In this document: piece by piece, positions 1 through 64,000 of the stretch
Numbering within the stretch: the stretch's first letter is position 1
How the letters are laid out: every line of letters begins with the position of its first letter
Assembly (NCBI GenBank): GCA_002692855.1
Contig: NZMJ01000012.1
Location: 32,709 to 96,708, forward strand
Reading direction: 5' to 3'
Source of the DNA: Maricaulis sp.
Lineage (GTDB): Bacteria; Pseudomonadota; Alphaproteobacteria; Caulobacterales; Maricaulaceae
DNA: 64,000 nucleotides
Position numbers and translations under genes: made by a program
The notes under the pieces: generated by a model
The model's input: only the letters and a program-made list of their open reading frames with translations
Databases searched by the model: none
Told to the model about the DNA's origin: nothing

Positions 1-110
1 AGCAGCCACGCTTCGCGGCTGAGACCCTCGGGCAGCGGTATGAGCTGGATCGCGGCGGCGAGCACCAGCCCGGTGAACAGGCCGATTGTCTTGGAGCCGG
101 GGCGGGTCAA
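1..110 (-). CDS. DASS/SLC13-type sodium:anion symporter, N-terminal fragment
   Basis: Only the first ~36 codons lie in the window; the gene runs off the left edge. Read leftwards from a TTG at 108-110, the only in-frame start after an upstream TAG, it begins with a short basic stretch. A first hydrophobic segment (GLFTGLVLAAAIQLIPLP) follows, then EGLSREAWLL. That layout is typical of the N-terminus of divalent-anion:Na+ symporters, where the first helix precedes an LSPEAW-like motif. Its start is 15 bp beyond the stop of the zinc-finger gene on the same strand, so the two are probably co-transcribed. No strong ribosome site is visible. The family call rests on a short stretch and is moderate only. 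Confidence 0.5.
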   Translation of the reverse strand, partial: MTRPGSKTIGLFTGLVLAAAIQLIPLPEGLSREAWL

Positions 111-125
111 AGCGCCGATACCGGG

Positions 126-332
126 CTACGCCCCGCCATCCGCCGGACCGCCGCGCTCGACAAAGCGCCGGTCGCAATAGCCGCATTCGACAAAGCCGGT
201 GTCATGGTCGATTTCGAGCCAGACTTTCGGATGTCCCAGCGCGCCGCCACCGCCATCGCAGGAGGTGCGGTGTCCGTCGATGACGAAGACTTCCGGCGCG
301 GGCAGCGCGTTTGCGGTCGTTGTCGTTGCCAT
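126..332 (-). CDS. zinc-finger domain (zf-CHCC, NDUFS6-like) protein
   Basis: A 68-residue protein with the CHCC zinc-binding pattern: Cys25 in SCDGGGG, His34 in ALGHP, then Cys50 and Cys53 in ECGYC. This is the hallmark of the small zf-CHCC family related to the NDUFS6 subunit of respiratory complex I, common in alphaproteobacteria. The AGGGGA ribosome site lies about 8 nt before the ATG at 332, but only 2 nt before another in-frame ATG at 338, so 332 is preferred. It precedes the DASS-like gene on the same strand and is divergent from the ABC ATPase. Whether it works as a complex I accessory protein here is inference. Confidence 0.85.
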   Translation of the reverse strand: MATTTTANALPAPEVFVIDGHRTSCDGGGGALGHPKVWLEIDHDTGFVECGYCDRRFVERGGPADGGA

Positions 333-418
333 TGCCATTTCCCCTGCATGGACTTCACCGAGTGCCGCGCATAGGTATGACGCTGCTTCATACCGGTCAA
401 TCACGAGGCCCTGCCATC

Positions 419-1378
419 ATGTCCCAAACGCCGCTGCCTGACTATGCGCTCGAAGCGGAAGGTCTGCGCAAGACCTATGGCGGCTCGAAGAAGCGCCCCG
501 CCAAGGAGGCGCTCAAGGGGGTCGATCTGAAGATCGGCCGCGGCAAGATTTTCGGGCTTCTGGGGCCGAATGGCGCGGGCAAGTCGACCTTCATCAACAT
601 CTTCGCCGGACTGACCCGGAAGACGGCGGGCACGGCCCGCATCTGGGGCCGCGACATCGACACGGACGGGCGCAATGCCCGCGCCGCGATCGGCGTCGTG
701 CCGCAGGAAATCAACATGGACGTCTTCTTCACGCCCCATGAGATGCTGGAACTGATGGCCGGCTTCTACGGCGTGCCGAAGCGTGAGCGCCGCACGATGG
801 ACATTCTCCGCGCCGTCGGTCTGGAGGACAAGAAGAACGCCTATGTCCGCCAGTTGTCGGGCGGGATGAAGCGCCGGCTTCTGGTCGCCAAGGCGCTGGT
901 CCATACGCCGCCCGTCCTGGTGCTCGACGAGCCCACTGCCGGGGTCGATATCGAGCTCCGCCGCCAGCTCTGGGACTATGTCCGCGAGCTGCACGCGAAC
1001 GGCACCACCATCGTCCTGACGACACACTATCTCGAAGAGGCACAGGAGTTGTGCGACGACATCGCCATCATCAATGAGGGCCAGGTCGTCGCCTGCGAGC
1101 CGACCGTCTCGCTTCTCAAGCGTCTCGACACCAAGTCGCTGGTGATCGTCCCGGCCGAGCCGCTGACCGCAGTGCCGGACGCCTTGTCAGCCTATGACGC
1201 GAAAATCCGCGATACGGGCGAACTCGCGATCAGCTACAAGTTCGGCGAGGTCTCGGTCGCCAAGATCATCGAGGCCTTCCACGCCTCCGGCGGCCGCATC
1301 GGTGATCTGCGCACCGAAGAGCCGGACCTCGAGGATGTCTTCCTCGCCCTGACCTACCACCGGGGCGACGCGGCGTAA
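419..1378 (+). CDS. ABC-2 type transporter ATP-binding protein
   Basis: A 319-residue ATPase with every nucleotide-binding motif intact: Walker A GPNGAGKST (49-57), Q-loop Gln96, signature LSGGM (146-150), Walker B VLVLDEP (165-171) and switch His203 in TTHYLEEA. The sequence resembles the YadG/CcmA-like group of ABC-2 exporters. A C-terminal extension of about 90 residues follows the ATPase core. The ATG at 419 is preferred to an upstream start at 311, because the 36 residues between do not fit the family. No ABC-2 permease lies next to it: the following gene has two predicted helices and a charged tail. The permease must be encoded elsewhere, or the partner is unknown. Confidence 0.9.
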   Translation: MSQTPLPDYALEAEGLRKTYGGSKKRPAKEALKGVDLKIGRGKIFGLLGPNGAGKSTFINIFAGLTRKTAGTARIWGRDIDTDGRNARAAIGVVPQEINMDVFFTPHEMLELMAGFYGVPKRERRTMDILRAVGLEDKKNAYVRQLSGGMKRRLLVAKALVHTPPVLVLDEPTAGVDIELRRQLWDYVRELHANGTTIVLTTHYLEEAQELCDDIAIINEGQVVACEPTVSLLKRLDTKSLVIVPAEPLTAVPDALSAYDAKIRDTGELAISYKFGEVSVAKIIEAFHASGGRIGDLRTEEPDLEDVFLALTYHRGDAA

Positions 1379-1448
1379 GGGCTGACCGCCGCTTTTTCGC
1401 CCCTTATCGCCGCCAGTCTGACAACCGGGCCGCAACAGGGGACCGGAC

Positions 1449-1820
1449 ATGCTGGCGATTCGACGCTTCTTTTCCGCGCTACTGGCGATCGGGCTGTTCG
1501 TCTTTCTGGGCTATGTCTTTACCCTGTTCTTCGAACCGCAGGGCCAGGGCGGGTGGATCACCGCCGTCATTCTGGTCATCGGATCGGGGATTTTCAGCCT
1601 CATCGTCTATCGCTGGCTGGCCGTGCCGGGGCGCTCACGCCACCGCGCGCCGGACCCGCATGATGACGGGGCCGGGCTGGGTCTCGGCCTGCTGGGCTCG
1701 TCTGCGGCGAACCGGAGACGCGACGATATCGATGGCGATGATTTCGGTGGCGGCCGCCGCAGCCCGCATGGCGGCGATGGGGATGCAGACGCTGACGACG
1801 ATCCGTCTGGATTGCACTAG
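1449..1820 (+). CDS. small two-helix membrane protein with Gly/Asp-rich tail
   Basis: A 123-residue protein not recognised as a named family. Two hydrophobic segments (about residues 8-28 and 36-55) predict a hairpin inner-membrane protein. They are followed by a low-complexity cytosolic or periplasmic tail rich in Gly, Asp and Arg (RRRDDIDGDDFGGGRR and similar). GGGGAC lies upstream of the ATG. It sits 70 bp after the ABC ATPase on the same strand and could be co-transcribed with it, but it is far too small to be a normal ABC-2 permease. The acidic tail might bind metal or nucleic acid; that is speculation. Confidence 0.6.
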   Translation: MLAIRRFFSALLAIGLFVFLGYVFTLFFEPQGQGGWITAVILVIGSGIFSLIVYRWLAVPGRSRHRAPDPHDDGAGLGLGLLGSSAANRRRDDIDGDDFGGGRRSPHGGDGDADADDDPSGLH

Positions 1821-1888
1821 CGCCTCAACCCCAATCTTGGCCTGGCTTGTCCCTGCCCCGGGATAAACCCCGAGTGGACGAGACCGGT

Positions 1889-3877
1889 CTAGCCCTCGGT
1901 CACCGGGTCGAAACGCGTCAGCGCATCCGGCCCGTCCATCACCGCGCGTAGCTGTCCCACATAGGTTTCGTCATCGGCATAGGGGCTGATCTCGCCGACC
2001 AGTGCCGGACCGGTGATCGGCGCGCCCGCAGCGCGCAGGGCCGCCCGCTCGGCGCGGAAGCCTGCAAAGGCCGGGTGCGAATTGAGATAGCTGACATAGT
2101 CCTCTGCCGAGGCCGCCAGGCTTTCAAATCCGCCATCGCCGGGGAAGCGGCCGAACAGGACGTTGCGTTCGCGCGCCGCTTCGCTGCTGCCCCAGCCTGT
2201 CGCAAGGACGGCCTGCGAGATGGCCAGCGAGGGCGGGACGATGTCGGCGCGGGCCAGCAGGTCATCCAGATCGCCATAGGCCCCCCCGTATTTGCGCGCC
2301 AGCCGGTCACGTTCAGCCTGCTGGGAGAGGTCGAGACGCGTCCCGTTCGCTTCCAGACCGGCGAACCGTTCCAGCGTCGCACGGTCACGCAGCACGTGCT
2401 CGTTCTCCGAGGCGATCAGGCTGGCAACGATGCGGGCGAACAGCCGCCGCCGCTCCTCCATGTCCAATTCCATCCAGTCAGCGGGCAGAGTGCCGAGCCG
2501 GACACCGCCCGAGGACGGCGACGACGGCGGCGCGACCATCTCGCGCAGCTCGGCCACGGTCGGCGCGCTGAAGACCGGCCCCTGCCTGTCGATCAGTCCC
2601 GCAGCGATCGACGCGGCAAACGAGGCACCGGCGAAGCCCACCGTGACCGCGCCGATGGCGGCCATGTCGCGCCAGCCCTTTCGTCCCTCGATGGGCGGGG
2701 CGATGCGCGCCAGCCGGGATACGGGTCCGGCGGTCCAGCCCTGGATCACCAGCGACGCGATCACCACGGCAAAGGCGGTCGAAAAATAGAGATTGGCATT
2801 CTCCACCCCGAGCAGGACCGGAAAACCGCCGAGGAAGATCGGCACCGCCCCGCGCAGCCCCATCCAGGCGATGAAGGCGCGCTCATTGGGTCTGAATTTC
2901 TCGGGCAGCAGGCAGACCAGCACGGCCAGCGGGCGGGCGACAAGGATCAGCACCAGCGCCACGCCGAGCGCCGGAACGGCCACGGCCAGCGCGTGGCTCG
3001 GCGTCACCAGCAGTCCGAGCATCAGGAAGAGACCGATCTGCGACAGCCAGGCGACCCCGTCGGAAAAGCGCGCGGTCGCCTCGGCCGCGCGCCGCTTGGG
3101 CGCAGAACGCAGGGCCACGCCCGCCAGATAGGCCGCCAGGAATCCCGACGCACCGATCGACTGGGCCAGCGCGAACAGGAATACCGCGGATGCGGCGGCA
3201 AAGATGGGATAAAGCCCCAGCGGCAGGCCCATGCGGCGCTCGGCGACCGCGATAGCGCGTCCGCCGAACCAGCCGATCAGCGCACCGGCGATCAGCGACC
3301 AGACAATGCCGATGGCAAACAGCCACGGGCTCGGCGCTTCACCGGCCCCCAGCCAGGTCACCAATGCCGTCACCATGATGACCGCCATCGGATCATTGAA
3401 GCCCGATTCCGCCTCGAGCGTGGTGGCGACGCGCGGGCGGGCCTTCAACTCACGGCCCGCAATCAGCATCAGGACGGCGGCGGCATCGGTCGAGGACACG
3501 ATCGCCCCCATCAGCAGGCTTTCAATCCACCCGAGGCCGAAGAGGTAGTGGGCGCCGGCCGCCGTGATCCCGGCCGTAATCAGCACGCCGGCGGTTGCCA
3601 GGGTCAGCGAGGGGCGCAGCACGCCGCGCAAGCGACGCAGGCTGGTTCCCAATCCCCCATCGAACAGGATCAGCGCCAGTGCCAGCGATCCGAAGCCATA
3701 GGCCAGGCCGTAGTCATTGAAGAAGATCTGGCCCGGACCCTCTTCGCCCGCCAGCATGCCGATGCCGAGAAACATCAACAGCAGCGGCGCGCCGGCCTGC
3801 CGCAACAGGGCGGCGCCAGCCACCGCCAGCAGGATCAGGCTGGTCGAAACCAGAAGCAGAATGTGGGCGGCATCCAT
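1889..3877 (-). CDS. CPA1-type K+/H+ antiporter fused to a degenerate Bax-like glucosaminidase domain
   Basis: A 662-residue protein in two parts. Residues 1-390 are a many-helix CvrA/NhaP2-like cation:proton antiporter, with the conserved SSTDAAA (128-134) and ESGFNDP (157-163) motifs. Instead of the usual cytosolic TrkA-C/CorC-type tail there is an extra helix (about 405-428). A soluble domain (about 465-650) follows whose LPADW, ADIVPPSLAISQA, GWGSS, NVLFG and LNSHPAF blocks match Bax/FlgJ-type glucosaminidases (GH73-like). The catalytic Glu of the usual QAALESGWG motif is replaced: here it reads QAVLATGWG, with Ala559 in the Glu slot. The extra helix would put this domain in the periplasm. 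Start ATG 3877 has AGGGAAA upstream; a longer frame would run into the tRNA. Both domain identifications are by motif; the fusion is in one uninterrupted frame. Confidence 0.85.
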   Translation of the reverse strand: MDAAHILLLVSTSLILLAVAGAALLRQAGAPLLLMFLGIGMLAGEEGPGQIFFNDYGLAYGFGSLALALILFDGGLGTSLRRLRGVLRPSLTLATAGVLITAGITAAGAHYLFGLGWIESLLMGAIVSSTDAAAVLMLIAGRELKARPRVATTLEAESGFNDPMAVIMVTALVTWLGAGEAPSPWLFAIGIVWSLIAGALIGWFGGRAIAVAERRMGLPLGLYPIFAAASAVFLFALAQSIGASGFLAAYLAGVALRSAPKRRAAEATARFSDGVAWLSQIGLFLMLGLLVTPSHALAVAVPALGVALVLILVARPLAVLVCLLPEKFRPNERAFIAWMGLRGAVPIFLGGFPVLLGVENANLYFSTAFAVVIASLVIQGWTAGPVSRLARIAPPIEGRKGWRDMAAIGAVTVGFAGASFAASIAAGLIDRQGPVFSAPTVAELREMVAPPSSPSSGGVRLGTLPADWMELDMEERRRLFARIVASLIASENEHVLRDRATLERFAGLEANGTRLDLSQQAERDRLARKYGGAYGDLDDLLARADIVPPSLAISQAVLATGWGSSEAARERNVLFGRFPGDGGFESLAASAEDYVSYLNSHPAFAGFRAERAALRAAGAPITGPALVGEISPYADDETYVGQLRAVMDGPDALTRFDPVTEG

Positions 3878-3937
3878 TCCGGTCGCGTTTCCCTGGGAGT
3901 CGTGTGACAGCACCTGCGCAATTAGGGAATGGCTGCA

Positions 3938-3966
3938 TTGAACGGAAGGCGCAAGCCCTGTAAGGG
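3938..3966 (+). promoter_or_regulatory. candidate promoter of tRNA-Arg
   Basis: TTGAAC (3938-3943) and a weak TAAGGG (3961-3966) are separated by 17 nt, placing transcription start just before the tRNA at 3981. The -35 is good and the -10 poor, so this is tentative. It overlaps the region upstream of the divergent antiporter gene. Confidence 0.35.
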
Positions 3967-3980
3967 ATGCATCCCGGCCT

Positions 3981-4057
3981 GCACCCATAGCTCAGCTGGA
4001 TAGAGCGCTGCCCTCCGAAGGCAGAGGTCAGAGGTTCGAATCCTCTTGGGTGCGCCA
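3981..4057 (+). tRNA. tRNA-Arg (anticodon CCG)
   Basis: Complete cloverleaf with the CCA encoded. Acceptor GCACCCA (3981-3987) pairs with TGGGTGC (4047-4053), followed by discriminator G and CCA. The D-loop holds AGCTCAGCTGGATAGAGC. The anticodon stem CTGCC/GGCAG encloses CTCCGAA, anticodon CCG, reading CGG. The T-arm is GGTTCGAATCC. It lies between the antiporter gene and DUF2200. No integrated element is seen behind it. Confidence 0.97.
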
Positions 4058-4205
4058 TTTCACAATACCGGGACCTCCGACCGGAGCTGCCCCTGCGCTG
4101 TTATCCTCGAAGGGCCGGTCGGCCGGATTAGTCGGCCTTCGCTGCGGACGCGCGGTCGCGATTGCTTCCCCTTCGGGTCCTGATTTCCTGAGCCGGGTAG
4201 CGAAA

Positions 4206-4565
4206 TCAGTCTTTCGGCACCCGCAATATCTTCTCCATCGCCTTGCCCTTGGCGAGTTCGTCGATCAGCTTGTCGAGATAGCGGATCTCGCGCATCAGCT
4301 TGTCTTCGACCTCTTCGACGCGCACGCCGCACACTACGCCCTTGATGAGCGCCCGGTCGGGATTGAGCCGGGGTGCGTCGTCAAAAAAGGCTCGAAAATC
4401 GGACTTGTCGGCGAGCACCCTCTTCAACGCGGCATCATCATGGCCCGTGAGCCAGTGGATGATCTCATCGACGTCGGCCTTGGTTCGCCCCTTCTTTTCG
4501 GCCTTCGCAACGTAATGCGGATAAACGCTCGCAAAGCTCATCTTGAAGATGCGGTGTTCGGCCAT
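4206..4565 (-). CDS. DUF2200 domain-containing protein
   Basis: A 119-residue soluble protein starting [19 protein letters not shown]. It has the WLTGHD core and the C-terminal [20 protein letters not shown] block characteristic of the DUF2200 family, which has no established function. The length equals the usual family size, so it looks complete. ATG 4565 is chosen because that is where family similarity begins. It is divergent from the sensor kinase, with about 110 bp between the starts. It is followed by roughly 150 bp up to the tRNA-Arg. Confidence 0.85.
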
Positions 4566-4673
4566 GACGGCCTCCCGATTGCCTGGCACCCATTGAACGG
4601 GAGGACGCAAGAGCCCGTCAAGCAGGCGGAATGCGGACTTTGAACGGTGCAGGGAGCCTGTATAAGGTTGCTT

Positions 4674-5762
4674 ATGAAAGCTGCTGTCCACCCACGACAA
4701 GCGGATCGTCTCGCGGCGCTGCGCCGCTACGACATTCTCGACACGCCGCGCGAAGCGGAGTTTGACGATATCGTCGCCCTGGCGTCGACGATTTGCGACG
4801 CACCGATCTCCGTCGTCAACCTGATCGACGAGCACCGCCAGTGGTTCAAGGCCGAGGTCGGGCTGGGCGTGCGCGAGACGCCGCTCGAAACCTCGATCTG
4901 CTCGCACGTCATCCTGGAAAACGACTTCGTCGAAATTCCCGATACGCTCGCCGATGCCCGGATGGCGGACAACCCGTTATGCCTCGCACCAGAGGACGGG
5001 TTGCGCTTCTACGCAGGCGCCTTGCTGAAGACGTCGGACGGCATGCCGATCGGGACGCTGTGCGTGCTCGACACGAAGCCGCGAAATCTGACTGACCTTC
5101 AGCGCGAAACCGTCCGGGTACTGGCCCGGCAGGTGATGAAGCAACTCGAACTTCGCCTGGCACTCCGCCAGCTCGACACCTTGCGCCGGGAGACTGACCA
5201 CCGGGTCAAGAACTCGCTGCAAATGATCGCCTCGCTGGTCAGTATCGGCCGCTCCGGCGGCGAAGGCGCGGCCGATGCCGCGCTGGAGCGGATCGAAAGC
5301 CGCATCCGCGCCGCCTCGCTGATCCACGAGCAGATCCAGAAGTCCAGCACCAGCGGCGACGTCGATATTGCCCGATTGCTGACCGATCTGGGCCGGCTGC
5401 TTCAGGACATGTCGCCGGACGGGATCGCGATCGAGGTCAAGGCAGACAGCGTCGACATTTCACCCGACCAGGCCACCGCCATTGCGACCCTGATCAACGA
5501 GTTCGCGGCCAATTCCTTCAAGCACGCCTTCACGGGTGTCTCGCAAGGGTGCATCACCCTCACCGCATCGTCGAAGGACGGTGCGATTGAACTGGAGTGC
5601 AGTGACGATGGCCGGGGCTGGGGCGAGGATGGACCGAAGGGCGGGCTGGGCTACCAGATCATGCAGGCGTCCGCCGAAAAGGCCGGCGGGAAGATCGAGC
5701 TGATCCCCCTCCAGACCGGATCGGCGTTGAGGCTGGTGTTCAAACCGGAACAGGCGGCCTAA
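4674..5762 (+). CDS. GAF-domain sensor histidine kinase, HWE/HisKA_2 type
   Basis: A 362-residue cytosolic kinase. An N-terminal GAF domain (about 20-160) opens with the common [15 protein letters not shown] motif. The dimerisation/phosphotransfer segment has DHRVKNSLQ with His176 as the likely phospho-acceptor, followed by a HATPase domain with N-box [12 protein letters not shown] (275-286) and DDGRGW (311-316). HWE/HisKA_2 kinases often feed PhyR-type general stress or light/redox responses in alphaproteobacteria. No response regulator is adjacent, so its partner is unknown. No transmembrane helices are seen. ATG 4674 follows an AAGG site. The stop overlaps the convergent sodC stop by 4 nt. 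Confidence 0.88.
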
Positions 5763-6292
5763 CCGGCCACGATCACACCGCAGGCAATCCGGTCCCCGGC
5801 ATCGCCGGAGGGCTGGCTCCGGTAATCATCAGGGCCCGAATGCACCAAGATGGCAGCGCCGTCGCCATCCATCAGTGCGCCATTCTCGTCGAGTGAAACG
5901 CGGGTGTTGAAGGTTTCGACCGTCAGTTCGCCGGTCTCGGGGACATGGATGTTCTCCAGGTCACCGAGATGCGGCCCGCCCGGCACCAGGAAGCCGTGCG
6001 CCTGTCCATCCGGGTCCGCGAGGTGACCGCCTGCGGCATCGAAATCCGGTTCGCAGGCGCCGGTCTGGTGGATGTGAAAACCATGCGTGCCCTGCGGCAA
6101 TCCTGTCAGATGGGCCTCGATCAGCACCCCGCTCGGTGTTTCAGTCAGCATGACCTCCCCCGCCGGCGTCCCGTCGGCCAGCTGAAGGCGGGCATGCGCC
6201 GTGGCGGGTTCCTGATCGTCGGCGAAGGCATCCATGCCAGGGGACAGTGTCATCGCTGTGGCGGCAACGACCATGGCGGCAAAACGGGACAT
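5759..6292 (-). CDS. sodC: periplasmic Cu/Zn superoxide dismutase
   Basis: A 177-residue precursor with a signal peptide of about 24 residues (cleavage after DAFA). It has all metal ligands: His73 and His75 (THGFHIHQ), bridging His90 (GGHLADP), His99, His108, Asp111 (GPHLGD) and His151 (LVHSGPDDY). Cys80 and Cys171 can form the conserved disulfide. The enzyme dismutates superoxide in the periplasm. The stop codon overlaps the convergent kinase stop (CTAA, 5759-5762). No unusual residue was noticed. Confidence 0.95.
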   Translation of the reverse strand: MSRFAAMVVAATAMTLSPGMDAFADDQEPATAHARLQLADGTPAGEVMLTETPSGVLIEAHLTGLPQGTHGFHIHQTGACEPDFDAAGGHLADPDGQAHGFLVPGGPHLGDLENIHVPETGELTVETFNTRVSLDENGALMDGDGAAILVHSGPDDYRSQPSGDAGDRIACGVIVAG

Positions 6293-6339
6293 GTCGTGAT
6301 CTCCGATTAACGGGAAGGGGCGGGTCAGCGCGTCGCGGA

Positions 6340-6570
6340 TCAGGTGTCTTCGGCGTGCTCGGCGGCATCCTGGTTTGCGGCCTGCCGGTCGAGCGTTGCT
6401 TCGATTTCGCGGATCAGGCGCGAGCGTTCGCCATCAGGCCCGTCCGCCTCGGCTTCTTCAGCGGAAAGGATGGTCAGCGCTTCCTTCAGTCTTTCCTCCC
6501 GCTGACCGGCGGAATAGCCGCTATCGGCGAGGATTTGCTGGATTTCCTGGCGGCTGACCTGCGCGGGCAT
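6340..6570 (-). CDS. small acidic helical protein, unknown
   Basis: A 76-residue soluble, highly charged protein. It is probably alpha-helical, with a SRQEIQQILADSGYSAGQREERL opening block and a Glu-rich second half. No family is recognised. GAGG lies 8 nt before the ATG at 6570, and the composition is protein-like, so it is likely a real gene. It stands upstream of sodC on the same strand with a 47-bp gap and may share a transcript with it. Confidence 0.55.
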   Translation of the reverse strand: MPAQVSRQEIQQILADSGYSAGQREERLKEALTILSAEEAEADGPDGERSRLIREIEATLDRQAANQDAAEHAEDT

Positions 6571-6730
6571 GAAGAACCTCGATGGTGACGGGACCGGGAA
6601 GGAAACGCCTGCCCGGCGCGACTCGTTCCGCCGCGCTCAGGTGGAGACGCCGGGCCGGAACGCGAATTTCCTTCACGGCTCGTGCCGGGCGTGACTAGAG
6701 TGAAGTCGTCCCAGTCCAAGGAGAGGCCTC

Positions 6731-7291
6731 GTGATGCGCGCCCTTGTAACCGCACTTGCAGTATTGATTCTGTCAGCCTGCGGGCAGGGGCAACCGGCCC
6801 CCGAAGGCGGCGCGCTGGTGACGGTAATGGGCGAGGTCAGCGAGACCGACCGCGGCGCGTCCGCCAGCGCCACCGAACCGCTTTTCGCGGCCTACGATAT
6901 CAGCTTTCGCGATGCCCGCGCCTTCACGCTGGCGGACCTGCAATCCCTGCCAGCACACTCCGTCGAGGTGAGGTTTCCGCTGGGCGGGGAGGCGCATGAG
7001 TTTCGCGGGCCGCTTTTGCGCGATGTCCTTGGCGCGGCAAGCGCATCGGGATCACGCGTCACCATCACCGCCCTGGACGGCTACCGGCGCACCATTCCGG
7101 CGGCGCGCCTGGCCGACCACGACGTCATCCTAGCCCTGTCGATGGATGGTGAAGCGCTGGGTATCGGTGGTTACGGCCCGGCCATGATCGTCTGGCCGCG
7201 CGACAGTGACACTGCGCTGCGCGGCCAGGACGATTCGGACTGGGTGTGGGGCGTGTTCGCGATCCGCTCCCACAATGGTCAGGGCCGCTAG
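6731..7291 (+). CDS. lipoprotein with SUOX-fold (molybdopterin-oxidoreductase-like) domain
   Basis: A 186-residue precursor with a type II signal peptide and lipobox LSAC (Cys17), so probably a lipid-anchored periplasmic protein. The mature part (about 55-180) resembles the sulfite-oxidase-like fold: LLRDVLGA, a central VTITALDGYRRTIPAARL strand pair, and GYGPAMIVWPR. Known members of this fold bind molybdopterin, but small stand-alone versions like this one often lack the cofactor Cys. None is visible here, so enzymatic activity is doubtful. GTG at 6731 is the start: AAGGAG lies 7 nt upstream. The stop shares the CTAG at 7288-7291 with the S41 peptidase. Confidence 0.65.
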   Translation: MMRALVTALAVLILSACGQGQPAPEGGALVTVMGEVSETDRGASASATEPLFAAYDISFRDARAFTLADLQSLPAHSVEVRFPLGGEAHEFRGPLLRDVLGAASASGSRVTITALDGYRRTIPAARLADHDVILALSMDGEALGIGGYGPAMIVWPRDSDTALRGQDDSDWVWGVFAIRSHNGQGR

Positions 7292-8580
7292 TCGCTGCGA
7301 GGCGACACGCTGTCAGGCTGTTCAAGCGATTGCAGGGTCATCGAGACGGCCCGTCCATTCTCAACGCTGAATCCGACCCGGACCGTATCCAGCCCCTCCA
7401 GCATGAAGCGGTCAGACCCGAGCGGGATCATCCGGCGCGCAGGCGTTTCTGCACGCTGATACATCAGCTCCCCGTCCTCCAGCCAGACCCGGCGCGGCCC
7501 GTAGGCGCCGGCATAGATTTCGGGGGCATCCAGCATCACGGGTGCTTGACGGGCCGCGATGGCTTCGCGCGACCATTCCAGCCCCTGGCGCTGGGCCGCA
7601 TCGGTGGCTGTTTCAAGGATCGCGGCATAGGCCAGGGCCAGGGCCGCATCGAGCGCGGCATCGGCTGTAGTCTCCACATCGGGGATCACACCCGTGCCTT
7701 CCCAGTTCGTGCCCGTGATCGGGTTGCGGGCCGATCCGGTCGAGACGAAAATCTCCAGCCCGTGCGGCAACGGGAAAAACCCGCCCGGATTGCCTGCGCC
7801 ATAGGTGGTCTCACCGACAATTGTCGCGCGTTCCATAGCCTGGAGGTGGTAGGGGAAGGCTTCGCCGGCCGAGCCCGTTCGCCCGCTCGTCAACACGTAA
7901 AGCGGCACGTCGGGGCGGGATTCGCCCGGCAGCCATGCCAGCGCCTGAAGCTCGGACGGATAGTCGCGCGCGCTGGAAACGAAGGTGTTGATGATGGTCT
8001 CCTCGCGCGGATCGAGGAAATGGCTGATCAGGAACTGGACCATGGACGGCGCCCCGCCCCGGTTCTGGCGCATGTCGAAAATCACCGCATCGGTGTTTTC
8101 CACAAAATTCAGCGCCGCCAGAGCGGTGTCGCCGCCCAGCTGGGTGGGGGCAAACTCGCGCATGTCGATATAGCCGACATTGCCGGGCAGGATCGAGACT
8201 TCCTGGAAGCCGTAATTGGTACGGGCCATCGCTGCGAGCCAGGCCCGCTCCCCCGCTTCGTCCGGTCCTGATTCTCCGCGCGGAGCGCCCGGTGGGGCCC
8301 GGCGCACGGCAAAGTGATTGTCATGAACATGCAGGCGGTCGCGAAGCGCGTCGGCCAGCGTTTCCGCCGTATCGGCGTCTGAAAACGCTCCGGATTGCCA
8401 GGCTTCGCGCAGCTCGGCTGCGATGGCGGCACCGCGCTCGGAATCGTAGAAATTCTCCTCCACCGCCGCGGCGGCGGCGGCCACGACAGCGTCGCGCTGA
8501 CTGGCGTTCAGCTCTTGTGCAATCGCCGGAGCGCCGAGCGCCAGGACAAGGGCAAAACCGCCTGCAATGATGGATTTCAT
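7288..8580 (-). CDS. secreted S41-family peptidase
   Basis: A 430-residue precursor with a clear signal peptide (cleavage near AIAQ). An N-terminal helical cap is followed by a tail-specific-protease-like core: GNVGYIDMREF (134-144), IFDMRQNRGGAPSM and TSGRTGSAGEAF, where Ser237 is the likely nucleophile. It resembles IRBP-like S41 peptidases with no obvious PDZ domain. A C-terminal beta-rich region of about 90 residues follows. The substrate is unknown; the periplasm is the likely site. It is divergent from the AGCS symporter, with 163 bp between starts. The stop shares CTAG with the preceding lipoprotein gene. Confidence 0.87.
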   Translation of the reverse strand: MKSIIAGGFALVLALGAPAIAQELNASQRDAVVAAAAAAVEENFYDSERGAAIAAELREAWQSGAFSDADTAETLADALRDRLHVHDNHFAVRRAPPGAPRGESGPDEAGERAWLAAMARTNYGFQEVSILPGNVGYIDMREFAPTQLGGDTALAALNFVENTDAVIFDMRQNRGGAPSMVQFLISHFLDPREETIINTFVSSARDYPSELQALAWLPGESRPDVPLYVLTSGRTGSAGEAFPYHLQAMERATIVGETTYGAGNPGGFFPLPHGLEIFVSTGSARNPITGTNWEGTGVIPDVETTADAALDAALALAYAAILETATDAAQRQGLEWSREAIAARQAPVMLDAPEIYAGAYGPRRVWLEDGELMYQRAETPARRMIPLGSDRFMLEGLDTVRVGFSVENGRAVSMTLQSLEQPDSVSPRSD

Positions 8581-8685
8581 GGTGGAACTCCCCGCTTCGT
8601 TTCGCCGGGATGTTTAGCGGTTTGCGCCGGTGCGCACCCGTTACAACCTCGTCAGTCAACGGACATCTCCCGGCAAAAAAACCCA

Positions 8686-8713
8686 TTGCGTCACGGTGCG
8701 AGCCTTCTAGGCT
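8686..8713 (+). promoter_or_regulatory. candidate promoter of the AGCS symporter gene
   Basis: TTGCGT (8686-8691), a 16-nt spacer and TAGGCT (8708-8713) stand about 30 bp before the start codon at 8744. The fit to a sigma-70-type promoter is moderate. Confidence 0.35.
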
Positions 8714-8743
8714 GCGCGCCGACGTGGACACTCGGGGAGAACC

Positions 8744-10282
8744 ATGGACGGATTTTTTGACGCTGCGACCACTTTCAGCGACTTCTTGTGGGGCGGCACT
8801 TGGGGCGATCAGCGCATCCTGCCGGTCGGCATCATCACGATCGCGCTGCTGGGCACCGGTCTATATTTCATGATCATGCTGGGTTTCCGGCCGCTGAAGC
8901 GGCTGTTCCCGGCCACGGCCGAACTCTTCGGCTCGGGCCGCAAGGGCACAGGCGAGGGCGAGATCACGCCCTGGAATGCGCTTTCAACGGCCCTGTCCGG
9001 ACAGGTCGGGACCGGCAATCTTGCCGGCGTCGCGACGGCCATCGCGCTGGGCGGACCCGGTGCCATCTTCTGGATGTGGGTCACGGCAATCTTCGGCATG
9101 GCGGCGGCCTTCGCCGAATCCAGCCTCGCCGTCCGCTACCGCGAGAAACACCCCGACGGCCACTTCCACGGCGGTCCGATGTATTACATCAAGAATGGCC
9201 TCGGTAAGGGCTGGGGCTGGCTCGCCATCCTCTTCTGCCTCGGCACGCTTCTTTCCGCAGTGGTCACCGGCGGCGCATTGCAGGCCAACTCGGTGACGCA
9301 ATCGGCGGTCGAAGCGGCGACGACGCTCGGGGTCGACCTTCCGAACTGGGCCGTCGGCGCCTTCCTCGCGGCCCTGGTCTTCATCGTGATCATTGGCGGC
9401 ATCAAGTCGATCGGCAAAGTGGCCGGCAATCTCGTTCCGCTGATGGCAGGCGCTTACCTGCTCGCCGCGCTCTACGTCCTGATCACGCATGCCGACCATA
9501 TCCCGGGCGCCTTCGCCCAGATCTTCGGTCATGCCTTCGGGTTCCGTGAGGCAGTGGGCGGTGTCGCCGGTTACGGTGTGCTCGCCGCGGTTCGCGCCGG
9601 TGTCGCTCGTGGCCTGTTCTCGAACGAGGCCGGTCAGGGTTCCGCTCCGATCGCGCATGCTGCGGCCCAGACCAAGAACCCGGTCAAGCAGGGCGAATTC
9701 GCCATGCTCGGCGTGTTTATCGACACGATGATCATCTGCACCATGACGGCGCTGGTCATCCTGGTTGTCGAAGGGGCCTATCCGTCTGACGGCGGTGTGG
9801 TTCCCTACGCCTGGATGTCGACCGAGCTCGAAGCCTCGGCCATCACCACGGCAGCCTTTTCGACCGGCATGCTGGGCGGGGCCTGGGTCATCCTGGCGGC
9901 ACAGGGCCTGTTCGCCTTTACCACCATCATTGGCTGGTCCTACTACGCCGAACAATCGGTGACCTATCTGGTTGGCGACTGGGCCGCGCGCCCCTTCCGC
10001 TTCTTCTGGGTGGCCATCGCCTTCATCGGAACATTGATCGTCAATGTCGACGGCCTCTGGCGGTTTGGCGACATCGCCAATGCGTCGATGTTGCTGCCGA
10101 ACGTTGTGGCTCTGATCATGCTCTCGGGCGTGGTGATTGCGATGACGAAACGCTTCGACAAGACCGGCGAATTGCCGCCCAACTGGGCCGGTGATCACTG
10201 GGGCAGCGAGCCGCCTGCCCCCGGTCTGCCCGATCCCTCCGATCCGGAGGATCCGACCTACACCCCGCCGCCGAACAACTAG
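8744..10282 (+). CDS. AGCS-family alanine/glycine:Na+ symporter
   Basis: A 512-residue inner-membrane transporter with about 10-11 predicted helices. It carries AGCS hallmarks: GEITPWNALSTALSGQVGTGN near residues 71-91, AGVATAIALGGPGAIFWMW, HGGPMYYI, and the late block GLFSNEAGQGSAPIAHA. The family takes up alanine, glycine or related amino acids with sodium. A Pro-rich hydrophilic tail (GSEPPAPGLPDPSDPEDP) ends the protein. A strong terminator follows directly, so it is probably monocistronic. The length matches the family. Confidence 0.93.
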   Translation: MDGFFDAATTFSDFLWGGTWGDQRILPVGIITIALLGTGLYFMIMLGFRPLKRLFPATAELFGSGRKGTGEGEITPWNALSTALSGQVGTGNLAGVATAIALGGPGAIFWMWVTAIFGMAAAFAESSLAVRYREKHPDGHFHGGPMYYIKNGLGKGWGWLAILFCLGTLLSAVVTGGALQANSVTQSAVEAATTLGVDLPNWAVGAFLAALVFIVIIGGIKSIGKVAGNLVPLMAGAYLLAALYVLITHADHIPGAFAQIFGHAFGFREAVGGVAGYGVLAAVRAGVARGLFSNEAGQGSAPIAHAAAQTKNPVKQGEFAMLGVFIDTMIICTMTALVILVVEGAYPSDGGVVPYAWMSTELEASAITTAAFSTGMLGGAWVILAAQGLFAFTTIIGWSYYAEQSVTYLVGDWAARPFRFFWVAIAFIGTLIVNVDGLWRFGDIANASMLLPNVVALIMLSGVVIAMTKRFDKTGELPPNWAGDHWGSEPPAPGLPDPSDPEDPTYTPPPNN

Positions 10283-10300
10283 GCGGGTGTGACGCAAGCG

Positions 10301-10330
10301 AAAGCCCCGGTGGAAACACCGGGGCTTTTT
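10301..10330. terminator. bidirectional rho-independent terminator
   Basis: AAAGCCCCGGTG, loop GAAA, CACCGGGGCTTTTT: a near-perfect stem with T-runs on both strands. It lies 18 bp after the symporter stop and ends exactly where the convergent DUF3445 gene stops, so it can serve both. Confidence 0.92.
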
Positions 10331-11149
10331 CTATGCCATGGCCTTCAGGGCCGCCTCGACCGGGGCCGAAAACTGTCCCCAGCGCTTGTAGGCGAGCGCA
10401 TCCGCGCCCGCGGCGCGCCAGTTCCTGGCAAAGGCCTCGCGGTCGGCAGGATCGGCCAGCGCCTCGGCGAGCGGATCAAGGCAGATGCGGATGCAGAACA
10501 GCACCGCACCGGTCTCCTCCAGCCGCACCAGGGTCTGGCGCTCGACGCGCAGGTAAAGCTGCCGGGCCGCGTCTTCCGGCGACTGGGTGTCCAATTGCTC
10601 GCGCATCGCCGAGCCGTGCGGCCACCAGCGCTCATGTCCGATCTGGACCGTCCAGTTGAATCGCTCGAACACGCCGCCGGCGGGCATCCGGTCGAACACT
10701 TTCGCGATCTTCGTGGCCAGCCCCGGAACCCCGCCCGGAACCGGGGTGTGGAGGGCGAACAACTCGCGGTCAAAACTGTCCTCGAGCGAGAAAAAGGTCG
10801 GCTGCGCCAGCAGCAGCGCGGTCGCGGTCCACCCAGCCTCAAGCTGTTGCATCACGACGAGGTCGTCGCTGACCAGCCGCCCGGCCCGGATCAGGTCGGG
10901 CTCATCGCGCCGGGGCGCCTGCTGCCCGGTTGCCTCACAGACCCGCATCAGGGCCTCGGCCTCTGCTGCGGCGGCATCGGGACGGCCCCGGTAATACTTG
11001 TCCGGGTCTGCATCCAGCCGCCTGTTCTTCTCCGGCAGCCAGCCGGCTTCGGGGTCCGGTGACAGCCACAGCCCGGGCTCGATCTGCCCCAGCGCCACCT
11101 GGAAACGCGGCGGGCCATGATGGAAGGGTTTGTAGGGTGGCCGGCTCAT
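10331..11149 (-). CDS. DUF3445 family (heme-dependent oxidative N-demethylase-like) protein
   Basis: A 272-residue soluble protein. It has family blocks DADPDKYYRGRP near residue 46, MQQLEAGWTATALLLAQPTFF (about 99-119), the HTPVPG and FDRMPAGGVFERFNW segments, and LYLRVERQTLVRLEETGAVLF, all typical of DUF3445. Characterised relatives are heme-dependent oxidative N-demethylases; whether this one is an enzyme is inferred from family only. Its ATG overlaps the stop of the VanZ-like gene by 4 nt (11146-11149), so translation is likely coupled. Confidence 0.83.
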   Translation of the reverse strand: MSRPPYKPFHHGPPRFQVALGQIEPGLWLSPDPEAGWLPEKNRRLDADPDKYYRGRPDAAAAEAEALMRVCEATGQQAPRRDEPDLIRAGRLVSDDLVVMQQLEAGWTATALLLAQPTFFSLEDSFDRELFALHTPVPGGVPGLATKIAKVFDRMPAGGVFERFNWTVQIGHERWWPHGSAMREQLDTQSPEDAARQLYLRVERQTLVRLEETGAVLFCIRICLDPLAEALADPADREAFARNWRAAGADALAYKRWGQFSAPVEAALKAMA

Positions 11150-11538
11150 GTCCGGCGCACCCGGACCCAGAGCCAGGCCGACGCCAGACCCATGACGATC
11201 CCGACCGCGTCAGCGCCCAGGTCGGCCAGCGATGTCTCGCGCCCCAGAATGGGCGAGCCCTGCACGATCTCGATGAAGGCGCCATGTGCCATCAGCACGA
11301 GGACCAGCAACCAGATCCGCAGCCCGGGCCAGCCCAGACGTGCCAGCCCGGCAAGCGCGGCGAAGGCGGCGATATGCTTCAGCTTGTCGGCGCCCAGCAG
11401 CACGGGCGGCATCGCTGGTCCCGGTGTCAGCGCCAGGAGGGTGACAACCACAAAAGTCAGCCAGAACAGGGCACGGATCGCTTGCCGCCTCCACCCGCCC
11501 TGCCTAGTTTGCGCGTCAGCCTGAACGGGATTCGACAT
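11146..11538 (-). CDS. VanZ-like membrane protein
   Basis: A 130-residue protein with four predicted helices and the DKLKH motif, followed by a helix ending near [22 protein letters not shown]. That pattern, DKxxH then E-x5-RxxSxxDxxxNxxG-like, is characteristic of the VanZ family. VanZ proteins are implicated in glycopeptide tolerance or lipid/carbohydrate handling, but most chromosomal copies are uncharacterised. The ATG (11538-11536) sits in the same CATG as the divergent bioB ATG, so each promoter must lie inside the other gene. AAGG is 8-12 nt upstream. Confidence 0.82.
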
Positions 11539-12514
11539 GCCTCTGGACCTTCTCGACATTGATCGCCTGGCCGCGCCGCGCTCTGACTGGACCCGCGCCG
11601 AGGCCGAGGCCGTGTATCGCGCGCCGTTCAACGACCTGATTTTCTCCGCGCAGAGTGTGCATCGGCGCAACCATGACGCCAATGCCGTTCAAAAGTCGCA
11701 GCTGCTTTCGATCAAGACCGGCGGATGCGCCGAGGATTGCGGCTATTGCAGCCAGTCAGCCTTCCACAAGACCGGGGTGAAGGCATCGAAGCTGATGCCG
11801 CTCGACGCCGTGATGGAAGCCGCAGAGCGCGCCAAAGCCGGCGGGGCCACGCGCTTCTGCATGGGGGCCGCCTGGCGCGACCTCAAACCGCGCGACGAGA
11901 AGGCCGTGTGCGACATGATCGAAGGCGTCAAAAGCCTCGGCATGGAGACCTGTGTCACGCTTGGCATGCTGAAGGACGGGCAGGCACAGACGCTGAAAGA
12001 CGCCGGGCTCGATTATTACAACCACAATCTCGATACCAGCCGCGAATACTACCAATCCGTGATCACGACCCGGACCTATGAGGACCGGATCGACACGCTG
12101 GCGAAGGTGCGCGAAGCGGGCATTTCGGTGTGCTGCGGCGGAATTATCGGTATGGGCGAAAGCGAGGACGACCGCATCGGTCTGTTGATGGAACTCGCCA
12201 ATCTCGACCCGCATCCCGAGAGCGTTCCGGTCAATCACCTGGTTCCGGTGGGCGGCACCCCGCTGGCGCATGCCGAGCCGCTGGACGGTGTCGACTTCGT
12301 CCGCGCGATTGCGGCGGCACGCCTGATGATGCCCAGATCCACCGTGCGCCTGTCGGCGGGCCGGGAGGGCATGAGCCGCGAATTGCAGGCGCTGTGCTTC
12401 CTGGCGGGGGCGGGCTCGATCTTCGTGGGCGAAGAATTGCTGACCACGCCCAATCCGGACGTCAGCGCCGATACCAACATGTTCGGCGCGCTGGGTCTGA
12501 CGGCGGCGGAGTAA
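11537..12514 (+). CDS. bioB: biotin synthase
   Basis: A 325-residue radical-SAM enzyme that inserts sulfur into dethiobiotin. The [4Fe-4S]/SAM motif is Cys64-x3-Cys68-x2-Cys71 ([13 protein letters not shown]). The [2Fe-2S] ligands fit Cys108, Cys139, Cys199 and Arg271 (TVRLSAGR), the full set known for BioB. YNHNLDTS and [11 protein letters not shown] are also conserved. No other biotin-synthesis gene is in the window. The ATG at 11537 overlaps the divergent VanZ start in CATG, and only a weak CGGGA ribosome site precedes it. A palindromic repeat follows the stop. Confidence 0.97.
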
Positions 12515-12524
12515 TCGCAAATCA

Positions 12525-12635
12525 TTTCCTCCCCCGTTCACGGGGGAGGGGGACCACGAAGTGGTGGAGGAGGGAAATGCCCCCCTCGCCCCGGATCAAG
12601 TCCGGGGCATTCACCCCGCAAGCGGGAGGAGAAAT
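12525..12635. repeat. intergenic element of four consecutive small palindromes
   Basis: Four perfect or near-perfect hairpins stand in a row: CCTCCCCCGTTCACGGGGGAGG (12528-12549 as two 9-nt arms, loop TTCA), CCACGAAGTGG (12554-12564), CCCCGGATCAAGTCCGGGG (12589-12607) and CCCGCAAGCGGG (12615-12626). Similar purine/pyrimidine-rich palindromic blocks are dispersed between genes in many alphaproteobacterial genomes. No second copy was seen in this window. Placed just after bioB, it may also shape or stabilise mRNA 3' ends. Confidence 0.8.
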
Positions 12636-12649
12636 AGGGGCCTGGAAAC

Positions 12650-12922
12650 CTAAGCCACACCGATCCGGGGCGGGCCGCCTTCGGAGGCTTCGGAGGGTCC
12701 GAATGCCCGGTCGAGGAGCGTAGTCGAGTTTTGCGCCAGCTCGATCGCGGCCGTGAGGTGTTCGAGCACCTTCACATTGTTTGCCAGCACATGCAGGGCT
12801 TCAGGCCGATGATCTTCGGCGATCTTCGTGCAGCGTTTGAGAACGTCGGCGCGCAGGTCCAGCAGGATGTCTTCCAGCTTGCTGCCACCGGGATTCGTGT
12901 CGGAAACCAGAAAACGTGTCAT
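12650..12922 (-). CDS. small helical protein, unknown
   Basis: A 90-residue soluble protein, probably helical: LEDILLDLRADVLKRCTKIAED, then HVLANNVKVLEHLTAAIELAQ. No named family is recognised. ATG 12922 is chosen over an upstream in-frame start because GGAGG lies 5 nt before it. It stands alone between the bioB repeat and the divergent pterin dehydratase gene. Composition matches neighbouring genes, so it looks native. Confidence 0.6.
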   Translation of the reverse strand: MTRFLVSDTNPGGSKLEDILLDLRADVLKRCTKIAEDHRPEALHVLANNVKVLEHLTAAIELAQNSTTLLDRAFGPSEASEGGPPRIGVA

Positions 12923-13046
12923 GGCATCCTCCCTTCCATTCAGGGCCGGGAGACTGGCAGACACGCGTTAATTTTCACCTGATGGCTTGCCCGCAGCGGC
13001 GCCAGCCACCAGCTTGATTGCAATCACGGTAAAGGAAACGAATATC

Positions 13047-13325
13047 ATGACCGACCGCATCGGAGCTGCCGCCGCCCTGGGTGACCTTGAAGGCTGGACC
13101 GCCGTCGAGGGCCGGGACGCCATCCGCAAGATCTATGAATTTGCCGATTTCAACACCGCCTGGGGCTTCATGGCGCGCGTCGCGCTCAAAGCTGAGCAGA
13201 TGGATCACCATCCCGAATGGTTCAATGTTTACAACAAGGTTGATGTGACGCTCTCGACGCATGACGCGGACGGCGTGACCGAAAAGGACGTCGCCCTGGC
13301 GCGCTTCATGGATCAGGCGGCCTAG
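13047..13325 (+). CDS. pterin-4a-carbinolamine dehydratase (PCD/DCoH family)
   Basis: A 92-residue protein with the catalytic signature [24 protein letters not shown]: His54, His55 and His72 fit the three active-site histidines. The enzyme recycles tetrahydrobiopterin-type cofactors after aromatic amino acid hydroxylation; no hydroxylase gene is nearby. ATG 13047 follows AAAGGAA; an upstream frame extension lacks family similarity. The stop shares CTAG (13322-13325) with convergent holA. Confidence 0.94.
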
Positions 13326-14356
13326 CGGCGGCGCGATGCCCTCAGCGCCAGCTTCAGGATCAGGTCGCCGACCAGGCTTTCTGCGGGGCTTCCGGTCGAC
13401 TTGACCGCCCGCTCGGTGTCGAGCGCCGCCTCGCGCGCCGCGTCGAACCCCGCCCCCCGCCAGATCTCGACATGACGGCCGAACATCGCTTGTGAGGGAC
13501 CAAAGCGCGGTGCGCCAAATCGCTGCGCCGCCGCCGGTCCGCCGCCGGCATGGGCTTCCCCGATCAGGTCGAGCCGCCGCTGGATCGCGCGCAAAATGCC
13601 CACAGGATTGTCTCCGGCAGCCAGCAGCCGCGCATAGACCCGGTCCGCTGTGGCGACATCGCCTGCGAGCGCCGGCTCGACCAGGCGGTCCATCGCGTCC
13701 TCGCCGCCGGACGACGTGCAGTCGCGGATATCCTCGACCGTCACCACGTCCTCGCCTTCCGCACGATGACCGCGCGGCCCCTTGTAGAGAATGAGTTTCT
13801 CGATCTCGGAGCGTGCCAGTCCCCGGTCGCCTTCCAGCTGCGGCACCAACAAGGCGCGGGCCTCGGCGTCGAGCGACAGACCCTCTTCGGCCAGCGCGTC
13901 ATTGACCAGCGTCGCCAGGTCAGCGGCCGAGTCCGCAAAGCAGGGTATGGTGATCGCTATGCCGCTGGCCTCGACGGCCTTGCGCAGGGCGTCTCCGCCC
14001 TTCAGGTCTCCGGCCTCGATGACCAGGCGGGCCTCGGCCTGATACTCGCCCTTTTCGAGGTCCTTCAGATAGGTCGCGGCCGGGGCGCTGCCATTGGTCA
14101 GGCGCAGTTCGACCAGCCGGTCCCCGCCCATCAGCGACATCGCCGCCATGGCGTCGGCCAGGCTGGCCGGATCGGCCTTAATGTCGTCTTCGGTCAGGCG
14201 GGTGACGGCAAAGTCGTCCTCGGCCGGTAGCAGCTTCTTGGCAAGCTGCGCCGCGCGCTCGCGGACCAGGCCGCGGTCCGGCCCGTAGATCAGCCAGGCC
14301 CGGAAATCGCCCGGCCGGGCGATGGCGCCTGCGGCTTCGCGGGCGCTCGCCTTCAT
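13322..14356 (-). CDS. holA: DNA polymerase III subunit delta
   Basis: A 344-residue clamp-loader subunit. The N-terminal AAA+-like domain lacks a functional Walker A, as usual for delta. It includes [15 protein letters not shown] (21-35), a [16 protein letters not shown] block, and the [22 protein letters not shown] segment. It opens the beta clamp within the DNA polymerase III holoenzyme. Its ATG (14356) immediately follows the lptE stop (14357), so leuS-lptE-holA forms one tightly packed unit, an arrangement common in alphaproteobacteria. The stop is shared with the pterin dehydratase gene. Confidence 0.93.
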
Positions 14357-14854
14357 CTATCGGCCTTCGGCGGTCCGCAGGAAGCGAGCGACCTGGAGCG
14401 TGATCCGGTTCGCCGCCGAGCGGGCAGCAAGCTCTTCGCCTTCGCGCTGGCTGGTGATGGCCGCATAGGGTTGCAGCGGGATGTTGTACGTGCCCGCCCC
14501 CGATGCCGACCCGTCGAAGACCGGATCCGGATTGCCGGTTTCGAAAATCCGGAAGCTGACCGTCAGCAGGAGATCGTAACGCGTGGCAATCCCGTCCGCG
14601 CCAATGCCCGACCCGGTGCGGCGAACCTCCGCCGGTTCAAGAACCAGGCGATACCGGCCGCCGCTCCGGCTGAAACTGTCACGCAATTCGTCGCGCAGCA
14701 GGTAGTCGATCCGCTCGTCGCCGAGTTGTTCGAGCGAGATTCCGTCCAGTCGGACGCCGCTGGGACCACCGCCATAGAGCGGCTGGAAACCGCACCCCGA
14801 GAGGATCAGTGCGCAGCCCGACAGGGTTGCGGCAATCAGTGTCCGGCGATCCAT
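14357..14854 (-). CDS. lptE: LPS-assembly lipoprotein LptE
   Basis: A 165-residue lipoprotein precursor: signal peptide with lipobox LSGC, then GFQPLYGGGPSGVRLDGISL, the standard LptE opening. The rest is an alternating strand pattern with RYRLVLEP and a C-terminal ARSAANRITLQVARFL helix. LptE plugs the LptD barrel at the outer membrane for LPS insertion. ATG 14854 has TAGG upstream and lies 4 bp beyond the leuS stop; an alternative start at 14869 would overlap leuS. Its place between leuS and holA supports the call. Confidence 0.9.
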   Translation of the reverse strand: MDRRTLIAATLSGCALILSGCGFQPLYGGGPSGVRLDGISLEQLGDERIDYLLRDELRDSFSRSGGRYRLVLEPAEVRRTGSGIGADGIATRYDLLLTVSFRIFETGNPDPVFDGSASGAGTYNIPLQPYAAITSQREGEELAARSAANRITLQVARFLRTAEGR

Positions 14855-14858
14855 AATC

Positions 14859-17456
14859 CTACCCCGCAACGATGTTGACGATCCGGTCTGGCACCACGAT
14901 CACCTTGCGCACTGTCAGCCCGTCCAGGGAACGGGCCACGGCCGCGTCGGCCCTGGCGGCGGCTTCCACCTCATCGGACGGCGCACCACGCGGCACCGTG
15001 ATCTCGCCGCGCCGTTTGCCATTCACCTGCACGGGCAGGGTCACGGTGTTGGCGACAACGAGGCCCGGATCATAGTCCGGCCAGGGTTGCATGACCACCA
15101 GACCCGTGCCGCTGGCACGTTCCCAGCAGGATTCGGCCAGATGCGGCATGAAGGGCACGAGCATCCGCGCGAGCAGACCCAGCGCCTCGCTTCGAACCGC
15201 CTGCGATGCTTCGCCCTGCGGCGTGTGGCGCCGCAGGTCATTGACGAGTTCGTGCAGGCTGGCCACGGCCGAATTGAACCGGAAGCCCTCGATCGCAGCG
15301 GACACGTCCTTGACGGCGCGGTGGACCGAGCGCCGCAGGGCGAGGTCAGCCCCCTCGACATCGGGAACCGGACTGCCCGGGGGCGGCGCATCGGGTGAGT
15401 GGGTGTCGAACAGGGTCCAGACGCGCTGGATGAAACGCCAGACGCCGTCGACGCCTTCGGCGGTGTACTCGACATCGCGCTCGGGCGGCGAATCCGACAG
15501 GACGAACCAGCGCGCGGCATCGGCCCCGAAATCCTCGATGAAGGCGTCGAGGTCGACGACATTCTTCTTGGACTTCGACATCTTCTCGAGCGCGCCAACC
15601 GTCACCGGCTTGCCGCTCGCGATCTCGACCATGCCCTCGCCGCGCTCCTCGACCTGGTCGGGGCCCAGCCACCGTCCGTCCTCGGCCCGGTAGGTGCGAT
15701 GGGTCACCATGCCTTGCGTGAACAAGCCGGCGAACGGCTCGCCAGACGGCAGGTCGATCAGGCCGCAATCGCGCAAGGTCCGCGTGAAGAAGCGCGCATA
15801 GAGCAGGTGCAGGATCGCATGTTCGATCCCGCCGACATACTGGTCGACCGGCATCCATGCCTTGGCGACCTCGGGGTCGAAGGGCGCATCCTCGCGCCAG
15901 GGCGAGGTGAAGCGCAGGAAATACCAGGACGAGCACACGAAGGTGTCGAGCGTGTCGGTCTCGCGCTTGGCCGGCGCCCCGCATTCGGGACAATCGACAT
16001 GGCGCCATTCGTCATGCCGGTCGAGCGGATTGCCCGGCTTGTCGAAGGTGACGTCGTCGGGCAGGCGCACCGGCAGGAATTCTTCCGGCACCGGCACCGC
16101 GCCGCAATTGTCGCAATGGATGATCGGGATCGGACAGCCCCAATAGCGCTGACGCGACACCAGCCAGTCGCGCAGGCGATAGGTGGTGGCCCCTTCGCCC
16201 AGCTTGCGCGATTCCAGCTCGGCGATGGCGCGCTCAATCCCGTCCTCGGTCGACAATCCGTCGAGAAAGCGGGAATTGAACAGCGTCCCGCCTTCCGTAT
16301 AGGCCTCGTCGGATACCGTGTAGGTCTTGGGATCGGCGCCCTTGGGCAGCACGACAGGCGTGACGGGCAGATCGTACTTACGCGCGAAATCGAGGTCGCG
16401 CTGGTCGCCGGCGGGAGACCCGAAAATCGCACCCGTCCCGTAGGTCGACAGGACGAAATTCGCGGTCCAGACCGGTATTTCCCACGATTTGTCGAACGGG
16501 TGGCGAACTTTCAGCCCGAGATCCAGGCCGCGCTTGGGGGCCTTTTCAATCTCTTCCTCGCTGACGCCCGTGCGGCGGCAATAATCCTGGAAGGATTCAA
16601 TCGCAGGGTCGTCCTCCGCCAGGGCGGTCGTGATGACGTGGTCGGGTGCCAGCGCCAGGAAGCTGGCACCGAACAGGGTGTCCGGACGCGTGGTGAAGAC
16701 TTCAATGCCTTCGCAGCCATAGCGTCTGACATCTTCCTTCTCCACGAAGGGGAAAAGCACCCGCGCCCCGCGCGAGCGCCCGATCCAGTTGCGCTGCATC
16801 AGCCGGACCTTTTCCGGCCAGCGATCCAGCGTGTCGATGCCATCGAGCAATTCGTCGGCGTAGTCGGTGATCTTGAAGAACCACTGGTCGAGCTCGCGCT
16901 GCACAACCATGGCGCCCGAGCGCCAGCCGCGCCCGTCGACAACCTGCTCGTTGGCCAGGACGGTCTGGTCGACCGGGTCCCAGTTCACCTTGGCCTTCTT
17001 GCGATGAACCAGCCCGCGCTCGAACAGCTTGATGAAAATGGCCTGCTGGTGCTTGTAATAATCCGGCTCGCAGGTCGCGATCTCGCGTGTCCAGTCGATC
17101 GCCAGGCCGAGGCGCTTCAGCTGGCCGCGCATGACGCGGATGTTTTCCAGTGTCCAGTCACGCGGATGCACACCGCGTTCGCGGGCCGCGTTCTCGGCCG
17201 GAAGACCGAATGCGTCCCATCCCATCGGGTGCAGGACGTCGAAGCCCTTGGCACGCTTGTAGCGGGCCACGACATCGCCCATCGCGTAATTGCGCGAATG
17301 GCCGACATGGATGCGCCCCGACGGATAGGGGAACATCTCCAGCACATAGTATTTTTCGCGATCCGGGCGGGTCGGGTCACCGGCCTTGTCGATGCCGGCC
17401 TCGGCCCAGGCGGCCTGCCATTGCGGCTCGGCCTCGCGGGGATTGTAACGGGTCAT
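14859..17456 (-). CDS. leuS: leucyl-tRNA synthetase
   Basis: An 865-residue class I synthetase. The HIGH-type motif is [15 protein letters not shown] (44-58) and the KMSKSKKN signature is near residue 623. The CP1 editing domain lies between, with a zinc-like segment [18 protein letters not shown]-terminal anticodon-binding region ends in [17 protein letters not shown]. It charges tRNA-Leu. It heads the leuS-lptE-holA unit, with DUF3576 47 bp upstream on the same strand. Length and motifs are normal. Confidence 0.98.
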
Positions 17457-17503
17457 GTCGTGGCGCCCTCAGTCAGTCAGGGCGCGACCGGACAGCGCTC
17501 GGC

Positions 17504-17995
17504 TTATTCGGATTCCAGATTGGAAATCCGCAATTGGCGAGCACGGGTCAGGATCGCGTTTTCGATTTCGACAGCGGTTTCCGGGCTGACGGTGACGTCC
17601 ACCCAGTTGCCACTTCCCTGGCTCTCCTGTCGGAAAACCCGGACGGACAGCGCATCGGCGCGCAGGCGTGTATCGAGAATGTAGACCGTGACCTTGAAAC
17701 GCTCGCTCGGCAGTTCCGGATTGGCGTACCAGTCCGTGATGATGACGCCGCCGAACGGATCGACTTCCTGCAGCGGCATGAAGCTGATCGTGTCGAGGCT
17801 GGCGCGCCACAGATAGGAATTGACACCGATGCCGGCGACTTCGTTGGAGCCACCGCCCCCGAAGCTGGGAATGCGGAGCCCTCCGCGATTGTTCTCGGAG
17901 TCCGCATTGTCTCCGCCGCGAAGCGAGGAACAGGCGGGTGACAGGACCAGAATGGCGGCGAGAATCGCCCACAGGATCGGCTGACGGACAGTCAT
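17504..17995 (-). CDS. DUF3576 family lipoprotein
   Basis: A 163-residue precursor with a signal peptide and lipobox LSPAC (Cys22), hence probably lipid-anchored. The conserved core is VNSYLWRASLDTISFMPLQEVDPFGGVIITDWY (about 58-90), then the C-terminal helix ENAILTRARQLRI. This is DUF3576, a family of alphaproteobacterial lipoproteins of unknown role that repeatedly lies upstream of leuS, as here. The ATG at 17995 follows AAGGAG. A role in envelope biogenesis with LptE is inferred from neighbourhood only. Confidence 0.87.
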   Translation of the reverse strand: MTVRQPILWAILAAILVLSPACSSLRGGDNADSENNRGGLRIPSFGGGGSNEVAGIGVNSYLWRASLDTISFMPLQEVDPFGGVIITDWYANPELPSERFKVTVYILDTRLRADALSVRVFRQESQGSGNWVDVTVSPETAVEIENAILTRARQLRISNLESE

Positions 17996-18298
17996 CGTGA
18001 AAAGGCTCCTTGAAACGGCGCGAAACAGAACACGGAACGCGGCCGCGTCGCAAGACGGGATCGCTCTATAGCATGCAATCGGCAGTGCGCCACCGGGGCT
18101 ATGTGTTTCTGTTTCCGCTGCCTTTGAACACCCCCGAATCCCGGCTCGGCCATCGGCGCCCCTGTGACCCCGCTGCCACATGCGCCATCTTCTTGCCGTA
18201 TTTCGTGTCCGGCCGCCTTGACCCGAACCGGTCATCAGGGTCCTTTCATACGCGAACGTCCGGGGGGACGGGGCCGACCGGTGAGGCCGCGAGCGACC
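17996..18298. other. intergenic region between divergent DUF3576 and porin-like genes
   Basis: A 303-bp stretch that must hold both promoters. A CTATAG (18065-18070) is readable as a -10 on either strand, but no convincing -35 accompanies it. A GTGAGG ribosome site for the porin gene lies about 11 nt before 18299. No RNA gene or small coding sequence was seen. Confidence 0.5.
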
Positions 18299-19531
18299 AT
18301 GATGCGGACGACGGAAATACTTTTTTCCGCGCTCCTGCTGTCGGCACTCGCGGCCACGCCATCGACCGCCACCACACAATCCAGCTCAATTGACACGTTC
18401 GGCCCGTTTCGCATCGAAGCGGGGGCCGACCTGTCTCTGGCTGCGGGAGCGGGCGACACCGATCCTGTTTCAGACGGGCTCCTCGTTGACCTTGATACCT
18501 TCCTCGATGCCGAGGCCATTACCGATTCGGGCCTTCGCTGGGGTGCGCGCTTCCGCTTGCGTGCCCAGCGCGACCACGGGCGCAGCGGTTTTGCCGACCG
18601 GGCCGGGGACTGCGCTCTCGCCACGTCCGCTTGCCCCGTCTCCGGCACAATCCTCCTGCGGTCCCTCGCGACCGGGCGCTACGTTTCCGCACCGCGCCCG
18701 GACGAGGACGGCCGCGTGGCGCTGGAATCGGCACACGTCTTCGTGCGTGGCGGATGGGGAGAGGTTCGCGCTGGCCTGGGCCCCGGCGCGGCGTCGGTCG
18801 AGGCATTGCCCGGCGTCAGCGCCATGCGCACGCTGCGGCTCGATGGCGGGGCGCTCGATCCGGGCGGCCATGCGGCGATCCGCACCGCCAATACGGCGTC
18901 GGGATTCTCGCCGCGCCTTCTGGTGCAGTCCCAGCGCATCGTCGGCCTGCGGGTCACCGCGTCCTTTGCGCCGGACGCCGATGCCTGCGGCGTCGATACC
19001 TGCAATGCCGCGCGGGAGGCAGTTGTCCTTCCCGGTACGACGCTGACGGCCCTGTCGTCATCACGGCTCGAGAATGCTGCCGAACTGGCGGTCTCCTTCG
19101 ACCACACCTTCGCGCGCGAAACCCGGATCGAAGCCGCACTGTCCGTGCTTCACGCGGACCCGGCTGATCCCGCCCATGCCGGTGATCACACCGCCTGGCA
19201 GGTGGGGGTCAGGGTCGAACGCGATTCGATGTTGTTCGGATTGTCGCTTCTCGACGCCGGAGACTACGCCGCCATGTCGGCCGGGGCGGCGCTCGACCGG
19301 GGCCAATGGCGGTTCGGTGTGGAAGCCGGGCTGTCGGACGATTCCCTGATCCACGAATCCCAGCGCGCGGTCCAGTTCGCCGCATCGCGCCTGATCGGCG
19401 ATCACGCGCTTGTCGGGTTCGCGATCCGGCATGAAGACACCCGGTTTTCCAGGCTGGATGCAAGCGGACAGCGACGGGTCGATACCCGCGACGGCGTTTC
19501 AGTCCTGCTTGAAGCGGGATTGCGCTACTAA
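18299..19531 (+). CDS. porin-like outer-membrane beta-barrel protein
   Basis: A 410-residue precursor with a signal peptide (FSALLLSALAATPSTATTQ). Its mature sequence alternates short amphipathic strands: FGPFRIEAGADLSLA, GWGEVRAGLGPGAASVEAL, RLLVQSQRIVGLRVTASF. It ends in LLEAGLRY, with a terminal aromatic residue as in BAM-assembled barrels. WGEVRAGLGP resembles the loop-facing strand of general Gram-negative porins. Two Cys pairs (about residues 105/111 and 224/229) could form loop disulfides. The substrate cannot be predicted. The ATG at 18299 has GTGAGG upstream; a second ATG follows at once. Confidence 0.7.
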   Translation: MMRTTEILFSALLLSALAATPSTATTQSSSIDTFGPFRIEAGADLSLAAGAGDTDPVSDGLLVDLDTFLDAEAITDSGLRWGARFRLRAQRDHGRSGFADRAGDCALATSACPVSGTILLRSLATGRYVSAPRPDEDGRVALESAHVFVRGGWGEVRAGLGPGAASVEALPGVSAMRTLRLDGGALDPGGHAAIRTANTASGFSPRLLVQSQRIVGLRVTASFAPDADACGVDTCNAAREAVVLPGTTLTALSSSRLENAAELAVSFDHTFARETRIEAALSVLHADPADPAHAGDHTAWQVGVRVERDSMLFGLSLLDAGDYAAMSAGAALDRGQWRFGVEAGLSDDSLIHESQRAVQFAASRLIGDHALVGFAIRHEDTRFSRLDASGQRRVDTRDGVSVLLEAGLRY

Positions 19532-19642
19532 AAATCATGGATTTTGCGCAACACTTTGGGCGCAGAGTCGTTTTCCTCCCGAAAAGACCTTCGACTCAGG
19601 GCGTCGGATGGCTATACTGCGGGACTGGAAGGGATGCTCATC

Positions 19643-20071
19643 GTGACGGATCGAATCTATCACATTGGTTTGGCTGGTGTTTTCACCGCTGCGGCACTGA
19701 TTGTCGCTGCGCCGAGCGCCTTTGCCGATCCCGAGCAGACCAGCCAGGCAGGCTCTGCGGCGACGCAGCCGTGGTATGAGGCCTTCACCTTTGCCACGCC
19801 GGACAACGTCCCCAGCGTCGCCTTCGACAATCCCGACACGCAGTTCGAATTCAGCGCCGGCGAGCGCTGGGGCTTCACGCTGGGTCTCGACAATGATCCC
19901 AGCGAGCGCTTCGACTCGGACGGCTTCTCGGCTGGTGCCTTCGTCAATGTCGGCGAGCGGTTCCGGTTTGGCGGTGCGGTGCGGTTTACCGCCCGCGAGG
20001 ACCTTCTGCTTGGCACGCTCGATGAAGAGCGCGCTCCGGAAGTGAAGTTCGAATCGGCCCTGCGCTTCTAG
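19643..20071 (+). CDS. NtrZ-like periplasmic regulatory protein
   Basis: A 142-residue precursor with a signal peptide ending ...PSAFA. The mature domain has AGERWGFTLGLDNDPS, SAGAFVNVGERFRFGGAVRF and the terminal PEVKFESALRF. This matches the NtrZ family, described in Caulobacter as a periplasmic modulator of the NtrY/NtrX two-component pair. NtrYX is not in this window. Start choice: GGAAGGG touches the ATG at 19634, but lies a normal 9 nt before the in-frame GTG at 19643, so GTG is preferred. A rho-independent terminator follows. Confidence 0.72.
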   Translation: MTDRIYHIGLAGVFTAAALIVAAPSAFADPEQTSQAGSAATQPWYEAFTFATPDNVPSVAFDNPDTQFEFSAGERWGFTLGLDNDPSERFDSDGFSAGAFVNVGERFRFGGAVRFTAREDLLLGTLDEERAPEVKFESALRF

Positions 20072-20096
20072 CGCATTGCGTCCGCTGAACGGTTTG

Positions 20097-20121
20097 GCCC
20101 GGCCCCTGTGCCGGGCTTTTT
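20097..20121 (+). terminator. rho-independent terminator after the NtrZ-like gene
   Basis: GCCCGGC (20097-20103), loop CCCTGT, GCCGGGC (20110-20116), then TTTTT. It ends on the stop codon of the convergent ThiE-like gene. Confidence 0.9.
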
Positions 20122-20735
20122 CATGCCCGGATGCCTGAAACCATTGCGATCCCGGCAAACCCCAGTCCCGTCAGCCGCGCAGCATTGCCCATGTGAAGCC
20201 CGCCGAGCGCATAAACCGGCGCATCCACCCCGCGTGCGATCCGCGCCGCCGCCCACCGGCCCATCGGCCGGCCGGATCCCGGACTCGACGTCGCGAAGAC
20301 GGGCGACACCAGGATGCCGTGCGCCCCGAGCGCGGCGGACCGCTGCGCGGCAGCACGCGAATGTGCCGAAACGGTCAGGATCAACCCGGGCGGGTGGTGC
20401 AGCCGCACCCGGCCCGCGAGCCGTTCGGGCCAGTGCACACCGTCGGCCCGGACCTCGAGCGCCAGGCCGGGATCGGCAGCGATCAGCAGCGTCAGGTCCC
20501 GTTCGTCGGCAATCTGTCGAAGCGTGTGCGCCTCGTGGCGGGCCGTCTTGCCGCCAAAATGGCGATGGATCAGCACGCTGCCTCGTGGCACCTGCCGCGC
20601 GAAACCGTCCAGGTCCGGAAACCGGTTCGGGTCGGTCAGGACAATCAGCGCCGGCAGCGGCCATGCGCAAGGCCCGGCGACGCGCTGCGCCACCCTTGCC
20701 AGCGCCCGGGACGCGTCATACCAACCGCTCGACAT
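20121..20735 (-). CDS. thiamine-phosphate synthase-like (ThiE/TenI) protein
   Basis: A 204-residue TIM-barrel protein with family blocks: ALIVLTDPNRFPD, VLIHRHFGGKTA, LLIAADPGLALEVRADGVHWPE, LTVSAHSRAAA, GILVSPVFATSSPG and VYALGGLHMGNAARL. True ThiE couples the thiazole and pyrimidine moieties of thiamine; TenI relatives share the fold but aromatise the thiazole. No thi genes adjoin, so the precise reaction is open. The ATG (20735-20733) lies in the same CATG as the divergent YggS start; GGAG is 9 nt upstream. Confidence 0.75.
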   Translation of the reverse strand: MSSGWYDASRALARVAQRVAGPCAWPLPALIVLTDPNRFPDLDGFARQVPRGSVLIHRHFGGKTARHEAHTLRQIADERDLTLLIAADPGLALEVRADGVHWPERLAGRVRLHHPPGLILTVSAHSRAAAQRSAALGAHGILVSPVFATSSPGSGRPMGRWAAARIARGVDAPVYALGGLHMGNAARLTGLGFAGIAMVSGIRA

Positions 20736-21408
20736 GGATATCCGCTCCGAAATCACCGATCGCCGCGCTGCCATCCTGCAGCGCATTGCCGCCGCTGCGC
20801 AAACCGCCCGCCGCAGCGCAATTTCTGTCCGCCTTGTTGCGGTCTCGAAGATGCAGCCGGACGACCGGATCGACGCCATGCTGTCCGCCGGACAGCGCGT
20901 TTTCGCCGAGAACCGGGTCCAGGAGGCCCAGTCCCGCTGGAGCCACCGGCGCGCTACCTCCGCCGATCTTGAACTGCGGTTGATCGGACCCCTGCAATCG
21001 AACAAGGCGACCGACGCCGTGGCGCTGTTCGATGTCATCGAGACGCTTGATCGCGACAGCCTGGCCAAGGCGTTGCGCAAGGAATTCGATCGCCAATCGC
21101 GCGCGCCGCGCCTGATGGTCCAGGTCAATACCGGCGAGGAAGACCAGAAGTCCGGCGTCGCGCCGCATGACGCCGCTGCATTTGTCGAACGCATGCGCCG
21201 CGAATACGGGTTCGAGGTCGAGGGCCTGATGTGCATTCCGCCTTTGCGCGAACCGGCCGGGCCGCATTTCGCGCTTCTGGCCGATCTCGCCGCGCAGTGC
21301 GGCGTATCGGAGCTGTCGATGGGAATGAGCGCGGATTTCGAGACGGCCATCCGTTTCGGCGCGACTTCGGTACGGGTGGGCTCGGCACTGTTCGGCGAGC
21401 GCAGCTAG
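20734..21408 (+). CDS. YggS-family pyridoxal-phosphate homeostasis protein
   Basis: A 224-residue protein with the PLP-binding Lys39 in VRLVAVSKMQPDD. The conserved FAENRVQEAQSRW, LIGPLQSNKA, MVQVNTGEEDQKSGVAP and ELSMGMSADFETAIRFGATSVRVGSALFG blocks are also present. YggS/PROSC proteins bind PLP and balance vitamin B6 and amino acid pools; they have no confirmed catalysis. The start ATG overlaps the divergent ThiE-like start within CATG and has no clear ribosome site. The stop shares CTAG (21405-21408) with the L,D-transpeptidase. Confidence 0.94.
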   Translation: MDIRSEITDRRAAILQRIAAAAQTARRSAISVRLVAVSKMQPDDRIDAMLSAGQRVFAENRVQEAQSRWSHRRATSADLELRLIGPLQSNKATDAVALFDVIETLDRDSLAKALRKEFDRQSRAPRLMVQVNTGEEDQKSGVAPHDAAAFVERMRREYGFEVEGLMCIPPLREPAGPHFALLADLAAQCGVSELSMGMSADFETAIRFGATSVRVGSALFGERS

Positions 21409-21914
21409 CCGGGCGTGACGCCCAGCGTGTCGCCGGGATTCATCGCCTTGAGGACCTCTCGCAGCGCGTCCTTCGCCAGTGCCACGCAGCCCAGCGTCGG
21501 ACCGTAGTCGGGTCGCGCGCAGTGCAGGAAGATCGCCGACCCGGCAGAGTCGACCGGCGGATCGTCATTGTGGCCCAGGATCACGATGATGTCGTAGAGC
21601 CCGTCCTCGCGCATCAGGGACTCGGCCGATGCGGGATAGGGCAGGCGGACCGGGCGGTTATAGGCGGCATCGCCGGGGGCATCGCACCAGCCATCATCCT
21701 CAGTAATCGGACGCACGGGCAGGGCCGTCTCCGGCGCCGGTCCCCGGTCGGACCGGTAGAGCACGCGGCGCACGGGCCACCGGCCGATCGGTGTGGCGCC
21801 GTCACCTTCGCGCTTGTCTGATTCGGCGATGACGCCGCCCTTACCCAGGGCCGCGCGCAAACGCGTGTTCTCAAACACGAATTCCCCGGCGGTGGTCACG
21901 GTCCAGTCGGTCAT
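21405..21914 (-). CDS. L,D-transpeptidase (YkuD) family protein
   Basis: A 169-residue YkuD-domain protein. Visible are DGATPIGRWPVRRVLYR, IIVILGHNDDP and the active-site segment IFLHCARPDYGPTLGCVAL, where the second Cys is the likely nucleophile. Such proteins cross-link peptidoglycan or attach lipoproteins. No signal peptide is apparent, so its export is unclear. The subgroup resembles short, soluble YkuD proteins found in alphaproteobacteria. ATG 21914 is preferred over a GTG at 21938, but neither has a good ribosome site. The stop is shared with the YggS gene. Confidence 0.82.
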   Translation of the reverse strand: MTDWTVTTAGEFVFENTRLRAALGKGGVIAESDKREGDGATPIGRWPVRRVLYRSDRGPAPETALPVRPITEDDGWCDAPGDAAYNRPVRLPYPASAESLMREDGLYDIIVILGHNDDPPVDSAGSAIFLHCARPDYGPTLGCVALAKDALREVLKAMNPGDTLGVTPG

Positions 21915-22206
21915 GTCGGGCAGACAATCATGGATCACGGAAGATCACAAAGCGGTTGGCGCGGGACGCGAAGGGCCGGTGTGGCGGCCTGCCGCGTCCC
22001 GGGCGCCTCCCCCACCACGGAACGGACGCGCTGAAACGGGCTTCTGCGCGATCGACGTTAACCATGCAATTTCGTTGCCGGTTTTACCGGTCACGGAATC
22101 AGTGCCTTCCGGCATCATTTGGCACAAAGGCGGCAAATTCTGCCGATCCATTCTGGCCGACCGGCAGGAATTGCCTCCTGCACAAAAACCGGCATGATCC
22201 GGACCC

Positions 22207-22893
22207 ATGAACGCTCAAAAAACCATTCTCCTCATCGATGATGACGACGATTTGCGCGAGACGCTGATCGAACAATTCGCCCTGCATGAGGAATTCAGGA
22301 CCGTCGGCGCGGCCACCGCCGGTGACGGCCTGAAACGCGCCAGGGAAGACCGGGTCGACCTGGTCCTGCTCGATGTCGACCTGCCGGATATGGATGGCCG
22401 CGAGGCGTGCCGCCTGATGCGCAAGAACGGGGTCTCCGCGCCCATCGTCATGCTGACCGGCCAGGTCACCGATGCCGACCAGATTCTGGGACTGGAGTCG
22501 GGCGCCAACGACTATGTGACCAAGCCGTTCAAATTCTCGGTCCTGTTGGCCCGCGTCCGTGCCCATCTGCGAAGCCACGAATTGTCCGAGGATGCGATTT
22601 TCCAGATCGGGCCATATGAATTCCGCCCGGCGATGAAGCTTCTGGTCAATGGCGAGTCCCGCAAGGTTCGGCTGACCGAGAAGGAAACCAACATCCTGAA
22701 ATACCTCTACCGGTCCGGTGGGAAGCCGGTCGGGCGGGACGAGTTGCTGCACGAGGTGTGGGGCTATAATCCGGCCGTGACCACGCACACGCTCGAAACC
22801 CACATCTATCGCCTGCGCCAGAAAATCGAACCCGATCCCGGCCATGCGCGCCTGTTGATCACCGAATCGGGCGGTTACAGGCTGCAGGTCTGA
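22207..22893 (+). CDS. OmpR/PhoB-type response regulator
   Basis: A 228-residue regulator. The receiver domain (5-120) has the acidic cluster DDDDD (11-15), phospho-acceptor Asp56 (LLDVDLP), Thr84 and Lys106 (TKPF). A winged-helix DNA-binding domain (about 130-228) carries LTEKETNILKYLYRSGGKPVGRDELL and ETHIYRLRQKIEPDP. No histidine kinase lies beside it, so it is an orphan. Only 4 bp separate it from the DUF922 gene, with which it is probably co-transcribed. The 268-bp upstream region contains a TTAACCAT block (22061-22068) resembling a CtrA half-site. Confidence 0.95.
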   Translation: MNAQKTILLIDDDDDLRETLIEQFALHEEFRTVGAATAGDGLKRAREDRVDLVLLDVDLPDMDGREACRLMRKNGVSAPIVMLTGQVTDADQILGLESGANDYVTKPFKFSVLLARVRAHLRSHELSEDAIFQIGPYEFRPAMKLLVNGESRKVRLTEKETNILKYLYRSGGKPVGRDELLHEVWGYNPAVTTHTLETHIYRLRQKIEPDPGHARLLITESGGYRLQV

Positions 22894-22897
22894 CTGC

Positions 22898-23479
22898 GTG
22901 CGCCGGGGGGTCTTGGCCGGTCTCGCCATGATGGCGACGGCGTCAGCCCATGCTGACCCGCCCGGGCCTGTGCCCGTGATCGAGGAGCAGGTTCAGACCC
23001 ATTATTACGAAATCCATGGCCGGGACGCCCGCGCACTCCACGCAGCGCTGGAGTCGCGCACGCATGGCCGCGGCGTGGGAGAAACCGGCATTCGCATCGA
23101 GTTCGAGTTCGCGGCGCGCCAGTCCGCTCACGGATGTCAGCTGACCGAGCTCGGTGTGAGGCTCGACATGGTCGTGATCTATCCGCGCTGGATGAATGCC
23201 GATGACGCCTCGCCGGAGCTGCGCCGGCGATGGGACCGCTTCATCGCCGCGCTCGAAGTCCATGAAGAGGGCCATGCCCAGCTGGCGCGCGAGGGGGCAG
23301 GCGAAATCGCCCGCCGCCTGGCTGAAAGCGCACCGGCGCCTGATTGCCGCACGCTCCAGGAGAACCTGTCGCGGCGCTATGACGTGATGCGCGCAGCGCT
23401 GGATGGCCGTCAGCGCGCCTATGACCGCGAGACCGGGGCGGGGCGCTTTCAGGGCGCCCATTTGCGGTTTTCAGACTAG
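22898..23479 (+). CDS. DUF922 family secreted Zn-protease-like protein
   Basis: A 193-residue protein with an N-terminal signal peptide (cleavage near SAHA). The conserved QTHYYEIHGRDARAL opening and a central VHEEGHAQLA (121-130) give His122 and His126 in an HExxH-like arrangement (HEEGH). This is DUF922, predicted metal-dependent proteases of unknown substrate. The GTG at 22898 is the only reasonable start, 4 bp after the response-regulator stop. Periplasmic location is inferred. The stop shares CTAG (23476-23479) with exonuclease III. Confidence 0.8.
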   Translation: MRRGVLAGLAMMATASAHADPPGPVPVIEEQVQTHYYEIHGRDARALHAALESRTHGRGVGETGIRIEFEFAARQSAHGCQLTELGVRLDMVVIYPRWMNADDASPELRRRWDRFIAALEVHEEGHAQLAREGAGEIARRLAESAPAPDCRTLQENLSRRYDVMRAALDGRQRAYDRETGAGRFQGAHLRFSD

Positions 23480-24291
23480 AGCGACAGCGTCAGCGTGACG
23501 GGGACGTGATCGGATGGCTTTTCCCGGCCGCGCTCCTCGTCCCAGATCGTGAAGGCATTGCGGCCCGCCGCGAGCGCCTGTGAGCGCAGGGACGGCGACA
23601 CCCAGATATGGTCAAGCCGCCGGCCCCGGTTCGAGGCGCGATAGTCCCGCGAGCGGTAGCTCCACCAGGTGTAGATCTTCTCGTCCTCGGGGATCAGCGC
23701 GCGCGCCACGTCGATAAAGCCGCCTGCATCACGCATGGCGTCGAGCCCGGCGGTTTCCACCGGTGTGTGGGAGACGACTTTCAGTAATTGCTTGTGCGAC
23801 CAGACATCATTTTCGTGCGGCGCGATATTGAAGTCCCCGACCAGCACCATGTCGGCGTCCTCGTTCGACCGGCGGTCGAAATAGCGCGTCATGCGATCGA
23901 GAAAATCGAGCTTGTGGGCAAAGCGCGGATTGATATCGGGATCGGGCTCGTCGCCGCCTGCCGGCACATAGAAATTGTGCAACTCGATGCCCTTGACCCG
24001 GACGCGCTGGTGGCGCGCCTCGCTGGCACGGCAGAAATCCTCGTCGGGCAGGTCTTCGAGCGGATAGCGCGAGGCGATGGCGACGCCGTGCATCCCCTTC
24101 ATGCCGCGCACATGGAAATGTGAATAGCCCATCTCGCGGAAAGTCTTCTCCGGGAATTCCTCGGTCCGGCACTTGATCTCCTGCAGGCAGAGCACATCCG
24201 GACTGGCCTGTTCGACGAAGGGCGCAATCAGCGGCTGGGCCCGAAGGCGGACGGAGTTGACGTTCCAGGTGGCGATGGTCAGTGAGGACAT
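23476..24291 (-). CDS. xth: exodeoxyribonuclease III
   Basis: A 271-residue AP endonuclease/3'-exonuclease. Catalytic motifs: ATWNVNSVR (7-15), LQEIK with Glu38, GDFNIAP, YRASNRGRRLDHIWVS and the final SDHVPV with Asp261-His262. It works in base-excision repair, cutting at abasic sites. The protein is complete and of typical length. The gene for the 197-residue unknown protein ends 19 bp upstream on the same strand, so the two may be one transcript. The stop is shared with DUF922. Confidence 0.95.
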   Translation of the reverse strand: MSSLTIATWNVNSVRLRAQPLIAPFVEQASPDVLCLQEIKCRTEEFPEKTFREMGYSHFHVRGMKGMHGVAIASRYPLEDLPDEDFCRASEARHQRVRVKGIELHNFYVPAGGDEPDPDINPRFAHKLDFLDRMTRYFDRRSNEDADMVLVGDFNIAPHENDVWSHKQLLKVVSHTPVETAGLDAMRDAGGFIDVARALIPEDEKIYTWWSYRSRDYRASNRGRRLDHIWVSPSLRSQALAAGRNAFTIWDEERGREKPSDHVPVTLTLSL

Positions 24292-24309
24292 GGGCAGGAC
24301 AATCCGCGA

Positions 24310-24903
24310 TCAAAGAATGTTGTAGCTGGTTCCGGCCAGGCCGACCGGCCAGCGGCCGCGCGCGAACAGGCGCCAGCGTGCAAGGAAGGGGTGAGGATCA
24401 TCCTCGTCTTCGTCCTCGCCTGCAAGAATCACAAGTGCAGCGCCATTGGCGGCCTGCACCATCATCCCGGCGGCGGCGTTCTGAAGTGATTCGTCGCGCA
24501 GGTCGGCGAGAGACGAGAAATAGGCGACCGCGTCCTGGGCGGCCTCCCCGGCCTTCTGGGCGACGTAGGACAACAGGGTCTCCACGGCAGCTTCGTCAAG
24601 CTGCTCCAGGGCGCGCGATACCAGCCCGGCGCGCAGCATCTCCTCGGCCTCCCAGCCTTGCGGGTCGATGTCGAGCGTTTCGGCGGCATCGGCGGCTTCT
24701 TCCCAGCTGCCCAGCGTGGCAGGTTCGGCCTCGGGGAAACCCAGCCCGTCGAGATAGGCACGCGCCAGGCCCCGCTCGGACACCGACAGGTTCTCGCCGA
24801 GGCGCGCGAAGATCCGCGCATCCGCAATCGCGTCCGCAAAGGCGCGCGCCTTGTAGAGCAAGGGAATTTCGTCGAGCAGTTGTTGAATGTCAGGATCTGT
24901 CAT
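24310..24903 (-). CDS. conserved-looking helical protein, unknown
   Basis: A 197-residue soluble protein rich in Ala, Glu and Leu, likely all-helical. Notable segments are IPLLYKARAFADAIADARIFARLGEN and a run of AEEMLRAGLV- and AALVILAGEDEDEDD-like pieces. The first 60 residues could form TPR-like helices. No family is recognised. ATG 24903 lacks a strong ribosome site. Its 5' leader would include the multi-hairpin region 24964-25117, if that is not a separate RNA. It is followed by xth 19 bp on. Confidence 0.6.
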   Translation of the reverse strand: MTDPDIQQLLDEIPLLYKARAFADAIADARIFARLGENLSVSERGLARAYLDGLGFPEAEPATLGSWEEAADAAETLDIDPQGWEAEEMLRAGLVSRALEQLDEAAVETLLSYVAQKAGEAAQDAVAYFSSLADLRDESLQNAAAGMMVQAANGAALVILAGEDEDEDDPHPFLARWRLFARGRWPVGLAGTSYNIL

Positions 24904-24963
24904 GATTGCTGCCGGGCCGCTGGATTGCCCCTTCTGCCGCAAACACACCTGCACCACAACAGG

Positions 24964-25117
24964 AACGCCCGGCCGCGAGGGGGTGCGGCCGGGCGTTGTC
25001 TGATGTGCCTCGTGCCCGGAGGAAGACTGGCACGAGCGCCGGGAGGGGATAGTGCCGGCGCGATTGAGAGCCAAAGATCCGCAAGCGGGGGGACGACGCC
25101 GATCCAGTAGCTCTCAA
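24964..25117 (-). ncRNA. candidate structured small RNA or 5' leader: four stems with C-rich loops
   Basis: Read on the minus strand there are four stems in order. TTGAGAGC/GCTCTCAA pairs 25110-25117 with 25064-25071. GCGCCGG/CCGGCGC pairs 25055-25061 with 25036-25042. CTCGTGCC/GGCACGAG pairs 25029-25036 with 25009-25016. A perfect 13-bp stem AACGCCCGGCCGC pairs 24985-24997 with 24964-24976. The loops are pyrimidine-rich and resemble anti-Shine-Dalgarno sequence: CGTCCCCCC, TATCCCCT, TCTTCCTCC and ACCCCCTC. A promoter lies just upstream. C-rich-loop sRNAs are known in alphaproteobacteria. No T-tract follows the last stem, so it may instead be the structured leader of the 24310-24903 gene. Confidence 0.6.
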
Positions 25118-25128
25118 CCAGCCGTGTT

Positions 25129-25158
25129 ATTAAAGACACGAGCCTCAGAAATATTCAA
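25129..25158 (-). promoter_or_regulatory. promoter for the structured RNA / downstream gene
   Basis: On the minus strand, TTGAAT (25158-25153), an 18-nt spacer and TTTAAT (25134-25129) lie in a locally AT-rich patch (about 25125-25200). They would start transcription near 25122, a few nt before the first stem. Confidence 0.6.
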
Positions 25159-25204
25159 ATGAAAAATCAGAAACCTATTGCGCGTGTCATTTTCGTCACA
25201 GCGC

Positions 25205-25888
25205 CTAGCGACGGTCGCGACGGCTGTCGCGTGCATCGGCATCTTCGAGAATGAACAGGCGCGGATTAAGGGAGAGATCGGTTTCGACATCCTCCAGCAC
25301 CAGCCTTGTGGTCATTCCGGCCGCATCCGTGGCGAACCACTGCGACAACGCATAGGTCTCGGCATCGAACAGGAAAAGCGCGCTGCCCTCGACGTCCTCA
25401 TCGGCATCTTCAAGCCCGACGTAAAGGAAGCCGTCTTCGCGCCAGACATCGCGAACGATTGCGTCTTCTGTCAGGTCGACATCCGATTTCAGGATCCACC
25501 ACAGCGGGGTTGAACGGATCGGGACCCGGTCAACGGTTTCCAGTTCGGTATCCTGAATCGCCACTGTGGTGCCATCGGCGACGATCAGTACGGGCGTGGG
25601 CGTGTCATACTCGAACCGCAGCCGCCCCGGCCGGCGCACAGACAGCGTGCCGGTGGCTGGCGATCCGTCGGGATTGGTCTGGACGAAGCGCGCTTGCAGC
25701 GTATCGATTGCATTGAGAGCCGCATTGACGCCCGCCAGCGCCTCGCGGCGTTCCGCATCGCTCATCGCAGGCGCGGGGACAGCCGTCCGGGCTTCGGCGG
25801 CGGGTTCGGGCTGGGCCGTCGCCGCGTCTTGCGCGGAAAGGGCCAGAGACAAGAGCAGGGTCGTGATCATGGCCCTATCTAAACGCAT
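25205..25888 (-). CDS. lolA: outer-membrane lipoprotein carrier protein LolA
   Basis: A 227-residue precursor: signal peptide, an Ala/Pro-rich linker, then the LolA fold with LNAIDTLQARFVQTNPDGSPATGTLSV, RPGRLRFEYDTPTPVLIVADG, STPLWWILKSDVDL and FLFDAETYALSQWF. It ferries lipoproteins across the periplasm to the outer membrane. ATG 25888 gives a basic N-region before the hydrophobic core; an ATG at 25870 would lack it. The C-terminus ends RDSRRDRR, a charged tail. It lies downstream of a SMP-30-like gene and FtsK on the same strand, as in many alphaproteobacteria. Confidence 0.88.
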   Translation of the reverse strand: MRLDRAMITTLLLSLALSAQDAATAQPEPAAEARTAVPAPAMSDAERREALAGVNAALNAIDTLQARFVQTNPDGSPATGTLSVRRPGRLRFEYDTPTPVLIVADGTTVAIQDTELETVDRVPIRSTPLWWILKSDVDLTEDAIVRDVWREDGFLYVGLEDADEDVEGSALFLFDAETYALSQWFATDAAGMTTRLVLEDVETDLSLNPRLFILEDADARDSRRDRR

Positions 25889-25934
25889 TGAATGCGGCAG
25901 CGCGATGGCCGCGGCGCAGCACGGCGATGACGTG

Positions 25935-26756
25935 TCAGTTCATCTCCCGGACATCGCGGGCGCTCACCGTCCCGGCGCGCAGATGGGCCATGTAAAGACG
26001 ACCCTCCACGAGGATGAAATCATTCATCAGCGATCCGGTCTCTCGGGTGTCTTCCAGGGTTTCAACTGTCCCGTCTGCGCCGATCACGAACAACCGCCCG
26101 GGCCATTCGTTCGCCAGCCAGCGTCCGCCGGGCAGCGGTGCCAGCCCGTCCCCGCTTGCGATGCCTGTGGCGCGTACCGTGACGGCGCGGCTATCCATGT
26201 CGATCTCGAGAAACCGGTCGCGCATGGTCACGGCGAACAGCGTGCCGTCATGCTGATAAAGACCGTTGATCGCCGACAGCAATTCGCCTTCGAGCCAAAG
26301 CGTTACCGCGCCTTCCGCGAGCCGGTGAATGCGGCCGGTCACCGAATCTGACACCAGCACGCTGCCATCGTCGAGCGCCAGCGCATCATTGAGAAAACCG
26401 GCCCCTTCCACCGGGTGACGCGAGATCAGGGCGCCGGTTTGCAGGTCGAACACGGCGATGGCGGTGATGTCGGTGACAAAGAGCCGGTCGCCCGCAATCG
26501 CCAGGCCCTTGGGGGCGCTCAGGCCCGTCTCGGCCCAGCGCAGCGTCTCGATCCGGCCATCCGCATGAACGCGCGAAATGAAGCCGTCATCATCGGCGCC
26601 CGCCGGCTCGCCCGCGATATTGGAGACGTAGAGAAAGCCGGTTTCATCCGACCAGGCGACGCTTTCGGGCTGCGAAAATCCGTCAGTCTCCCAGACGGGT
26701 TCGAGCGATACTCCCGCAGCGGATTGAAGCGTCAATGCCAATGCCATGCCGATCAT
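25935..26756 (-). CDS. SMP-30/gluconolactonase-like beta-propeller protein
   Basis: A 273-residue predicted six-bladed propeller with a signal peptide-like start (MIGMALALTLQSAAGVS). Repeats include WETDGFSQPESVAWSDETG, FLYVSNIAG, APKGLAIAGDRLFVTD, FLNDALALDDGSVLVSD and AINGLYQHDGTLFAV. Family members hydrolyse sugar lactones or act as uncharacterised periplasmic esterases; the substrate here is unknown. It sits between ftsK and lolA on the same strand, with a 46-bp gap to lolA. Confidence 0.78.
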   Translation of the reverse strand: MIGMALALTLQSAAGVSLEPVWETDGFSQPESVAWSDETGFLYVSNIAGEPAGADDDGFISRVHADGRIETLRWAETGLSAPKGLAIAGDRLFVTDITAIAVFDLQTGALISRHPVEGAGFLNDALALDDGSVLVSDSVTGRIHRLAEGAVTLWLEGELLSAINGLYQHDGTLFAVTMRDRFLEIDMDSRAVTVRATGIASGDGLAPLPGGRWLANEWPGRLFVIGADGTVETLEDTRETGSLMNDFILVEGRLYMAHLRAGTVSARDVREMN

Positions 26757-26829
26757 GTCGCCAGCCTCTTGTTACCGGGCGACGAACCTAACCCTCGGAA
26801 GGAATTATTCGACTCACGCCTGCGTGAAG

Positions 26830-29196
26830 TCAGGCGACATCGCGTTCCGGCAGGAAGATCTCGCGGCGGCCGGCATGGTCGGATGGGCCGATCATGCCTT
26901 CATCTTCCATCCGCTCGATCAGCACGGCGGCGCGGTTATAGCCGATCTGCAGCTTGCGCTGGATATAGCTGGTCGAGGCCTTACGGTCGCGTGCGACGAT
27001 GGCCACGGCCTGGTCGAACAGGTCGTCGCCCGATCCCTCGCCCTCGCTGCCGAACGGGCTGTCGCCGTCGTCCGACTCCTCGGTGACCGCCTCGAGATAG
27101 TCCGGCACGCCCTGCTTCTTGAGATAGCTGGCCACGTCCTCGACCTCGCGGTCGGTGACAAAGGGGCCGTGCAGGCGGCGGATGCGGCCGCCTCCGGCCA
27201 TGAACAGCAGATCGCCCATGCCGAGGAGTTGTTCCGCGCCCTGTTCACCCAGGATGGTGCGGGAATCGATCTTTGAGGTGACCTGATAGGAAATCCGGGT
27301 CGGGAAATTCGCCTTGATGGTGCCGGTGATGACGTCCACTGACGGGCGCTGGGTGGCCATGATCAGGTGAATACCCGCCGCGCGTGCCATTTGCGCCAGG
27401 CGCTGGACGGCGCCCTCAATCTCCTTGCCCGCAACCATCATCAGGTCGGCCATCTCGTCGATGACAATGACGAGGAAGGGCATGCGCTCCGCGGGGATCG
27501 ATTCGGTCTCATAGACCGGCTCGCCCGTATCGCGGTCATATCCGGTCTGCACGGTCCGCTCGAGCGGTTCGCCCGTGGCCAGCGCGTCCGCCACCTTCTC
27601 GTTGAAACCAGCGACATTGCGCACGCCGATCTTTGACATGCGCAGATAGCGGCTTTCCATCTCCCGCACGGCCCATTTCAGCGCGGTGACAGCCTTCTTC
27701 GGATCGGTCACGACCGGGGTCAGCAGGTGCGGGATGCCGTCATAGACCGACAATTCCAGCATCTTCGGGTCGATCATGATCAGGCGGCAATCCTCCGGCG
27801 GAAGCCGGTAGAGGAGAGACAGGATCATCGCATTGATCCCGACCGATTTGCCCGAACCGGTGGTGCCCGCGATCAGCAGGTGGGGCATGCGAGCCAGGTC
27901 GGCCATGAAGGGTTCGCCGCCAATCGTCTCGCCGAGCGCCATCGGCAGCTCGGCCTTGGTGTCCTCGAACGCCTTGGAGCTGAACAGGGCGCGTAGGAAC
28001 ACCGTCTCGCGGCGTGGATTGGGCAGTTCGATTCCGATCGCATTGCGCCCCGGTACGACGGCAACGCGGGCCGCCGTGGCGCTCATCGAGCGTGCAATGT
28101 CGTCGGCGAGATTGATGACGCGCGACGATTTCACGCCCGGCGCCGGTTCGAATTCATAGAGCGTGACCACCGGGCCGGGGCGCACCTGGACGATGTCGCC
28201 CTTGACCCCGAAGTCGGCCAGCACGCCTTGCAGCAGTTCGGCATTCTGGGTCAGCGAGGATTCATCGACCACGTCGGTGCGCGCCTTGGGGCGGTTCAGC
28301 AGGTCAAGGCGCGGAAGCTCGAACCCGCCCTTCCTGGCGAACGGCAAGGCGCCTTGCGCCTCGCGCACCTCGCGCTCGCCTTCTTTCGCCTTGCGGGTTG
28401 GGGCGACCTTGACGGCCGGATTGATCGGTTCGGATTTCTGGCGTGCCGGACGCGCGCGAACGGGACGCGGTGCGGGTTCGACAAGCTGCGGCCCCTTCGG
28501 GGCTTCGGCGGGTTCGGCCTCGCGCGTGGTCCCGGTCAGCTGGTCCCACCAGACCAGCAGGCTCGCCCACAGATAGGTGGCGGTGTCAGCTGCAGCGGTC
28601 AGGTCGCGCGGTCGCAAACCAAAGGTGAAGAACACCCCGCCAATCGCCACGATCAAGGCCAGCCCGGCCACCATGCCTTCTGCGAACGGGATGCCGAGAT
28701 CAGCGAGCGGCGCAGAGATGGCGAACAGGATGAAATCGCCAAACGCCCCGCCCAGACCCGCGGCGAACGGCCAGGCCTGAGGAATGGGCAGCGCCGACAC
28801 GGCGGCCGCGAACCCGGTCATGCCGATCAGGGCGGCCAGCGTGCGCAGCGTCATCATTGCTGCGGACCGTTGTCTCGGACCGCGCACGATCAGGATACTG
28901 CCCCACACCAACAGGGCGAGGATCGGTCCGCCCGCAGCCCAGCCGAGCGCCTGCAACGCCAGGTCAGCCGCGACCGCGCCGGGAATGCCCAGCGGATTGG
29001 CAGCCTGCGAGGAGGTCGCGACATTGAGGCTCGGGTCCAGCGGGTTGTGCCCGAAGATCGCGGCCGCCAGGGCTGCGCCCGCGCCAATCAGCAGCAGGCC
29101 GACCGCGCCGGACCGCAGTCGTGCGCCCAGCCGCGAGGGGTCGCGCCGGACCTTCGCGTTCATATCGTCCTGGGAAGCGGCATCGTAGCTGGCCAT
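26830..29196 (-). CDS. ftsK: DNA translocase FtsK
   Basis: A 788-residue divisome protein. It has four N-terminal membrane helices (about 30-185), a Pro/Lys/Arg-rich linker (about 220-290), and a RecA-like motor with Walker [10 protein letters not shown] near residue 442 and [13 protein letters not shown] as Walker B. A C-terminal gamma winged helix ([30 protein letters not shown]) recognises KOPS DNA. It pumps chromosome DNA at the septum and promotes dimer resolution. Either ATG 29196 or ATG 29163 could start it; the former is kept. The linker is shorter than in E. coli, as usual in alphaproteobacteria. Confidence 0.95.
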
Positions 29197-29269
29197 GACC
29201 GCCGATTTATCCGCAAAAGCGTGAGTCGAAGGTAAAGACCGGTTAAGCTTGTCAGCAGGTGGGGGACCA

Positions 29270-29626
29270 ATGACCGAGATTTACGGAATCGGCGCGACGG
29301 TGCGCTTTCTTCGGCCCATGCTGAAACGCGCAGGCTTCCGGCCTGACCCGCCGCGCCCGCGCAAGGGTATCTTGCGCCTGCCCGCCGCATGGTCCGACTA
29401 CCGCGATGCCTCGCGCTGGACCCGGGGCGAGCGCCATGTCGAAATTTCCGTCGACCGCAGCGAAATCCAGGTCGTCGTCTGGCGTGAGGGCGAAGCGGGC
29501 CAGCGTCTTGACATGGAATGCCCGGTTCAGGTCGGCCAGATCGGCGGTGTCGAGTGCCTGCGCGGCTTCACCCGCGAAACCCTGCACTGCGTGTGTGCCC
29601 GGCTGGAAGCATGGATGAAGGACTGA
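29270..29626 (+). CDS. small soluble protein, unknown
   Basis: A 118-residue protein opening [23 protein letters not shown]. Its middle part has strand-like repeats around [28 protein letters not shown]. No family is recognised. A G-rich ribosome site (GGTGGGGG) precedes the ATG at 29270. It is divergent from ftsK (73 bp between starts) and 55 bp before the UbiH-like gene on the same strand. Composition matches the backbone. Confidence 0.6.
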
Positions 29627-29681
29627 CCCGCGACCGTGTGTCCGGCTTCCCATTCCCCCGTGAGACGCTAGTCTCGGCGTC

Positions 29682-30953
29682 ATGGCACAACAGCTTTCCT
29701 TCGATGGCGATGTGGTGATTGTCGGTGGCGGTCTCGCCGGCCAGACGCTCGCTCTGGCGCTGCATTCCGCCGGTGTTTCGGTCGCTGTGGTCGATGTCCT
29801 GCCCTTCTCGACCCAGCTTGACGACCGTTTTGACGGGCGCGCCTCGGCGCTCGCCTACACCAGCATGCGGATGCTCGACACGCTGGGTGCCGGCGCGCGG
29901 CTGCGCGAGTTTACCCAGCGGATCGAGGATATTGTCGTATGCGACGGCCGCCCGGACGACGGGCTGCGTCCCGGCGGACCGGGACCCCATTCGCTGCACT
30001 TCGACCGCCACGAAATCCATCCCGGTGCAGATGGCGAGCCGCTGGGATGGATGGCCGAGAACCGGCATGCGCGCCTAGCGATGACCGAAGCCATTGCTCC
30101 GCGCAGCGACATTTCGGTCTTTGCCCCGGCCCGGGCGGTGGACTGGGTGCGTTCGCCCGCCTTCACCGACGTTCGGCTTGACGACGGACGCCTGCTGCGC
30201 GGCCGGCTGCTGGTCGCGTGTGACGGCAAGTTCTCCAGCATCCGCAGGCGCGAAGGCACACGGACCTTCGGGTGGGGCTATGGCCAGAAAGGCATTGTCG
30301 CCACCGTCGAACATGACGCGCCCCATAACGGCGTCGCCTACGAATACTTCATGCCATCGGGTCCGTTCGCCATCCTGCCTCTTTCCGGCAACCGGTCATC
30401 GCTGGTCTGGACGGAAAAGGCCGCCGCTGCTGACGCCCTCGAGGCGATGGACGCGGACGGGTTTCACGAGGCGCTCCGCGCCCGTTTCGGCAATTTCCTC
30501 GGCGAGGTGCGCGAAACCGGACCACGCTGGACCTATCCCCTGACCCTCAATGTGGCCGAACGCTTCCACGCGGACGGGATCGCCTATTGCGGTGATGCGG
30601 CGCGGGGCATCCACCCCCTTGCCGGGCAGGGCTTCAACCTGGGTATCCGCGATGCGGCGGCGCTGGCGGAAATCGTGGCCGAGCAGAAACGCCTCGGGCT
30701 CGACCTCGGGTCGACCATCGGCCTGAAACGCTATGAAAGCTGGCGGCGGCTGGATTCGATCGCGCTCGTTGGCGCGACAGACCTGTTCAACCGGTTGTTC
30801 TCGAACGATATCGCCCCGTTGCGGATGGCGCGCGGCCTCGGACTGGCGCTGGTTGACCGGATTCCGCCCGCCCGCCGCTTCTTCATGCGCCATGCCGGCG
30901 GCGAGATCGGCGACCTCCCGAAACTGCTGCGCGGAGAAAGCCTGGCAGCCTAG
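29682..30953 (+). CDS. UbiH/UbiF/COQ6-family FAD-dependent monooxygenase
   Basis: A 423-residue flavoprotein with the Rossmann motif VVIVGGGLAGQTLALAL (11-27). The second FAD-binding signature is GDAARGIHPLAGQGFNLGIRDAAALAE (about 304-330). These aromatic hydroxylases add ring hydroxyls in ubiquinone biosynthesis; which position (UbiH, UbiF, UbiI or UbiL type) cannot be told from sequence alone. No other ubi gene is next to it. No ribosome site is strong before ATG 29682. Complete, normal length. Confidence 0.9.
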   Translation: MAQQLSFDGDVVIVGGGLAGQTLALALHSAGVSVAVVDVLPFSTQLDDRFDGRASALAYTSMRMLDTLGAGARLREFTQRIEDIVVCDGRPDDGLRPGGPGPHSLHFDRHEIHPGADGEPLGWMAENRHARLAMTEAIAPRSDISVFAPARAVDWVRSPAFTDVRLDDGRLLRGRLLVACDGKFSSIRRREGTRTFGWGYGQKGIVATVEHDAPHNGVAYEYFMPSGPFAILPLSGNRSSLVWTEKAAAADALEAMDADGFHEALRARFGNFLGEVRETGPRWTYPLTLNVAERFHADGIAYCGDAARGIHPLAGQGFNLGIRDAAALAEIVAEQKRLGLDLGSTIGLKRYESWRRLDSIALVGATDLFNRLFSNDIAPLRMARGLGLALVDRIPPARRFFMRHAGGEIGDLPKLLRGESLAA

Positions 30954-30984
30954 GCGCCAGGTCCTTTGCAACGCGGGCGACCGG

Positions 30985-31287
30985 CTAGCCGCGCTCGCCC
31001 AGTTCTCTCAGATAGTCCCAACTGAATATGCCGCTGTCATGTCCGTCATCGAAGACGATCTGCACGGCATAGCGGCCGATCAGGTTTGCGGCGGTCACGC
31101 CGACCTTGTCCTTGCCGGTGACGGTTTTCTTCTGGCCCGGACCGTGGCCCTGGACCTCAGCGCTGGGGCTTTCGGTGCGCAGCGTCCTGAACGCGATCGT
31201 CTGCGCCGATCCGTCATCATACGTGACGATCAGGGCGCGCTGAGCGCTGTTGAAATCGAGCTTTGAGGGCCAGGCGCGCGGTGTCAT
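30985..31287 (-). CDS. DUF971 (gamma-butyrobetaine hydroxylase-like N-terminal domain) protein
   Basis: A 100-residue protein of the DUF971 family, a small domain first seen at the N-terminus of gamma-butyrobetaine hydroxylase and elsewhere free-standing. Visible blocks: [54 protein letters not shown]. Relatives are linked to iron-sulfur handling; that link is inferred here. Its ATG overlaps the Trm112 stop by 4 nt, so translation is probably coupled. It is the last gene of the CnoX-LonN-Trm112-DUF971 run. Confidence 0.9.
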
Positions 31288-31511
31288 TTCGCCTTGGCTT
31301 CCGCGTCGCTCAGCTCCCGCGCCTCGCTTTCCAGCATGATCGGGACACCGTCGCGGATCGGATAGGCGAGCCGCGCCGGCTTCGAGACCAGTTCGTGCTT
31401 CTCGCGGTCATAGTGCAACGGGCCGCGCGTCACCGGGCAGACCAGGATTTCCAGGAGCGCGGGATCGACATCGCGCGCCGTGTCGGCGGATGGGGCGTGT
31501 GTATCGCTCAT
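31284..31511 (-). CDS. Trm112 family protein
   Basis: A 75-residue protein with the Trm112 core [42 protein letters not shown]. Bacterial Trm112-like proteins are small, partly zinc-binding partners of methyltransferases; a single CP pair is present and the other zinc Cys are missing, as common in proteobacteria. An acidic C-terminal tail follows ([15 protein letters not shown]). It overlaps the downstream DUF971 start by 4 nt and follows the LonN gene by 32 bp. Confidence 0.9.
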
Positions 31512-31543
31512 GCCAGTCTCCTACCCTTGTGCGCCGCACGGCG

Positions 31544-32176
31544 CTAGTTCCGCGTGCCGCCTGCGCCTTCTGCCAGCCGCCGCTCGATGATGCTCGACAG
31601 GGTCTCGAACCGCTCGGTCTCCTCGGGGGCTTCCAGCATGTCCTGCTTCTCCCGGGCCGAGAAGGGAGCGCCCATCGCCAGCTGGTTGACGACGCGCGGC
31701 AGCGGGGCCTGCGCAATCGCATCCCAGTCGGTGACGAGGTTCTCGGACTGGAACCAGGCCTGCAGCAATTGCATCAGCCGGTCACGGTCCGCGCCCAAAA
31801 GGGCATCGGGCCCCGCGCGGTCACCGGCAAAGGGCGACCAGTCGACCCGCCCGACCCGGTAGGGCATGCCCAGATCGACCTCGTCGTCCAGCCGGAAGCG
31901 CCCGATGCCTTCCAGCGAGATCAGGTAGCGGCCGTCATCGGTTTCCTTGTGCGACACGATCCGGCCCGCCCCGCCAATGGCTTCCAGGGCCGGGAAGCCC
32001 TTTTCGCCGCCGGGCCGGGTCTGGATGATGCCGATCAGCTTGTCGCCTGTCATCGCGTCGTCCGTCATGTTCAGATAACGCGGCTCGAACACGTTCAGCG
32101 GCAAGGTTTCGCCGGGCAGCAGGATGGCGCTGTCCAGCGGGAAAAGCGGCAGCAGGGCGGGCAGGGTCTGGTTCAT
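31544..32176 (-). CDS. LON peptidase substrate-binding (LonN) domain protein
   Basis: A 210-residue stand-alone N-terminal Lon-like domain: ALLPLFPLDSAILLPGETLPLNVFEPRYLNM, then a RYLISLEGIGRFRLDDEV segment and a helical C-terminus with PRVVNQLAMGAPFSAREKQDMLEAPEE. It lacks the AAA+ and protease parts of Lon. Such proteins may bind unfolded polypeptides. ATG 32176 is used because similarity begins there; frame upstream is not family-like. It follows CnoX by 40 bp on the same strand. Confidence 0.9.
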   Translation of the reverse strand: MNQTLPALLPLFPLDSAILLPGETLPLNVFEPRYLNMTDDAMTGDKLIGIIQTRPGGEKGFPALEAIGGAGRIVSHKETDDGRYLISLEGIGRFRLDDEVDLGMPYRVGRVDWSPFAGDRAGPDALLGADRDRLMQLLQAWFQSENLVTDWDAIAQAPLPRVVNQLAMGAPFSAREKQDMLEAPEETERFETLSSIIERRLAEGAGGTRN

Positions 32177-32216
32177 GATCAGGACGTAGGCCGCTCCCCG
32201 GCCCGCGCCAAGGGCG

Positions 32217-33134
32217 TCAGGAAAACAGGACCGCCGACAGACGCCGCCGACCCGCCTTGGCGATATCGGATGTGGCCCCTGCCGCATCAAAGACCTTCAG
32301 CAGCAATGCCCGCGCTGCGCCCTCATTCCATTCCCGGTCGCGCTCCACGATCACCAGCAATTCGTCCACCGCTTCGGCCAACATGCCCTGACCGATCAGC
32401 GCGCGCGCGTACTGGTAGCGCGAGGCAAGGTCGCCCGGCTCGCGGTCGACCTGTGCGGCGAGCTGTTCGGGATCTCCGGCATCTTCGGTCTCTTCGGCCA
32501 GTTTCAGCGCCGTCAGCACGCCCTGCACGGAAGCCGCGGACATCTTGTCCTCGGGCACTCGGTCGATAATGGTGCGCGCCTGCTCGGGGTTGCCACCTGC
32601 CAGATAACAGCGCGCCAGACCGGCGATGGCGTCGGCATTCTCGGGGTCGGCCTGCACTGCGAGCGCGAAGTCCTGCGCCGCTCCGCCCGTATCGCCGGCC
32701 TTCAGGCTCTCCTCGGCACGCGACAGGATCTCGGCAACGGCCTCTTCGTCCGGCCCGTCACCCGACAGCCGGTTGATGAAGTCCTTGATCTGGCTTTCCG
32801 GCAAGGCGCCCATGAAGCCGTCGACCGGCTGGCCGTTCTGGAAGGCAAAGACCGCCGGGATGGATTGCACCTGCAGCTTGCCGGCAATGACGGGGTTCTC
32901 GTCGATATTGATCTTCACCAGCCGCACCGCACCGCCCGCCGCGCGGACGGCTTTTTCGATCATCGGGCCGAGCTGGCGGCACGGTCCGCACCACGGCGCC
33001 CAGAAATCGACCAGCACCGGAACATCGCGCGACGGCTCGACCACGTCCGCCATGAAGCTCTGGTCGGTCCCGTCCTTGACGAGTTCGGGTTCGCCGCCTG
33101 CGGCAGGCTGGGGGTTCAACGTGAATTCGGTCAT
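32217..33134 (-). CDS. cnoX: CnoX/YbbN-type thioredoxin-TPR chaperedoxin
   Basis: A 305-residue protein with an N-terminal thioredoxin domain (about 20-130) and the redox motif WCGPC (48-52), followed by TPR-like helices (about 150-305). In E. coli CnoX guards proteins from oxidation and hands them to GroEL; there the motif is degenerate. Here it is a full CxxC, so real disulfide activity is possible. It is the first gene of the cluster ending in DUF971. Confidence 0.92.
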   Translation of the reverse strand: MTEFTLNPQPAAGGEPELVKDGTDQSFMADVVEPSRDVPVLVDFWAPWCGPCRQLGPMIEKAVRAAGGAVRLVKINIDENPVIAGKLQVQSIPAVFAFQNGQPVDGFMGALPESQIKDFINRLSGDGPDEEAVAEILSRAEESLKAGDTGGAAQDFALAVQADPENADAIAGLARCYLAGGNPEQARTIIDRVPEDKMSAASVQGVLTALKLAEETEDAGDPEQLAAQVDREPGDLASRYQYARALIGQGMLAEAVDELLVIVERDREWNEGAARALLLKVFDAAGATSDIAKAGRRRLSAVLFS

Positions 33135-33202
33135 CTCGTCACCTGTGGGCCGGAAAGTGTCTGCCGCCCTAATTGGCGGCGCGGATGCGCGTGTGCAAGC
33201 GC

Positions 33203-33724
33203 TCAGTCCTCATTCGCCAGTGCGGCAAAATCCACCAGCACCGGTTCATGCCCCGTCGCACGCGCAAACGCCATCAGGTCGGCGGCGGCGATGGCGGTCG
33301 TGGCATCATTCTTCAGCGGATGGAAATTGACCGGGTCGGTCTCCATCAGCGCGGCATCGATGACAAAGCGTACCCGGCCTGCCGGGTCATTCATCAGCGC
33401 GAAGGCGGTGACCGAACCCGGACGCACGCCCAGTGTTTCAAACAGCGCGTCTTCCTTGCCGAAGGAAAACCGCTTTGTGCCAAGCACACGGTGCAGCCGG
33501 TTCACCTTCACCACCGTCTCGCCCAGCGCCGAGACCAGGACCCGCGCGCCGCGCCCGTCATCGAGAAACAGATTCTTGGTATGCCCGCCTGGCAGCGCGG
33601 CCTTGATCGCCTGCCCTTCCTCGACGGTGAAAACCGGGGCGTGGTCCACCGTCGTATGGGCAATGCCCAGACGATCCAGAAAGGCAAACAGGTCGGCGCG
33701 TGTGGCAGGCGGGGTATCGCTCAT
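33203..33724 (-). CDS. ProXp/YbaK-type aminoacyl-tRNA deacylase
   Basis: A 173-residue editing protein of the prolyl-tRNA-synthetase-associated domain family. Motifs: [26 protein letters not shown] with the conserved Lys, [38 protein letters not shown] and [12 protein letters not shown]. ProXp-ala hydrolyses mischarged Ala-tRNA-Pro; specificity cannot be settled from this sequence. Start 33724 (MSDTPPATR) is preferred to 33757. It lies 68 bp upstream of cnoX on the same strand, but a common transcript is uncertain. Confidence 0.85.
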
Positions 33725-33792
33725 GCCCGCCAGTAGAAGCGTGCCTGTCACGGGCAATCAAGCGGCCTTGTGCGCCTCGTGCATTCCCCCGC

Positions 33793-33821
33793 TTGAAATC
33801 GGTCCGGGATTGGGCGATATA
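33793..33821 (+). promoter_or_regulatory. promoter of tRNA-Gly
   Basis: TTGAAA (33793-33798), 17-nt spacer, GATATA (33816-33821), ending about 40 bp before the tRNA. Good match to a sigma-70-type promoter. Confidence 0.6.
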
Positions 33822-33862
33822 CCCCGCCTCTCCGGCGCAACCCGCCGGTTACCCACGTTTGA

Positions 33863-33937
33863 GCGGGCGTAGCTCAGGGGTAGAGCGTCACCTTGCCAAG
33901 GTGAATGTCGTGAGTTCGAATCTCATCGCCCGCTCCA
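33863..33937 (+). tRNA. tRNA-Gly (anticodon GCC)
   Basis: Full cloverleaf with CCA encoded. Acceptor GCGGGCG (33863-33869) pairs with CGCCCGC (33927-33933), then discriminator T and CCA (33935-33937). The anticodon loop TTGCCAA gives GCC for GGC/GGT codons; the T-arm is AGTTCGAATCT. The next 3.3 kb is AT-richer foreign-looking DNA, with this tRNA 3' end at its left border. Confidence 0.97.
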
Positions 33938-34324
33938 TTCATTCCCGTCTATCGGAAGATATCTCGCAGGCATCGTCGTTGCTCGACGACTGTCGCCATC
34001 GACCGCACTCAGCTTCAATACGTTTCCAGCGAACGAAAGCTCGACCTCTAAAGATTTCCCTCCAATATCATTCCAACTTCTGATCGCCGACTTGATCAAT
34101 TGATCAAACTTCTTGCAATGAGCTTCGACGCCTCGCGGCCACTGACAGATCGTTGATCTCACGCTGCTTTTTATATGCGGAGTATCAACCACGAACTGAC
34201 GTCCCTCCTTGTAAAGCAGGGTGTTCCTGATCAGCTGTGTCTTAGCGCCGGCGGTCACTCCCAACCCGCCATAGGCAGCAGTGGCCGATTCCAATTCACC
34301 TAAATTACAAACCAATCGCTGCAT
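33923..34324 (-). CDS. small protein of the insertion, unknown; stop inside tRNA-Gly
   Basis: A 133-residue protein-like frame in AT-richer DNA, divergent from the restriction-modification gene (122 bp between starts). Segments such as ELESATAAYGGLG, QFVVDTPHIKSSVR and KSLEVELSFAGNVLKLSAVD look like genuine strand/helix sequence. No family is recognised. Its last five codons and TGA (33923-33937) are the reverse complement of the tRNA 3' end, so its original C-terminus may have been replaced on insertion. ATG 34324 or a GTG at 34336 could start it; neither has a good ribosome site. It may be a pseudogene or a real partner of the RM enzyme. Confidence 0.4.
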   Translation of the reverse strand: MQRLVCNLGELESATAAYGGLGVTAGAKTQLIRNTLLYKEGRQFVVDTPHIKSSVRSTICQWPRGVEAHCKKFDQLIKSAIRSWNDIGGKSLEVELSFAGNVLKLSAVDGDSRRATTMPARYLPIDGNEWSGR

Positions 34325-34446
34325 CGACGAGCCCACTCAGATTCTAGGGTCACTATCGGAGACGAGTGGCGACTCGTGAATAGTAAATCCCTTGCTTAAT
34401 CGGGTATGATGTTACCTGCTGGGCACAAAGCTATGGAGGTTCCCGG

Positions 34447-37263
34447 ATGCGTCTAACGTTCAGCGAAGTTCGCGTTAGGGCTGCAAGGTTTGCAGATGAA
34501 TGGAAGGACGCATTCTACGAGAAAGGTGAAACTCAGCCATTCTATGAAGCGTTCTTCGATATATTCGGCGTCAAAAGGAGACGCGTCGCCAGTTACGAAG
34601 AACGTGTCGGGCTTCTGAACGATAAAAGCGGCTTTATCGATTTGTTTTGGCCTGGCGTATTGCTGGTCGAACAAAAAAGCGCCGGGCGGAATCTGGAGCG
34701 CGCGTATCAGCAAGCGCTTGGTTATTGTGATGGTCTAAAGGAGGGCCAGTTTCCGCGCTACGTTCTTGTATCTGACTTCCAAAACTTCGAACTTTTTGAT
34801 CTCGATTCTCGTGACCACTCGACGTTTTCGCTTTCTCAATTGCCCGAGAATGTCGAACGCTTCGGCTTTATCATGGGCGTCGAAAAACGATCGTTTCGAG
34901 ATCAGGACCCAGTCAATATTATCGCCTCCGAACTGCTAGGCAAACTGCATGATTCATTAAAGAATAACGGATACGATGGGCACAAATTGGAGCAATTTTT
35001 AGTACGACTTCTTTTCTGTTTGTTTGCTGATGACACAGGTATTTTTGAACCTCGAAATCACTTTGAGGACCTCCTTAAAGATTTTACGCGCGAAGATGGG
35101 GCGGATGTTGGCCCATTCCTCAGTACCGTTTTCGATATTTTGAATACTCCAGAAGAAAAGAGGCAAAAAAACACACCCGAAGAATTAAATCGTCTGCCCT
35201 ACGTGAATGGCGACCTCTTCTCGGAGGTGCTTCCCCCGCCCGCATTCACATCGAGCATGCGCGATTCCTTGTTGGAAATCAGCGCTTTTCACTGGGAAAA
35301 AATCAGCCCGGCAATCTTTGGTTCGTTGTTTCAATCCGTCATGAACGCCAAAGAGCGGCGGAAGAGCGGCGCTCACTATACGACTGAGAAGAACATCATG
35401 AAGGTGATCGGACCACTCTTCATGGACGAGCTTCGAGCAGAGTTTGATCGCCTTTGCGGCCTCAGAGTCGGCAAACGGCAAAGACTTCGTACATTCCACG
35501 ATAAAATATCGAGTTTGAAATTTTTCGATCCGGCATGTGGATGCGGAAACTTTTTGGTGATCGCGTACCGGGAGCTTCGTGCGCTAGAACTGGATGTGCT
35601 GAAGGCTCTCATCGAGGCCGAAAGTGGCGAAGCCCAAACCCGCGTAGAATTACTGGATCTCAATCAGCTGTCGCGCGTTAACGTTGATCAGTTTTATGGC
35701 ATTGAAATCGCTGAATTTCCAGCCCGCATAGCGGAGACGGCTATGTGGATGATGGACCACATAATGAACAATGCACTTTCTCAGGCCTTTGGTCAGGTTT
35801 ACGCGCGAATTCCTTTGAAGAAATCACCTACTATCCGGCAGGCGGACGCGTTGGAAGTAGATTGGAACGAAGTAATAGACTCAAAAATATGTAGTTATGT
35901 ATTTGGGAACCCACCATTCATTGGAGCCAAACTACAAAGCACCGAACAGCGCGCACAAATTCACAGAATTGCGAATCTGGGCAAATCTGGGGGGACTTTG
36001 GATTACGTATGCGGATGGTTCGTGAAAGCGGGTGACTATATAAATTCTGGTACAGCTAAAGGAATCGCTTTTGTTGCAACGAACTCTATTACACAAGGAG
36101 AACAAGTTGCTCAATTATGGCCAATTCTTTTTGATCGTCACAAGCTCGAAATCAGTTTCGCTCATCGAACTTTCTCGTGGGGCTCTGACGCACGCGGCAA
36201 AGCGCACGTACACGTCGTAATCATCGGTTTGATGAAGCGGACGGACGTTCCCTCGTCACGTAGACTGTTCTCATACAACAATGTGGACGGGGAGCCCCAC
36301 GCGAGTTCACACAAGGCTATCTCTGCCAACCTTTTTGATGTCTCAAATGTCCAAGATCCACATTTGACAGTGCGAGAGATCAGTCGCCCGCTTTGTGACA
36401 TTCCGAAGATTCGGATCGGGTCAAAGCCAATCGATGGCGGCCACTTCATCCTCTCTGACGATCAGAGAGTCGACCTGTTGCGCGAGGAACCCCAAGCAAG
36501 CAAATGGATCCGACCCTTCGTAGGTGCCGAAAACTTTCTACATAACGAATGGCGCTGGATTCTTGCGCTTCACGACATTTCACCGAGCGAACTAAAGTCG
36601 TTACCGCGCGTCATGAGTCGAGTTGAAAAGGTTAAGGACTTTCGACTGAGCCGCGACAGCCAACAAACGAAAGATTTAGCGGCAACGCCTACGGTCTATC
36701 ATGTGAACATCGTGCCGACAGAACCCTTTCTTGTGATCCCCCGACATACATCTGAGCGCCGAGAATATGTTCCATTTGGTTGGCTAGAGCCCCCGGCGAT
36801 ACCGGGCGATTCGGCTCTGGTGTTACTTGAAGCGAGTCCGATGCATTTTGCCATTCTAACGAGCGCTATGCATATGGCCTGGCTTCGAGAGATTGGCGGG
36901 CGACTTAAAAGTGACTATCGCTATTCTGCGGGCTTAGTTTATAATAACTTTCCTTGGCCGGATCTTAAAAAAAGAGACAAAGAGAGGTTATACCAATCGG
37001 GTGAAGCTATTATTAGGTCCCGTGAAAAATATCCAAGTTCAACATTAGCGGAACTTTACGACGCGATTGCGATGCCCACCGAATTGAAAAAAGCACACCA
37101 GATGAATGATCGTCTGGTCGATAAACTTTACCGCTCTCAAAAGTTTGCGTCCGACCGAGAGCGTGTCGAACATCTTTTTCAACGCTACGAGCGGCTACTC
37201 ACTCCGTTTCTGGTCGCTACGAAAGGCAAGCGGGGTCCAAAGGCCTCCGCCAAGCGGGCGTAG
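34447..37263 (+). CDS. MmeI-type (type IIL) single-chain restriction-modification enzyme
   Basis: A 938-residue fusion enzyme. The N-terminal nuclease has Asp65-x9-Glu75-Gln-Lys77 (IDLFWPGVLLVEQK), the exact D-x9-ExK spacing of MmeI. A helical connector follows, then an N6-adenine methyltransferase: GAHYT (308-312, motif X), FFDPACGCGNF (359-369, SAM motif I) and GNPPFIGA (487-494, motif IV). The rest contains the target-recognition region and a C-terminal helical domain ending in a basic tail. The family cuts about 20 bp from its recognition site and protects host DNA by one-strand methylation. GGAGG lies 7 nt before the ATG. All catalytic motifs are intact. Codon use is clearly AT-richer than the neighbours, signalling horizontal transfer. 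No separate methylase is needed. Confidence 0.92.
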   Translation: MRLTFSEVRVRAARFADEWKDAFYEKGETQPFYEAFFDIFGVKRRRVASYEERVGLLNDKSGFIDLFWPGVLLVEQKSAGRNLERAYQQALGYCDGLKEGQFPRYVLVSDFQNFELFDLDSRDHSTFSLSQLPENVERFGFIMGVEKRSFRDQDPVNIIASELLGKLHDSLKNNGYDGHKLEQFLVRLLFCLFADDTGIFEPRNHFEDLLKDFTREDGADVGPFLSTVFDILNTPEEKRQKNTPEELNRLPYVNGDLFSEVLPPPAFTSSMRDSLLEISAFHWEKISPAIFGSLFQSVMNAKERRKSGAHYTTEKNIMKVIGPLFMDELRAEFDRLCGLRVGKRQRLRTFHDKISSLKFFDPACGCGNFLVIAYRELRALELDVLKALIEAESGEAQTRVELLDLNQLSRVNVDQFYGIEIAEFPARIAETAMWMMDHIMNNALSQAFGQVYARIPLKKSPTIRQADALEVDWNEVIDSKICSYVFGNPPFIGAKLQSTEQRAQIHRIANLGKSGGTLDYVCGWFVKAGDYINSGTAKGIAFVATNSITQGEQVAQLWPILFDRHKLEISFAHRTFSWGSDARGKAHVHVVIIGLMKRTDVPSSRRLFSYNNVDGEPHASSHKAISANLFDVSNVQDPHLTVREISRPLCDIPKIRIGSKPIDGGHFILSDDQRVDLLREEPQASKWIRPFVGAENFLHNEWRWILALHDISPSELKSLPRVMSRVEKVKDFRLSRDSQQTKDLAATPTVYHVNIVPTEPFLVIPRHTSERREYVPFGWLEPPAIPGDSALVLLEASPMHFAILTSAMHMAWLREIGGRLKSDYRYSAGLVYNNFPWPDLKKRDKERLYQSGEAIIRSREKYPSSTLAELYDAIAMPTELKKAHQMNDRLVDKLYRSQKFASDRERVEHLFQRYERLLTPFLVATKGKRGPKASAKRA

Positions 37264-37341
37264 TCTGCCAGCCCCAATCCTTGCCGCTTCCGCCGCCCAT
37301 GCTAGCTTTCCGGGAAAGAAAAAACGCTCGGGGAGTGAGCC

Positions 37342-39801
37342 ATGCCGATCGGTACTTTGAAGTCCGCCCTGATGGCGGGCAGTTTCGCGTCCGTCCTGAT
37401 CGCCGCCGGCGCCGTTGCGCAGGAGGCTGAGGGCGCGCCCATCGTCCAGCCCGGCGCGCCCGGTCAGGCGGCACGCACGCTGACGGCCGAGGAAGCATCG
37501 GCCGTCGCGGACAACCGCTTCTCGGCGGATGACGTCACCTTCATGCAGAACATGATCGTCCACCACTATCAGGCCGTCGAAATGACGGCGCTGGTCGAGG
37601 ATCGCACCAACAACACCGACATTGTCACGGCAGCCGGGCGGATTGACGCTTCGCAGGACGACGAGATCGCCTTCATGCAGTCCTGGCTGACCGATCGCGG
37701 TCAGGATGCGCCCGACCCCGCCAACGCTCATGACGCCCATGCCGATGGCCACGCAATGCACGGCGATCACGCCATGATGGACGGGATGGCGACGCCCGAG
37801 CAGATGGCCGAACTGGCGAGTCTTGAAGGACCGGCCTTCGACCGGCTCTTCCTGGAGCTGATGATCGAGCATCACGAAGGTGCCGTGACCATGGTCGACG
37901 AGCTCCTGTCACGCTCGGGTTCGGCCTACGACCCGGTGCTCTACGAGTTTGTCGGCGACGTGAAATCCGAACAGGAGGCCGAGATCCGGCGCATGAGCGC
38001 GCTTTTCCGCGACCTGTCCGAGGATCCGCGCTCGACCCTGACCCCCGGCTTCCGTGACGCTGGCGAGGCCATTTCCAACATGGTGCTGGTCGCCAGCCTG
38101 CCCAAGCCCACGGGCTTCTTTGATCCGGCCAACCCGTCCGGCCTTCCGCCCGAGCGTGAAGCGGACGAGGACGCCGACGAGGACGAAGCCGAGGTGGCCG
38201 CCGACGGCGAGGAAACGCCGCGCCGCCGTTTCGGCGAACGCTCACCCTTTCTCAGCTTCTCGAACACCGACATGGCGTTTTCCGGCAGCCTGATGGCGGT
38301 CGGCAATTATCACGGCGTCAATCTCTATCGCCTCGGCGGTGCCGAGCCCGAACTGATCTCCTCCATCGTCTGCCCGGGCGGGCAGGGCGATGTCTCCATC
38401 GTCGGGGATCTGATGATCATGTCGGTCGAACAGACACGCGGCCGCGTCGATTGCGGCCTTCAGGGCATCAGCGAGGATGTCAGTCCTGACCGGTTCCGCG
38501 GCATCCGCATCTTCGACATTTCTGACCCCTTGGCGCCCGTCCAGGTCGGTCAGGTCCAGACCTGCCGTGGTTCGCACACGCATTCCGTTGTGTCGGGTCC
38601 GGACCCGGACGGCGTGATCGTGGTCTATAATTCCGGCACCTCTTCGGTGCGCGACGAGGAAGAACTCGCCGGCTGTATCGGTGAAACCGCCGGTGACAAT
38701 CGCACCGCCCTGTTCCGCATCGACGTGATCGAAATCCCTGTGGCCGACCCGTCACAAGCGCGCATCGTCGACAGCCCGGCCGTCTTCGCCGATGACGAGA
38801 CCGGCGCGATTGCCGGCCTGTGGACCGGCGGCGATCATGGCGATGGCACGCAGTCGACCAGCCGGACGGACGAATGCCACGACATCACTGTCTTCCCGTC
38901 ATTGAATCTTGCCGCCGGCGCATGCTCCGGCAATGGCATCATCATGGACATTTCCGACCCGCGCGCCCCGCGCCGGATCGATGCAGTCTCCGATGACGGT
39001 TTTGCCTACTGGCACTCGGCGACCTTCAACAATGATGGCACGACTGTCCTCTTCACCGACGAGTGGGGCGGTGGCGGACGTGCGCGCTGCCGCGCCCAGG
39101 ACCCCCGCAACTGGGGCGCCAACGCGTTTTACGACATCGTCGATGGCGAACTGGTCTTCCGCAGCCACTACAAGCTGCCTGCCGTTCAGACCGACGAGGA
39201 AAACTGCGTCGCCCATAACGGCTCCATCGTCCCGGTTCCGGGCCGGGATATCTTCGTCCAAGCCTGGTATCAGGGCGGCCTGACGCTGATCGACTTCACG
39301 GACACGTCGAACCCGGTCGAAATCGGCTATTTCGACCGTGGACCGGTCAGCAGCGACACCATCGTCACCGGCGGATTCTGGTCGTCCTACTGGTTTGACG
39401 GGCGTATCTACGCGACCGAGATCGTGCGCGGTCTCGACGTGTTCGAACTCGCCCCGAGTGAATATCTGTCGGAGAACGAGATCGCCGCCGCCCGCCTCGC
39501 CGATCAGGGCGGCACTTTCAACCCGCAGCAGCAAAATCCGGTCACCTGGCCCGACCACCCGGTTGTCGCGCTGGCCTATCTCGACCAGCTGAACCGGTCG
39601 GATGCCCTGCCCGAAACCCTTGCTGCCGGCATTGCCGAGGCCCTCGGACGGGCCGCCGAGGTCGACGGCGAGAATGCGGAACTGGCCAGTGAGCTGGTCG
39701 CCTTTGCTTCGTCACTGCCCGAGTCCGACGATCCGGTGATTTCCGGGCGGATCGACGCGCTCTGGTCGGCCATGATGGGCGTGTCAGAGGGGTTAAGGTG
39801 A
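37342..39801 (+). CDS. secreted protein with DUF305 domain(s) and LVIVD-type propeller
   Basis: An 819-residue exported protein (signal peptide to about AVAQ27). Residues 60-230 are a DUF305 region with two His/Met motifs, FMQNMIVHHYQAVEM (67-81) and LELMIEHHEGAVTM (171-184), joined by a linker crowded with His, Met and Asp (HDAHADGHAMHGDHAMMDG). Residues about 310-700 form propeller-like LVIVD repeats: FRGIRIFDISDPLAPVQVG, GIIMDISDPRAPRRI, LTLIDFTDTSNPVEIGYF. Known DUF305 proteins such as CopM bind copper. The acidic linker (DEDADEDEAE) separates the halves. A periplasmic or surface metal-handling role is inferred. It restarts the high-G+C backbone 78 bp after the insertion. Confidence 0.85.
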   Translation: MPIGTLKSALMAGSFASVLIAAGAVAQEAEGAPIVQPGAPGQAARTLTAEEASAVADNRFSADDVTFMQNMIVHHYQAVEMTALVEDRTNNTDIVTAAGRIDASQDDEIAFMQSWLTDRGQDAPDPANAHDAHADGHAMHGDHAMMDGMATPEQMAELASLEGPAFDRLFLELMIEHHEGAVTMVDELLSRSGSAYDPVLYEFVGDVKSEQEAEIRRMSALFRDLSEDPRSTLTPGFRDAGEAISNMVLVASLPKPTGFFDPANPSGLPPEREADEDADEDEAEVAADGEETPRRRFGERSPFLSFSNTDMAFSGSLMAVGNYHGVNLYRLGGAEPELISSIVCPGGQGDVSIVGDLMIMSVEQTRGRVDCGLQGISEDVSPDRFRGIRIFDISDPLAPVQVGQVQTCRGSHTHSVVSGPDPDGVIVVYNSGTSSVRDEEELAGCIGETAGDNRTALFRIDVIEIPVADPSQARIVDSPAVFADDETGAIAGLWTGGDHGDGTQSTSRTDECHDITVFPSLNLAAGACSGNGIIMDISDPRAPRRIDAVSDDGFAYWHSATFNNDGTTVLFTDEWGGGGRARCRAQDPRNWGANAFYDIVDGELVFRSHYKLPAVQTDEENCVAHNGSIVPVPGRDIFVQAWYQGGLTLIDFTDTSNPVEIGYFDRGPVSSDTIVTGGFWSSYWFDGRIYATEIVRGLDVFELAPSEYLSENEIAAARLADQGGTFNPQQQNPVTWPDHPVVALAYLDQLNRSDALPETLAAGIAEALGRAAEVDGENAELASELVAFASSLPESDDPVISGRIDALWSAMMGVSEGLR

Positions 39802-39871
39802 GTGAGGATTAAACCAGCTTCAGTTTTCGTCGAATCCGCGAACGATCTCGTTTGCAAACGTCGCAAGCGGC

Positions 39872-40684
39872 TTAGCCCAGCGTGATCTCGCGGGCTTCGA
39901 TGGTGACGCCGCCGAAGCCCGCGCGCGTATGCGCGCGCACCGGGATGTAGGCCGCCCCGTTGTCGAAAGACGCCACCCACAGGCGCAACGGATGGCGGGT
40001 CTCGCCCGGCTCGGGCCAGTCCTCGGGATCATATCCCGAGATGGGTTCGTAATAGGCGTCGCAGACCAGCGCTTCGCCGGACCAGCCGGGGGTGCGGATC
40101 GCTTCGGTCCCGACCGCGGTCAGGTTCAGATTGTAGCGCTGCTTGCCGTCAAATACGGGCAGGCTGCCGCTGCACGGCTCGCCGCGCCCGGCGGCCAGGG
40201 ATTGCGACAGGAACAGGACGGCGGTCATCGGATCAATCGTACCGGTGCGATCAGCTTCGCTGGCGGGCGGCTGACCCAGGGACGAGAAGGGGGGCTCGAC
40301 GTCCGAACGGGCAATGCCGCCGGCAAAGCCGACCTCGACCGTCCGGCGCTTGCGCCCTGTGCGTTCGACATGGCCATAGCGGTCGGGGCGCGGTCCGCCG
40401 GGGGACAGCCTGCCTTCGACATCGCTGTCGATATCAAAGTCGGTGAACAGTGCGGCGAGGCCCGCCGCCTCGACATGGGCGCGGGCCGAATACCGATTGC
40501 CCGCAATCTCGGCCTCGACATCGATCCGCCCGACCCGGAATACCAGGACGGAGGTCGTGTAGGTGGCCGACAGGCGCAGCGTGCCCGGATCGGCGGGGAC
40601 GGCCGCACCGTCGCCGCCCGCGCCCGCCGTCCAGCCGAGCGCCAGTGACACGGCGACGGCTGAAAGAGCGGTGCGGGCGGTCAT
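39872..40684 (-). CDS. DUF3108 family periplasmic protein
   Basis: A 270-residue precursor with a signal peptide (cleavage near AGAGG). The DUF3108 core: TYTTSVLVFRVGRIDVEAEI, GLAALFTDFDIDSDVEG, a VDPMTAVLFLSQSL-like stretch and the C-terminal PLRLWVASFDNGAAYIPVRAHTRAGFGGVTIEAREI. Members are predicted beta-rich lipocalin-like outer-membrane/periplasmic proteins with no known role. It lies 12 bp downstream of the PD40-amidohydrolase gene on the same strand, so co-transcription is likely. Confidence 0.82.
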   Translation of the reverse strand: MTARTALSAVAVSLALGWTAGAGGDGAAVPADPGTLRLSATYTTSVLVFRVGRIDVEAEIAGNRYSARAHVEAAGLAALFTDFDIDSDVEGRLSPGGPRPDRYGHVERTGRKRRTVEVGFAGGIARSDVEPPFSSLGQPPASEADRTGTIDPMTAVLFLSQSLAAGRGEPCSGSLPVFDGKQRYNLNLTAVGTEAIRTPGWSGEALVCDAYYEPISGYDPEDWPEPGETRHPLRLWVASFDNGAAYIPVRAHTRAGFGGVTIEAREITLG

Positions 40685-40696
40685 GACAGCTTCGGA

Positions 40697-43600
40697 CTAT
40701 TCCCAGAAATACGGCGAACGTTCGGCATCGCCGGTCACGACCTCATTCATCGTGATCGGGTCATACATGCGCCCGTTGATCATCACGTATTCGATGTCGT
40801 CCGTATTGCCGATGTCGTCGAGCGGATTGGCGGTCAACACCACCAGGTCCGCCAGCATTCCCGGTTCCAGCCGTCCGATATCGGCCTCGAAGCCGAGGAA
40901 ACGCGCCGGCGTCACGGTCGCGGCCTGAAGCGCCTGTAGCGGCGTCCAGCCGCCCCGCACGAAGGACCACATTTCCCAATGGGCCGCGAGACCCTCGCGC
41001 TGGCCGTGGGCACCGATCGAGATCATCACGCCGGCATCGGCCAGTTCACGGGCCACGGCGGCGGCATCATCATCGACATAATCCTCTTCCGGTCCGGTGG
41101 TCCGGCGCACGGTCTGGGATTGCAGGATCTGCGGCGGAACGTGCTGCGACAGGATCGGATGACGCCAGACGTCCATGGCCTGCGTCCAGTAGGGATCGGC
41201 AGCCATGCCGCCATAGGTCACGACCAGCGTCGGGACATTGGCGACTTCGGTCTGGGACCACATCTGGATCACGTCGTCATAGATGCGCGCGGTCGGGATG
41301 TTGTGCTCCACCGAGGTGTTGCCATCGGCCACCAGCGCCATGTCCATGTGATAATTCGACCCGCCTTCGGCGACGACGGCGAGCCCTGCCTCGATGGCGG
41401 CAGCGACGACCTGCTGACGCTGGTCGCGGCGCGGCTGGTTGTAGTTCTTGATCGAATGCGCGCCCTGCGCCTGCAGGCGGAAGACGTGCTGGCGGGCGTC
41501 GTCGATATCGTCGATCGAGGCGAAGACCGATGCGGCGCGCGCGCCGTAGACGATCTCGCCGGTCGAGAACAGGCGCGGCGCCAGATAGCCGCCCGCGCGC
41601 TGCATTTCACCGGCGGCGAAGATCTGGCTGGCCGCATTGGACGGGTCATGGATCGTGGTCACACCGAAGGCGAGGTGCGCGATCGACGACCAGTTCTGCT
41701 GCGGGATCAGGTCATTCGTGCCCTGGGGGCCGTGGGCATGGGCGTCGATATAGCCCGGAACGATGGTCCGTCCTTCGGCATCAATCGTCTGCGCACCGGC
41801 CGGAATCTCGACCGTATCGGCAGCGCCAACGGCCAGGATCCGGTTGTTCTCGATCACGATGGTGCCGTTCTCGATCACCCCGCCCTCGTCATCGGACATG
41901 GTGATGATCCGCGCCCCGGTCAGGGCGACAACACCCGCAGGCCGGTCTGCCGTGACGGTCATCGACAGCGAGACGCCGGTTTCCGGCGGCGTGAAGGTGA
42001 AGGCATCCTCGCCCTCGCGCCGTGGCCGGTCCGCGAACATGTCGCGCGTGTGTGCGGTGAACAGCGTCGGTCCCATCGTCCAGTTCAGGCGCGTGCCATC
42101 CTGCGACCAATGGTAATAGGTCGCGCCATTGCCGCTGACCTCGGTGACCGGAACGCCATTGCCTCCGGACGTTGCCGACAGGTTTTGCGGGCCGGGCGTC
42201 ATCGGCATCACATAGACATCGTAATTCTGGCGGAAGGCGAGGTGGCGCCCATCGGGAGCGACCTCGAACCGTGTCGCCATCTCGCCGGTCGCATGGGTCC
42301 GCTCGCGCTGACCGTCGAGATCGACGCTGACCAGCGTCTGCGACCCGCTTTCCGAACGGGTCATGAAGACACGGTCATTGGAGGCCCCGAAATGCGGCGA
42401 TGAGCCGTTGTCGGTGACGCGGTTCATCGTGCCGCCGGCAACCGGGATCGTGTAAACCCCGTGCGACTCCGACCAGTTGGGGCTCGTCAGATAGCCGCCT
42501 TCTTCCTTCTCAAACACCAGCGTCTGACCGTCAGGCGAGAAGCGCGGGCGGAAATAATGACCGCGCTCGGAGGTCACGGCGCGCTCATTGCGGCCATTGG
42601 CTCCGATCGTCCGGATCGTGCCCAGACCGTCATCGGTCCAGGTCACGAAGGCCAGCGTGCGGCCATCGGGCGACCAGGTCGGGAACAACTCGCGGCGATC
42701 CTCGTCCGAGCGTGTCAGGCGCTGCGGCGTGCCGCCTCCGGCATCCATGACATAGAGCCGCCCGAGCGATTCAAACACAACCTGTCCGCCGTTCGGGGAC
42801 ACGACCGCGAAGCGCGGCATGCGGGTCTGGAAGGTCGCCGGTGCGACCTCGACCTGCGGCCGGGGCGGGTCGATCACCGCGCGGGTGTCGTTGACCTGGA
42901 AGGGGATGGTCTGCGCCTCGCCGCCGTCCACGCCGATGCGGTGGATCTGGCCGCCTGCCCAGAACACGATGCCCGAGGAATCCGGCATCCAGTCCATGTT
43001 CGGGTAAAGACCCGTCACGCCCCATGTCTCCATCATGTCGGGATCGAGGTCGTCATAGATGCGGCGTTCCTCGCCGGAACCGAGATCCTTCAGCCACAGC
43101 CCGTGCATCTGGCGGTCCTGTCCCGGCTCGCCCGAGCGCCAGCGGCGCACGAAAGCCATGTAGCGGCCATCCGGGGACGGCGCCGGACGCACGGCACCGC
43201 CGGCACCTGAAACCGCCGTTTCGATCTCGCCGGTTTCCAGCTCGTAGCGCAGGATGTTGAACAGGTCGGTGTTGGAATCCTGCGCATAGATGAAGGTGTT
43301 ACCCGGCGTTACATTCTGCGTGTAATAGACATAGCGCCCGTCGGGGGAGAAGACCGGCTCGCCCAGCTCCTTCTGGAATTGTTCGCTTGGCCGTTCGACC
43401 AGGCGCACGCCTGAGCCCCCCGACACGTGATACATCCAGATTTCGCCTGTCCCCGCCGAACGGGTCGTCGTGAAATGCTTGCGCGCGGCAATGTACTGGC
43501 CGTCAGGCGACCAGGCCGGATTGTTCAACAGGCGGAAGGTCTCGTTCGACACCTGGATCCGGTCCGATCCGTCCGGGTTCATGATCCACAGATTGTCACC

Positions 43601-43966
43601 GCCGCCGCGGTCGGAAATGAACGCGATGCGCGAGCCGTCTGGCGAAAAGCGCGGCTGGATCTCCCAAGGCAGGCCGGATGAAATCTGCGTCGCCGGACCG
43701 CCGGTGATCGGCATGGTGTAGATGTCGCCCAGAAGGTCAAAGGCGATGGTCTGCCCGTCGGGGCTGACATCCAGGCTCATCCACGTGCCTTCACTGACGC
43801 TGATCGTGACGTCCCGCGTCGGCAGGGGCGGATTGGCGACATCCCATCCGGTCGCTTCGGCAGCAGCTTCGGCCTCGGCCTCCGGTGCCGGAGCCGTGGT
43901 GTCCTGGGCCAGCGCGGACGCGTGAATGAGCGCCGCCAGCGAAACGGCGGTGAGATAGCGTGTCAT
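40697..43966 (-). CDS. secreted PD40 (TolB-like) propeller / amidohydrolase fusion protein
   Basis: A 1089-residue precursor with signal peptide. Residues about 60-600 hold many WSPDG/FSPDG-type PD40 repeats (SPDGQTIAFDLLGDIY, SPDGSRIAFISDRGG). Residues about 690-1080 are a metal-dependent amidohydrolase with the ligand motif IDAHAHG near 740-746, NTSVEHNIPTA and GAHGQREGLAAHWEMW. This combination occurs in secreted dipeptidase/prolidase-like enzymes of proteobacteria. The substrate is probably a peptide or amide in the periplasm; that is inference. It is divergent from the small secreted-protein gene at 44079. Confidence 0.9.
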   Translation of the reverse strand: MTRYLTAVSLAALIHASALAQDTTAPAPEAEAEAAAEATGWDVANPPLPTRDVTISVSEGTWMSLDVSPDGQTIAFDLLGDIYTMPITGGPATQISSGLPWEIQPRFSPDGSRIAFISDRGGGDNLWIMNPDGSDRIQVSNETFRLLNNPAWSPDGQYIAARKHFTTTRSAGTGEIWMYHVSGGSGVRLVERPSEQFQKELGEPVFSPDGRYVYYTQNVTPGNTFIYAQDSNTDLFNILRYELETGEIETAVSGAGGAVRPAPSPDGRYMAFVRRWRSGEPGQDRQMHGLWLKDLGSGEERRIYDDLDPDMMETWGVTGLYPNMDWMPDSSGIVFWAGGQIHRIGVDGGEAQTIPFQVNDTRAVIDPPRPQVEVAPATFQTRMPRFAVVSPNGGQVVFESLGRLYVMDAGGGTPQRLTRSDEDRRELFPTWSPDGRTLAFVTWTDDGLGTIRTIGANGRNERAVTSERGHYFRPRFSPDGQTLVFEKEEGGYLTSPNWSESHGVYTIPVAGGTMNRVTDNGSSPHFGASNDRVFMTRSESGSQTLVSVDLDGQRERTHATGEMATRFEVAPDGRHLAFRQNYDVYVMPMTPGPQNLSATSGGNGVPVTEVSGNGATYYHWSQDGTRLNWTMGPTLFTAHTRDMFADRPRREGEDAFTFTPPETGVSLSMTVTADRPAGVVALTGARIITMSDDEGGVIENGTIVIENNRILAVGAADTVEIPAGAQTIDAEGRTIVPGYIDAHAHGPQGTNDLIPQQNWSSIAHLAFGVTTIHDPSNAASQIFAAGEMQRAGGYLAPRLFSTGEIVYGARAASVFASIDDIDDARQHVFRLQAQGAHSIKNYNQPRRDQRQQVVAAAIEAGLAVVAEGGSNYHMDMALVADGNTSVEHNIPTARIYDDVIQMWSQTEVANVPTLVVTYGGMAADPYWTQAMDVWRHPILSQHVPPQILQSQTVRRTTGPEEDYVDDDAAAVARELADAGVMISIGAHGQREGLAAHWEMWSFVRGGWTPLQALQAATVTPARFLGFEADIGRLEPGMLADLVVLTANPLDDIGNTDDIEYVMINGRMYDPITMNEVVTGDAERSPYFWE

Positions 43967-44078
43967 GGAAATCCTCCCCGGAATTCGTGTTTTCGGGGCG
44001 CACGCTATGGGCCAGCCTTGACTGAATCACATGAACATCCTGTAATGATCCCGATCAAACCACTGGGGAGGGGATTTG

Positions 44079-44294
44079 ATGAAAGCCGCATTGGGCGCAA
44101 TCGCCGTGCTTGCACTGGGCGCCAGCGTGGGTGTCTGCCCCGCGCATCTGCGCGCGCAGGCCGCCGAGACCCTTCAGATCCCTGACGAGGCCCGCACCGA
44201 GATTGCGCGGCAGATCGACGTCTTCCTCGACGTCATGAGCCCGGAAAGGCCTGACTTTTCCGAAGACGAGCGGCCCGACCTAACAGAGTTGTAA
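44079..44294 (+). CDS. small secreted protein, unknown
   Basis: A 71-residue precursor with a signal peptide (MKAALGAIAVLALGASVG, cleavage near LRAQA). The short mature part is acidic (ARTEIARQIDVFLDVMSPERPDFSEDERPDLTEL). GGGGAGGGG lies upstream of ATG 44079; a TTG codon precedes it directly. No family is recognised. It is divergent from the amidohydrolase and 65 bp before the DUF6445 gene. Confidence 0.6.
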   Translation: MKAALGAIAVLALGASVGVCPAHLRAQAAETLQIPDEARTEIARQIDVFLDVMSPERPDFSEDERPDLTEL

Positions 44295-44359
44295 ACTGAC
44301 GCCGACAGGAAGCTGCGGTAGGCGTTTCGAGGTCTTTTGACCTGCGGGAGCGGCTAGGA

Positions 44360-44977
44360 GTGTTCCAGTCCCTGATTGTGCTCGACGACGTGTTGCCCGA
44401 CGCCATGCGGGTGCGCGACGCTGCGCTGAAGCTGGACTATCCCGAGCCGGGCCCCGGCGCGCACTATCCGGGTCGAAACTCGGCGACGTCGCTGCGGCTT
44501 CCCGAACTCGACGCGCAGATCAGCGCGATTGTGGGCGAGACCCTTGTTCCCGGCACACCCGACCACGGCAGGTTCCGGATCACACGGGCCGGCGAACAGT
44601 CCGATCTCGATATCCATGTCGACCAGTGTCACTGGTCCGGCATCTTCTATCTGACGCGCCCCGAAGACTGCCAGGGCGGCACCGACTTCTTCCGCCACAA
44701 GGGCACCGGCGCCGATCACGCCCCGTACTCGCAAAAGCATCTCAGCGACTGGGGCTTTGCCTCCTACCGCGAGTTCGTCGAACGGGTGTCGAAGCCGCAT
44801 TCCAGGGACCGCTCGCAATGGGATCACCTCATGCGCGTGCCGATGAAGTTCAATCGCCTGGTCCTGTTCCGCCCCTGGCTGTGGCACACGGCGGGCCCGG
44901 CCTTTGGCGACTGCCCGGAGAATGCGCGCCTGATCTATCTGATGTTCTTCAACAGCGAGGGTCCGCTTCGGACCTGA
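44360..44977 (+). CDS. DUF6445 family (2-oxoglutarate-oxygenase-like) protein
   Basis: A 205-residue protein with a jelly-roll oxygenase look: His86-x-Asp88 (DIHVDQCHWSGIFYLT), distal His176 (LFRPWLWHTAGPAFGD) and Arg190 (ENARLIYLMFF), which fit the HxD...H iron triad and 2-oxoglutarate Arg of Fe(II) dioxygenases. The DUF6445 name is by resemblance. GTG at 44360 is the start; ribosome signals are weak (AGGA touching it). It precedes the bfd/bfr pair on the same strand, but a separate promoter stands between them. Confidence 0.72.
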   Translation: MFQSLIVLDDVLPDAMRVRDAALKLDYPEPGPGAHYPGRNSATSLRLPELDAQISAIVGETLVPGTPDHGRFRITRAGEQSDLDIHVDQCHWSGIFYLTRPEDCQGGTDFFRHKGTGADHAPYSQKHLSDWGFASYREFVERVSKPHSRDRSQWDHLMRVPMKFNRLVLFRPWLWHTAGPAFGDCPENARLIYLMFFNSEGPLRT

Positions 44978-44989
44978 ATGCCGCACCGT

Positions 44990-45029
44990 TGCGAACGTGT
45001 TTGACAATCATTCGCACTTGTGGCCCTAT
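44990..45029 (+). promoter_or_regulatory. promoter with candidate iron-responsive (Fur/Irr-like) operator of bfd-bfr
   Basis: TTGACA (45001-45006) and CCCTAT (45024-45029) are 17 nt apart. The -35 is embedded in TGACAATCATTCGCA (45002-45016), which resembles alphaproteobacterial Fur/Irr operators. An inverted pair TGCGAA (44990-44995) / TTCGCA (45011-45016) frames it. Iron control of the following bacterioferritin genes is expected but inferred. Confidence 0.5.
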
Positions 45030-45062
45030 TCCCTTCGGGATCGGAAGGGGTCACCTCGGACC

Positions 45063-45257
45063 ATGTATGTCTGCATCTGCAATGCGCTGAAACACGGCCA
45101 GTTGTCTGCGGCCGCATCCGACCCGCAGGTCGAGTCGGTGCCGCAGCTCTTCCAGTCGTGCGGCGCGCGTCCGCGCTGCGGCCGCTGCCTTGACGACATG
45201 GCCGATCTGATGACCGCCGTGCGCCAGCCCCAGTCTGCTGCGCTGGCCGCCGAATAG
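45063..45257 (+). CDS. bfd: bacterioferritin-associated ferredoxin
   Basis: A 64-residue [2Fe-2S] protein with the Bfd ligand set Cys4-x-Cys6 (MYVCICNALK) and Cys39-x2-Cys42 (RPRCGRC). Bfd docks on bacterioferritin and reduces its heme to release stored iron. It lies directly upstream of bfr (101-bp gap) and behind an iron-type promoter. The spacing before the second pair, CGARPRCGRC, contains an extra Cys33. The ATG at 45063 is where family similarity starts. Confidence 0.93.
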   Translation: MYVCICNALKHGQLSAAASDPQVESVPQLFQSCGARPRCGRCLDDMADLMTAVRQPQSAALAAE

Positions 45258-45357
45258 TTTTTCTGCACCTGATTATCGCTATCGCGCTTTGTGATTGGCC
45301 TCGCCCGCGAAACGGCTAGGTTGCGGGCAATCGCACACCAGCCAGCAGGAGAGAGCC

Positions 45358-45837
45358 ATGAAGGGCGACGCCACTGTAATCGAACATCTCAACAAGGCGC
45401 TGAAGCTCGAACTGGCCACGGTGAACCAGTATTTCCTGCATGCGCGTATGCTCAAGGACTGGGGCTTCGCCCGTCTGGCCAAGGTCGAGTACGACGAATC
45501 CATCGACGAGATGAAGCATGCCGACGCGCTGATCGAGCGCATCCTTTTCCTCGAGGGCCTGCCCAATGTTCAGGATCTCGGCCGCATCTATATCGGCGAG
45601 ACGGTCAAGGAATGCCTGGAGTGCGATCTGCGCGCCGAGCGCAACGCCCATCCCGTCTACATCGCCGCGATCGAGTATTGCGAGTCCGTCAAGGACTACG
45701 TCTCGCGCCAGTTGCTCGACGAAATCCTGAAATCCGAGGAAGACCATATCGACTTCCTGGAAACCCAGCTGGGCCTGATCGAGAAGCTCGGCGAACAGCG
45801 CTACATGCAGGCCCAGATGTATGCGGGCGACGACTGA
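45358..45837 (+). CDS. bfr: bacterioferritin
   Basis: A 159-residue subunit starting [31 protein letters not shown]. Ferroxidase ligands fall at E. coli-equivalent positions: Glu18, Glu51, His54, Glu94, Glu127 and His130. The heme axial Met52 is present ([21 protein letters not shown]). Twenty-four subunits form the iron-storage shell. GGAG sits upstream of ATG 45358. Partner of bfd just upstream. Confidence 0.97.
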
Positions 45838-45858
45838 CCGCCGCCGTCCGCCGCCGCC

Positions 45859-48357
45859 TCAGTTCGCGAACGGATCACTGAAACGCTCATCTGTCAGGAA
45901 GGCCTGATCGGTCAGCGTGTTCATGAACGCCTCCAGCGCCAACTTCTCCGCGTCCGTTAGGTTGAGCCTTTGCGGATTGCGGCCCTGCCGCAGCCGGACA
46001 TCGAGATTGGGATTGTTCTGAACGCCCGAATTATAGAATTCGATCACCTCGGCCAGGGTCGTGAAGCGTCCGTCATGCATGAATTGCGGACGCACCGCGA
46101 CATTGCGCAATGACGGTGACTTGAACGCGCCATTGCCGGCGCCGTCATCGGCGTCATTCGTGGCATCAAGACCGATATTGTGGATGTCATCACTGATATG
46201 GGCGAGCGTGGTGTGACAGGTCGAGCAGTTGAGCGCCTGCACCGTCGATCCCGGCACCGGCATGAAGAGCTGCAGGCCGAGATATTCCTGGTCCGTCAGC
46301 TCCGCCCGGAAAGCGGCTGACCCCAAGGGTCCCGCCGCCAGCGCCTGGTCAAAGCGGGACGTATAGCTCGTCATCGCGCGGACGAACTGCCCCATCGCCA
46401 GCGCCATGCGCTCGGTCGTGACCGTGGCATCGCCAAATGTGTCGGTGAACAGATCGGCATAGAAGTCCTCGGCCGCAATGCGCGCCACGGCCTGGTCGAG
46501 CGGCAGGCCCATCTCCACGGCATCGGCGATCGGCATCAGCGTCTGGTCTTCGAGCGTATCGGCGCGCTCGTCCCAGAAGAAATGCCCGCGAGCGTAATAC
46601 CGGGCATTCGACAGTCCCGGAGAATGCCGCCCGGTCAGGCCGCCCTCGAAGCCGGACGACAGGGCCCCGTCATCGGAAAAGCCGAGCGCCTGGATGTGAC
46701 ACGATGCGCACGAGATCGCGTTGTTGATCGATAATCGCCGGTCATAGAACAGCACCCGCCCGAGCGTTGCGCCCGGATTGGTGACCGGATTGTCGATAGG
46801 CGTGTTGTCCGCTGCCGCCACCTGACCGCCTCGGTAGTGCGCGGGCAGGGGGATGTCGGCATCGGCGTAGAGGTAGCGCACCTCAGGCAGGATAGGCTCG
46901 GTCAGCAGGGTCCGGATCGCCACCGTCGTGGACCCGCGCACCGCCGCGCCTTCGCTGAACACGACCCGGATGCGGTTGTTCGCGGGATCGAAGCCAACCG
47001 GTATGTCAGCGGTCGCGAAGACGCCGAAACTGGGCGTCGCCCCGCTGGCCATGTCGAGCGTTACGGAAGCGGCGGGGCTGGCCAGGCACGCCCCGGTCGC
47101 CGGACTGGTCTGGCACACCCGGACGGTCACCGGAATCGCTGAGGTCGGAGCCGCAGAGACGGTGATCGTTCCGGACGCCCCGACATTGGCTGTTGCGACC
47201 GCAAACGGCCCGCGCCGCTGACGGTCATGGATATCCACAACGCCGGGCAGGGAGTTCAACCCGACCGCCGCGCCCGTTTCACTGATCGCGATGATGTCCG
47301 GTACGGCGTTGGTCGAGGCCGAGAACCAGAGCGTATTCACGCCCGACGTCACCACCGCCGAATCCCGGTTGGTGCAGGTGAACTCGACCGGCAGGTCTCC
47401 GCCCGGCTCGAATGCCGCGGAGGGCGTGAACGAGAAAAGATAGGACTGCGCACCATTGGCCGGAATGTTGACCGCCGTGTCCGCCACACCGGTCGGCAGG
47501 TTCAGCGCATCGGTTACCTGGTAGGAAAAGCTGCCGGCCGGAGCGGCGCCCGTCAGCGCCAGTCCGCACGCCGCCGCTTCGCTCGCGCCGGCGTTGATGA
47601 TGGTCGCGAACGCGGTGGCCGGATTGCCAACCTGCACCGCCCGGCTGGACGGAAGCACGGCGGCAACGATCACATCGGCCGCGATGGCGTCGAGCGCGGC
47701 AAGCGCGATTCCGGGCGTCGCCGATTGCCCGGCTTCGGCGCCGCGCAGCGCGGTCAGCTCCAGCGTCACATCGCGTCCCGCTTCCGCAAGCGCCGCATTG
47801 ACTGCCTCGGCCAGGTGCTGGGCCCGCAGTCGCGAGGCCAGGCCGTGCCGCCGCACGAAGCTGTCGCTCAACCGGGCCTCGATCTCGATGACACCGGACT
47901 GCACCGCCGGAAGGGTTGCCAGTGTGCGCGAAACGACAAGGCGCTCCTCGGCGCCGAGATCCGCGAGGGCCAAGCTGCCGGGTGACAGCCATTCCCCGCG
48001 CCCGCCGGATGAAGGCCGCCAGCCTTCCATGCCTGCGGCCGCGTAAAATCCCGTGCCGCCCAGCGTCAGGCGGACGGGCTCGCCGCTGCCGTCGACATGG
48101 CCGGTGATCGCGACGTCGCCGAGCGGCCGCGCGCGGACCGTGTCAATCCGCACCCGAACGCCGGCAGCGCCGTCGGGCAGGCGCACCACCATTCCTGGCC
48201 GCAGGGGTGTGGCGGCGTCCAGCGGCAGGGCCGTGTTCGGTTCCGACAGGTCAATGAGCGTGTGGGCGGGGGTGAAATTCTGTCCGTCTGACGGCGCGGC
48301 GGCAGCCAGGATAACGGCAATCGACAGCGCTCGGGCGCTGCTGTGGATCCGGGTCAA
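45859..48357 (-). CDS. MauG/CcpA-type di-heme cytochrome c peroxidase with long Ig/CARDB-like N-terminus
   Basis: An 832-residue exported protein. Residues 1-26 form a signal peptide. About 200-500 are strand-rich, with CARDB-like segments (NPATAFATIINAGASEAAACGLALTG, SYLFSFTPSAAFEPGG). About 520-832 form the di-heme peroxidase with two c-type heme sites, CASCH and CSTCH, and the family block SPSLRNVAVRPQFMHDGRFTTLAEVIEFYN. It probably reduces hydrogen peroxide or oxidises a partner in the periplasm. The start is a TTG at 48357: AGGAAGGA lies 6 nt upstream. The N-terminal half is unusually large for this family. Confidence 0.85.
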   Translation of the reverse strand: MTRIHSSARALSIAVILAAAAPSDGQNFTPAHTLIDLSEPNTALPLDAATPLRPGMVVRLPDGAAGVRVRIDTVRARPLGDVAITGHVDGSGEPVRLTLGGTGFYAAAGMEGWRPSSGGRGEWLSPGSLALADLGAEERLVVSRTLATLPAVQSGVIEIEARLSDSFVRRHGLASRLRAQHLAEAVNAALAEAGRDVTLELTALRGAEAGQSATPGIALAALDAIAADVIVAAVLPSSRAVQVGNPATAFATIINAGASEAAACGLALTGAAPAGSFSYQVTDALNLPTGVADTAVNIPANGAQSYLFSFTPSAAFEPGGDLPVEFTCTNRDSAVVTSGVNTLWFSASTNAVPDIIAISETGAAVGLNSLPGVVDIHDRQRRGPFAVATANVGASGTITVSAAPTSAIPVTVRVCQTSPATGACLASPAASVTLDMASGATPSFGVFATADIPVGFDPANNRIRVVFSEGAAVRGSTTVAIRTLLTEPILPEVRYLYADADIPLPAHYRGGQVAAADNTPIDNPVTNPGATLGRVLFYDRRLSINNAISCASCHIQALGFSDDGALSSGFEGGLTGRHSPGLSNARYYARGHFFWDERADTLEDQTLMPIADAVEMGLPLDQAVARIAAEDFYADLFTDTFGDATVTTERMALAMGQFVRAMTSYTSRFDQALAAGPLGSAAFRAELTDQEYLGLQLFMPVPGSTVQALNCSTCHTTLAHISDDIHNIGLDATNDADDGAGNGAFKSPSLRNVAVRPQFMHDGRFTTLAEVIEFYNSGVQNNPNLDVRLRQGRNPQRLNLTDAEKLALEAFMNTLTDQAFLTDERFSDPFAN

Positions 48358-48473
48358 ACCTTGTCCTTCCTGTCCGGTTGCAACAAGCGCGTCGTCCCCG
48401 ACACCTTGAACGCAGGAAGTCTTCCCGATCCGTCGCGATAAACCGGATATAATTCCGTAAGCATGGCGCGGGG

Positions 48474-48503
48474 TTGCGGAGACGGGGGCGCAATCCCTAT
48501 ATC
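48474..48503 (+). promoter_or_regulatory. candidate promoter of the DJ-1/PfpI gene
   Basis: TTGCGG (48474-48479), 18-nt spacer, TATATC (48498-48503), about 75 bp upstream of the GTG start at 48581. The rest of 48358-48580 also has to serve the divergent peroxidase gene; TATATAAT-like sequence occurs near 48449. Confidence 0.45.
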
Positions 48504-48580
48504 CAACGCGTAGCCAAACAGAAAAATCAGTCGAGCGCGTGGGTCAGCGCAAAGCCCTGCCGCGCGCGAAAGGAGGCCAT

Positions 48581-49069
48581 GTGAATCGTTTTACCCGCCG
48601 TCGCCCACAGCTTAAGGGCCGTGTCGCCGCCATCGCCAGCGACCGTCTCAACGCCGATGATCTTATGAATGCCACCCGGCCGCTCGAACGCGCCGGCTTC
48701 GGTGTCGCTGTCGTCACAGGTGGAGAGACGATGCTCACAGCCCGCTCCGAACGCGCCGACGATGTCCAGCTCATGGCCGCGTCGACCATCGGGGATATGG
48801 ACTTTGACCGTTACTGCGCGCTGATCCTTCCGGGCGGCGTGAACGAAATCACCGACTCGGCCCGCCTCGTCGCGGACCGCTTCCTGGCTGCCGGCAAGCC
48901 GATCATTGCGATGTCCGATGGTGTCGCCCTGCTCGCCGCTGCCGCCAACGCGCCGGAAGCTGCCGATGCGCCTGCCGCGATCTCGATGCGCGGCCAGGTC
49001 TTCGCCGCCCGCGGCGAAACCGCCATTGAAGATGCGACCGAATTGTTCGCCGAGGGCCTCGTGGCCTGA
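48581..49069 (+). CDS. DJ-1/PfpI family protein
   Basis: A 162-residue protein with the class I amidotransferase-like fold: RVAAIASDRLNADDLMNATRPLERAGFGVAVV, DRYCALILPGGVNEI, RFLAAGKPIIAMSDGVALLAAA. The usual nucleophile elbow Cys (AxCHG) is replaced by MSDGVA, so glyoxalase or protease activity is unlikely. GTG 48581 is the start; AAAGGAGG lies 4 nt before it. The same bases also spell ATG-TGA out of frame (48579-48584). A terminator follows. Confidence 0.72.
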   Translation: MNRFTRRRPQLKGRVAAIASDRLNADDLMNATRPLERAGFGVAVVTGGETMLTARSERADDVQLMAASTIGDMDFDRYCALILPGGVNEITDSARLVADRFLAAGKPIIAMSDGVALLAAAANAPEAADAPAAISMRGQVFAARGETAIEDATELFAEGLVA

Positions 49070-49096
49070 CGTCTACCGAACAGTCCGCGTTTCAGG

Positions 49097-49129
49097 AACG
49101 GCCCCGGAAAACCGGGGCCGTTTCTTTTT
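49097..49129 (+). terminator. rho-independent terminator after the DJ-1/PfpI gene
   Basis: AACGGCCCCGG (49097-49107), AAAA loop, CCGGGGCCGTT (49112-49122), then TCTTTTT. Strong 11-bp stem. Confidence 0.93.
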
Positions 49130-49154
49130 GCCCGCGCGGCGCTAGGCTGTCGCC

Positions 49155-50267
49155 ATGAAAACGATTTTCCGGCTTGCCCTGCCCGCCCTCTGCCTCATGC
49201 TGACGACCATGCCGGCACGCGCAGACACCCCCGATCCCGAACTCGCGAACCGCTTTGCGCGCCTCGCCCTGGACTGCGTCCAGCGCGAATATCCCAACAA
49301 GATCGCCCACGTTCTCCAGTCCGCCGACGATGCCCGCGCGCCCAGTGAACTGACGCCGGTCTTCTACGGCTGTTATGACTGGCATTCGGCGGTGCACGGC
49401 CACTGGCTGCTGGTTCGCCTGCTGCGGCTGATGCCTGACGGGGAATTCGCTGCCGAAGCGGAAGCGGCGCTCGCCCACAATTTCACCCCCGATCGCGTTG
49501 CAGGCGAAGTGGCCTATTTTGCCGGCGACGGCCGCGCCAGCTTTGAGCGCCCCTATGGCCTCGCCTGGCTGCTGCAATTGATGAGCGAACTGCGCGAGTG
49601 GGACGACCCGCGTGCCCGTGAATGGGCCGAAACGCTGGCGCCGCTCGAAGCGGTCGTCGCGGATCGCTACCGCGCCTGGTTGCCCAACCTCGCCTATCCG
49701 ATCCGGATCGGGACGCACAACCAGTCGGCCTTCGGTCTCGCCCTGGCACTGGACTGGACCCGGACCACCGGCGATGCCGAACTCGAACAACTCATCACCT
49801 CGAAAGTCCTTGAATTTCATCTCGAGGACACGGCCTGCCCGCTCGGCTACGAACCGTCAGGCGAGGATTTCCTTTCGCCCTGCCTTTACGAAGCCGACCT
49901 GATGCGCCGCGTCCTGCCTGGCGCCGTCTTCTCGGCCTGGCTGTCCGACTTCCTGCCCGGCATCCCCGAGGACGGGACCGGTGACTGGCTCGAACCGGGC
50001 GTGGTGCTCGACGCCAGCGATGGCAAGCTGGTGCATCTCGACGGCGTGAACCTGTCGCGCGCCTGGAATCTCGAAGCGATCGCGGGTGCGCTGCCGGTCG
50101 GCGACCCGCGGATCGCGTCGCTTCAGGCTGCCGCCGATATTCACCGTGAAACCGGTCTCGCCTCGGTGACGGACGAGCATTATGAGGGCGGTCACTGGCT
50201 CGGCAGTTTTGCGACCTATCTGGTAACCGGACGCGGTCTGGATGTGCCGCAGGCGACGGAGGACTGA
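49155..50267 (+). CDS. DUF2891 family exported protein
   Basis: A 370-residue precursor with signal peptide (cleavage near PARA). Family blocks: FARLALDCVQREYPNKIAHVLQSADDARAPSELTPVFYGCYDWHSAVHGHW, ERPYGLAWLLQL, RIGTHNQSAFGLALALDW, SPCLYEADLMRRVLP and EHYEGGHWLGSFATYL. DUF2891 is an alpha/alpha-barrel-like family with no assigned reaction; its conserved Asp/His/Trp pattern suggests a sugar-binding or glycoside-active site (inference). Only 3 bp separate it from the DUF4287 gene. Confidence 0.85.
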   Translation: MKTIFRLALPALCLMLTTMPARADTPDPELANRFARLALDCVQREYPNKIAHVLQSADDARAPSELTPVFYGCYDWHSAVHGHWLLVRLLRLMPDGEFAAEAEAALAHNFTPDRVAGEVAYFAGDGRASFERPYGLAWLLQLMSELREWDDPRAREWAETLAPLEAVVADRYRAWLPNLAYPIRIGTHNQSAFGLALALDWTRTTGDAELEQLITSKVLEFHLEDTACPLGYEPSGEDFLSPCLYEADLMRRVLPGAVFSAWLSDFLPGIPEDGTGDWLEPGVVLDASDGKLVHLDGVNLSRAWNLEAIAGALPVGDPRIASLQAAADIHRETGLASVTDEHYEGGHWLGSFATYLVTGRGLDVPQATED

Positions 50268-50270
50268 CCC

Positions 50271-50834
50271 ATGGCAAGTCCCGAGGAAATGGCCGCTTCG
50301 ATGGAGGCCAACCTGGCCGAGAAGACCGGCAAATCGCTCCCCGAATGGGTGAAGATCGTCAAGGCATCCGATGCGTCCCGGCACGGCGAGATCGTCAAGA
50401 TGCTGAAAACCGGACACGGCATGACCCACGGCTATGCCAATCTGGTGGCGCACCGGGCTCTCGCATCGGCCGCAGATATGGCCGAGCCGGACGATCTCGT
50501 CGCGGCTCAATACTCCGGCAAGAAAGCGCATTTGAAACCGGTCTATGACCGTCTGGTCGGCGAGATCGCGACATTCGGACCCGAGGCCGAACTGACGCCG
50601 AAGAAAACCTATGTCAGCCTCCGGCGGAAGAAGCAGTTCGCCCTGATCCAGCCCTCCACCGCCACGCGCGTCGATGTCGGCATCAATCTGGGCGATGCGC
50701 CGGCATCCGGCCGCCTCGAAGCGTCGGGCAGTTTCAACACGATGGTCAGCCACCGTGTCCGGCTCGAAGACGAGAGCGATGTCGACGACGAGCTGATGGG
50801 TTGGCTGAAGGCGGCCTACGACCGCGCCGGATAG
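50271..50834 (+). CDS. DUF4287/DUF5655 domain-containing protein
   Basis: A 187-residue soluble protein. DUF4287 (about 1-75): EEMAASMEANLAEKTGKSLPEWVKIV and MLKTGHGMTHGYANLVAHRAL. DUF5655 (about 80-187): YDRLVGEIATFGPEAELTPKKTYVSLRRKKQFALIQPSTATRVDVGINLGD. The second domain is seen in proteins that bind nucleic acid or methyltransferase-like partners, but its function is open. It follows the DUF2891 gene with a 3-bp gap. Confidence 0.85.
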   Translation: MASPEEMAASMEANLAEKTGKSLPEWVKIVKASDASRHGEIVKMLKTGHGMTHGYANLVAHRALASAADMAEPDDLVAAQYSGKKAHLKPVYDRLVGEIATFGPEAELTPKKTYVSLRRKKQFALIQPSTATRVDVGINLGDAPASGRLEASGSFNTMVSHRVRLEDESDVDDELMGWLKAAYDRAG

Positions 50835-50979
50835 ACTGCCTGTCTGTCCTGTCCGGAAAAACAGTTTTCACGCCCTCGTGATGCAGCGTGCGCTTCAAAA
50901 AAGCCGCAAACGACCCATATCTGCATTTCACTTCACCGGATGCTTGAATAGTCCGGGATGAAAAAGACGAGGAAAAACA

Positions 50980-51078
50980 ATGAAATCGGTTGCGTCGATT
51001 TTTCTGGCGCTGGTTGTGCTCGCAGCTTCGGCTGCAGCGTGGTCTTCCGTTTCGGAAGTCACACTCTATATCGCCTGA
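50980..51078 (+). CDS. 32-residue secreted or membrane peptide
   Basis: A short frame reading MKSVASIFLALVVLAASA, then about 14 residues (AAWSSVSEVTLYIA). It is a signal-peptide-like hydrophobic core with a short tail. GAGGAAA lies 8 nt before the ATG, an excellent ribosome site. It stands 145 bp after DUF4287 and 40 bp before the C-rich-loop RNA candidate. Without homologues it is only a candidate. Confidence 0.45.
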   Translation: MKSVASIFLALVVLAASAAAWSSVSEVTLYIA

Positions 51079-51117
51079 ACAGACACTTTTTACTTCTCAG
51101 GAAGCGTAAAGTGATCG

Positions 51118-51201
51118 GACCTCAATGTGCGTCCCCCCAGCCTGCCATTTGAGGTCTGACAGGCACCGTCGGGCTCCCCCCTGTCCCTGCCCGGCGGTGC
51201 C
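51118..51201 (+). ncRNA. candidate small RNA: two stems with C-rich loops
   Basis: First stem GACCTCAA (51118-51125) / TTGAGGTC (51149-51156) with a 23-nt loop containing CGTCCCCCC. Second stem GGCACCG-T-CGGGC (51162-51174) / GCCCG-G-CGGTGCC (51189-51201) with loop TCCCCCCTGTCCCT. The pyrimidine-rich, anti-Shine-Dalgarno-like loops resemble those at 24964-25117, including the same CGTCCCCCC. Tail CCTTCCTTCTCC lacks a clean T-run, so a terminator role is less likely than RNA function. Confidence 0.5.
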
Positions 51202-51213
51202 GCCTTCCTTCTC

Positions 51214-51900
51214 CTACCAGGGCAGGATTTCTCCCGATTGATGCCAGAAGCTGCCCGACGTCTCGATTGTGAGATCGTCGAGAATAGCCTGCTGTCCGGC
51301 CACGCTCTCTTCGACGCTCAGAAGGGCATTGTCTCCGCCCATGTCGGTCTGGACCCAGCCCGGATGCAGGATCGCGACCGCAATGCCGCGCGGCTTCAGG
51401 TCCACCGCCAATGACTTGCCGATCGCATTGAGTGCGGCCTTTGAGGGCCGGTAGACATAGCCGCTGCCCGAGCTGTTGTCGGCGATTGAACCCATCCGGC
51501 TCGATTGCAGGGCAATCTTCTTGTGCGCGGATGCCGCTACCTTGTCGGCGAAGGCCTGTGCCAGCATCAACGGACCCAATGCATTGATCCGCAGCGCCTC
51601 GATCCAGGCATCGGGTGCGACGTGTCCGAACGCCTGCTCGCCGCGCTCTGCGCCCATCACACCGGCATTCGCGAACAAAAGGTCGACAGGCGCGTCGATC
51701 GAGCGGGCGAGCTGGTTCGCATCGTCCGGGCTCGCGGCGTCATAACGGTAGATGTGCAGTTTTCCATTCAGTGCGCCGAGCGCGTCGGCGGCATCGGGAT
51801 TGCGGCAGGCGGCGTGCACCGTCCAGCCGCGTTCCAGGTAGCGTTTGGCGTGAGCCAGGCCCAAGCCGCGATTGGCGCCTGTGATGACAGTGACGGGCAT
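51214..51900 (-). CDS. short-chain dehydrogenase/reductase (SDR)
   Basis: A 228-residue Rossmann oxidoreductase. Coenzyme motif TGANRGLG (7-14); NNAG-equivalent FANAGVMG; catalytic Ser133/134 (LQSSRMGS) with Tyr150-x3-Lys154 (YRPSK). The Y-x3-K pair is intact. Atypical short chain resembling the C-factor/YbbO-like SDR subgroup. ATG 51900 has AAGGAA upstream; a start at 51954 lacks support. It is divergent from the glutamate dehydrogenase, 149 bp between starts. Confidence 0.88.
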   Translation of the reverse strand: MPVTVITGANRGLGLAHAKRYLERGWTVHAACRNPDAADALGALNGKLHIYRYDAASPDDANQLARSIDAPVDLLFANAGVMGAERGEQAFGHVAPDAWIEALRINALGPLMLAQAFADKVAASAHKKIALQSSRMGSIADNSSGSGYVYRPSKAALNAIGKSLAVDLKPRGIAVAILHPGWVQTDMGGDNALLSVEESVAGQQAILDDLTIETSGSFWHQSGEILPW

Positions 51901-52049
51901 CGGTATTTCCTTCTTGCAAGCTGAAGCCGAATGGGAAACTAGCGGTCCTGGCAAATCAGTCGACCCGGCGGCTGACCTGCCTTGCGAACCGCGTCAGGGT
52001 GGCTAGGCTCGCATATCGGTTTCGAACCGCAGGCAAAGGGGCTTTGTCC

Positions 52050-55000
52050 ATGAGTTCTGTCGTTGGCGTCGCGCACGCCTTCACCAAGGCAACCTTCACG
52101 AAGGCCGCCAAAGCCCGCTGGGCCGAAATCTGCGGTGCCGATTCCATCAATGAACGCACCCGCTCCTTCCTCGACCAGATCTATGACGACGCGCTGGCGG
52201 AAGACCTGGAAGGGATTTCAGCCTCTGACGTCGCGTCGATGGCGGCGGAGTTCTACCGCTGGGGCCAGACCCGCAAGCCCGGCGAGATCATCGTGCGCGT
52301 CCGGCCGTCCGGTGCCGACGACCAGCCCGACATCGGCCGCGACATCGTCGAGATTGTCGGTCCTGACCGGCCCTTCCTGGTTGATTCGGTGATGGGCGAG
52401 ATCGGCGCGCACGGGCTCGACGTCCTCGCCATGTTCCACCCCATCCTTGACCCCGTCCGAAAGGGCGGCCGGCCCGAATCCCTGATCCAGGTCCATATCG
52501 AGCAGCTCGACCCCGAACGCCGGGCCAAGTTCGAGGCGGATCTGGTCTCGACCTTGAAGGATGTCGAGCTGGCCACCGATGACTGGGCCGACATGCGCGC
52601 CTCGATGGACATGGCCATCGCCCACGTCGAGAACGCCAGCACACCCGCCTCGATGGAAGAGAAGGCCGAAGCGCTCGAATTCCTGCGCTGGCTGCGGGAT
52701 GACCACTTCGCCTTCCTCGGCTGCCGGGTCTATGAATTCCAGGTCGATGAGGCCGGCCACATCGCCGACCGCAATCCCACGATCCAGCCCGGTTCGGGGC
52801 GCGGCATCCTGCGCGATCCTGACCGCCAGGTCCTGCGCGAAGGATCCGAACCGGCCTTGCTGACCCCGGCCATCGAGAATTTCCTCAACGAGCCGTCCCC
52901 GATCATCGTCGCCAAGGCGAACATCAAGTCGCGCGTCCACCGCCGCGTCTACATGGATTACATCGGTGTGAAACGGTATCGCGAGGACGGCACCGTCTTC
53001 GGCGAGGCCCGTTTCGTGGGCCTGTTCACCGCCGACGCCTATGACCGCATGGCGCGCGATGTGCCGCTGATCCGGCGCAAGGTCCGCCGCGTCCTGGAAC
53101 GCGCCGACAAGGTGCCGGGCACGCACAGCGAGAAGAAGCTGCGCAACATCGTCGAGAACTACCCCCGCGACGAGCTGTTCCAGACCGAGGAGGACGACCT
53201 CCTTCAGCTCAGCCTTGGCATTCTTCACCTCTATGACCGGCCGCGCACGAAGCTGTTCATCCGGCGTGACCGGTTCGACCGCTTTGTCTCGGTCCTGCTT
53301 TTCGTGCCGCGCGACCGCTATAATTCGAAGGTCCGCGAGCAGGCCGGCGAACTGATCCGCAAGTCCTTTGACGGACGCCTGTCGGCCTATTATCCGCAAT
53401 TCGGTGACGGCCCGCTGGCACGCGTCCATTTCATCATCGGCCTCGATCCGTTCAATCACCCCGAACCCGACACGATCGAGCTTGAACGCGCGGTCGCCAC
53501 GCTCGCGCGGACCTGGGACGATGATTTCGAGACGCTGGCGCGCCGTGGCCTGTCCGAAGACCTGCGCAATCGCCTTGCTGCCTACGAGAACGCCTTCTCG
53601 GCCGGCTACCGCGAACGCTTCAGCCCCGAGGACGGCATCGAGGATCTGGTCAAGATCGAGAGCCTGTGCCCCGACGCTCCGCTGGCGGCGCGCGTCTATC
53701 GCACCGAGCGCGACGGCGAGTTCGGTCTGCGTCTGAAACTCTATCGCGCCGGTGAGGCCGTTCTCCTGTCCGATGTCATGCCGGTGCTGGAGAATATGGG
53801 CCTGACCGTGCTCCAGGAGTCCGGCTATGAAGTCGAACGCGGACGGGGCAGCGAACCGATTGCCTTTGTTCACGATTTCGAGATGCGCTTCGATGGCGGG
53901 TCGGGCCGCAGCTGGGACGAATTTGCCCCGGCGTTCGAGGACGCGCTGCTCGCCATCCTGCACAACCGAACCGAGAATGACGGCTTCAACCGCCTGATCC
54001 TGCAACTGGGCGTCAGCTGGCGCGAGGCCGCCTTCCTGCGCACCTGTGCACGCTACCGCCAGCAGACCGGGCTCGATCCGTCGCAGGCGATCCAGGAAGA
54101 GGCGCTGGCTGCCAATCCTGACATCGCGCAAGGCCTCCTGGACCTGGCGCGCACCAAGTTCGACCCGGCGCTCGATATTGACCGCGAAGCCCGGCGTCAG
54201 GCGGCCGAGAAAACGTCGGAAGACCTGCGCACCCGGCTCGAAGCCGTTGCCAGTCTCGACCACGACCGGGTGCTGCGCCGCCTGCTGCGCCTGATCGAGG
54301 CCACGCTGCGGACGAGCTATTACCAGACCGGCGAAGACGGCCGGCCCAAGGCCCATATCGCCATCAAGATCGCCAGCCGCGAGGTCGAGGAACTCCCGCT
54401 TCCCAAGCCGCACCGCGAGATTTTCGTCTGGTCCCCGAATGTGGAGGGCGTCCATATCCGCTTTGGACCCGTCGCACGCGGCGGTCTGCGCTGGTCGGAC
54501 CGGCGCGACGATTTCCGTACCGAGGTCCTGGGCCTGGTGAAGGCGCAGCAGGTCAAGAATGCCGTCATCGTGCCGGTCGGTTCGAAGGGCGGTTTCTATC
54601 CCAAGCAATTGCCCCGGACCGGAAGCCGGGAGGAATGGCTTGCCGAGGGCCAGAGCGCCTATCGCACATTCATTCGCGGCCTGCTCGATATCACCGACAA
54701 CATTGTCGATGACGTCGTGTCCCCGCCCGACCAGACGATCCGCTGGGACGACGATGACCCCTATCTCGTCGTCGCGGCCGACAAGGGCACTGCGACCTTC
54801 TCCGACATCGCCAATGGCGTCGCGACCGAGGAATATGATTTCTGGCTCGGCGATGCCTTCGCGTCGGGCGGGTCGGCCGGTTATGACCACAAGAAGATGG
54901 GCATCACGGCCCGCGGTGCATGGGAATCGGTCAAGCGCCACTTCCGTGAACTGGGCAAGGACATCCAGAACGAGGCCTTCACTGTGATCGGCGTCGGCGA

Positions 55001-56939
55001 CATGTCCGGTGACGTGTTCGGCAACGGCATGCTGCTGTCGAAAAAGACGTCGCTGATCGCCGCCTTCGACCACCGCGACATCTTCATCGACCCGAGCCCG
55101 GTCGATCTGGACGCCAGCTGGGCCGAGCGCGAACGCCTGTTCAACCTGCCCCGATCGAGCTGGCAGGATTACAATACGGACCTGATCTCCAAGGGCGGCG
55201 GTATCTTCCCGCGGTCCTCGAAAGTAATTTCGCTCACGCCGGAAATCCGCGCCCTGACCGGGATTGAGGCCGAGAAGGCCAGCCCCACCGAACTGATCAG
55301 CGCCCTTTTGCGCACCAATGTGGAATTGCTCTGGTTCGGCGGCATCGGCACCTATGTGAAGGCGACGGCGGAACAGCATTGGGAAGTCGGCGACAAGGCC
55401 AATGACGGTTTGCGGGTCAATGCCGCCGATGTGGGGGCCAGCGTCGTCGGCGAGGGTGCCAATCTGGGCTTCACCCAGGCGGCGCGGATCGAATTCGCCC
55501 GCAAGGGTGGCCGGGTCAATGCCGACTTCGTCGACAACTCTGCCGGGGTGGATACGTCTGACCACGAGGTCAACATCAAGATCCTTCTCAACCCGTTGAT
55601 GCGCCTCGGCGACATGACCCGCGAGGCCCGCAACACGCTGCTGGGCCAGATGACGGATTCCGTCGCGGCGCACGTCCTCAAGCACAATTACGACCAGACG
55701 CTCGCCATCACCATGGCCGAGAGCGAGGCCGTTGCCGACATCGACGCCCATGAACGCCTGATGGCGCGCATGGAGGTGCTGGGCAAGCTCGACCGCAAGG
55801 TCGAAGGTCTGCCCACCAGCCAGCAGATGGCAACGCTCAAGGAACAGGGCCAGGGGCTGACACGTCCCGAACTGGCCATCCTGAATTCCTACGCCAAGAT
55901 TTCGCTGTTCGATCAGCTCGTGGCGTCGGACGTTCCCGATGATCCCCATTTCGAGGCGACGCTGAAGGGCTATTTCCCCGAAGATCTCGACCGGTTCGAG
56001 GACCGCATGCAGGCGCACCGCCTGCGGCGCGAGATCATCGCCACCGTCCTCGCCAACGAGATGATCAATCTGGGCGGTCCGACCTTCGTGCACCGGGCCA
56101 AGGAATCGACCGGCGCATCCACCGCGTCCATCGCGCGCGCCTTCGAGGCCGGTCGCCAGATCTTCCGCTTCGCGGCCCTGACCGAACGGATCAACGCGCT
56201 CGACAACAAGGCGCCGGCCGAGGTCCAGATCGCCCTTCACCGCGAGATCATCCGGCTTCTGCGCCGTCAGACCTACTGGCTGGCGCGCCGTGGGCGGGGC
56301 CGGGAGGCGGATGCGCCGGTCCTGATCGATGACGTGATCGCGGCTTACCGGCCCGGTGTCGATGCCCTGCGGGAGCGGGCCGATGACATCGTGTCCGAGT
56401 TCGAGAAAAAGCGGGTGCGCCAGCGTGCCCGGGGCTTTGTATCGGCCGGGGCGCCCAAGGACCTCGCCCGCGACGTCGCCAGCCTTCGTCCGCTGACATC
56501 GTCCTCGGATGTCGTCGACCTGGCGCTGCGCAAGGACTGGCCGCTGGAATCGGCCGCCTGGGTCTATCACGCGGCCGGATCCCGCTTCACCTTTGACCGC
56601 CTGCGGTCGCTGGGCGGTGAAGTGTCGTCCGACCTGCACTGGGACCGCCTGGCTGTCCGCCGCCTGATCGAGGATCTCTACGCGAGCCAGTACACCGTCG
56701 CGGCATCGGCCATGCGCCACGCCCGCGAATCCGGTGGTGCGCTCGCCAAGGGCGTCGAAGCGCCCGGCGCCAGCTGGGCGCAGGATGTCATCGAGGCGTG
56801 GAGCGTTGCCAATGCCGAAGAGGCCGGGCGCGTCGACACCGCCATCGAGGAGCTGGAAGGCACCGGCGTCTGGACGTTGTCGAAGCTCGCCATCGCCTCG
56901 ACCCAGCTTCGCGAGATGGCCCAGAACGCCGAGCCATAG
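52050..56939 (+). CDS. gdh: NAD-dependent glutamate dehydrogenase, large (GDH-180) type
   Basis: A 1629-residue enzyme, the long-chain NAD-GDH found in Caulobacter, Pseudomonas and relatives. The N-terminal regulatory region has ACT-like segments. The catalytic core lies near residues 800-1200: GGLRWSDRRDDFRTEVLGLVKAQQVKNAVIVPVGSKGG (dicarboxylate and Lys), VVAADKGTATFSDIAN and GVGDMSGDVFGNGML (NAD binding). It oxidises glutamate to 2-oxoglutarate plus ammonium, a catabolic and anaplerotic hub. ATG 52050 follows AAGGGG; the in-frame start at 51999 gives no family match. Very long but typical. Confidence 0.95.
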   Translation: MSSVVGVAHAFTKATFTKAAKARWAEICGADSINERTRSFLDQIYDDALAEDLEGISASDVASMAAEFYRWGQTRKPGEIIVRVRPSGADDQPDIGRDIVEIVGPDRPFLVDSVMGEIGAHGLDVLAMFHPILDPVRKGGRPESLIQVHIEQLDPERRAKFEADLVSTLKDVELATDDWADMRASMDMAIAHVENASTPASMEEKAEALEFLRWLRDDHFAFLGCRVYEFQVDEAGHIADRNPTIQPGSGRGILRDPDRQVLREGSEPALLTPAIENFLNEPSPIIVAKANIKSRVHRRVYMDYIGVKRYREDGTVFGEARFVGLFTADAYDRMARDVPLIRRKVRRVLERADKVPGTHSEKKLRNIVENYPRDELFQTEEDDLLQLSLGILHLYDRPRTKLFIRRDRFDRFVSVLLFVPRDRYNSKVREQAGELIRKSFDGRLSAYYPQFGDGPLARVHFIIGLDPFNHPEPDTIELERAVATLARTWDDDFETLARRGLSEDLRNRLAAYENAFSAGYRERFSPEDGIEDLVKIESLCPDAPLAARVYRTERDGEFGLRLKLYRAGEAVLLSDVMPVLENMGLTVLQESGYEVERGRGSEPIAFVHDFEMRFDGGSGRSWDEFAPAFEDALLAILHNRTENDGFNRLILQLGVSWREAAFLRTCARYRQQTGLDPSQAIQEEALAANPDIAQGLLDLARTKFDPALDIDREARRQAAEKTSEDLRTRLEAVASLDHDRVLRRLLRLIEATLRTSYYQTGEDGRPKAHIAIKIASREVEELPLPKPHREIFVWSPNVEGVHIRFGPVARGGLRWSDRRDDFRTEVLGLVKAQQVKNAVIVPVGSKGGFYPKQLPRTGSREEWLAEGQSAYRTFIRGLLDITDNIVDDVVSPPDQTIRWDDDDPYLVVAADKGTATFSDIANGVATEEYDFWLGDAFASGGSAGYDHKKMGITARGAWESVKRHFRELGKDIQNEAFTVIGVGDMSGDVFGNGMLLSKKTSLIAAFDHRDIFIDPSPVDLDASWAERERLFNLPRSSWQDYNTDLISKGGGIFPRSSKVISLTPEIRALTGIEAEKASPTELISALLRTNVELLWFGGIGTYVKATAEQHWEVGDKANDGLRVNAADVGASVVGEGANLGFTQAARIEFARKGGRVNADFVDNSAGVDTSDHEVNIKILLNPLMRLGDMTREARNTLLGQMTDSVAAHVLKHNYDQTLAITMAESEAVADIDAHERLMARMEVLGKLDRKVEGLPTSQQMATLKEQGQGLTRPELAILNSYAKISLFDQLVASDVPDDPHFEATLKGYFPEDLDRFEDRMQAHRLRREIIATVLANEMINLGGPTFVHRAKESTGASTASIARAFEAGRQIFRFAALTERINALDNKAPAEVQIALHREIIRLLRRQTYWLARRGRGREADAPVLIDDVIAAYRPGVDALRERADDIVSEFEKKRVRQRARGFVSAGAPKDLARDVASLRPLTSSSDVVDLALRKDWPLESAAWVYHAAGSRFTFDRLRSLGGEVSSDLHWDRLAVRRLIEDLYASQYTVAASAMRHARESGGALAKGVEAPGASWAQDVIEAWSVANAEEAGRVDTAIEELEGTGVWTLSKLAIASTQLREMAQNAEP

Positions 56940-56943
56940 ACGG

Positions 56944-57795
56944 TCAGCCGGGCAGGCGTCGTTTCAGGAAATCGGTAAAGGCCGCTTCGGCGGCCTTTGC
57001 TTTTTCCGGGTCGAAGACGAGCCCGGAGGTCGCGAGGTGATTGTCCTCGTCGAAGCCGTGCGTCACGCCGGTCCAGATCTGCCAGCTGACATCGGCGCCT
57101 TCGGCTTTCTGGCGTTCAAACACCCGGATGGATTCGGTCTCGTCGCACACCGAATCCGCCTCGACCAGTATCGCCTCGATCGGGACGCCCTCGGCCCAGT
57201 TGCGGCCGCGCGAGCGCGCCGGGAATCCGTTGAACGGATAAAAGACCAGCCCGGCTTTCACGCCGCGTAGTGCCCGGTGCGGCAAGTGAAAGAGGTTGAG
57301 AGGCGGCTTTCCGTCCTTCACCAGCGTCAGCGTGTCGAGCAGCGTCCAGCCGCCATGACTCCAGCCCGCGACCACGATCCGCCGCGAATCCGCGCGCGGA
57401 TGGCGCCGCACGATCTCCAGCGTGGCGAGCAGGTCGCCCGACCGTTCCGGGGCGCGCAGCCGCGCGCCGGTGCAGACCTTGGCCAGGGCTTCGTCATAGG
57501 AAATCGAGCGCATCGCGAGCGAGTCGGGTGCAAAGGCGATGACACCATTGGCGGCAGCAAGCCTGCCATAGCGTTCGGTCACACCGCGCGGACCGCCGCA
57601 GCCATGCAGCAGGATGACCGCCGGGAAGGGGCCTGGCCCTTCAGGAACATAGACGCGCGTGGCGCGGCGTAACTTGGCGGCCAGCGCCACAAGCCGGTAT
57701 TGCGGCAGATCGGATCCGAAGCCGCGCGCGCGCGCGGCGGCGTAGAGGCCGCCCGCGACAGCCAACAGGGCCATGAGGATTATTGCCGCGATCAT
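56944..57795 (-). CDS. dienelactone hydrolase-like alpha/beta hydrolase
   Basis: A 283-residue protein with one N-terminal hydrophobic helix (anchor or signal). The alpha/beta-hydrolase core has oxyanion segment ILLHGCGGPRG, nucleophile elbow GWSHGGW (Ser at centre), acid near LVEADSVC, and final His in GVTHGFDEDN. Substrate unknown; resembles small dienelactone-hydrolase-family esterases. Its start overlaps the paralogue's stop by 4 nt. It is the last gene of the purH run. Confidence 0.85.
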   Translation of the reverse strand: MIAAIILMALLAVAGGLYAAARARGFGSDLPQYRLVALAAKLRRATRVYVPEGPGPFPAVILLHGCGGPRGVTERYGRLAAANGVIAFAPDSLAMRSISYDEALAKVCTGARLRAPERSGDLLATLEIVRRHPRADSRRIVVAGWSHGGWTLLDTLTLVKDGKPPLNLFHLPHRALRGVKAGLVFYPFNGFPARSRGRNWAEGVPIEAILVEADSVCDETESIRVFERQKAEGADVSWQIWTGVTHGFDEDNHLATSGLVFDPEKAKAAEAAFTDFLKRRLPG

Positions 57796-58649
57796 TCGCC
57801 CTGGCCGCCCATCACCTCCACGACCAGCGCCCGCGCCCGCGCCGATGCTTCCGCATCATATTGCATGCGCGGGTCGAGGATGGGGGAATTGGGCTCATCA
57901 AAGGCGTGGGACAGCCCGTCCCAGGAGTCCAGCGTGACCGGCTGGCCGTCTGCAATGGCCGCGCGCGCGGCGGTCTCGCAGGGCTCGGTCCTTGCCACCA
58001 GGTCATTGCCCGACAGGATGATCTGAAGCGGACGCAGGGTGTGAAGCCCGGTCCGGTCGGTCCGCGATGGCCACCCGCACCACGGATAGAAGATGATCGC
58101 GCTCTCGACCCCGTCCAGCGATCCGGTCTCGTGATCGAGTGCGGGGACGGGTGACGCCTCGGCTTCGAAACCCAGTGCATCGAGTATGGTCCAGCCGCCA
58201 TGACTCCAGCCGATCAGGGTCAGGCGATCCGGGTCGATCGCGTCGAGGGTACGCACTTCGGCGACAGCGGCAAACACGTCTGCCGCACGCTCCTGCCCCC
58301 AAAGGCGGAATCCGCCGCAGACCTGGGTCATCGCGCCCATCCGGCCGATCCCGCGCGCGGCGTTGGAATCGACGATCACCGCCGCATAGCCGGCCTCGTT
58401 CAGGGCGAGCGCATAATCATCCTGGACCTGGCGGACGCCGCCGCATCCGTGAAACATCAGCGCGGCAGGAACCGGCCCCGTCGCCGTTTCCGGCAAGCGG
58501 ATGTCGAGATACGGGGCAAGAAAGCCGGTATGGGTATCCAGCGGCCGCGCCGTGACTCCGGCAGCCGTCGCATTGGACATCAGCCCGGCAAAGATGATGA
58601 GCACCAGGAAGGCGGTTGTCCCGCCGCCGAAGAGCAGGAGCCGTTTCAC
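57792..58649 (-). CDS. dienelactone hydrolase-like alpha/beta hydrolase (tandem paralogue)
   Basis: A 285-residue relative of the next gene: N-terminal helix, MFHGCGGVRQ oxyanion block, the same GWSHGGW elbow, acid in LSGNDLV, and His in DGLSHAFDEPN. Tandem duplication is likely. GTG 58649 is the start, 1 bp after the purH TAA; the overlapping text reads TAATGTGA, so an ATG-TGA is nested out of frame. It is co-translated with the downstream copy through ATGA overlap (57792-57795). Confidence 0.83.
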   Translation of the reverse strand: MKRLLLFGGGTTAFLVLIIFAGLMSNATAAGVTARPLDTHTGFLAPYLDIRLPETATGPVPAALMFHGCGGVRQVQDDYALALNEAGYAAVIVDSNAARGIGRMGAMTQVCGGFRLWGQERAADVFAAVAEVRTLDAIDPDRLTLIGWSHGGWTILDALGFEAEASPVPALDHETGSLDGVESAIIFYPWCGWPSRTDRTGLHTLRPLQIILSGNDLVARTEPCETAARAAIADGQPVTLDSWDGLSHAFDEPNSPILDPRMQYDAEASARARALVVEVMGGQGE

Positions 58650-58650
58650 A

Positions 58651-60246
58651 TTAATGCCGGAAATGCCGCATGCCGGTGAAGACCATGGCGATGCCCGCCG
58701 CATTCGCTGCGGCGATCACCTCGTCGTCGCGCACCGAACCGCCCGGCTGGATCACAGCCGTTGCCCCCGCCGAAATCGCGGCCTCAAGCCCGTCAGCGAA
58801 GGGAAAGAAGGCGTCCGAGGCACAGGCCGACCCCTGGGTCATCGGCGTGTCCCACTCGTTTTCCTTTGCGGTGTCCTCGGCCTTGCGCACGGCGAGGCGT
58901 GCGGCTTCCACGCGGCTGGTCTGGCCCATCCCGACCCCGGCGGTCATGCCGTCCTTGGCATAGACGATCGCATTTGACTTGGTGTGCTTGACGACTTTCC
59001 AGGCAAACAGCAGGTCGGCGAGTTCCTGTTCGGTGGGCTCGCGCTCGGTGACGGTTTTCAGGTCCTCGGCGGTAATCATGCCCCAGTCGCGCTCCTGGAC
59101 CAGAAGTCCGCCGGCAACGCTCTTAACCGTCCAGCTCGCCTGGTTGGCATCCGGCATTGATCCGGTCAGAAGGACGCGCAGATTGGTCTTGCCGGACAGG
59201 ATGTCCAGCGCCGCCTTGTCGGCATCCGGCGCGATCACGACCTCCAGGAAAATCTTGGTCAGCGCGTCGGCGGTCTCCGCGTCGATCGGCTGGTTGAAGG
59301 CGACGATGCCGCCAAAGGCCGAAACCGGATCGGCCGTGAAGGCGCGCTCATAGGCATCAAGGACAGATTTCCCCGTCGCCACGCCGCACGGATTGGCGTG
59401 CTTGACGATAACCGCGGCAGCGCCCGCTTCGGGATCAAACTCGCCTGCCAGTTCGAACGCAGCGTCGGCATCGGCCAGATTGTTGTAGGACAACGCCTTG
59501 CCCTGGATCTGTCGGGCGCTCGCCACGCCGGGTCGCGGTGCGCCGCCGGCGTGGAAGGCTGCTGCCTGGTGCGGGTTCTCGCCATAGCGCAGCGCCTCGA
59601 TCAGCTTGCCACCGAACACGCGGTAAGCAGGGGCCGTCTCGCCATTCTCGGCCGCGAACCAGGACGAGACGGCAGCGTCATAGGATGCCGTGCGCGCATA
59701 GGTCTTGGCCGCAAGGGCCCGGCGCAACTCCAGCGGAGTCGCGCCGTCATTGGCGTCCATTGCCTCCAGCACCGCATCGGCGTCTTCATTGTCGGTGCAG
59801 ACCGCGACGAAAGGATGGTTCTTGGCCGCCGCGCGCAGCATGGCCGGACCGCCAATGTCGATATTCTCGATGCATTCCTCGAACGGCGCGCCTTCGGAGA
59901 CGGTCCGCTCGAACGGGTAGAGATTGACGAAGAGCAGGTCGATCTCGGGAATCGAATGGGCTGCCATGGATTCGCGGTCTTCGGCATTGTCGCGCCGGCC
60001 AAGCAGTCCACCGTGAACCCGCGGGTGCAGCGTCTTCAGCCGGCCGTCCATCATCTCGGGAAACTCGGTCACATCCGAAACGTCGAGGGCGTCGATACCT
60101 GCGGCCTTGAGGGCTTTCAGCGTGCCGCCGGTGGACAGGATTTCCACGCCGCGGTCCTGCAGGCGGCGCGCGCGGTCTTCAAGGCCGTCCTTGTCGGACA
60201 GGGAGATCAGGGCGCGCCGGACAGGAACGAGATCGGTCTGGGTCAT
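58651..60246 (-). CDS. purH: bifunctional AICAR transformylase / IMP cyclohydrolase
   Basis: A 531-residue enzyme catalysing the last two steps of IMP synthesis. The N-terminal MGS-like cyclohydrolase opens [33 protein letters not shown]. The AICAR transformylase half has [21 protein letters not shown] and a C-terminal [32 protein letters not shown] 60246 (MTQTDL) is the family start. Downstream two hydrolases follow within 1 bp and with overlap. Confidence 0.96.
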
Positions 60247-60321
60247 GGGGGCTCTTGGCATCATCGGGGGACAGGAAAGGGCTAGCACCAAAGCGCGCGG
60301 GGGCAAAGCGCCGGAAGGCGA

Positions 60322-62079
60322 TCAACCGGAGTTTTTGCCGGTTGCATTGCCGACGCGGCCGAGCCGCTGGAAGGCCCAGCGGACCCGGTTGGGAGGGCGC
60401 TCTCCGGCGCCATAGGGTTCAGCCTCGCCCTGGATGACAAGCTGCGACGTGCGCACGGGTGCGCCCGTCCCGCCCAGCCAGACCGACCGTTCGATGCGTA
60501 CCGGCCCGCCATCCGTGCGAAAGCGCCAGCCATCGCCGGTCGGCAGCACCAGAAGCGCGCTCATGGCATCGCGAGACAGCGACGCGCGCACGCCGGGATG
60601 CAGGTGAAACCGGATGGCAAATCGGATATGCGCCTCGGGATCCTCTGGCGGGCCGTCTTCGACAGGACGCGACAAGGCGTCTTCGCCGCGCATGTCGCCG
60701 CCGTCTGCGGCCAGGAAGACCCGCCGCCGGTGCATCAGCCCCAGCGTTTCGCGGTAGCCGTCATGACTGGCCTCCAGCCACAGGCCGATTTCCTCTTCGG
60801 TCCGGCGGGCGGTGACCTGGCCGGGGCCGGACGCGAAACGCGGACCCAGGAGGGCGCGGGCGCCGCGCGGCGGCAACAGTCGGCACGAGGAGGTTTCTTC
60901 GAGCGTCAACGTCGAATGAGCCGCCGTTGCCCGCACGACCTGGCGCCAGCTGTGGGGCTGGTCGTCGGTCCACCCGCAATTGACGATGATCCGGCCACCC
61001 GCGGCCGAGAATTCCATCGACAGCGCGCTCGCATGTGCGTCCGTGCCTAGGGCGCCGCCGGGGGGTGTGCCTGCGTCAAGCAGGACGGTGGCGCCGCCGG
61101 CTTCCGCGCGGTGATAACCCGAATGCGGCGCGAAACCGAAACTGCGTTCGCCGGTTCGCGATCCCGACAGGGCCGCTTCGATGGCCTTGCGGTCACCGGC
61201 TCCGCCCCCGTGAAAACAGGCGAGTCCGCCGTCATTCATTCGGAAGAACCGGACCAGGGGCGCCATCCGGTCGATGGCCTTGCGGATCGGTTCGGGCAGG
61301 GTCTGGTTGGCGGCCTCGGCCGCGGCGTCGAGCGTCACCAGGTCGATCAGCGTGTCGGCAGCGGCTTCGGGCGATCGCGACACATGCCCGCCATCGGCGT
61401 GGACCTGCCGCGCCAGTTCCTGGGTCAGCAGCGCCAGCCCTGCAGCACCCTGCGGCGCGCACTCCGACAGGCACAGGCCGCCGAGCGACAGGGCATAAGC
61501 GGCGCGAAGGCGCTTGCGCCCGTCGCTTGCGAGGCTGGCCGTGCGCTTCAAATGCCGGATCTGACGATCGAGCGAGACCAGCCGTTGGTGTCCCGCCTCG
61601 CCGGAAAACAGCACCTCGCCGGCCTCCAGCCACGCCGTGATTCGGGTCGGCAGCACGTCCGGCGACCAGGCGAAGCCATTCCATCCGCCCATCGCCTCGA
61701 TCCATTGATCGGTGAGCTGACAGGCAAGTTCCGGTGCGGCCTCGTCTTCGCAAGCCAACAGGTCACGCAGCCAGACGAAGCTGTGCAGGCGGGAGGCAAA
61801 TTCGCGCGACGGCAGCGCTCGAATCCACGGGGATTGTGACGTATCCTCGAGTTCCAGCGTGTCACCGCAAAATGAAAACCGGCCGTCAAGAATCGCGGAC
61901 CCGCGCGCCGCGTCCGGCGTGCGCAGGAGCGGGGGCAGGGCCTCGATGCGCAGCGCCTTGCGCTCGGGCAAGGCCAGCGCGCGCCAGGGCGGTATCGCGT
62001 TCAGCGTCTCGGACGCTTCCCGGCGAACCAGAAGCGACAAGGCCTCGGTGTAGTCCTTGAACCCGATCCGGCGCACCAT
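60322..62079 (-). CDS. heparinase II/III-family protein
   Basis: A 585-residue protein: an (alpha/alpha) toroid N-terminal half (about 60-300: LTDQWIEAMGGWNGFAWSPDVLPTRITAWL, LRAAYALSLGGLCLSECAPQGAAGLA) and a beta-rich heparinase C-terminal half (about 310-570: HSGYHRAEAGG, TDAHASALSMEFSAAGGRIIVNCGW). Alphaproteobacteria often carry such a gene between rpe/rsmB and purH. The target is probably an acidic polysaccharide or a cell-surface glycan; unproven. No signal peptide is obvious. ATG 62079 lies 5 bp after the rpe stop. Confidence 0.87.
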   Translation of the reverse strand: MVRRIGFKDYTEALSLLVRREASETLNAIPPWRALALPERKALRIEALPPLLRTPDAARGSAILDGRFSFCGDTLELEDTSQSPWIRALPSREFASRLHSFVWLRDLLACEDEAAPELACQLTDQWIEAMGGWNGFAWSPDVLPTRITAWLEAGEVLFSGEAGHQRLVSLDRQIRHLKRTASLASDGRKRLRAAYALSLGGLCLSECAPQGAAGLALLTQELARQVHADGGHVSRSPEAAADTLIDLVTLDAAAEAANQTLPEPIRKAIDRMAPLVRFFRMNDGGLACFHGGGAGDRKAIEAALSGSRTGERSFGFAPHSGYHRAEAGGATVLLDAGTPPGGALGTDAHASALSMEFSAAGGRIIVNCGWTDDQPHSWRQVVRATAAHSTLTLEETSSCRLLPPRGARALLGPRFASGPGQVTARRTEEEIGLWLEASHDGYRETLGLMHRRRVFLAADGGDMRGEDALSRPVEDGPPEDPEAHIRFAIRFHLHPGVRASLSRDAMSALLVLPTGDGWRFRTDGGPVRIERSVWLGGTGAPVRTSQLVIQGEAEPYGAGERPPNRVRWAFQRLGRVGNATGKNSG

Positions 62080-62084
62080 CCCGG

Positions 62085-62747
62085 TCAGCCGCCCCGAAGC
62101 GCGGCGATATTGGAGGCATAGTGATCCGGACCGCCCTTGAAGACGGCTGTTCCGGCGACCAGCGCATGGGCCCCGGCATCCAGGCATTGCCGCGCCGTCT
62201 CGGCGTTCACCCCGCCATCCACTTCGACCAGCGTGGGCAATTCCATCGCGTCGATCAGTGTGCGCAGGGCCTCGATCTTTCTCAGCTGGCCCGTAATGAA
62301 GCTCTGTCCGCCAAAGCCCGGATTGACGCTCATCACCAGGACGACGTCGAGTTCCTCGATCACGTGGTCGAGGACGGTTTCCGGTGTGGACGGGTTGAGG
62401 GCCGCCCCGGCCTTCGCCCCGGCGGCCTTGATCGCCTGCACCGTGCGATGGAAATGCGGCCCGGCCTCGGGATGCGCGGTGATGATGTCGGCCCCGGCCT
62501 CGGCAAACGCCTCAATGAAAGGATCGATCGGCTGGATCATCAGGTGCACGTCGAACGGCTTTTTCGTGTGCGGGCGCAACGCCTTGATGACGGCCGGACC
62601 GATCGTCAGATTGGGCACGTAATGCCCGTCCATCACGTCAATGTGGATCCAGTCGGCGCCGGCCGCGTCGATGGCACGGACTTCGTCGCCCAGACGGGCA
62701 AAGTCGGCGGAAAGGATCGACGGGGCGATCAGCGCGTTTTGAGCCAT
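62085..62747 (-). CDS. rpe: ribulose-phosphate 3-epimerase
   Basis: A 220-residue TIM barrel. Motifs: [17 protein letters not shown] (7-23), [17 protein letters not shown] with metal-binding His/Asp, [29 protein letters not shown] and [28 protein letters not shown]. Interconverts ribulose-5-P and xylulose-5-P in pentose-phosphate metabolism. It lies between rsmB and the heparinase gene, 5 bp from the latter. Confidence 0.96.
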
Positions 62748-62808
62748 GACCGAAGGGAATAACAGTGCCGCAAAGACGGGGCAAGCGGCGCAGGGCGCGC
62801 CGTCTGCA

Positions 62809-64000
62809 TCAGCGTTTCTTGCGGATCAGCCGGGCGATGAAAAAGCCGTCGATTCCGTTGCGATTGTCCCACATGTCCGGGCTCAGCCGAACGCTGCCAT
62901 CGGGCAGGCGTGCCTCGCGCAGACCGGTCAGTTCCTCAGGCGTGACCGGGTCGCGGACCCACCCGCCTTCGGCCGCGAGGATGCGCTTGAGCCACAACTC
63001 GCCTTCCTCGGGCTGCAGCGAGCAGGTGCAGATGACCATCCGCCCGCCCGGTTTCAGATTCTCGAACGCGGCCTTCGCCAGATCGTCCTGGATCGCGGCC
63101 AGCGACACGACATCGTCCTGGGATTTCAGGAAGGCCGCATCCGGTCTGCGCCGCAGCGTGCCGGTAGACGTGCACGGGGCATCGAGCAGGATTGCGTCGA
63201 AGGGCGTATCGGTGCGCCAGCTGCGTCCGTCCGCAGCGACCAGCTCGGCACTCAGCCCGGTGCGCGCCAGATTGTCTTCCACCCGCTTCAGCCGCTTGGG
63301 CGAGGCGTCGAGCGCCGTGACGGATGCGCCGGTCGCAGCCAGTTGCATCGTCTTGCCGCCGGGCGCCGCACACAGGTCGAGCACTCGCTCGCCCGGCTTG
63401 GCGTTGAGCAGGCGCGCCGGCAAAGCCGCGCCGGCATCCTGGGCCCACCATGCGCCCTCCTCATAGCCCGGCAGGGCGGTGATATCGCCAATGCCCGCCT
63501 TGCGCAGCGAATGCCCGCCCGGCAGCACTTTCGACTCCAGCGCCTCGGCCCAGCGCTCCGCTTCGGCCGGGTTTTTCACGGTGACGTCGAGCGGCGGATC
63601 GCGCGTGATCGCTTCGGCGATGGCGGTCGTTCGGGCGATGCCGTAGGCCCGGGTCCAGCTCTCGCGCAGCCAGTAGGGCAGGTTGTCGGTGACCGGCACC
63701 TTCTCGGCGCGTGCGCGTCCCGCATCGGCGACCCGGCGCAGCACCGCATTCACCAGCCCGGCCAGTCGTTCGGTTGCAGGGCTTTCCTTGGCCAGCGCGA
63801 CGGACGACGACACAGCGGCGTGCGCAGGGGTGCCCAGCCACAGCATCTGTGCCGCACCGGTCAGCAGCAGGGCGCGGCCCATCGTGGCATTGTCCGGCAG
63901 CGGCCGGTTCAGGAAGCGCTTGACCATCGCCTCGGTCTGTCCCGCCCGGCGCAACGTGGTCGCTGCCAGCTGCCGCGCGAAGGCCCGGTCCCGCGCCTCC
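62809..64000 (-). CDS. rsmB: 16S rRNA (cytosine-C5) methyltransferase RsmB, N-terminus cut by window edge
   Basis: At least 397 residues; the frame continues past the right edge ([18 protein letters not shown] precedes the visible body without a stop). N-terminal NusB-like helices ([17 protein letters not shown]) lead to a methyltransferase with [16 protein letters not shown] (SAM motif), [17 protein letters not shown] and [12 protein letters not shown], which carry the two Cys used for m5C chemistry on C967-type sites of 16S rRNA. It heads the rsmB-rpe-heparinase-purH run, with a 61-bp gap before rpe. Confidence 0.93.

Follow-up and report, generated by a model that had tools for sequence, protein, structure and literature searches.

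A single gene in the Maricaulis sp. DNA analysed here (the window, a stretch of 64,000 nucleotides) joins a predicted CPA1 K+/H+ antiporter to a Bax/GH73-type domain in which the catalytic glutamate is replaced by alanine. The product is tentatively read as a K+/H+ antiporter that is regulated by a periplasmic, likely glycan-binding and non-cutting GH73-type domain, a reading that falls a little short of an even chance. The initial annotation had placed an antiporter, an extra helix and a Bax/GH73-type domain in one frame, an architecture that is borne out here by an uninterrupted minus-strand frame and by its recurrence in other genomes (Table 1).

Table 1. The fused gene, its parts and its neighbours in the window (positions counted from the first letter of the window; residues counted from the start of the fused protein).
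Feature	Positions	Strand	Basis or remark
Whole fused gene, 662 aa + stop	1889..3877	-	Architecture shared by 30 genomes
CPA1 K+/H+ antiporter membrane domain, residues 1-390	2708..3877	-	Profile match and invariant residues
Short loop, residues 391-400, predicted cytosolic	2678..2707	-	Structure model and inference from YcgO topology
Predicted transmembrane helix 14 (the extra helix), residues 401-425	2603..2677	-	Structure model and hydrophobicity
Linker, residues 426-464, predicted periplasmic	2486..2602	-	Model confidence partly low
Bax/GH73-type domain lacking its catalytic Glu, residues 465-656	1910..2485	-	
Codon of Ala559 (GH73 catalytic Glu position)	2201..2203	-	
ABC ATPase, convergent with and downstream of the fusion	419-1378	+	
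123-aa protein between the ABC ATPase and the fusion	1449-1820	+	No Pfam match
DUF2200 protein, upstream of the fusion	4206-4562	-	
GAF + HisKA_2/HWE-type histidine kinase, upstream of the fusion	4674-5762	+	
Cu/Zn superoxide dismutase, upstream of the fusion	5759-6292	-	

Pfam and NCBIfam matches divide the protein into a K+/H+ antiporter at residues 1-395 and a Glucosaminidase/Bax domain at residues 475-648. The alternative in-frame ATG upstream, at 3988, lies inside a tRNA-Arg gene (3981-4057), and the starts of 13 homologues either align with the start at 3877 or precede it by no more than 16 residues. An assembly artefact or frameshift joining two genes was ruled out, since the fusion stands in the same frame in 30 genomes and in 26 database proteins. 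These two sets, which overlap, provide the 56 fused rows compared below, which comprise 49 distinct domain sequences and 44 representatives under 90% identity.

The membrane domain, of approximately 390 residues, resembles the CPA1 K+/H+ antiporters of the CvrA/YcgO/NhaP2 type. It scores 476.9 bits against the potassium/proton antiporter model NF003715 (cut-off 309), and remains below the cut-off of the sister model NF003714 (364.4 vs 471 bits). Residues D131, E155, E157, N161, D162 and R342 are invariant in all of the fused rows, and the acidic vestibule residues named for Escherichia coli YcgO in the available text of PMC11808508, that is, D133, E155, E157 and D162, correspond to D131, E155, E157 and D162 of the fusion. 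Judged by these residues, the predicted exchange site of the fused antiporter is intact.

The two proteins differ at the C-terminus. As described in the available portions of PMC11808508, YcgO has 13 helices in an N-out/C-in topology, which is supported by cysteine accessibility, and is regulated through a cytoplasmic C-terminal RCK/CorC region, with unphosphorylated PtsN being thought to inhibit it through CorC; a further study connects YcgO with the regulation of cell volume under low osmolarity (PMC7349511). The fusion ends, by contrast, in a 14th helix and a GH73-type domain, and a Pfam scan of the fused protein up to E 10 recovered no match to TrkA_C or CorC_HlyC, and the proposed replacement of the cytosolic region by the Glucosaminidase domain is supported. 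In two unfused relatives, the same families were matched weakly, below the Pfam cut-off (CorC in both, TrkA_C in one).

The extra helix is present in the full-length structure model, which is of moderate quality (pLDDT 81.8, pTM 0.72, with pLDDT below 50 at residues 427-430 and 452-456). A further hydrophobic 19-mer no more than 75 residues past the antiporter is found in all 30 genome fusions (Kyte-Doolittle mean 1.36-2.27), a measure that is not clean on its own, given that the value of 1.3 is also attained at some point in the whole, longer C-terminal region of 5 of 30 unfused relatives (best 1.63). The helix itself is thus upheld, while its consequence for the placement of the domain is a prediction: the N-out/C-in topology of YcgO, together with one additional helix, would bring the GH73-type domain to the periplasm, facing the cell wall. 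The distance from QGWT379 to P465 is 78-90 residues in the 56 rows. Among the stand-alone Bax/GH73 relatives, 28 of 30 have a hydrophobic segment ahead of the domain, which is consistent with an exported domain, and one idea is that helix 14 is the former membrane anchor of a Bax protein.

The C-terminal domain scores 37.4 bits against PF01832 (Glucosaminidase; cut-off 30.2), and does not reach the cut-off of the NCBIfam equivalog for the Bax protein, NF007681 (62 vs 193 bits). A structural check against GH73 returned the predicted GH73 fold for this domain, as the initial annotation had expected. The GH73 motif Q-A-A-L-E-S/T-G-W-G is read in the window as QAVLATGWG, with Ala559 at the position of the catalytic Glu, and this substitution was also found to hold in the relatives: position 559 is Ala in 53 of the fused rows, Thr in two and Ser in one (42, one and one, respectively, in the 44 representatives). 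Glu is found in 0 of 56 rows. A contig pattern scan that required Ala or Thr at 559, and was thus blind to Glu-bearing fusions, was left aside for the question of whether such fusions exist, and the protein searches, which ranked candidates by shared words, could miss distant ones. A loss private to the genome of the window can be discarded. The stand-alone alphaproteobacterial relatives keep the Glu in all 31 cases examined (29 of 29 loci, together with L080 and L081), these copies being drawn from the matches with the higher scores, in a class of which 170 genomes out of 385 have a match.

Other features of the motif are retained, with Q555, G561, W562, G563, G576 and R608 being identical in all of the fused rows. 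The exact sequence QAALATGWG, read in 20 of the 56, is also that of the PDB entry 3k3t, titled as the E185A mutant of FlgJ, while the FlgJ of 2zyc reads QAALETGWG. AtlA (7qfu), Auto (3fi7) and FlgJ (5dn5, 2zyc) are hydrolases, and only the engineered FlgJ mutant has Ala as well.

The stand-alone Bax/GH73 proteins share with the fusion a common domain that runs from the LP-x-D stretch to the end, with 31-41% identity to the window in an alignment of nine fused and 26 of the 30 stand-alone rows (A5, from which the near-duplicates L058, L063, L067 and L079 were left out). They differ in the ESGWG motif with Glu, in the 31 examined, and in having no fused transporter. The substrate lobe tends to be shorter in the fusions, at 8-21 residues in nine rows vs 14-34 residues in the 26 stand-alone rows, which could reduce the grip on the glycan, although the ranges overlap, and the shortening was dropped as proof of inactivity for this reason. 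Residues S634 and E635, each found in 23 of 26 stand-alone rows, occur in 0 of 9 and 1 of 9 fused rows, respectively, so that part of the groove region has changed.

According to the available text of a study of AtlE (PMC5330529), the catalytic Glu is the single residue identical across the GH73 structures compared, the E138A mutation inactivates AtlE, and the structure of the E138A protein was solved in complex with NAG-NAM. The non-cleaving domain foreseen in the initial annotation can be considered well supported on these grounds, given that the Glu is missing throughout the fused rows and that the same change from Glu to Ala kills AtlE, and the domain is classed here as GH73-like in fold, rather than as a GH73 enzyme. 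The AtlE complex indicates that the loss of the Glu can leave binding in place, and retention of glycan binding by the fused domain is plausible.

The rival explanations concern either the state of the domain or its role. It is barely credible that the domain still cuts peptidoglycan by using another acid, as the predicted GH73 fold might suggest, given that D/E498, located in the long helix with which the N-terminal part of the domain is built, is the sole acid conserved in at least 90% of the 56 rows between residue 379 and the end, and that in AtlE, where the Glu-to-Ala change is inactivating, the mutation of the neighbouring acids exposed no residue assisting catalysis (PMC5330529). The domain might instead be a functionless passenger in decay after one fusion, which would fit both its faster evolution relative to the antiporter, seen in all ten close pairs compared, and the low Pfam scores of some Parvularcula-type domains, such as that of P0020 (20.1 bits vs the cut-off of 30.2). 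This is very unlikely. In the ten close pairs, which come from six genomes of one genus group (of 15 pairs) and are among the 14 lowest-dS pairs listed, dN/dS is 0.047-0.117 in the antiporter, 0.066-0.380 in the linker and helix 14 (0-0.524 in the stretch 441-464) and 0.094-0.332 in the domain, low values that argue against a decaying relic. In these pairs, selection maintains the domain, though less strictly than the transporter. For the other four pairs on the list, which are more distant (51-69% identical), the values are 0.46-0.64 in the domain, 0.29-0.73 in the antiporter and 0.62-1.04 in the linker; these are unreliable because dS hardly rises (0.64-0.66), probably due to codon bias in these G+C-rich genomes. 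The spacing between P465 and Q555 is 90-91 residues in every one of the 56 rows, and a whole-protein search of 60 genomes, unlike the searches with the domain profile, which look for the domain and to which truncated copies are invisible, returned nine best matches (E <1e-150), all of full length. In the tree, the short antiporters L011, L013 and L014 (401-414 aa) group with the unfused sequences, and the branch of L014 is long.

As for the role of the domain, it might be a plain wall anchor, at the stalk, septum or pole, with no effect on the transport rate. Such an anchor is equally compatible with all of the sequence evidence for wall binding without cutting, and the linker, which is partly of low confidence in the model, could be too flexible to transmit force. 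With the cytosolic control region absent, no part of the chain other than the new domain is a candidate regulator, a point that is suggestive only, and the anchor is considered unlikely, though it deserves weight. Alternatively, the domain might be a pseudo-enzyme whose ligand is not glycan but a partner protein (for example, a hydrolase or synthase of the wall), with a signal that runs from the antiporter to wall metabolism. This is improbable: the groove motif is kept (Q555, G561-W562-G563, G576 and R608), and the five neighbouring genes scanned yielded no wall-related Pfam match. An ABC ATPase accompanies the fusion in 7 of 10 named loci, where the flanks cover 6 kb, and in 0 of 10 loci with short flanks.

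In the favoured reading of a regulated antiporter, a chain of 13 helices would end in the cytosol, as in YcgO, and helix 14 would return it outward, so that the GH73-type domain would rest on or in the peptidoglycan. Glycan occupancy or distance from the wall would then shift helix 14 relative to helix 13, which would alter the rate of antiport, in place of the cytosolic RCK/CorC control of the YcgO type, and would couple K+ efflux to the state of the wall or to turgor. The wall or turgor sensor suggested in the initial annotation is kept as a hypothesis. Its furthest-reaching form is a wall-gated K+/H+ antiporter, in which K+ efflux would be set directly by a dead hydrolase that responds to wall tension or to the occupancy of the glycan, with one fusion having displaced the RCK/CorC region. 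This form is possible but doubtful.

The nearest working analogue is the flagellar stator. In the MotAB and PomAB stators, a membrane complex that conducts ions is likewise equipped with a domain that binds the wall in the periplasm, and the plug and linker of the stator regulate ion conductance, according to PMC9093738. The OmpA-like domain of the stator is carried by MotB, a subunit of its own (PMC3080404), whereas the fusion is a single chain in which coupling is putative. A Pfam scan up to E 10 found no OmpA-type domain in the fused protein. A further parallel is the SagB-SpdC pair, a complex of a GH73 protein and a membrane protein according to its PDB title. The pair consists of two proteins, while the fusion is one chain. 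SagB is enzymatically active, and SpdC is not known to act as an antiporter.

A search for the same architecture in relatives recovered it in the 30 genomes and 26 database proteins, with 20 of the genomes (among 137 searched) belonging to the GTDB family of the window and 10 located elsewhere in the order. The domain profile finds a match in 29 of 398 genomes of the order, in each case a fusion (19 in the family of the window and 10 in two other family groups). The distribution is patchy, with the fusion being carried by two of the eight genomes of the window's own genus. The named carriers, bacteria of a marine type, include Glycocaulis, Oceanicaulis, Marinicauda, Alkalicaulis and Euryhalocaulis, found by the contig pattern scan and assigned by NCBI to the Maricaulales, and Parvularcula, found by the protein searches and assigned to the Parvularculales. 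In the Parvularcula-type fusions P0020 and P0026 (the latter at 26.3 bits), the domain falls under the Pfam cut-off, so that the fusion would go unnoticed in these proteins if Pfam were the sole basis of annotation.

The domain tree (30 fused and 30 stand-alone rows) has all of the fused rows on one side of a single branch, with support of 100/100. The quick trees of the antiporter half also place the fused rows on one side (SH-aLRT 100), with the same split being obtained for 30 fused and 32 of the 34 unfused loci, and for 33 after the addition of L014; L141 was left out of both, and long rows were flagged for L093 and, in the second tree, also for L014. The simplest reading of these trees is one fusion, with the Glu being lost before the families split, and transfer of the fusion between families may also have taken place. 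In the genome of the window, PF01832 matches only the fused gene, and in the 60 genomes that include it, nine match PF01832, each inside a fused gene, in a search that would miss copies that have diverged too far. These genomes thus seem to hold no catalytic copy detectable by this profile.

The only other frame of more than 600 aa among the matches listed for the class, G094 (750 aa), was rejected as a fusion, as it combines a long Pro-rich N-terminal part with an intact Glu, and has no antiporter. Two weak matches were also set aside: L102, a glucosaminidase-like protein of small size in which the Glu is kept (LESGAG), is encoded separately in G508, a genome from the GTDB family of the window listed with 5% contamination, and L103, a weak match to the family, is unrelated.

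No description of the antiporter-GH73 architecture was found in full-text searches of the open-licence papers of PubMed Central, and the database names, either potassium/proton antiporter or cell volume regulation protein A/CvrA, leave the second domain unmentioned. The fusion is classed here as a CPA1 antiporter that carries a new module, probably a regulatory one. We know of no settled answer to the question of how bacteria sense the state of the wall or turgor and adjust K+. An ion antiporter and a non-cutting, wall-type domain are brought together here on one chain in members of two NCBI orders, and this shared chain makes a link between wall and K+ testable by the deletion or swapping of one domain. 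If the wall-gated reading is true, the protein would represent a single-protein turgor sensor-effector. It also provides a natural hydrolase fold with the substitution that crystallographers engineer to kill the enzyme.

At 4.07 Mb and with 5.89% contamination, the assembly that contains the window could be a mixed bin; the sizes of seven further genomes from its genus are 2.2-2.8 Mb. The DUF2200 protein, the histidine kinase and the Cu/Zn superoxide dismutase that stand upstream of the fusion in the window were not found in a search of 20 related loci. The 123-aa protein has one weak relative, at the corresponding place in L041.
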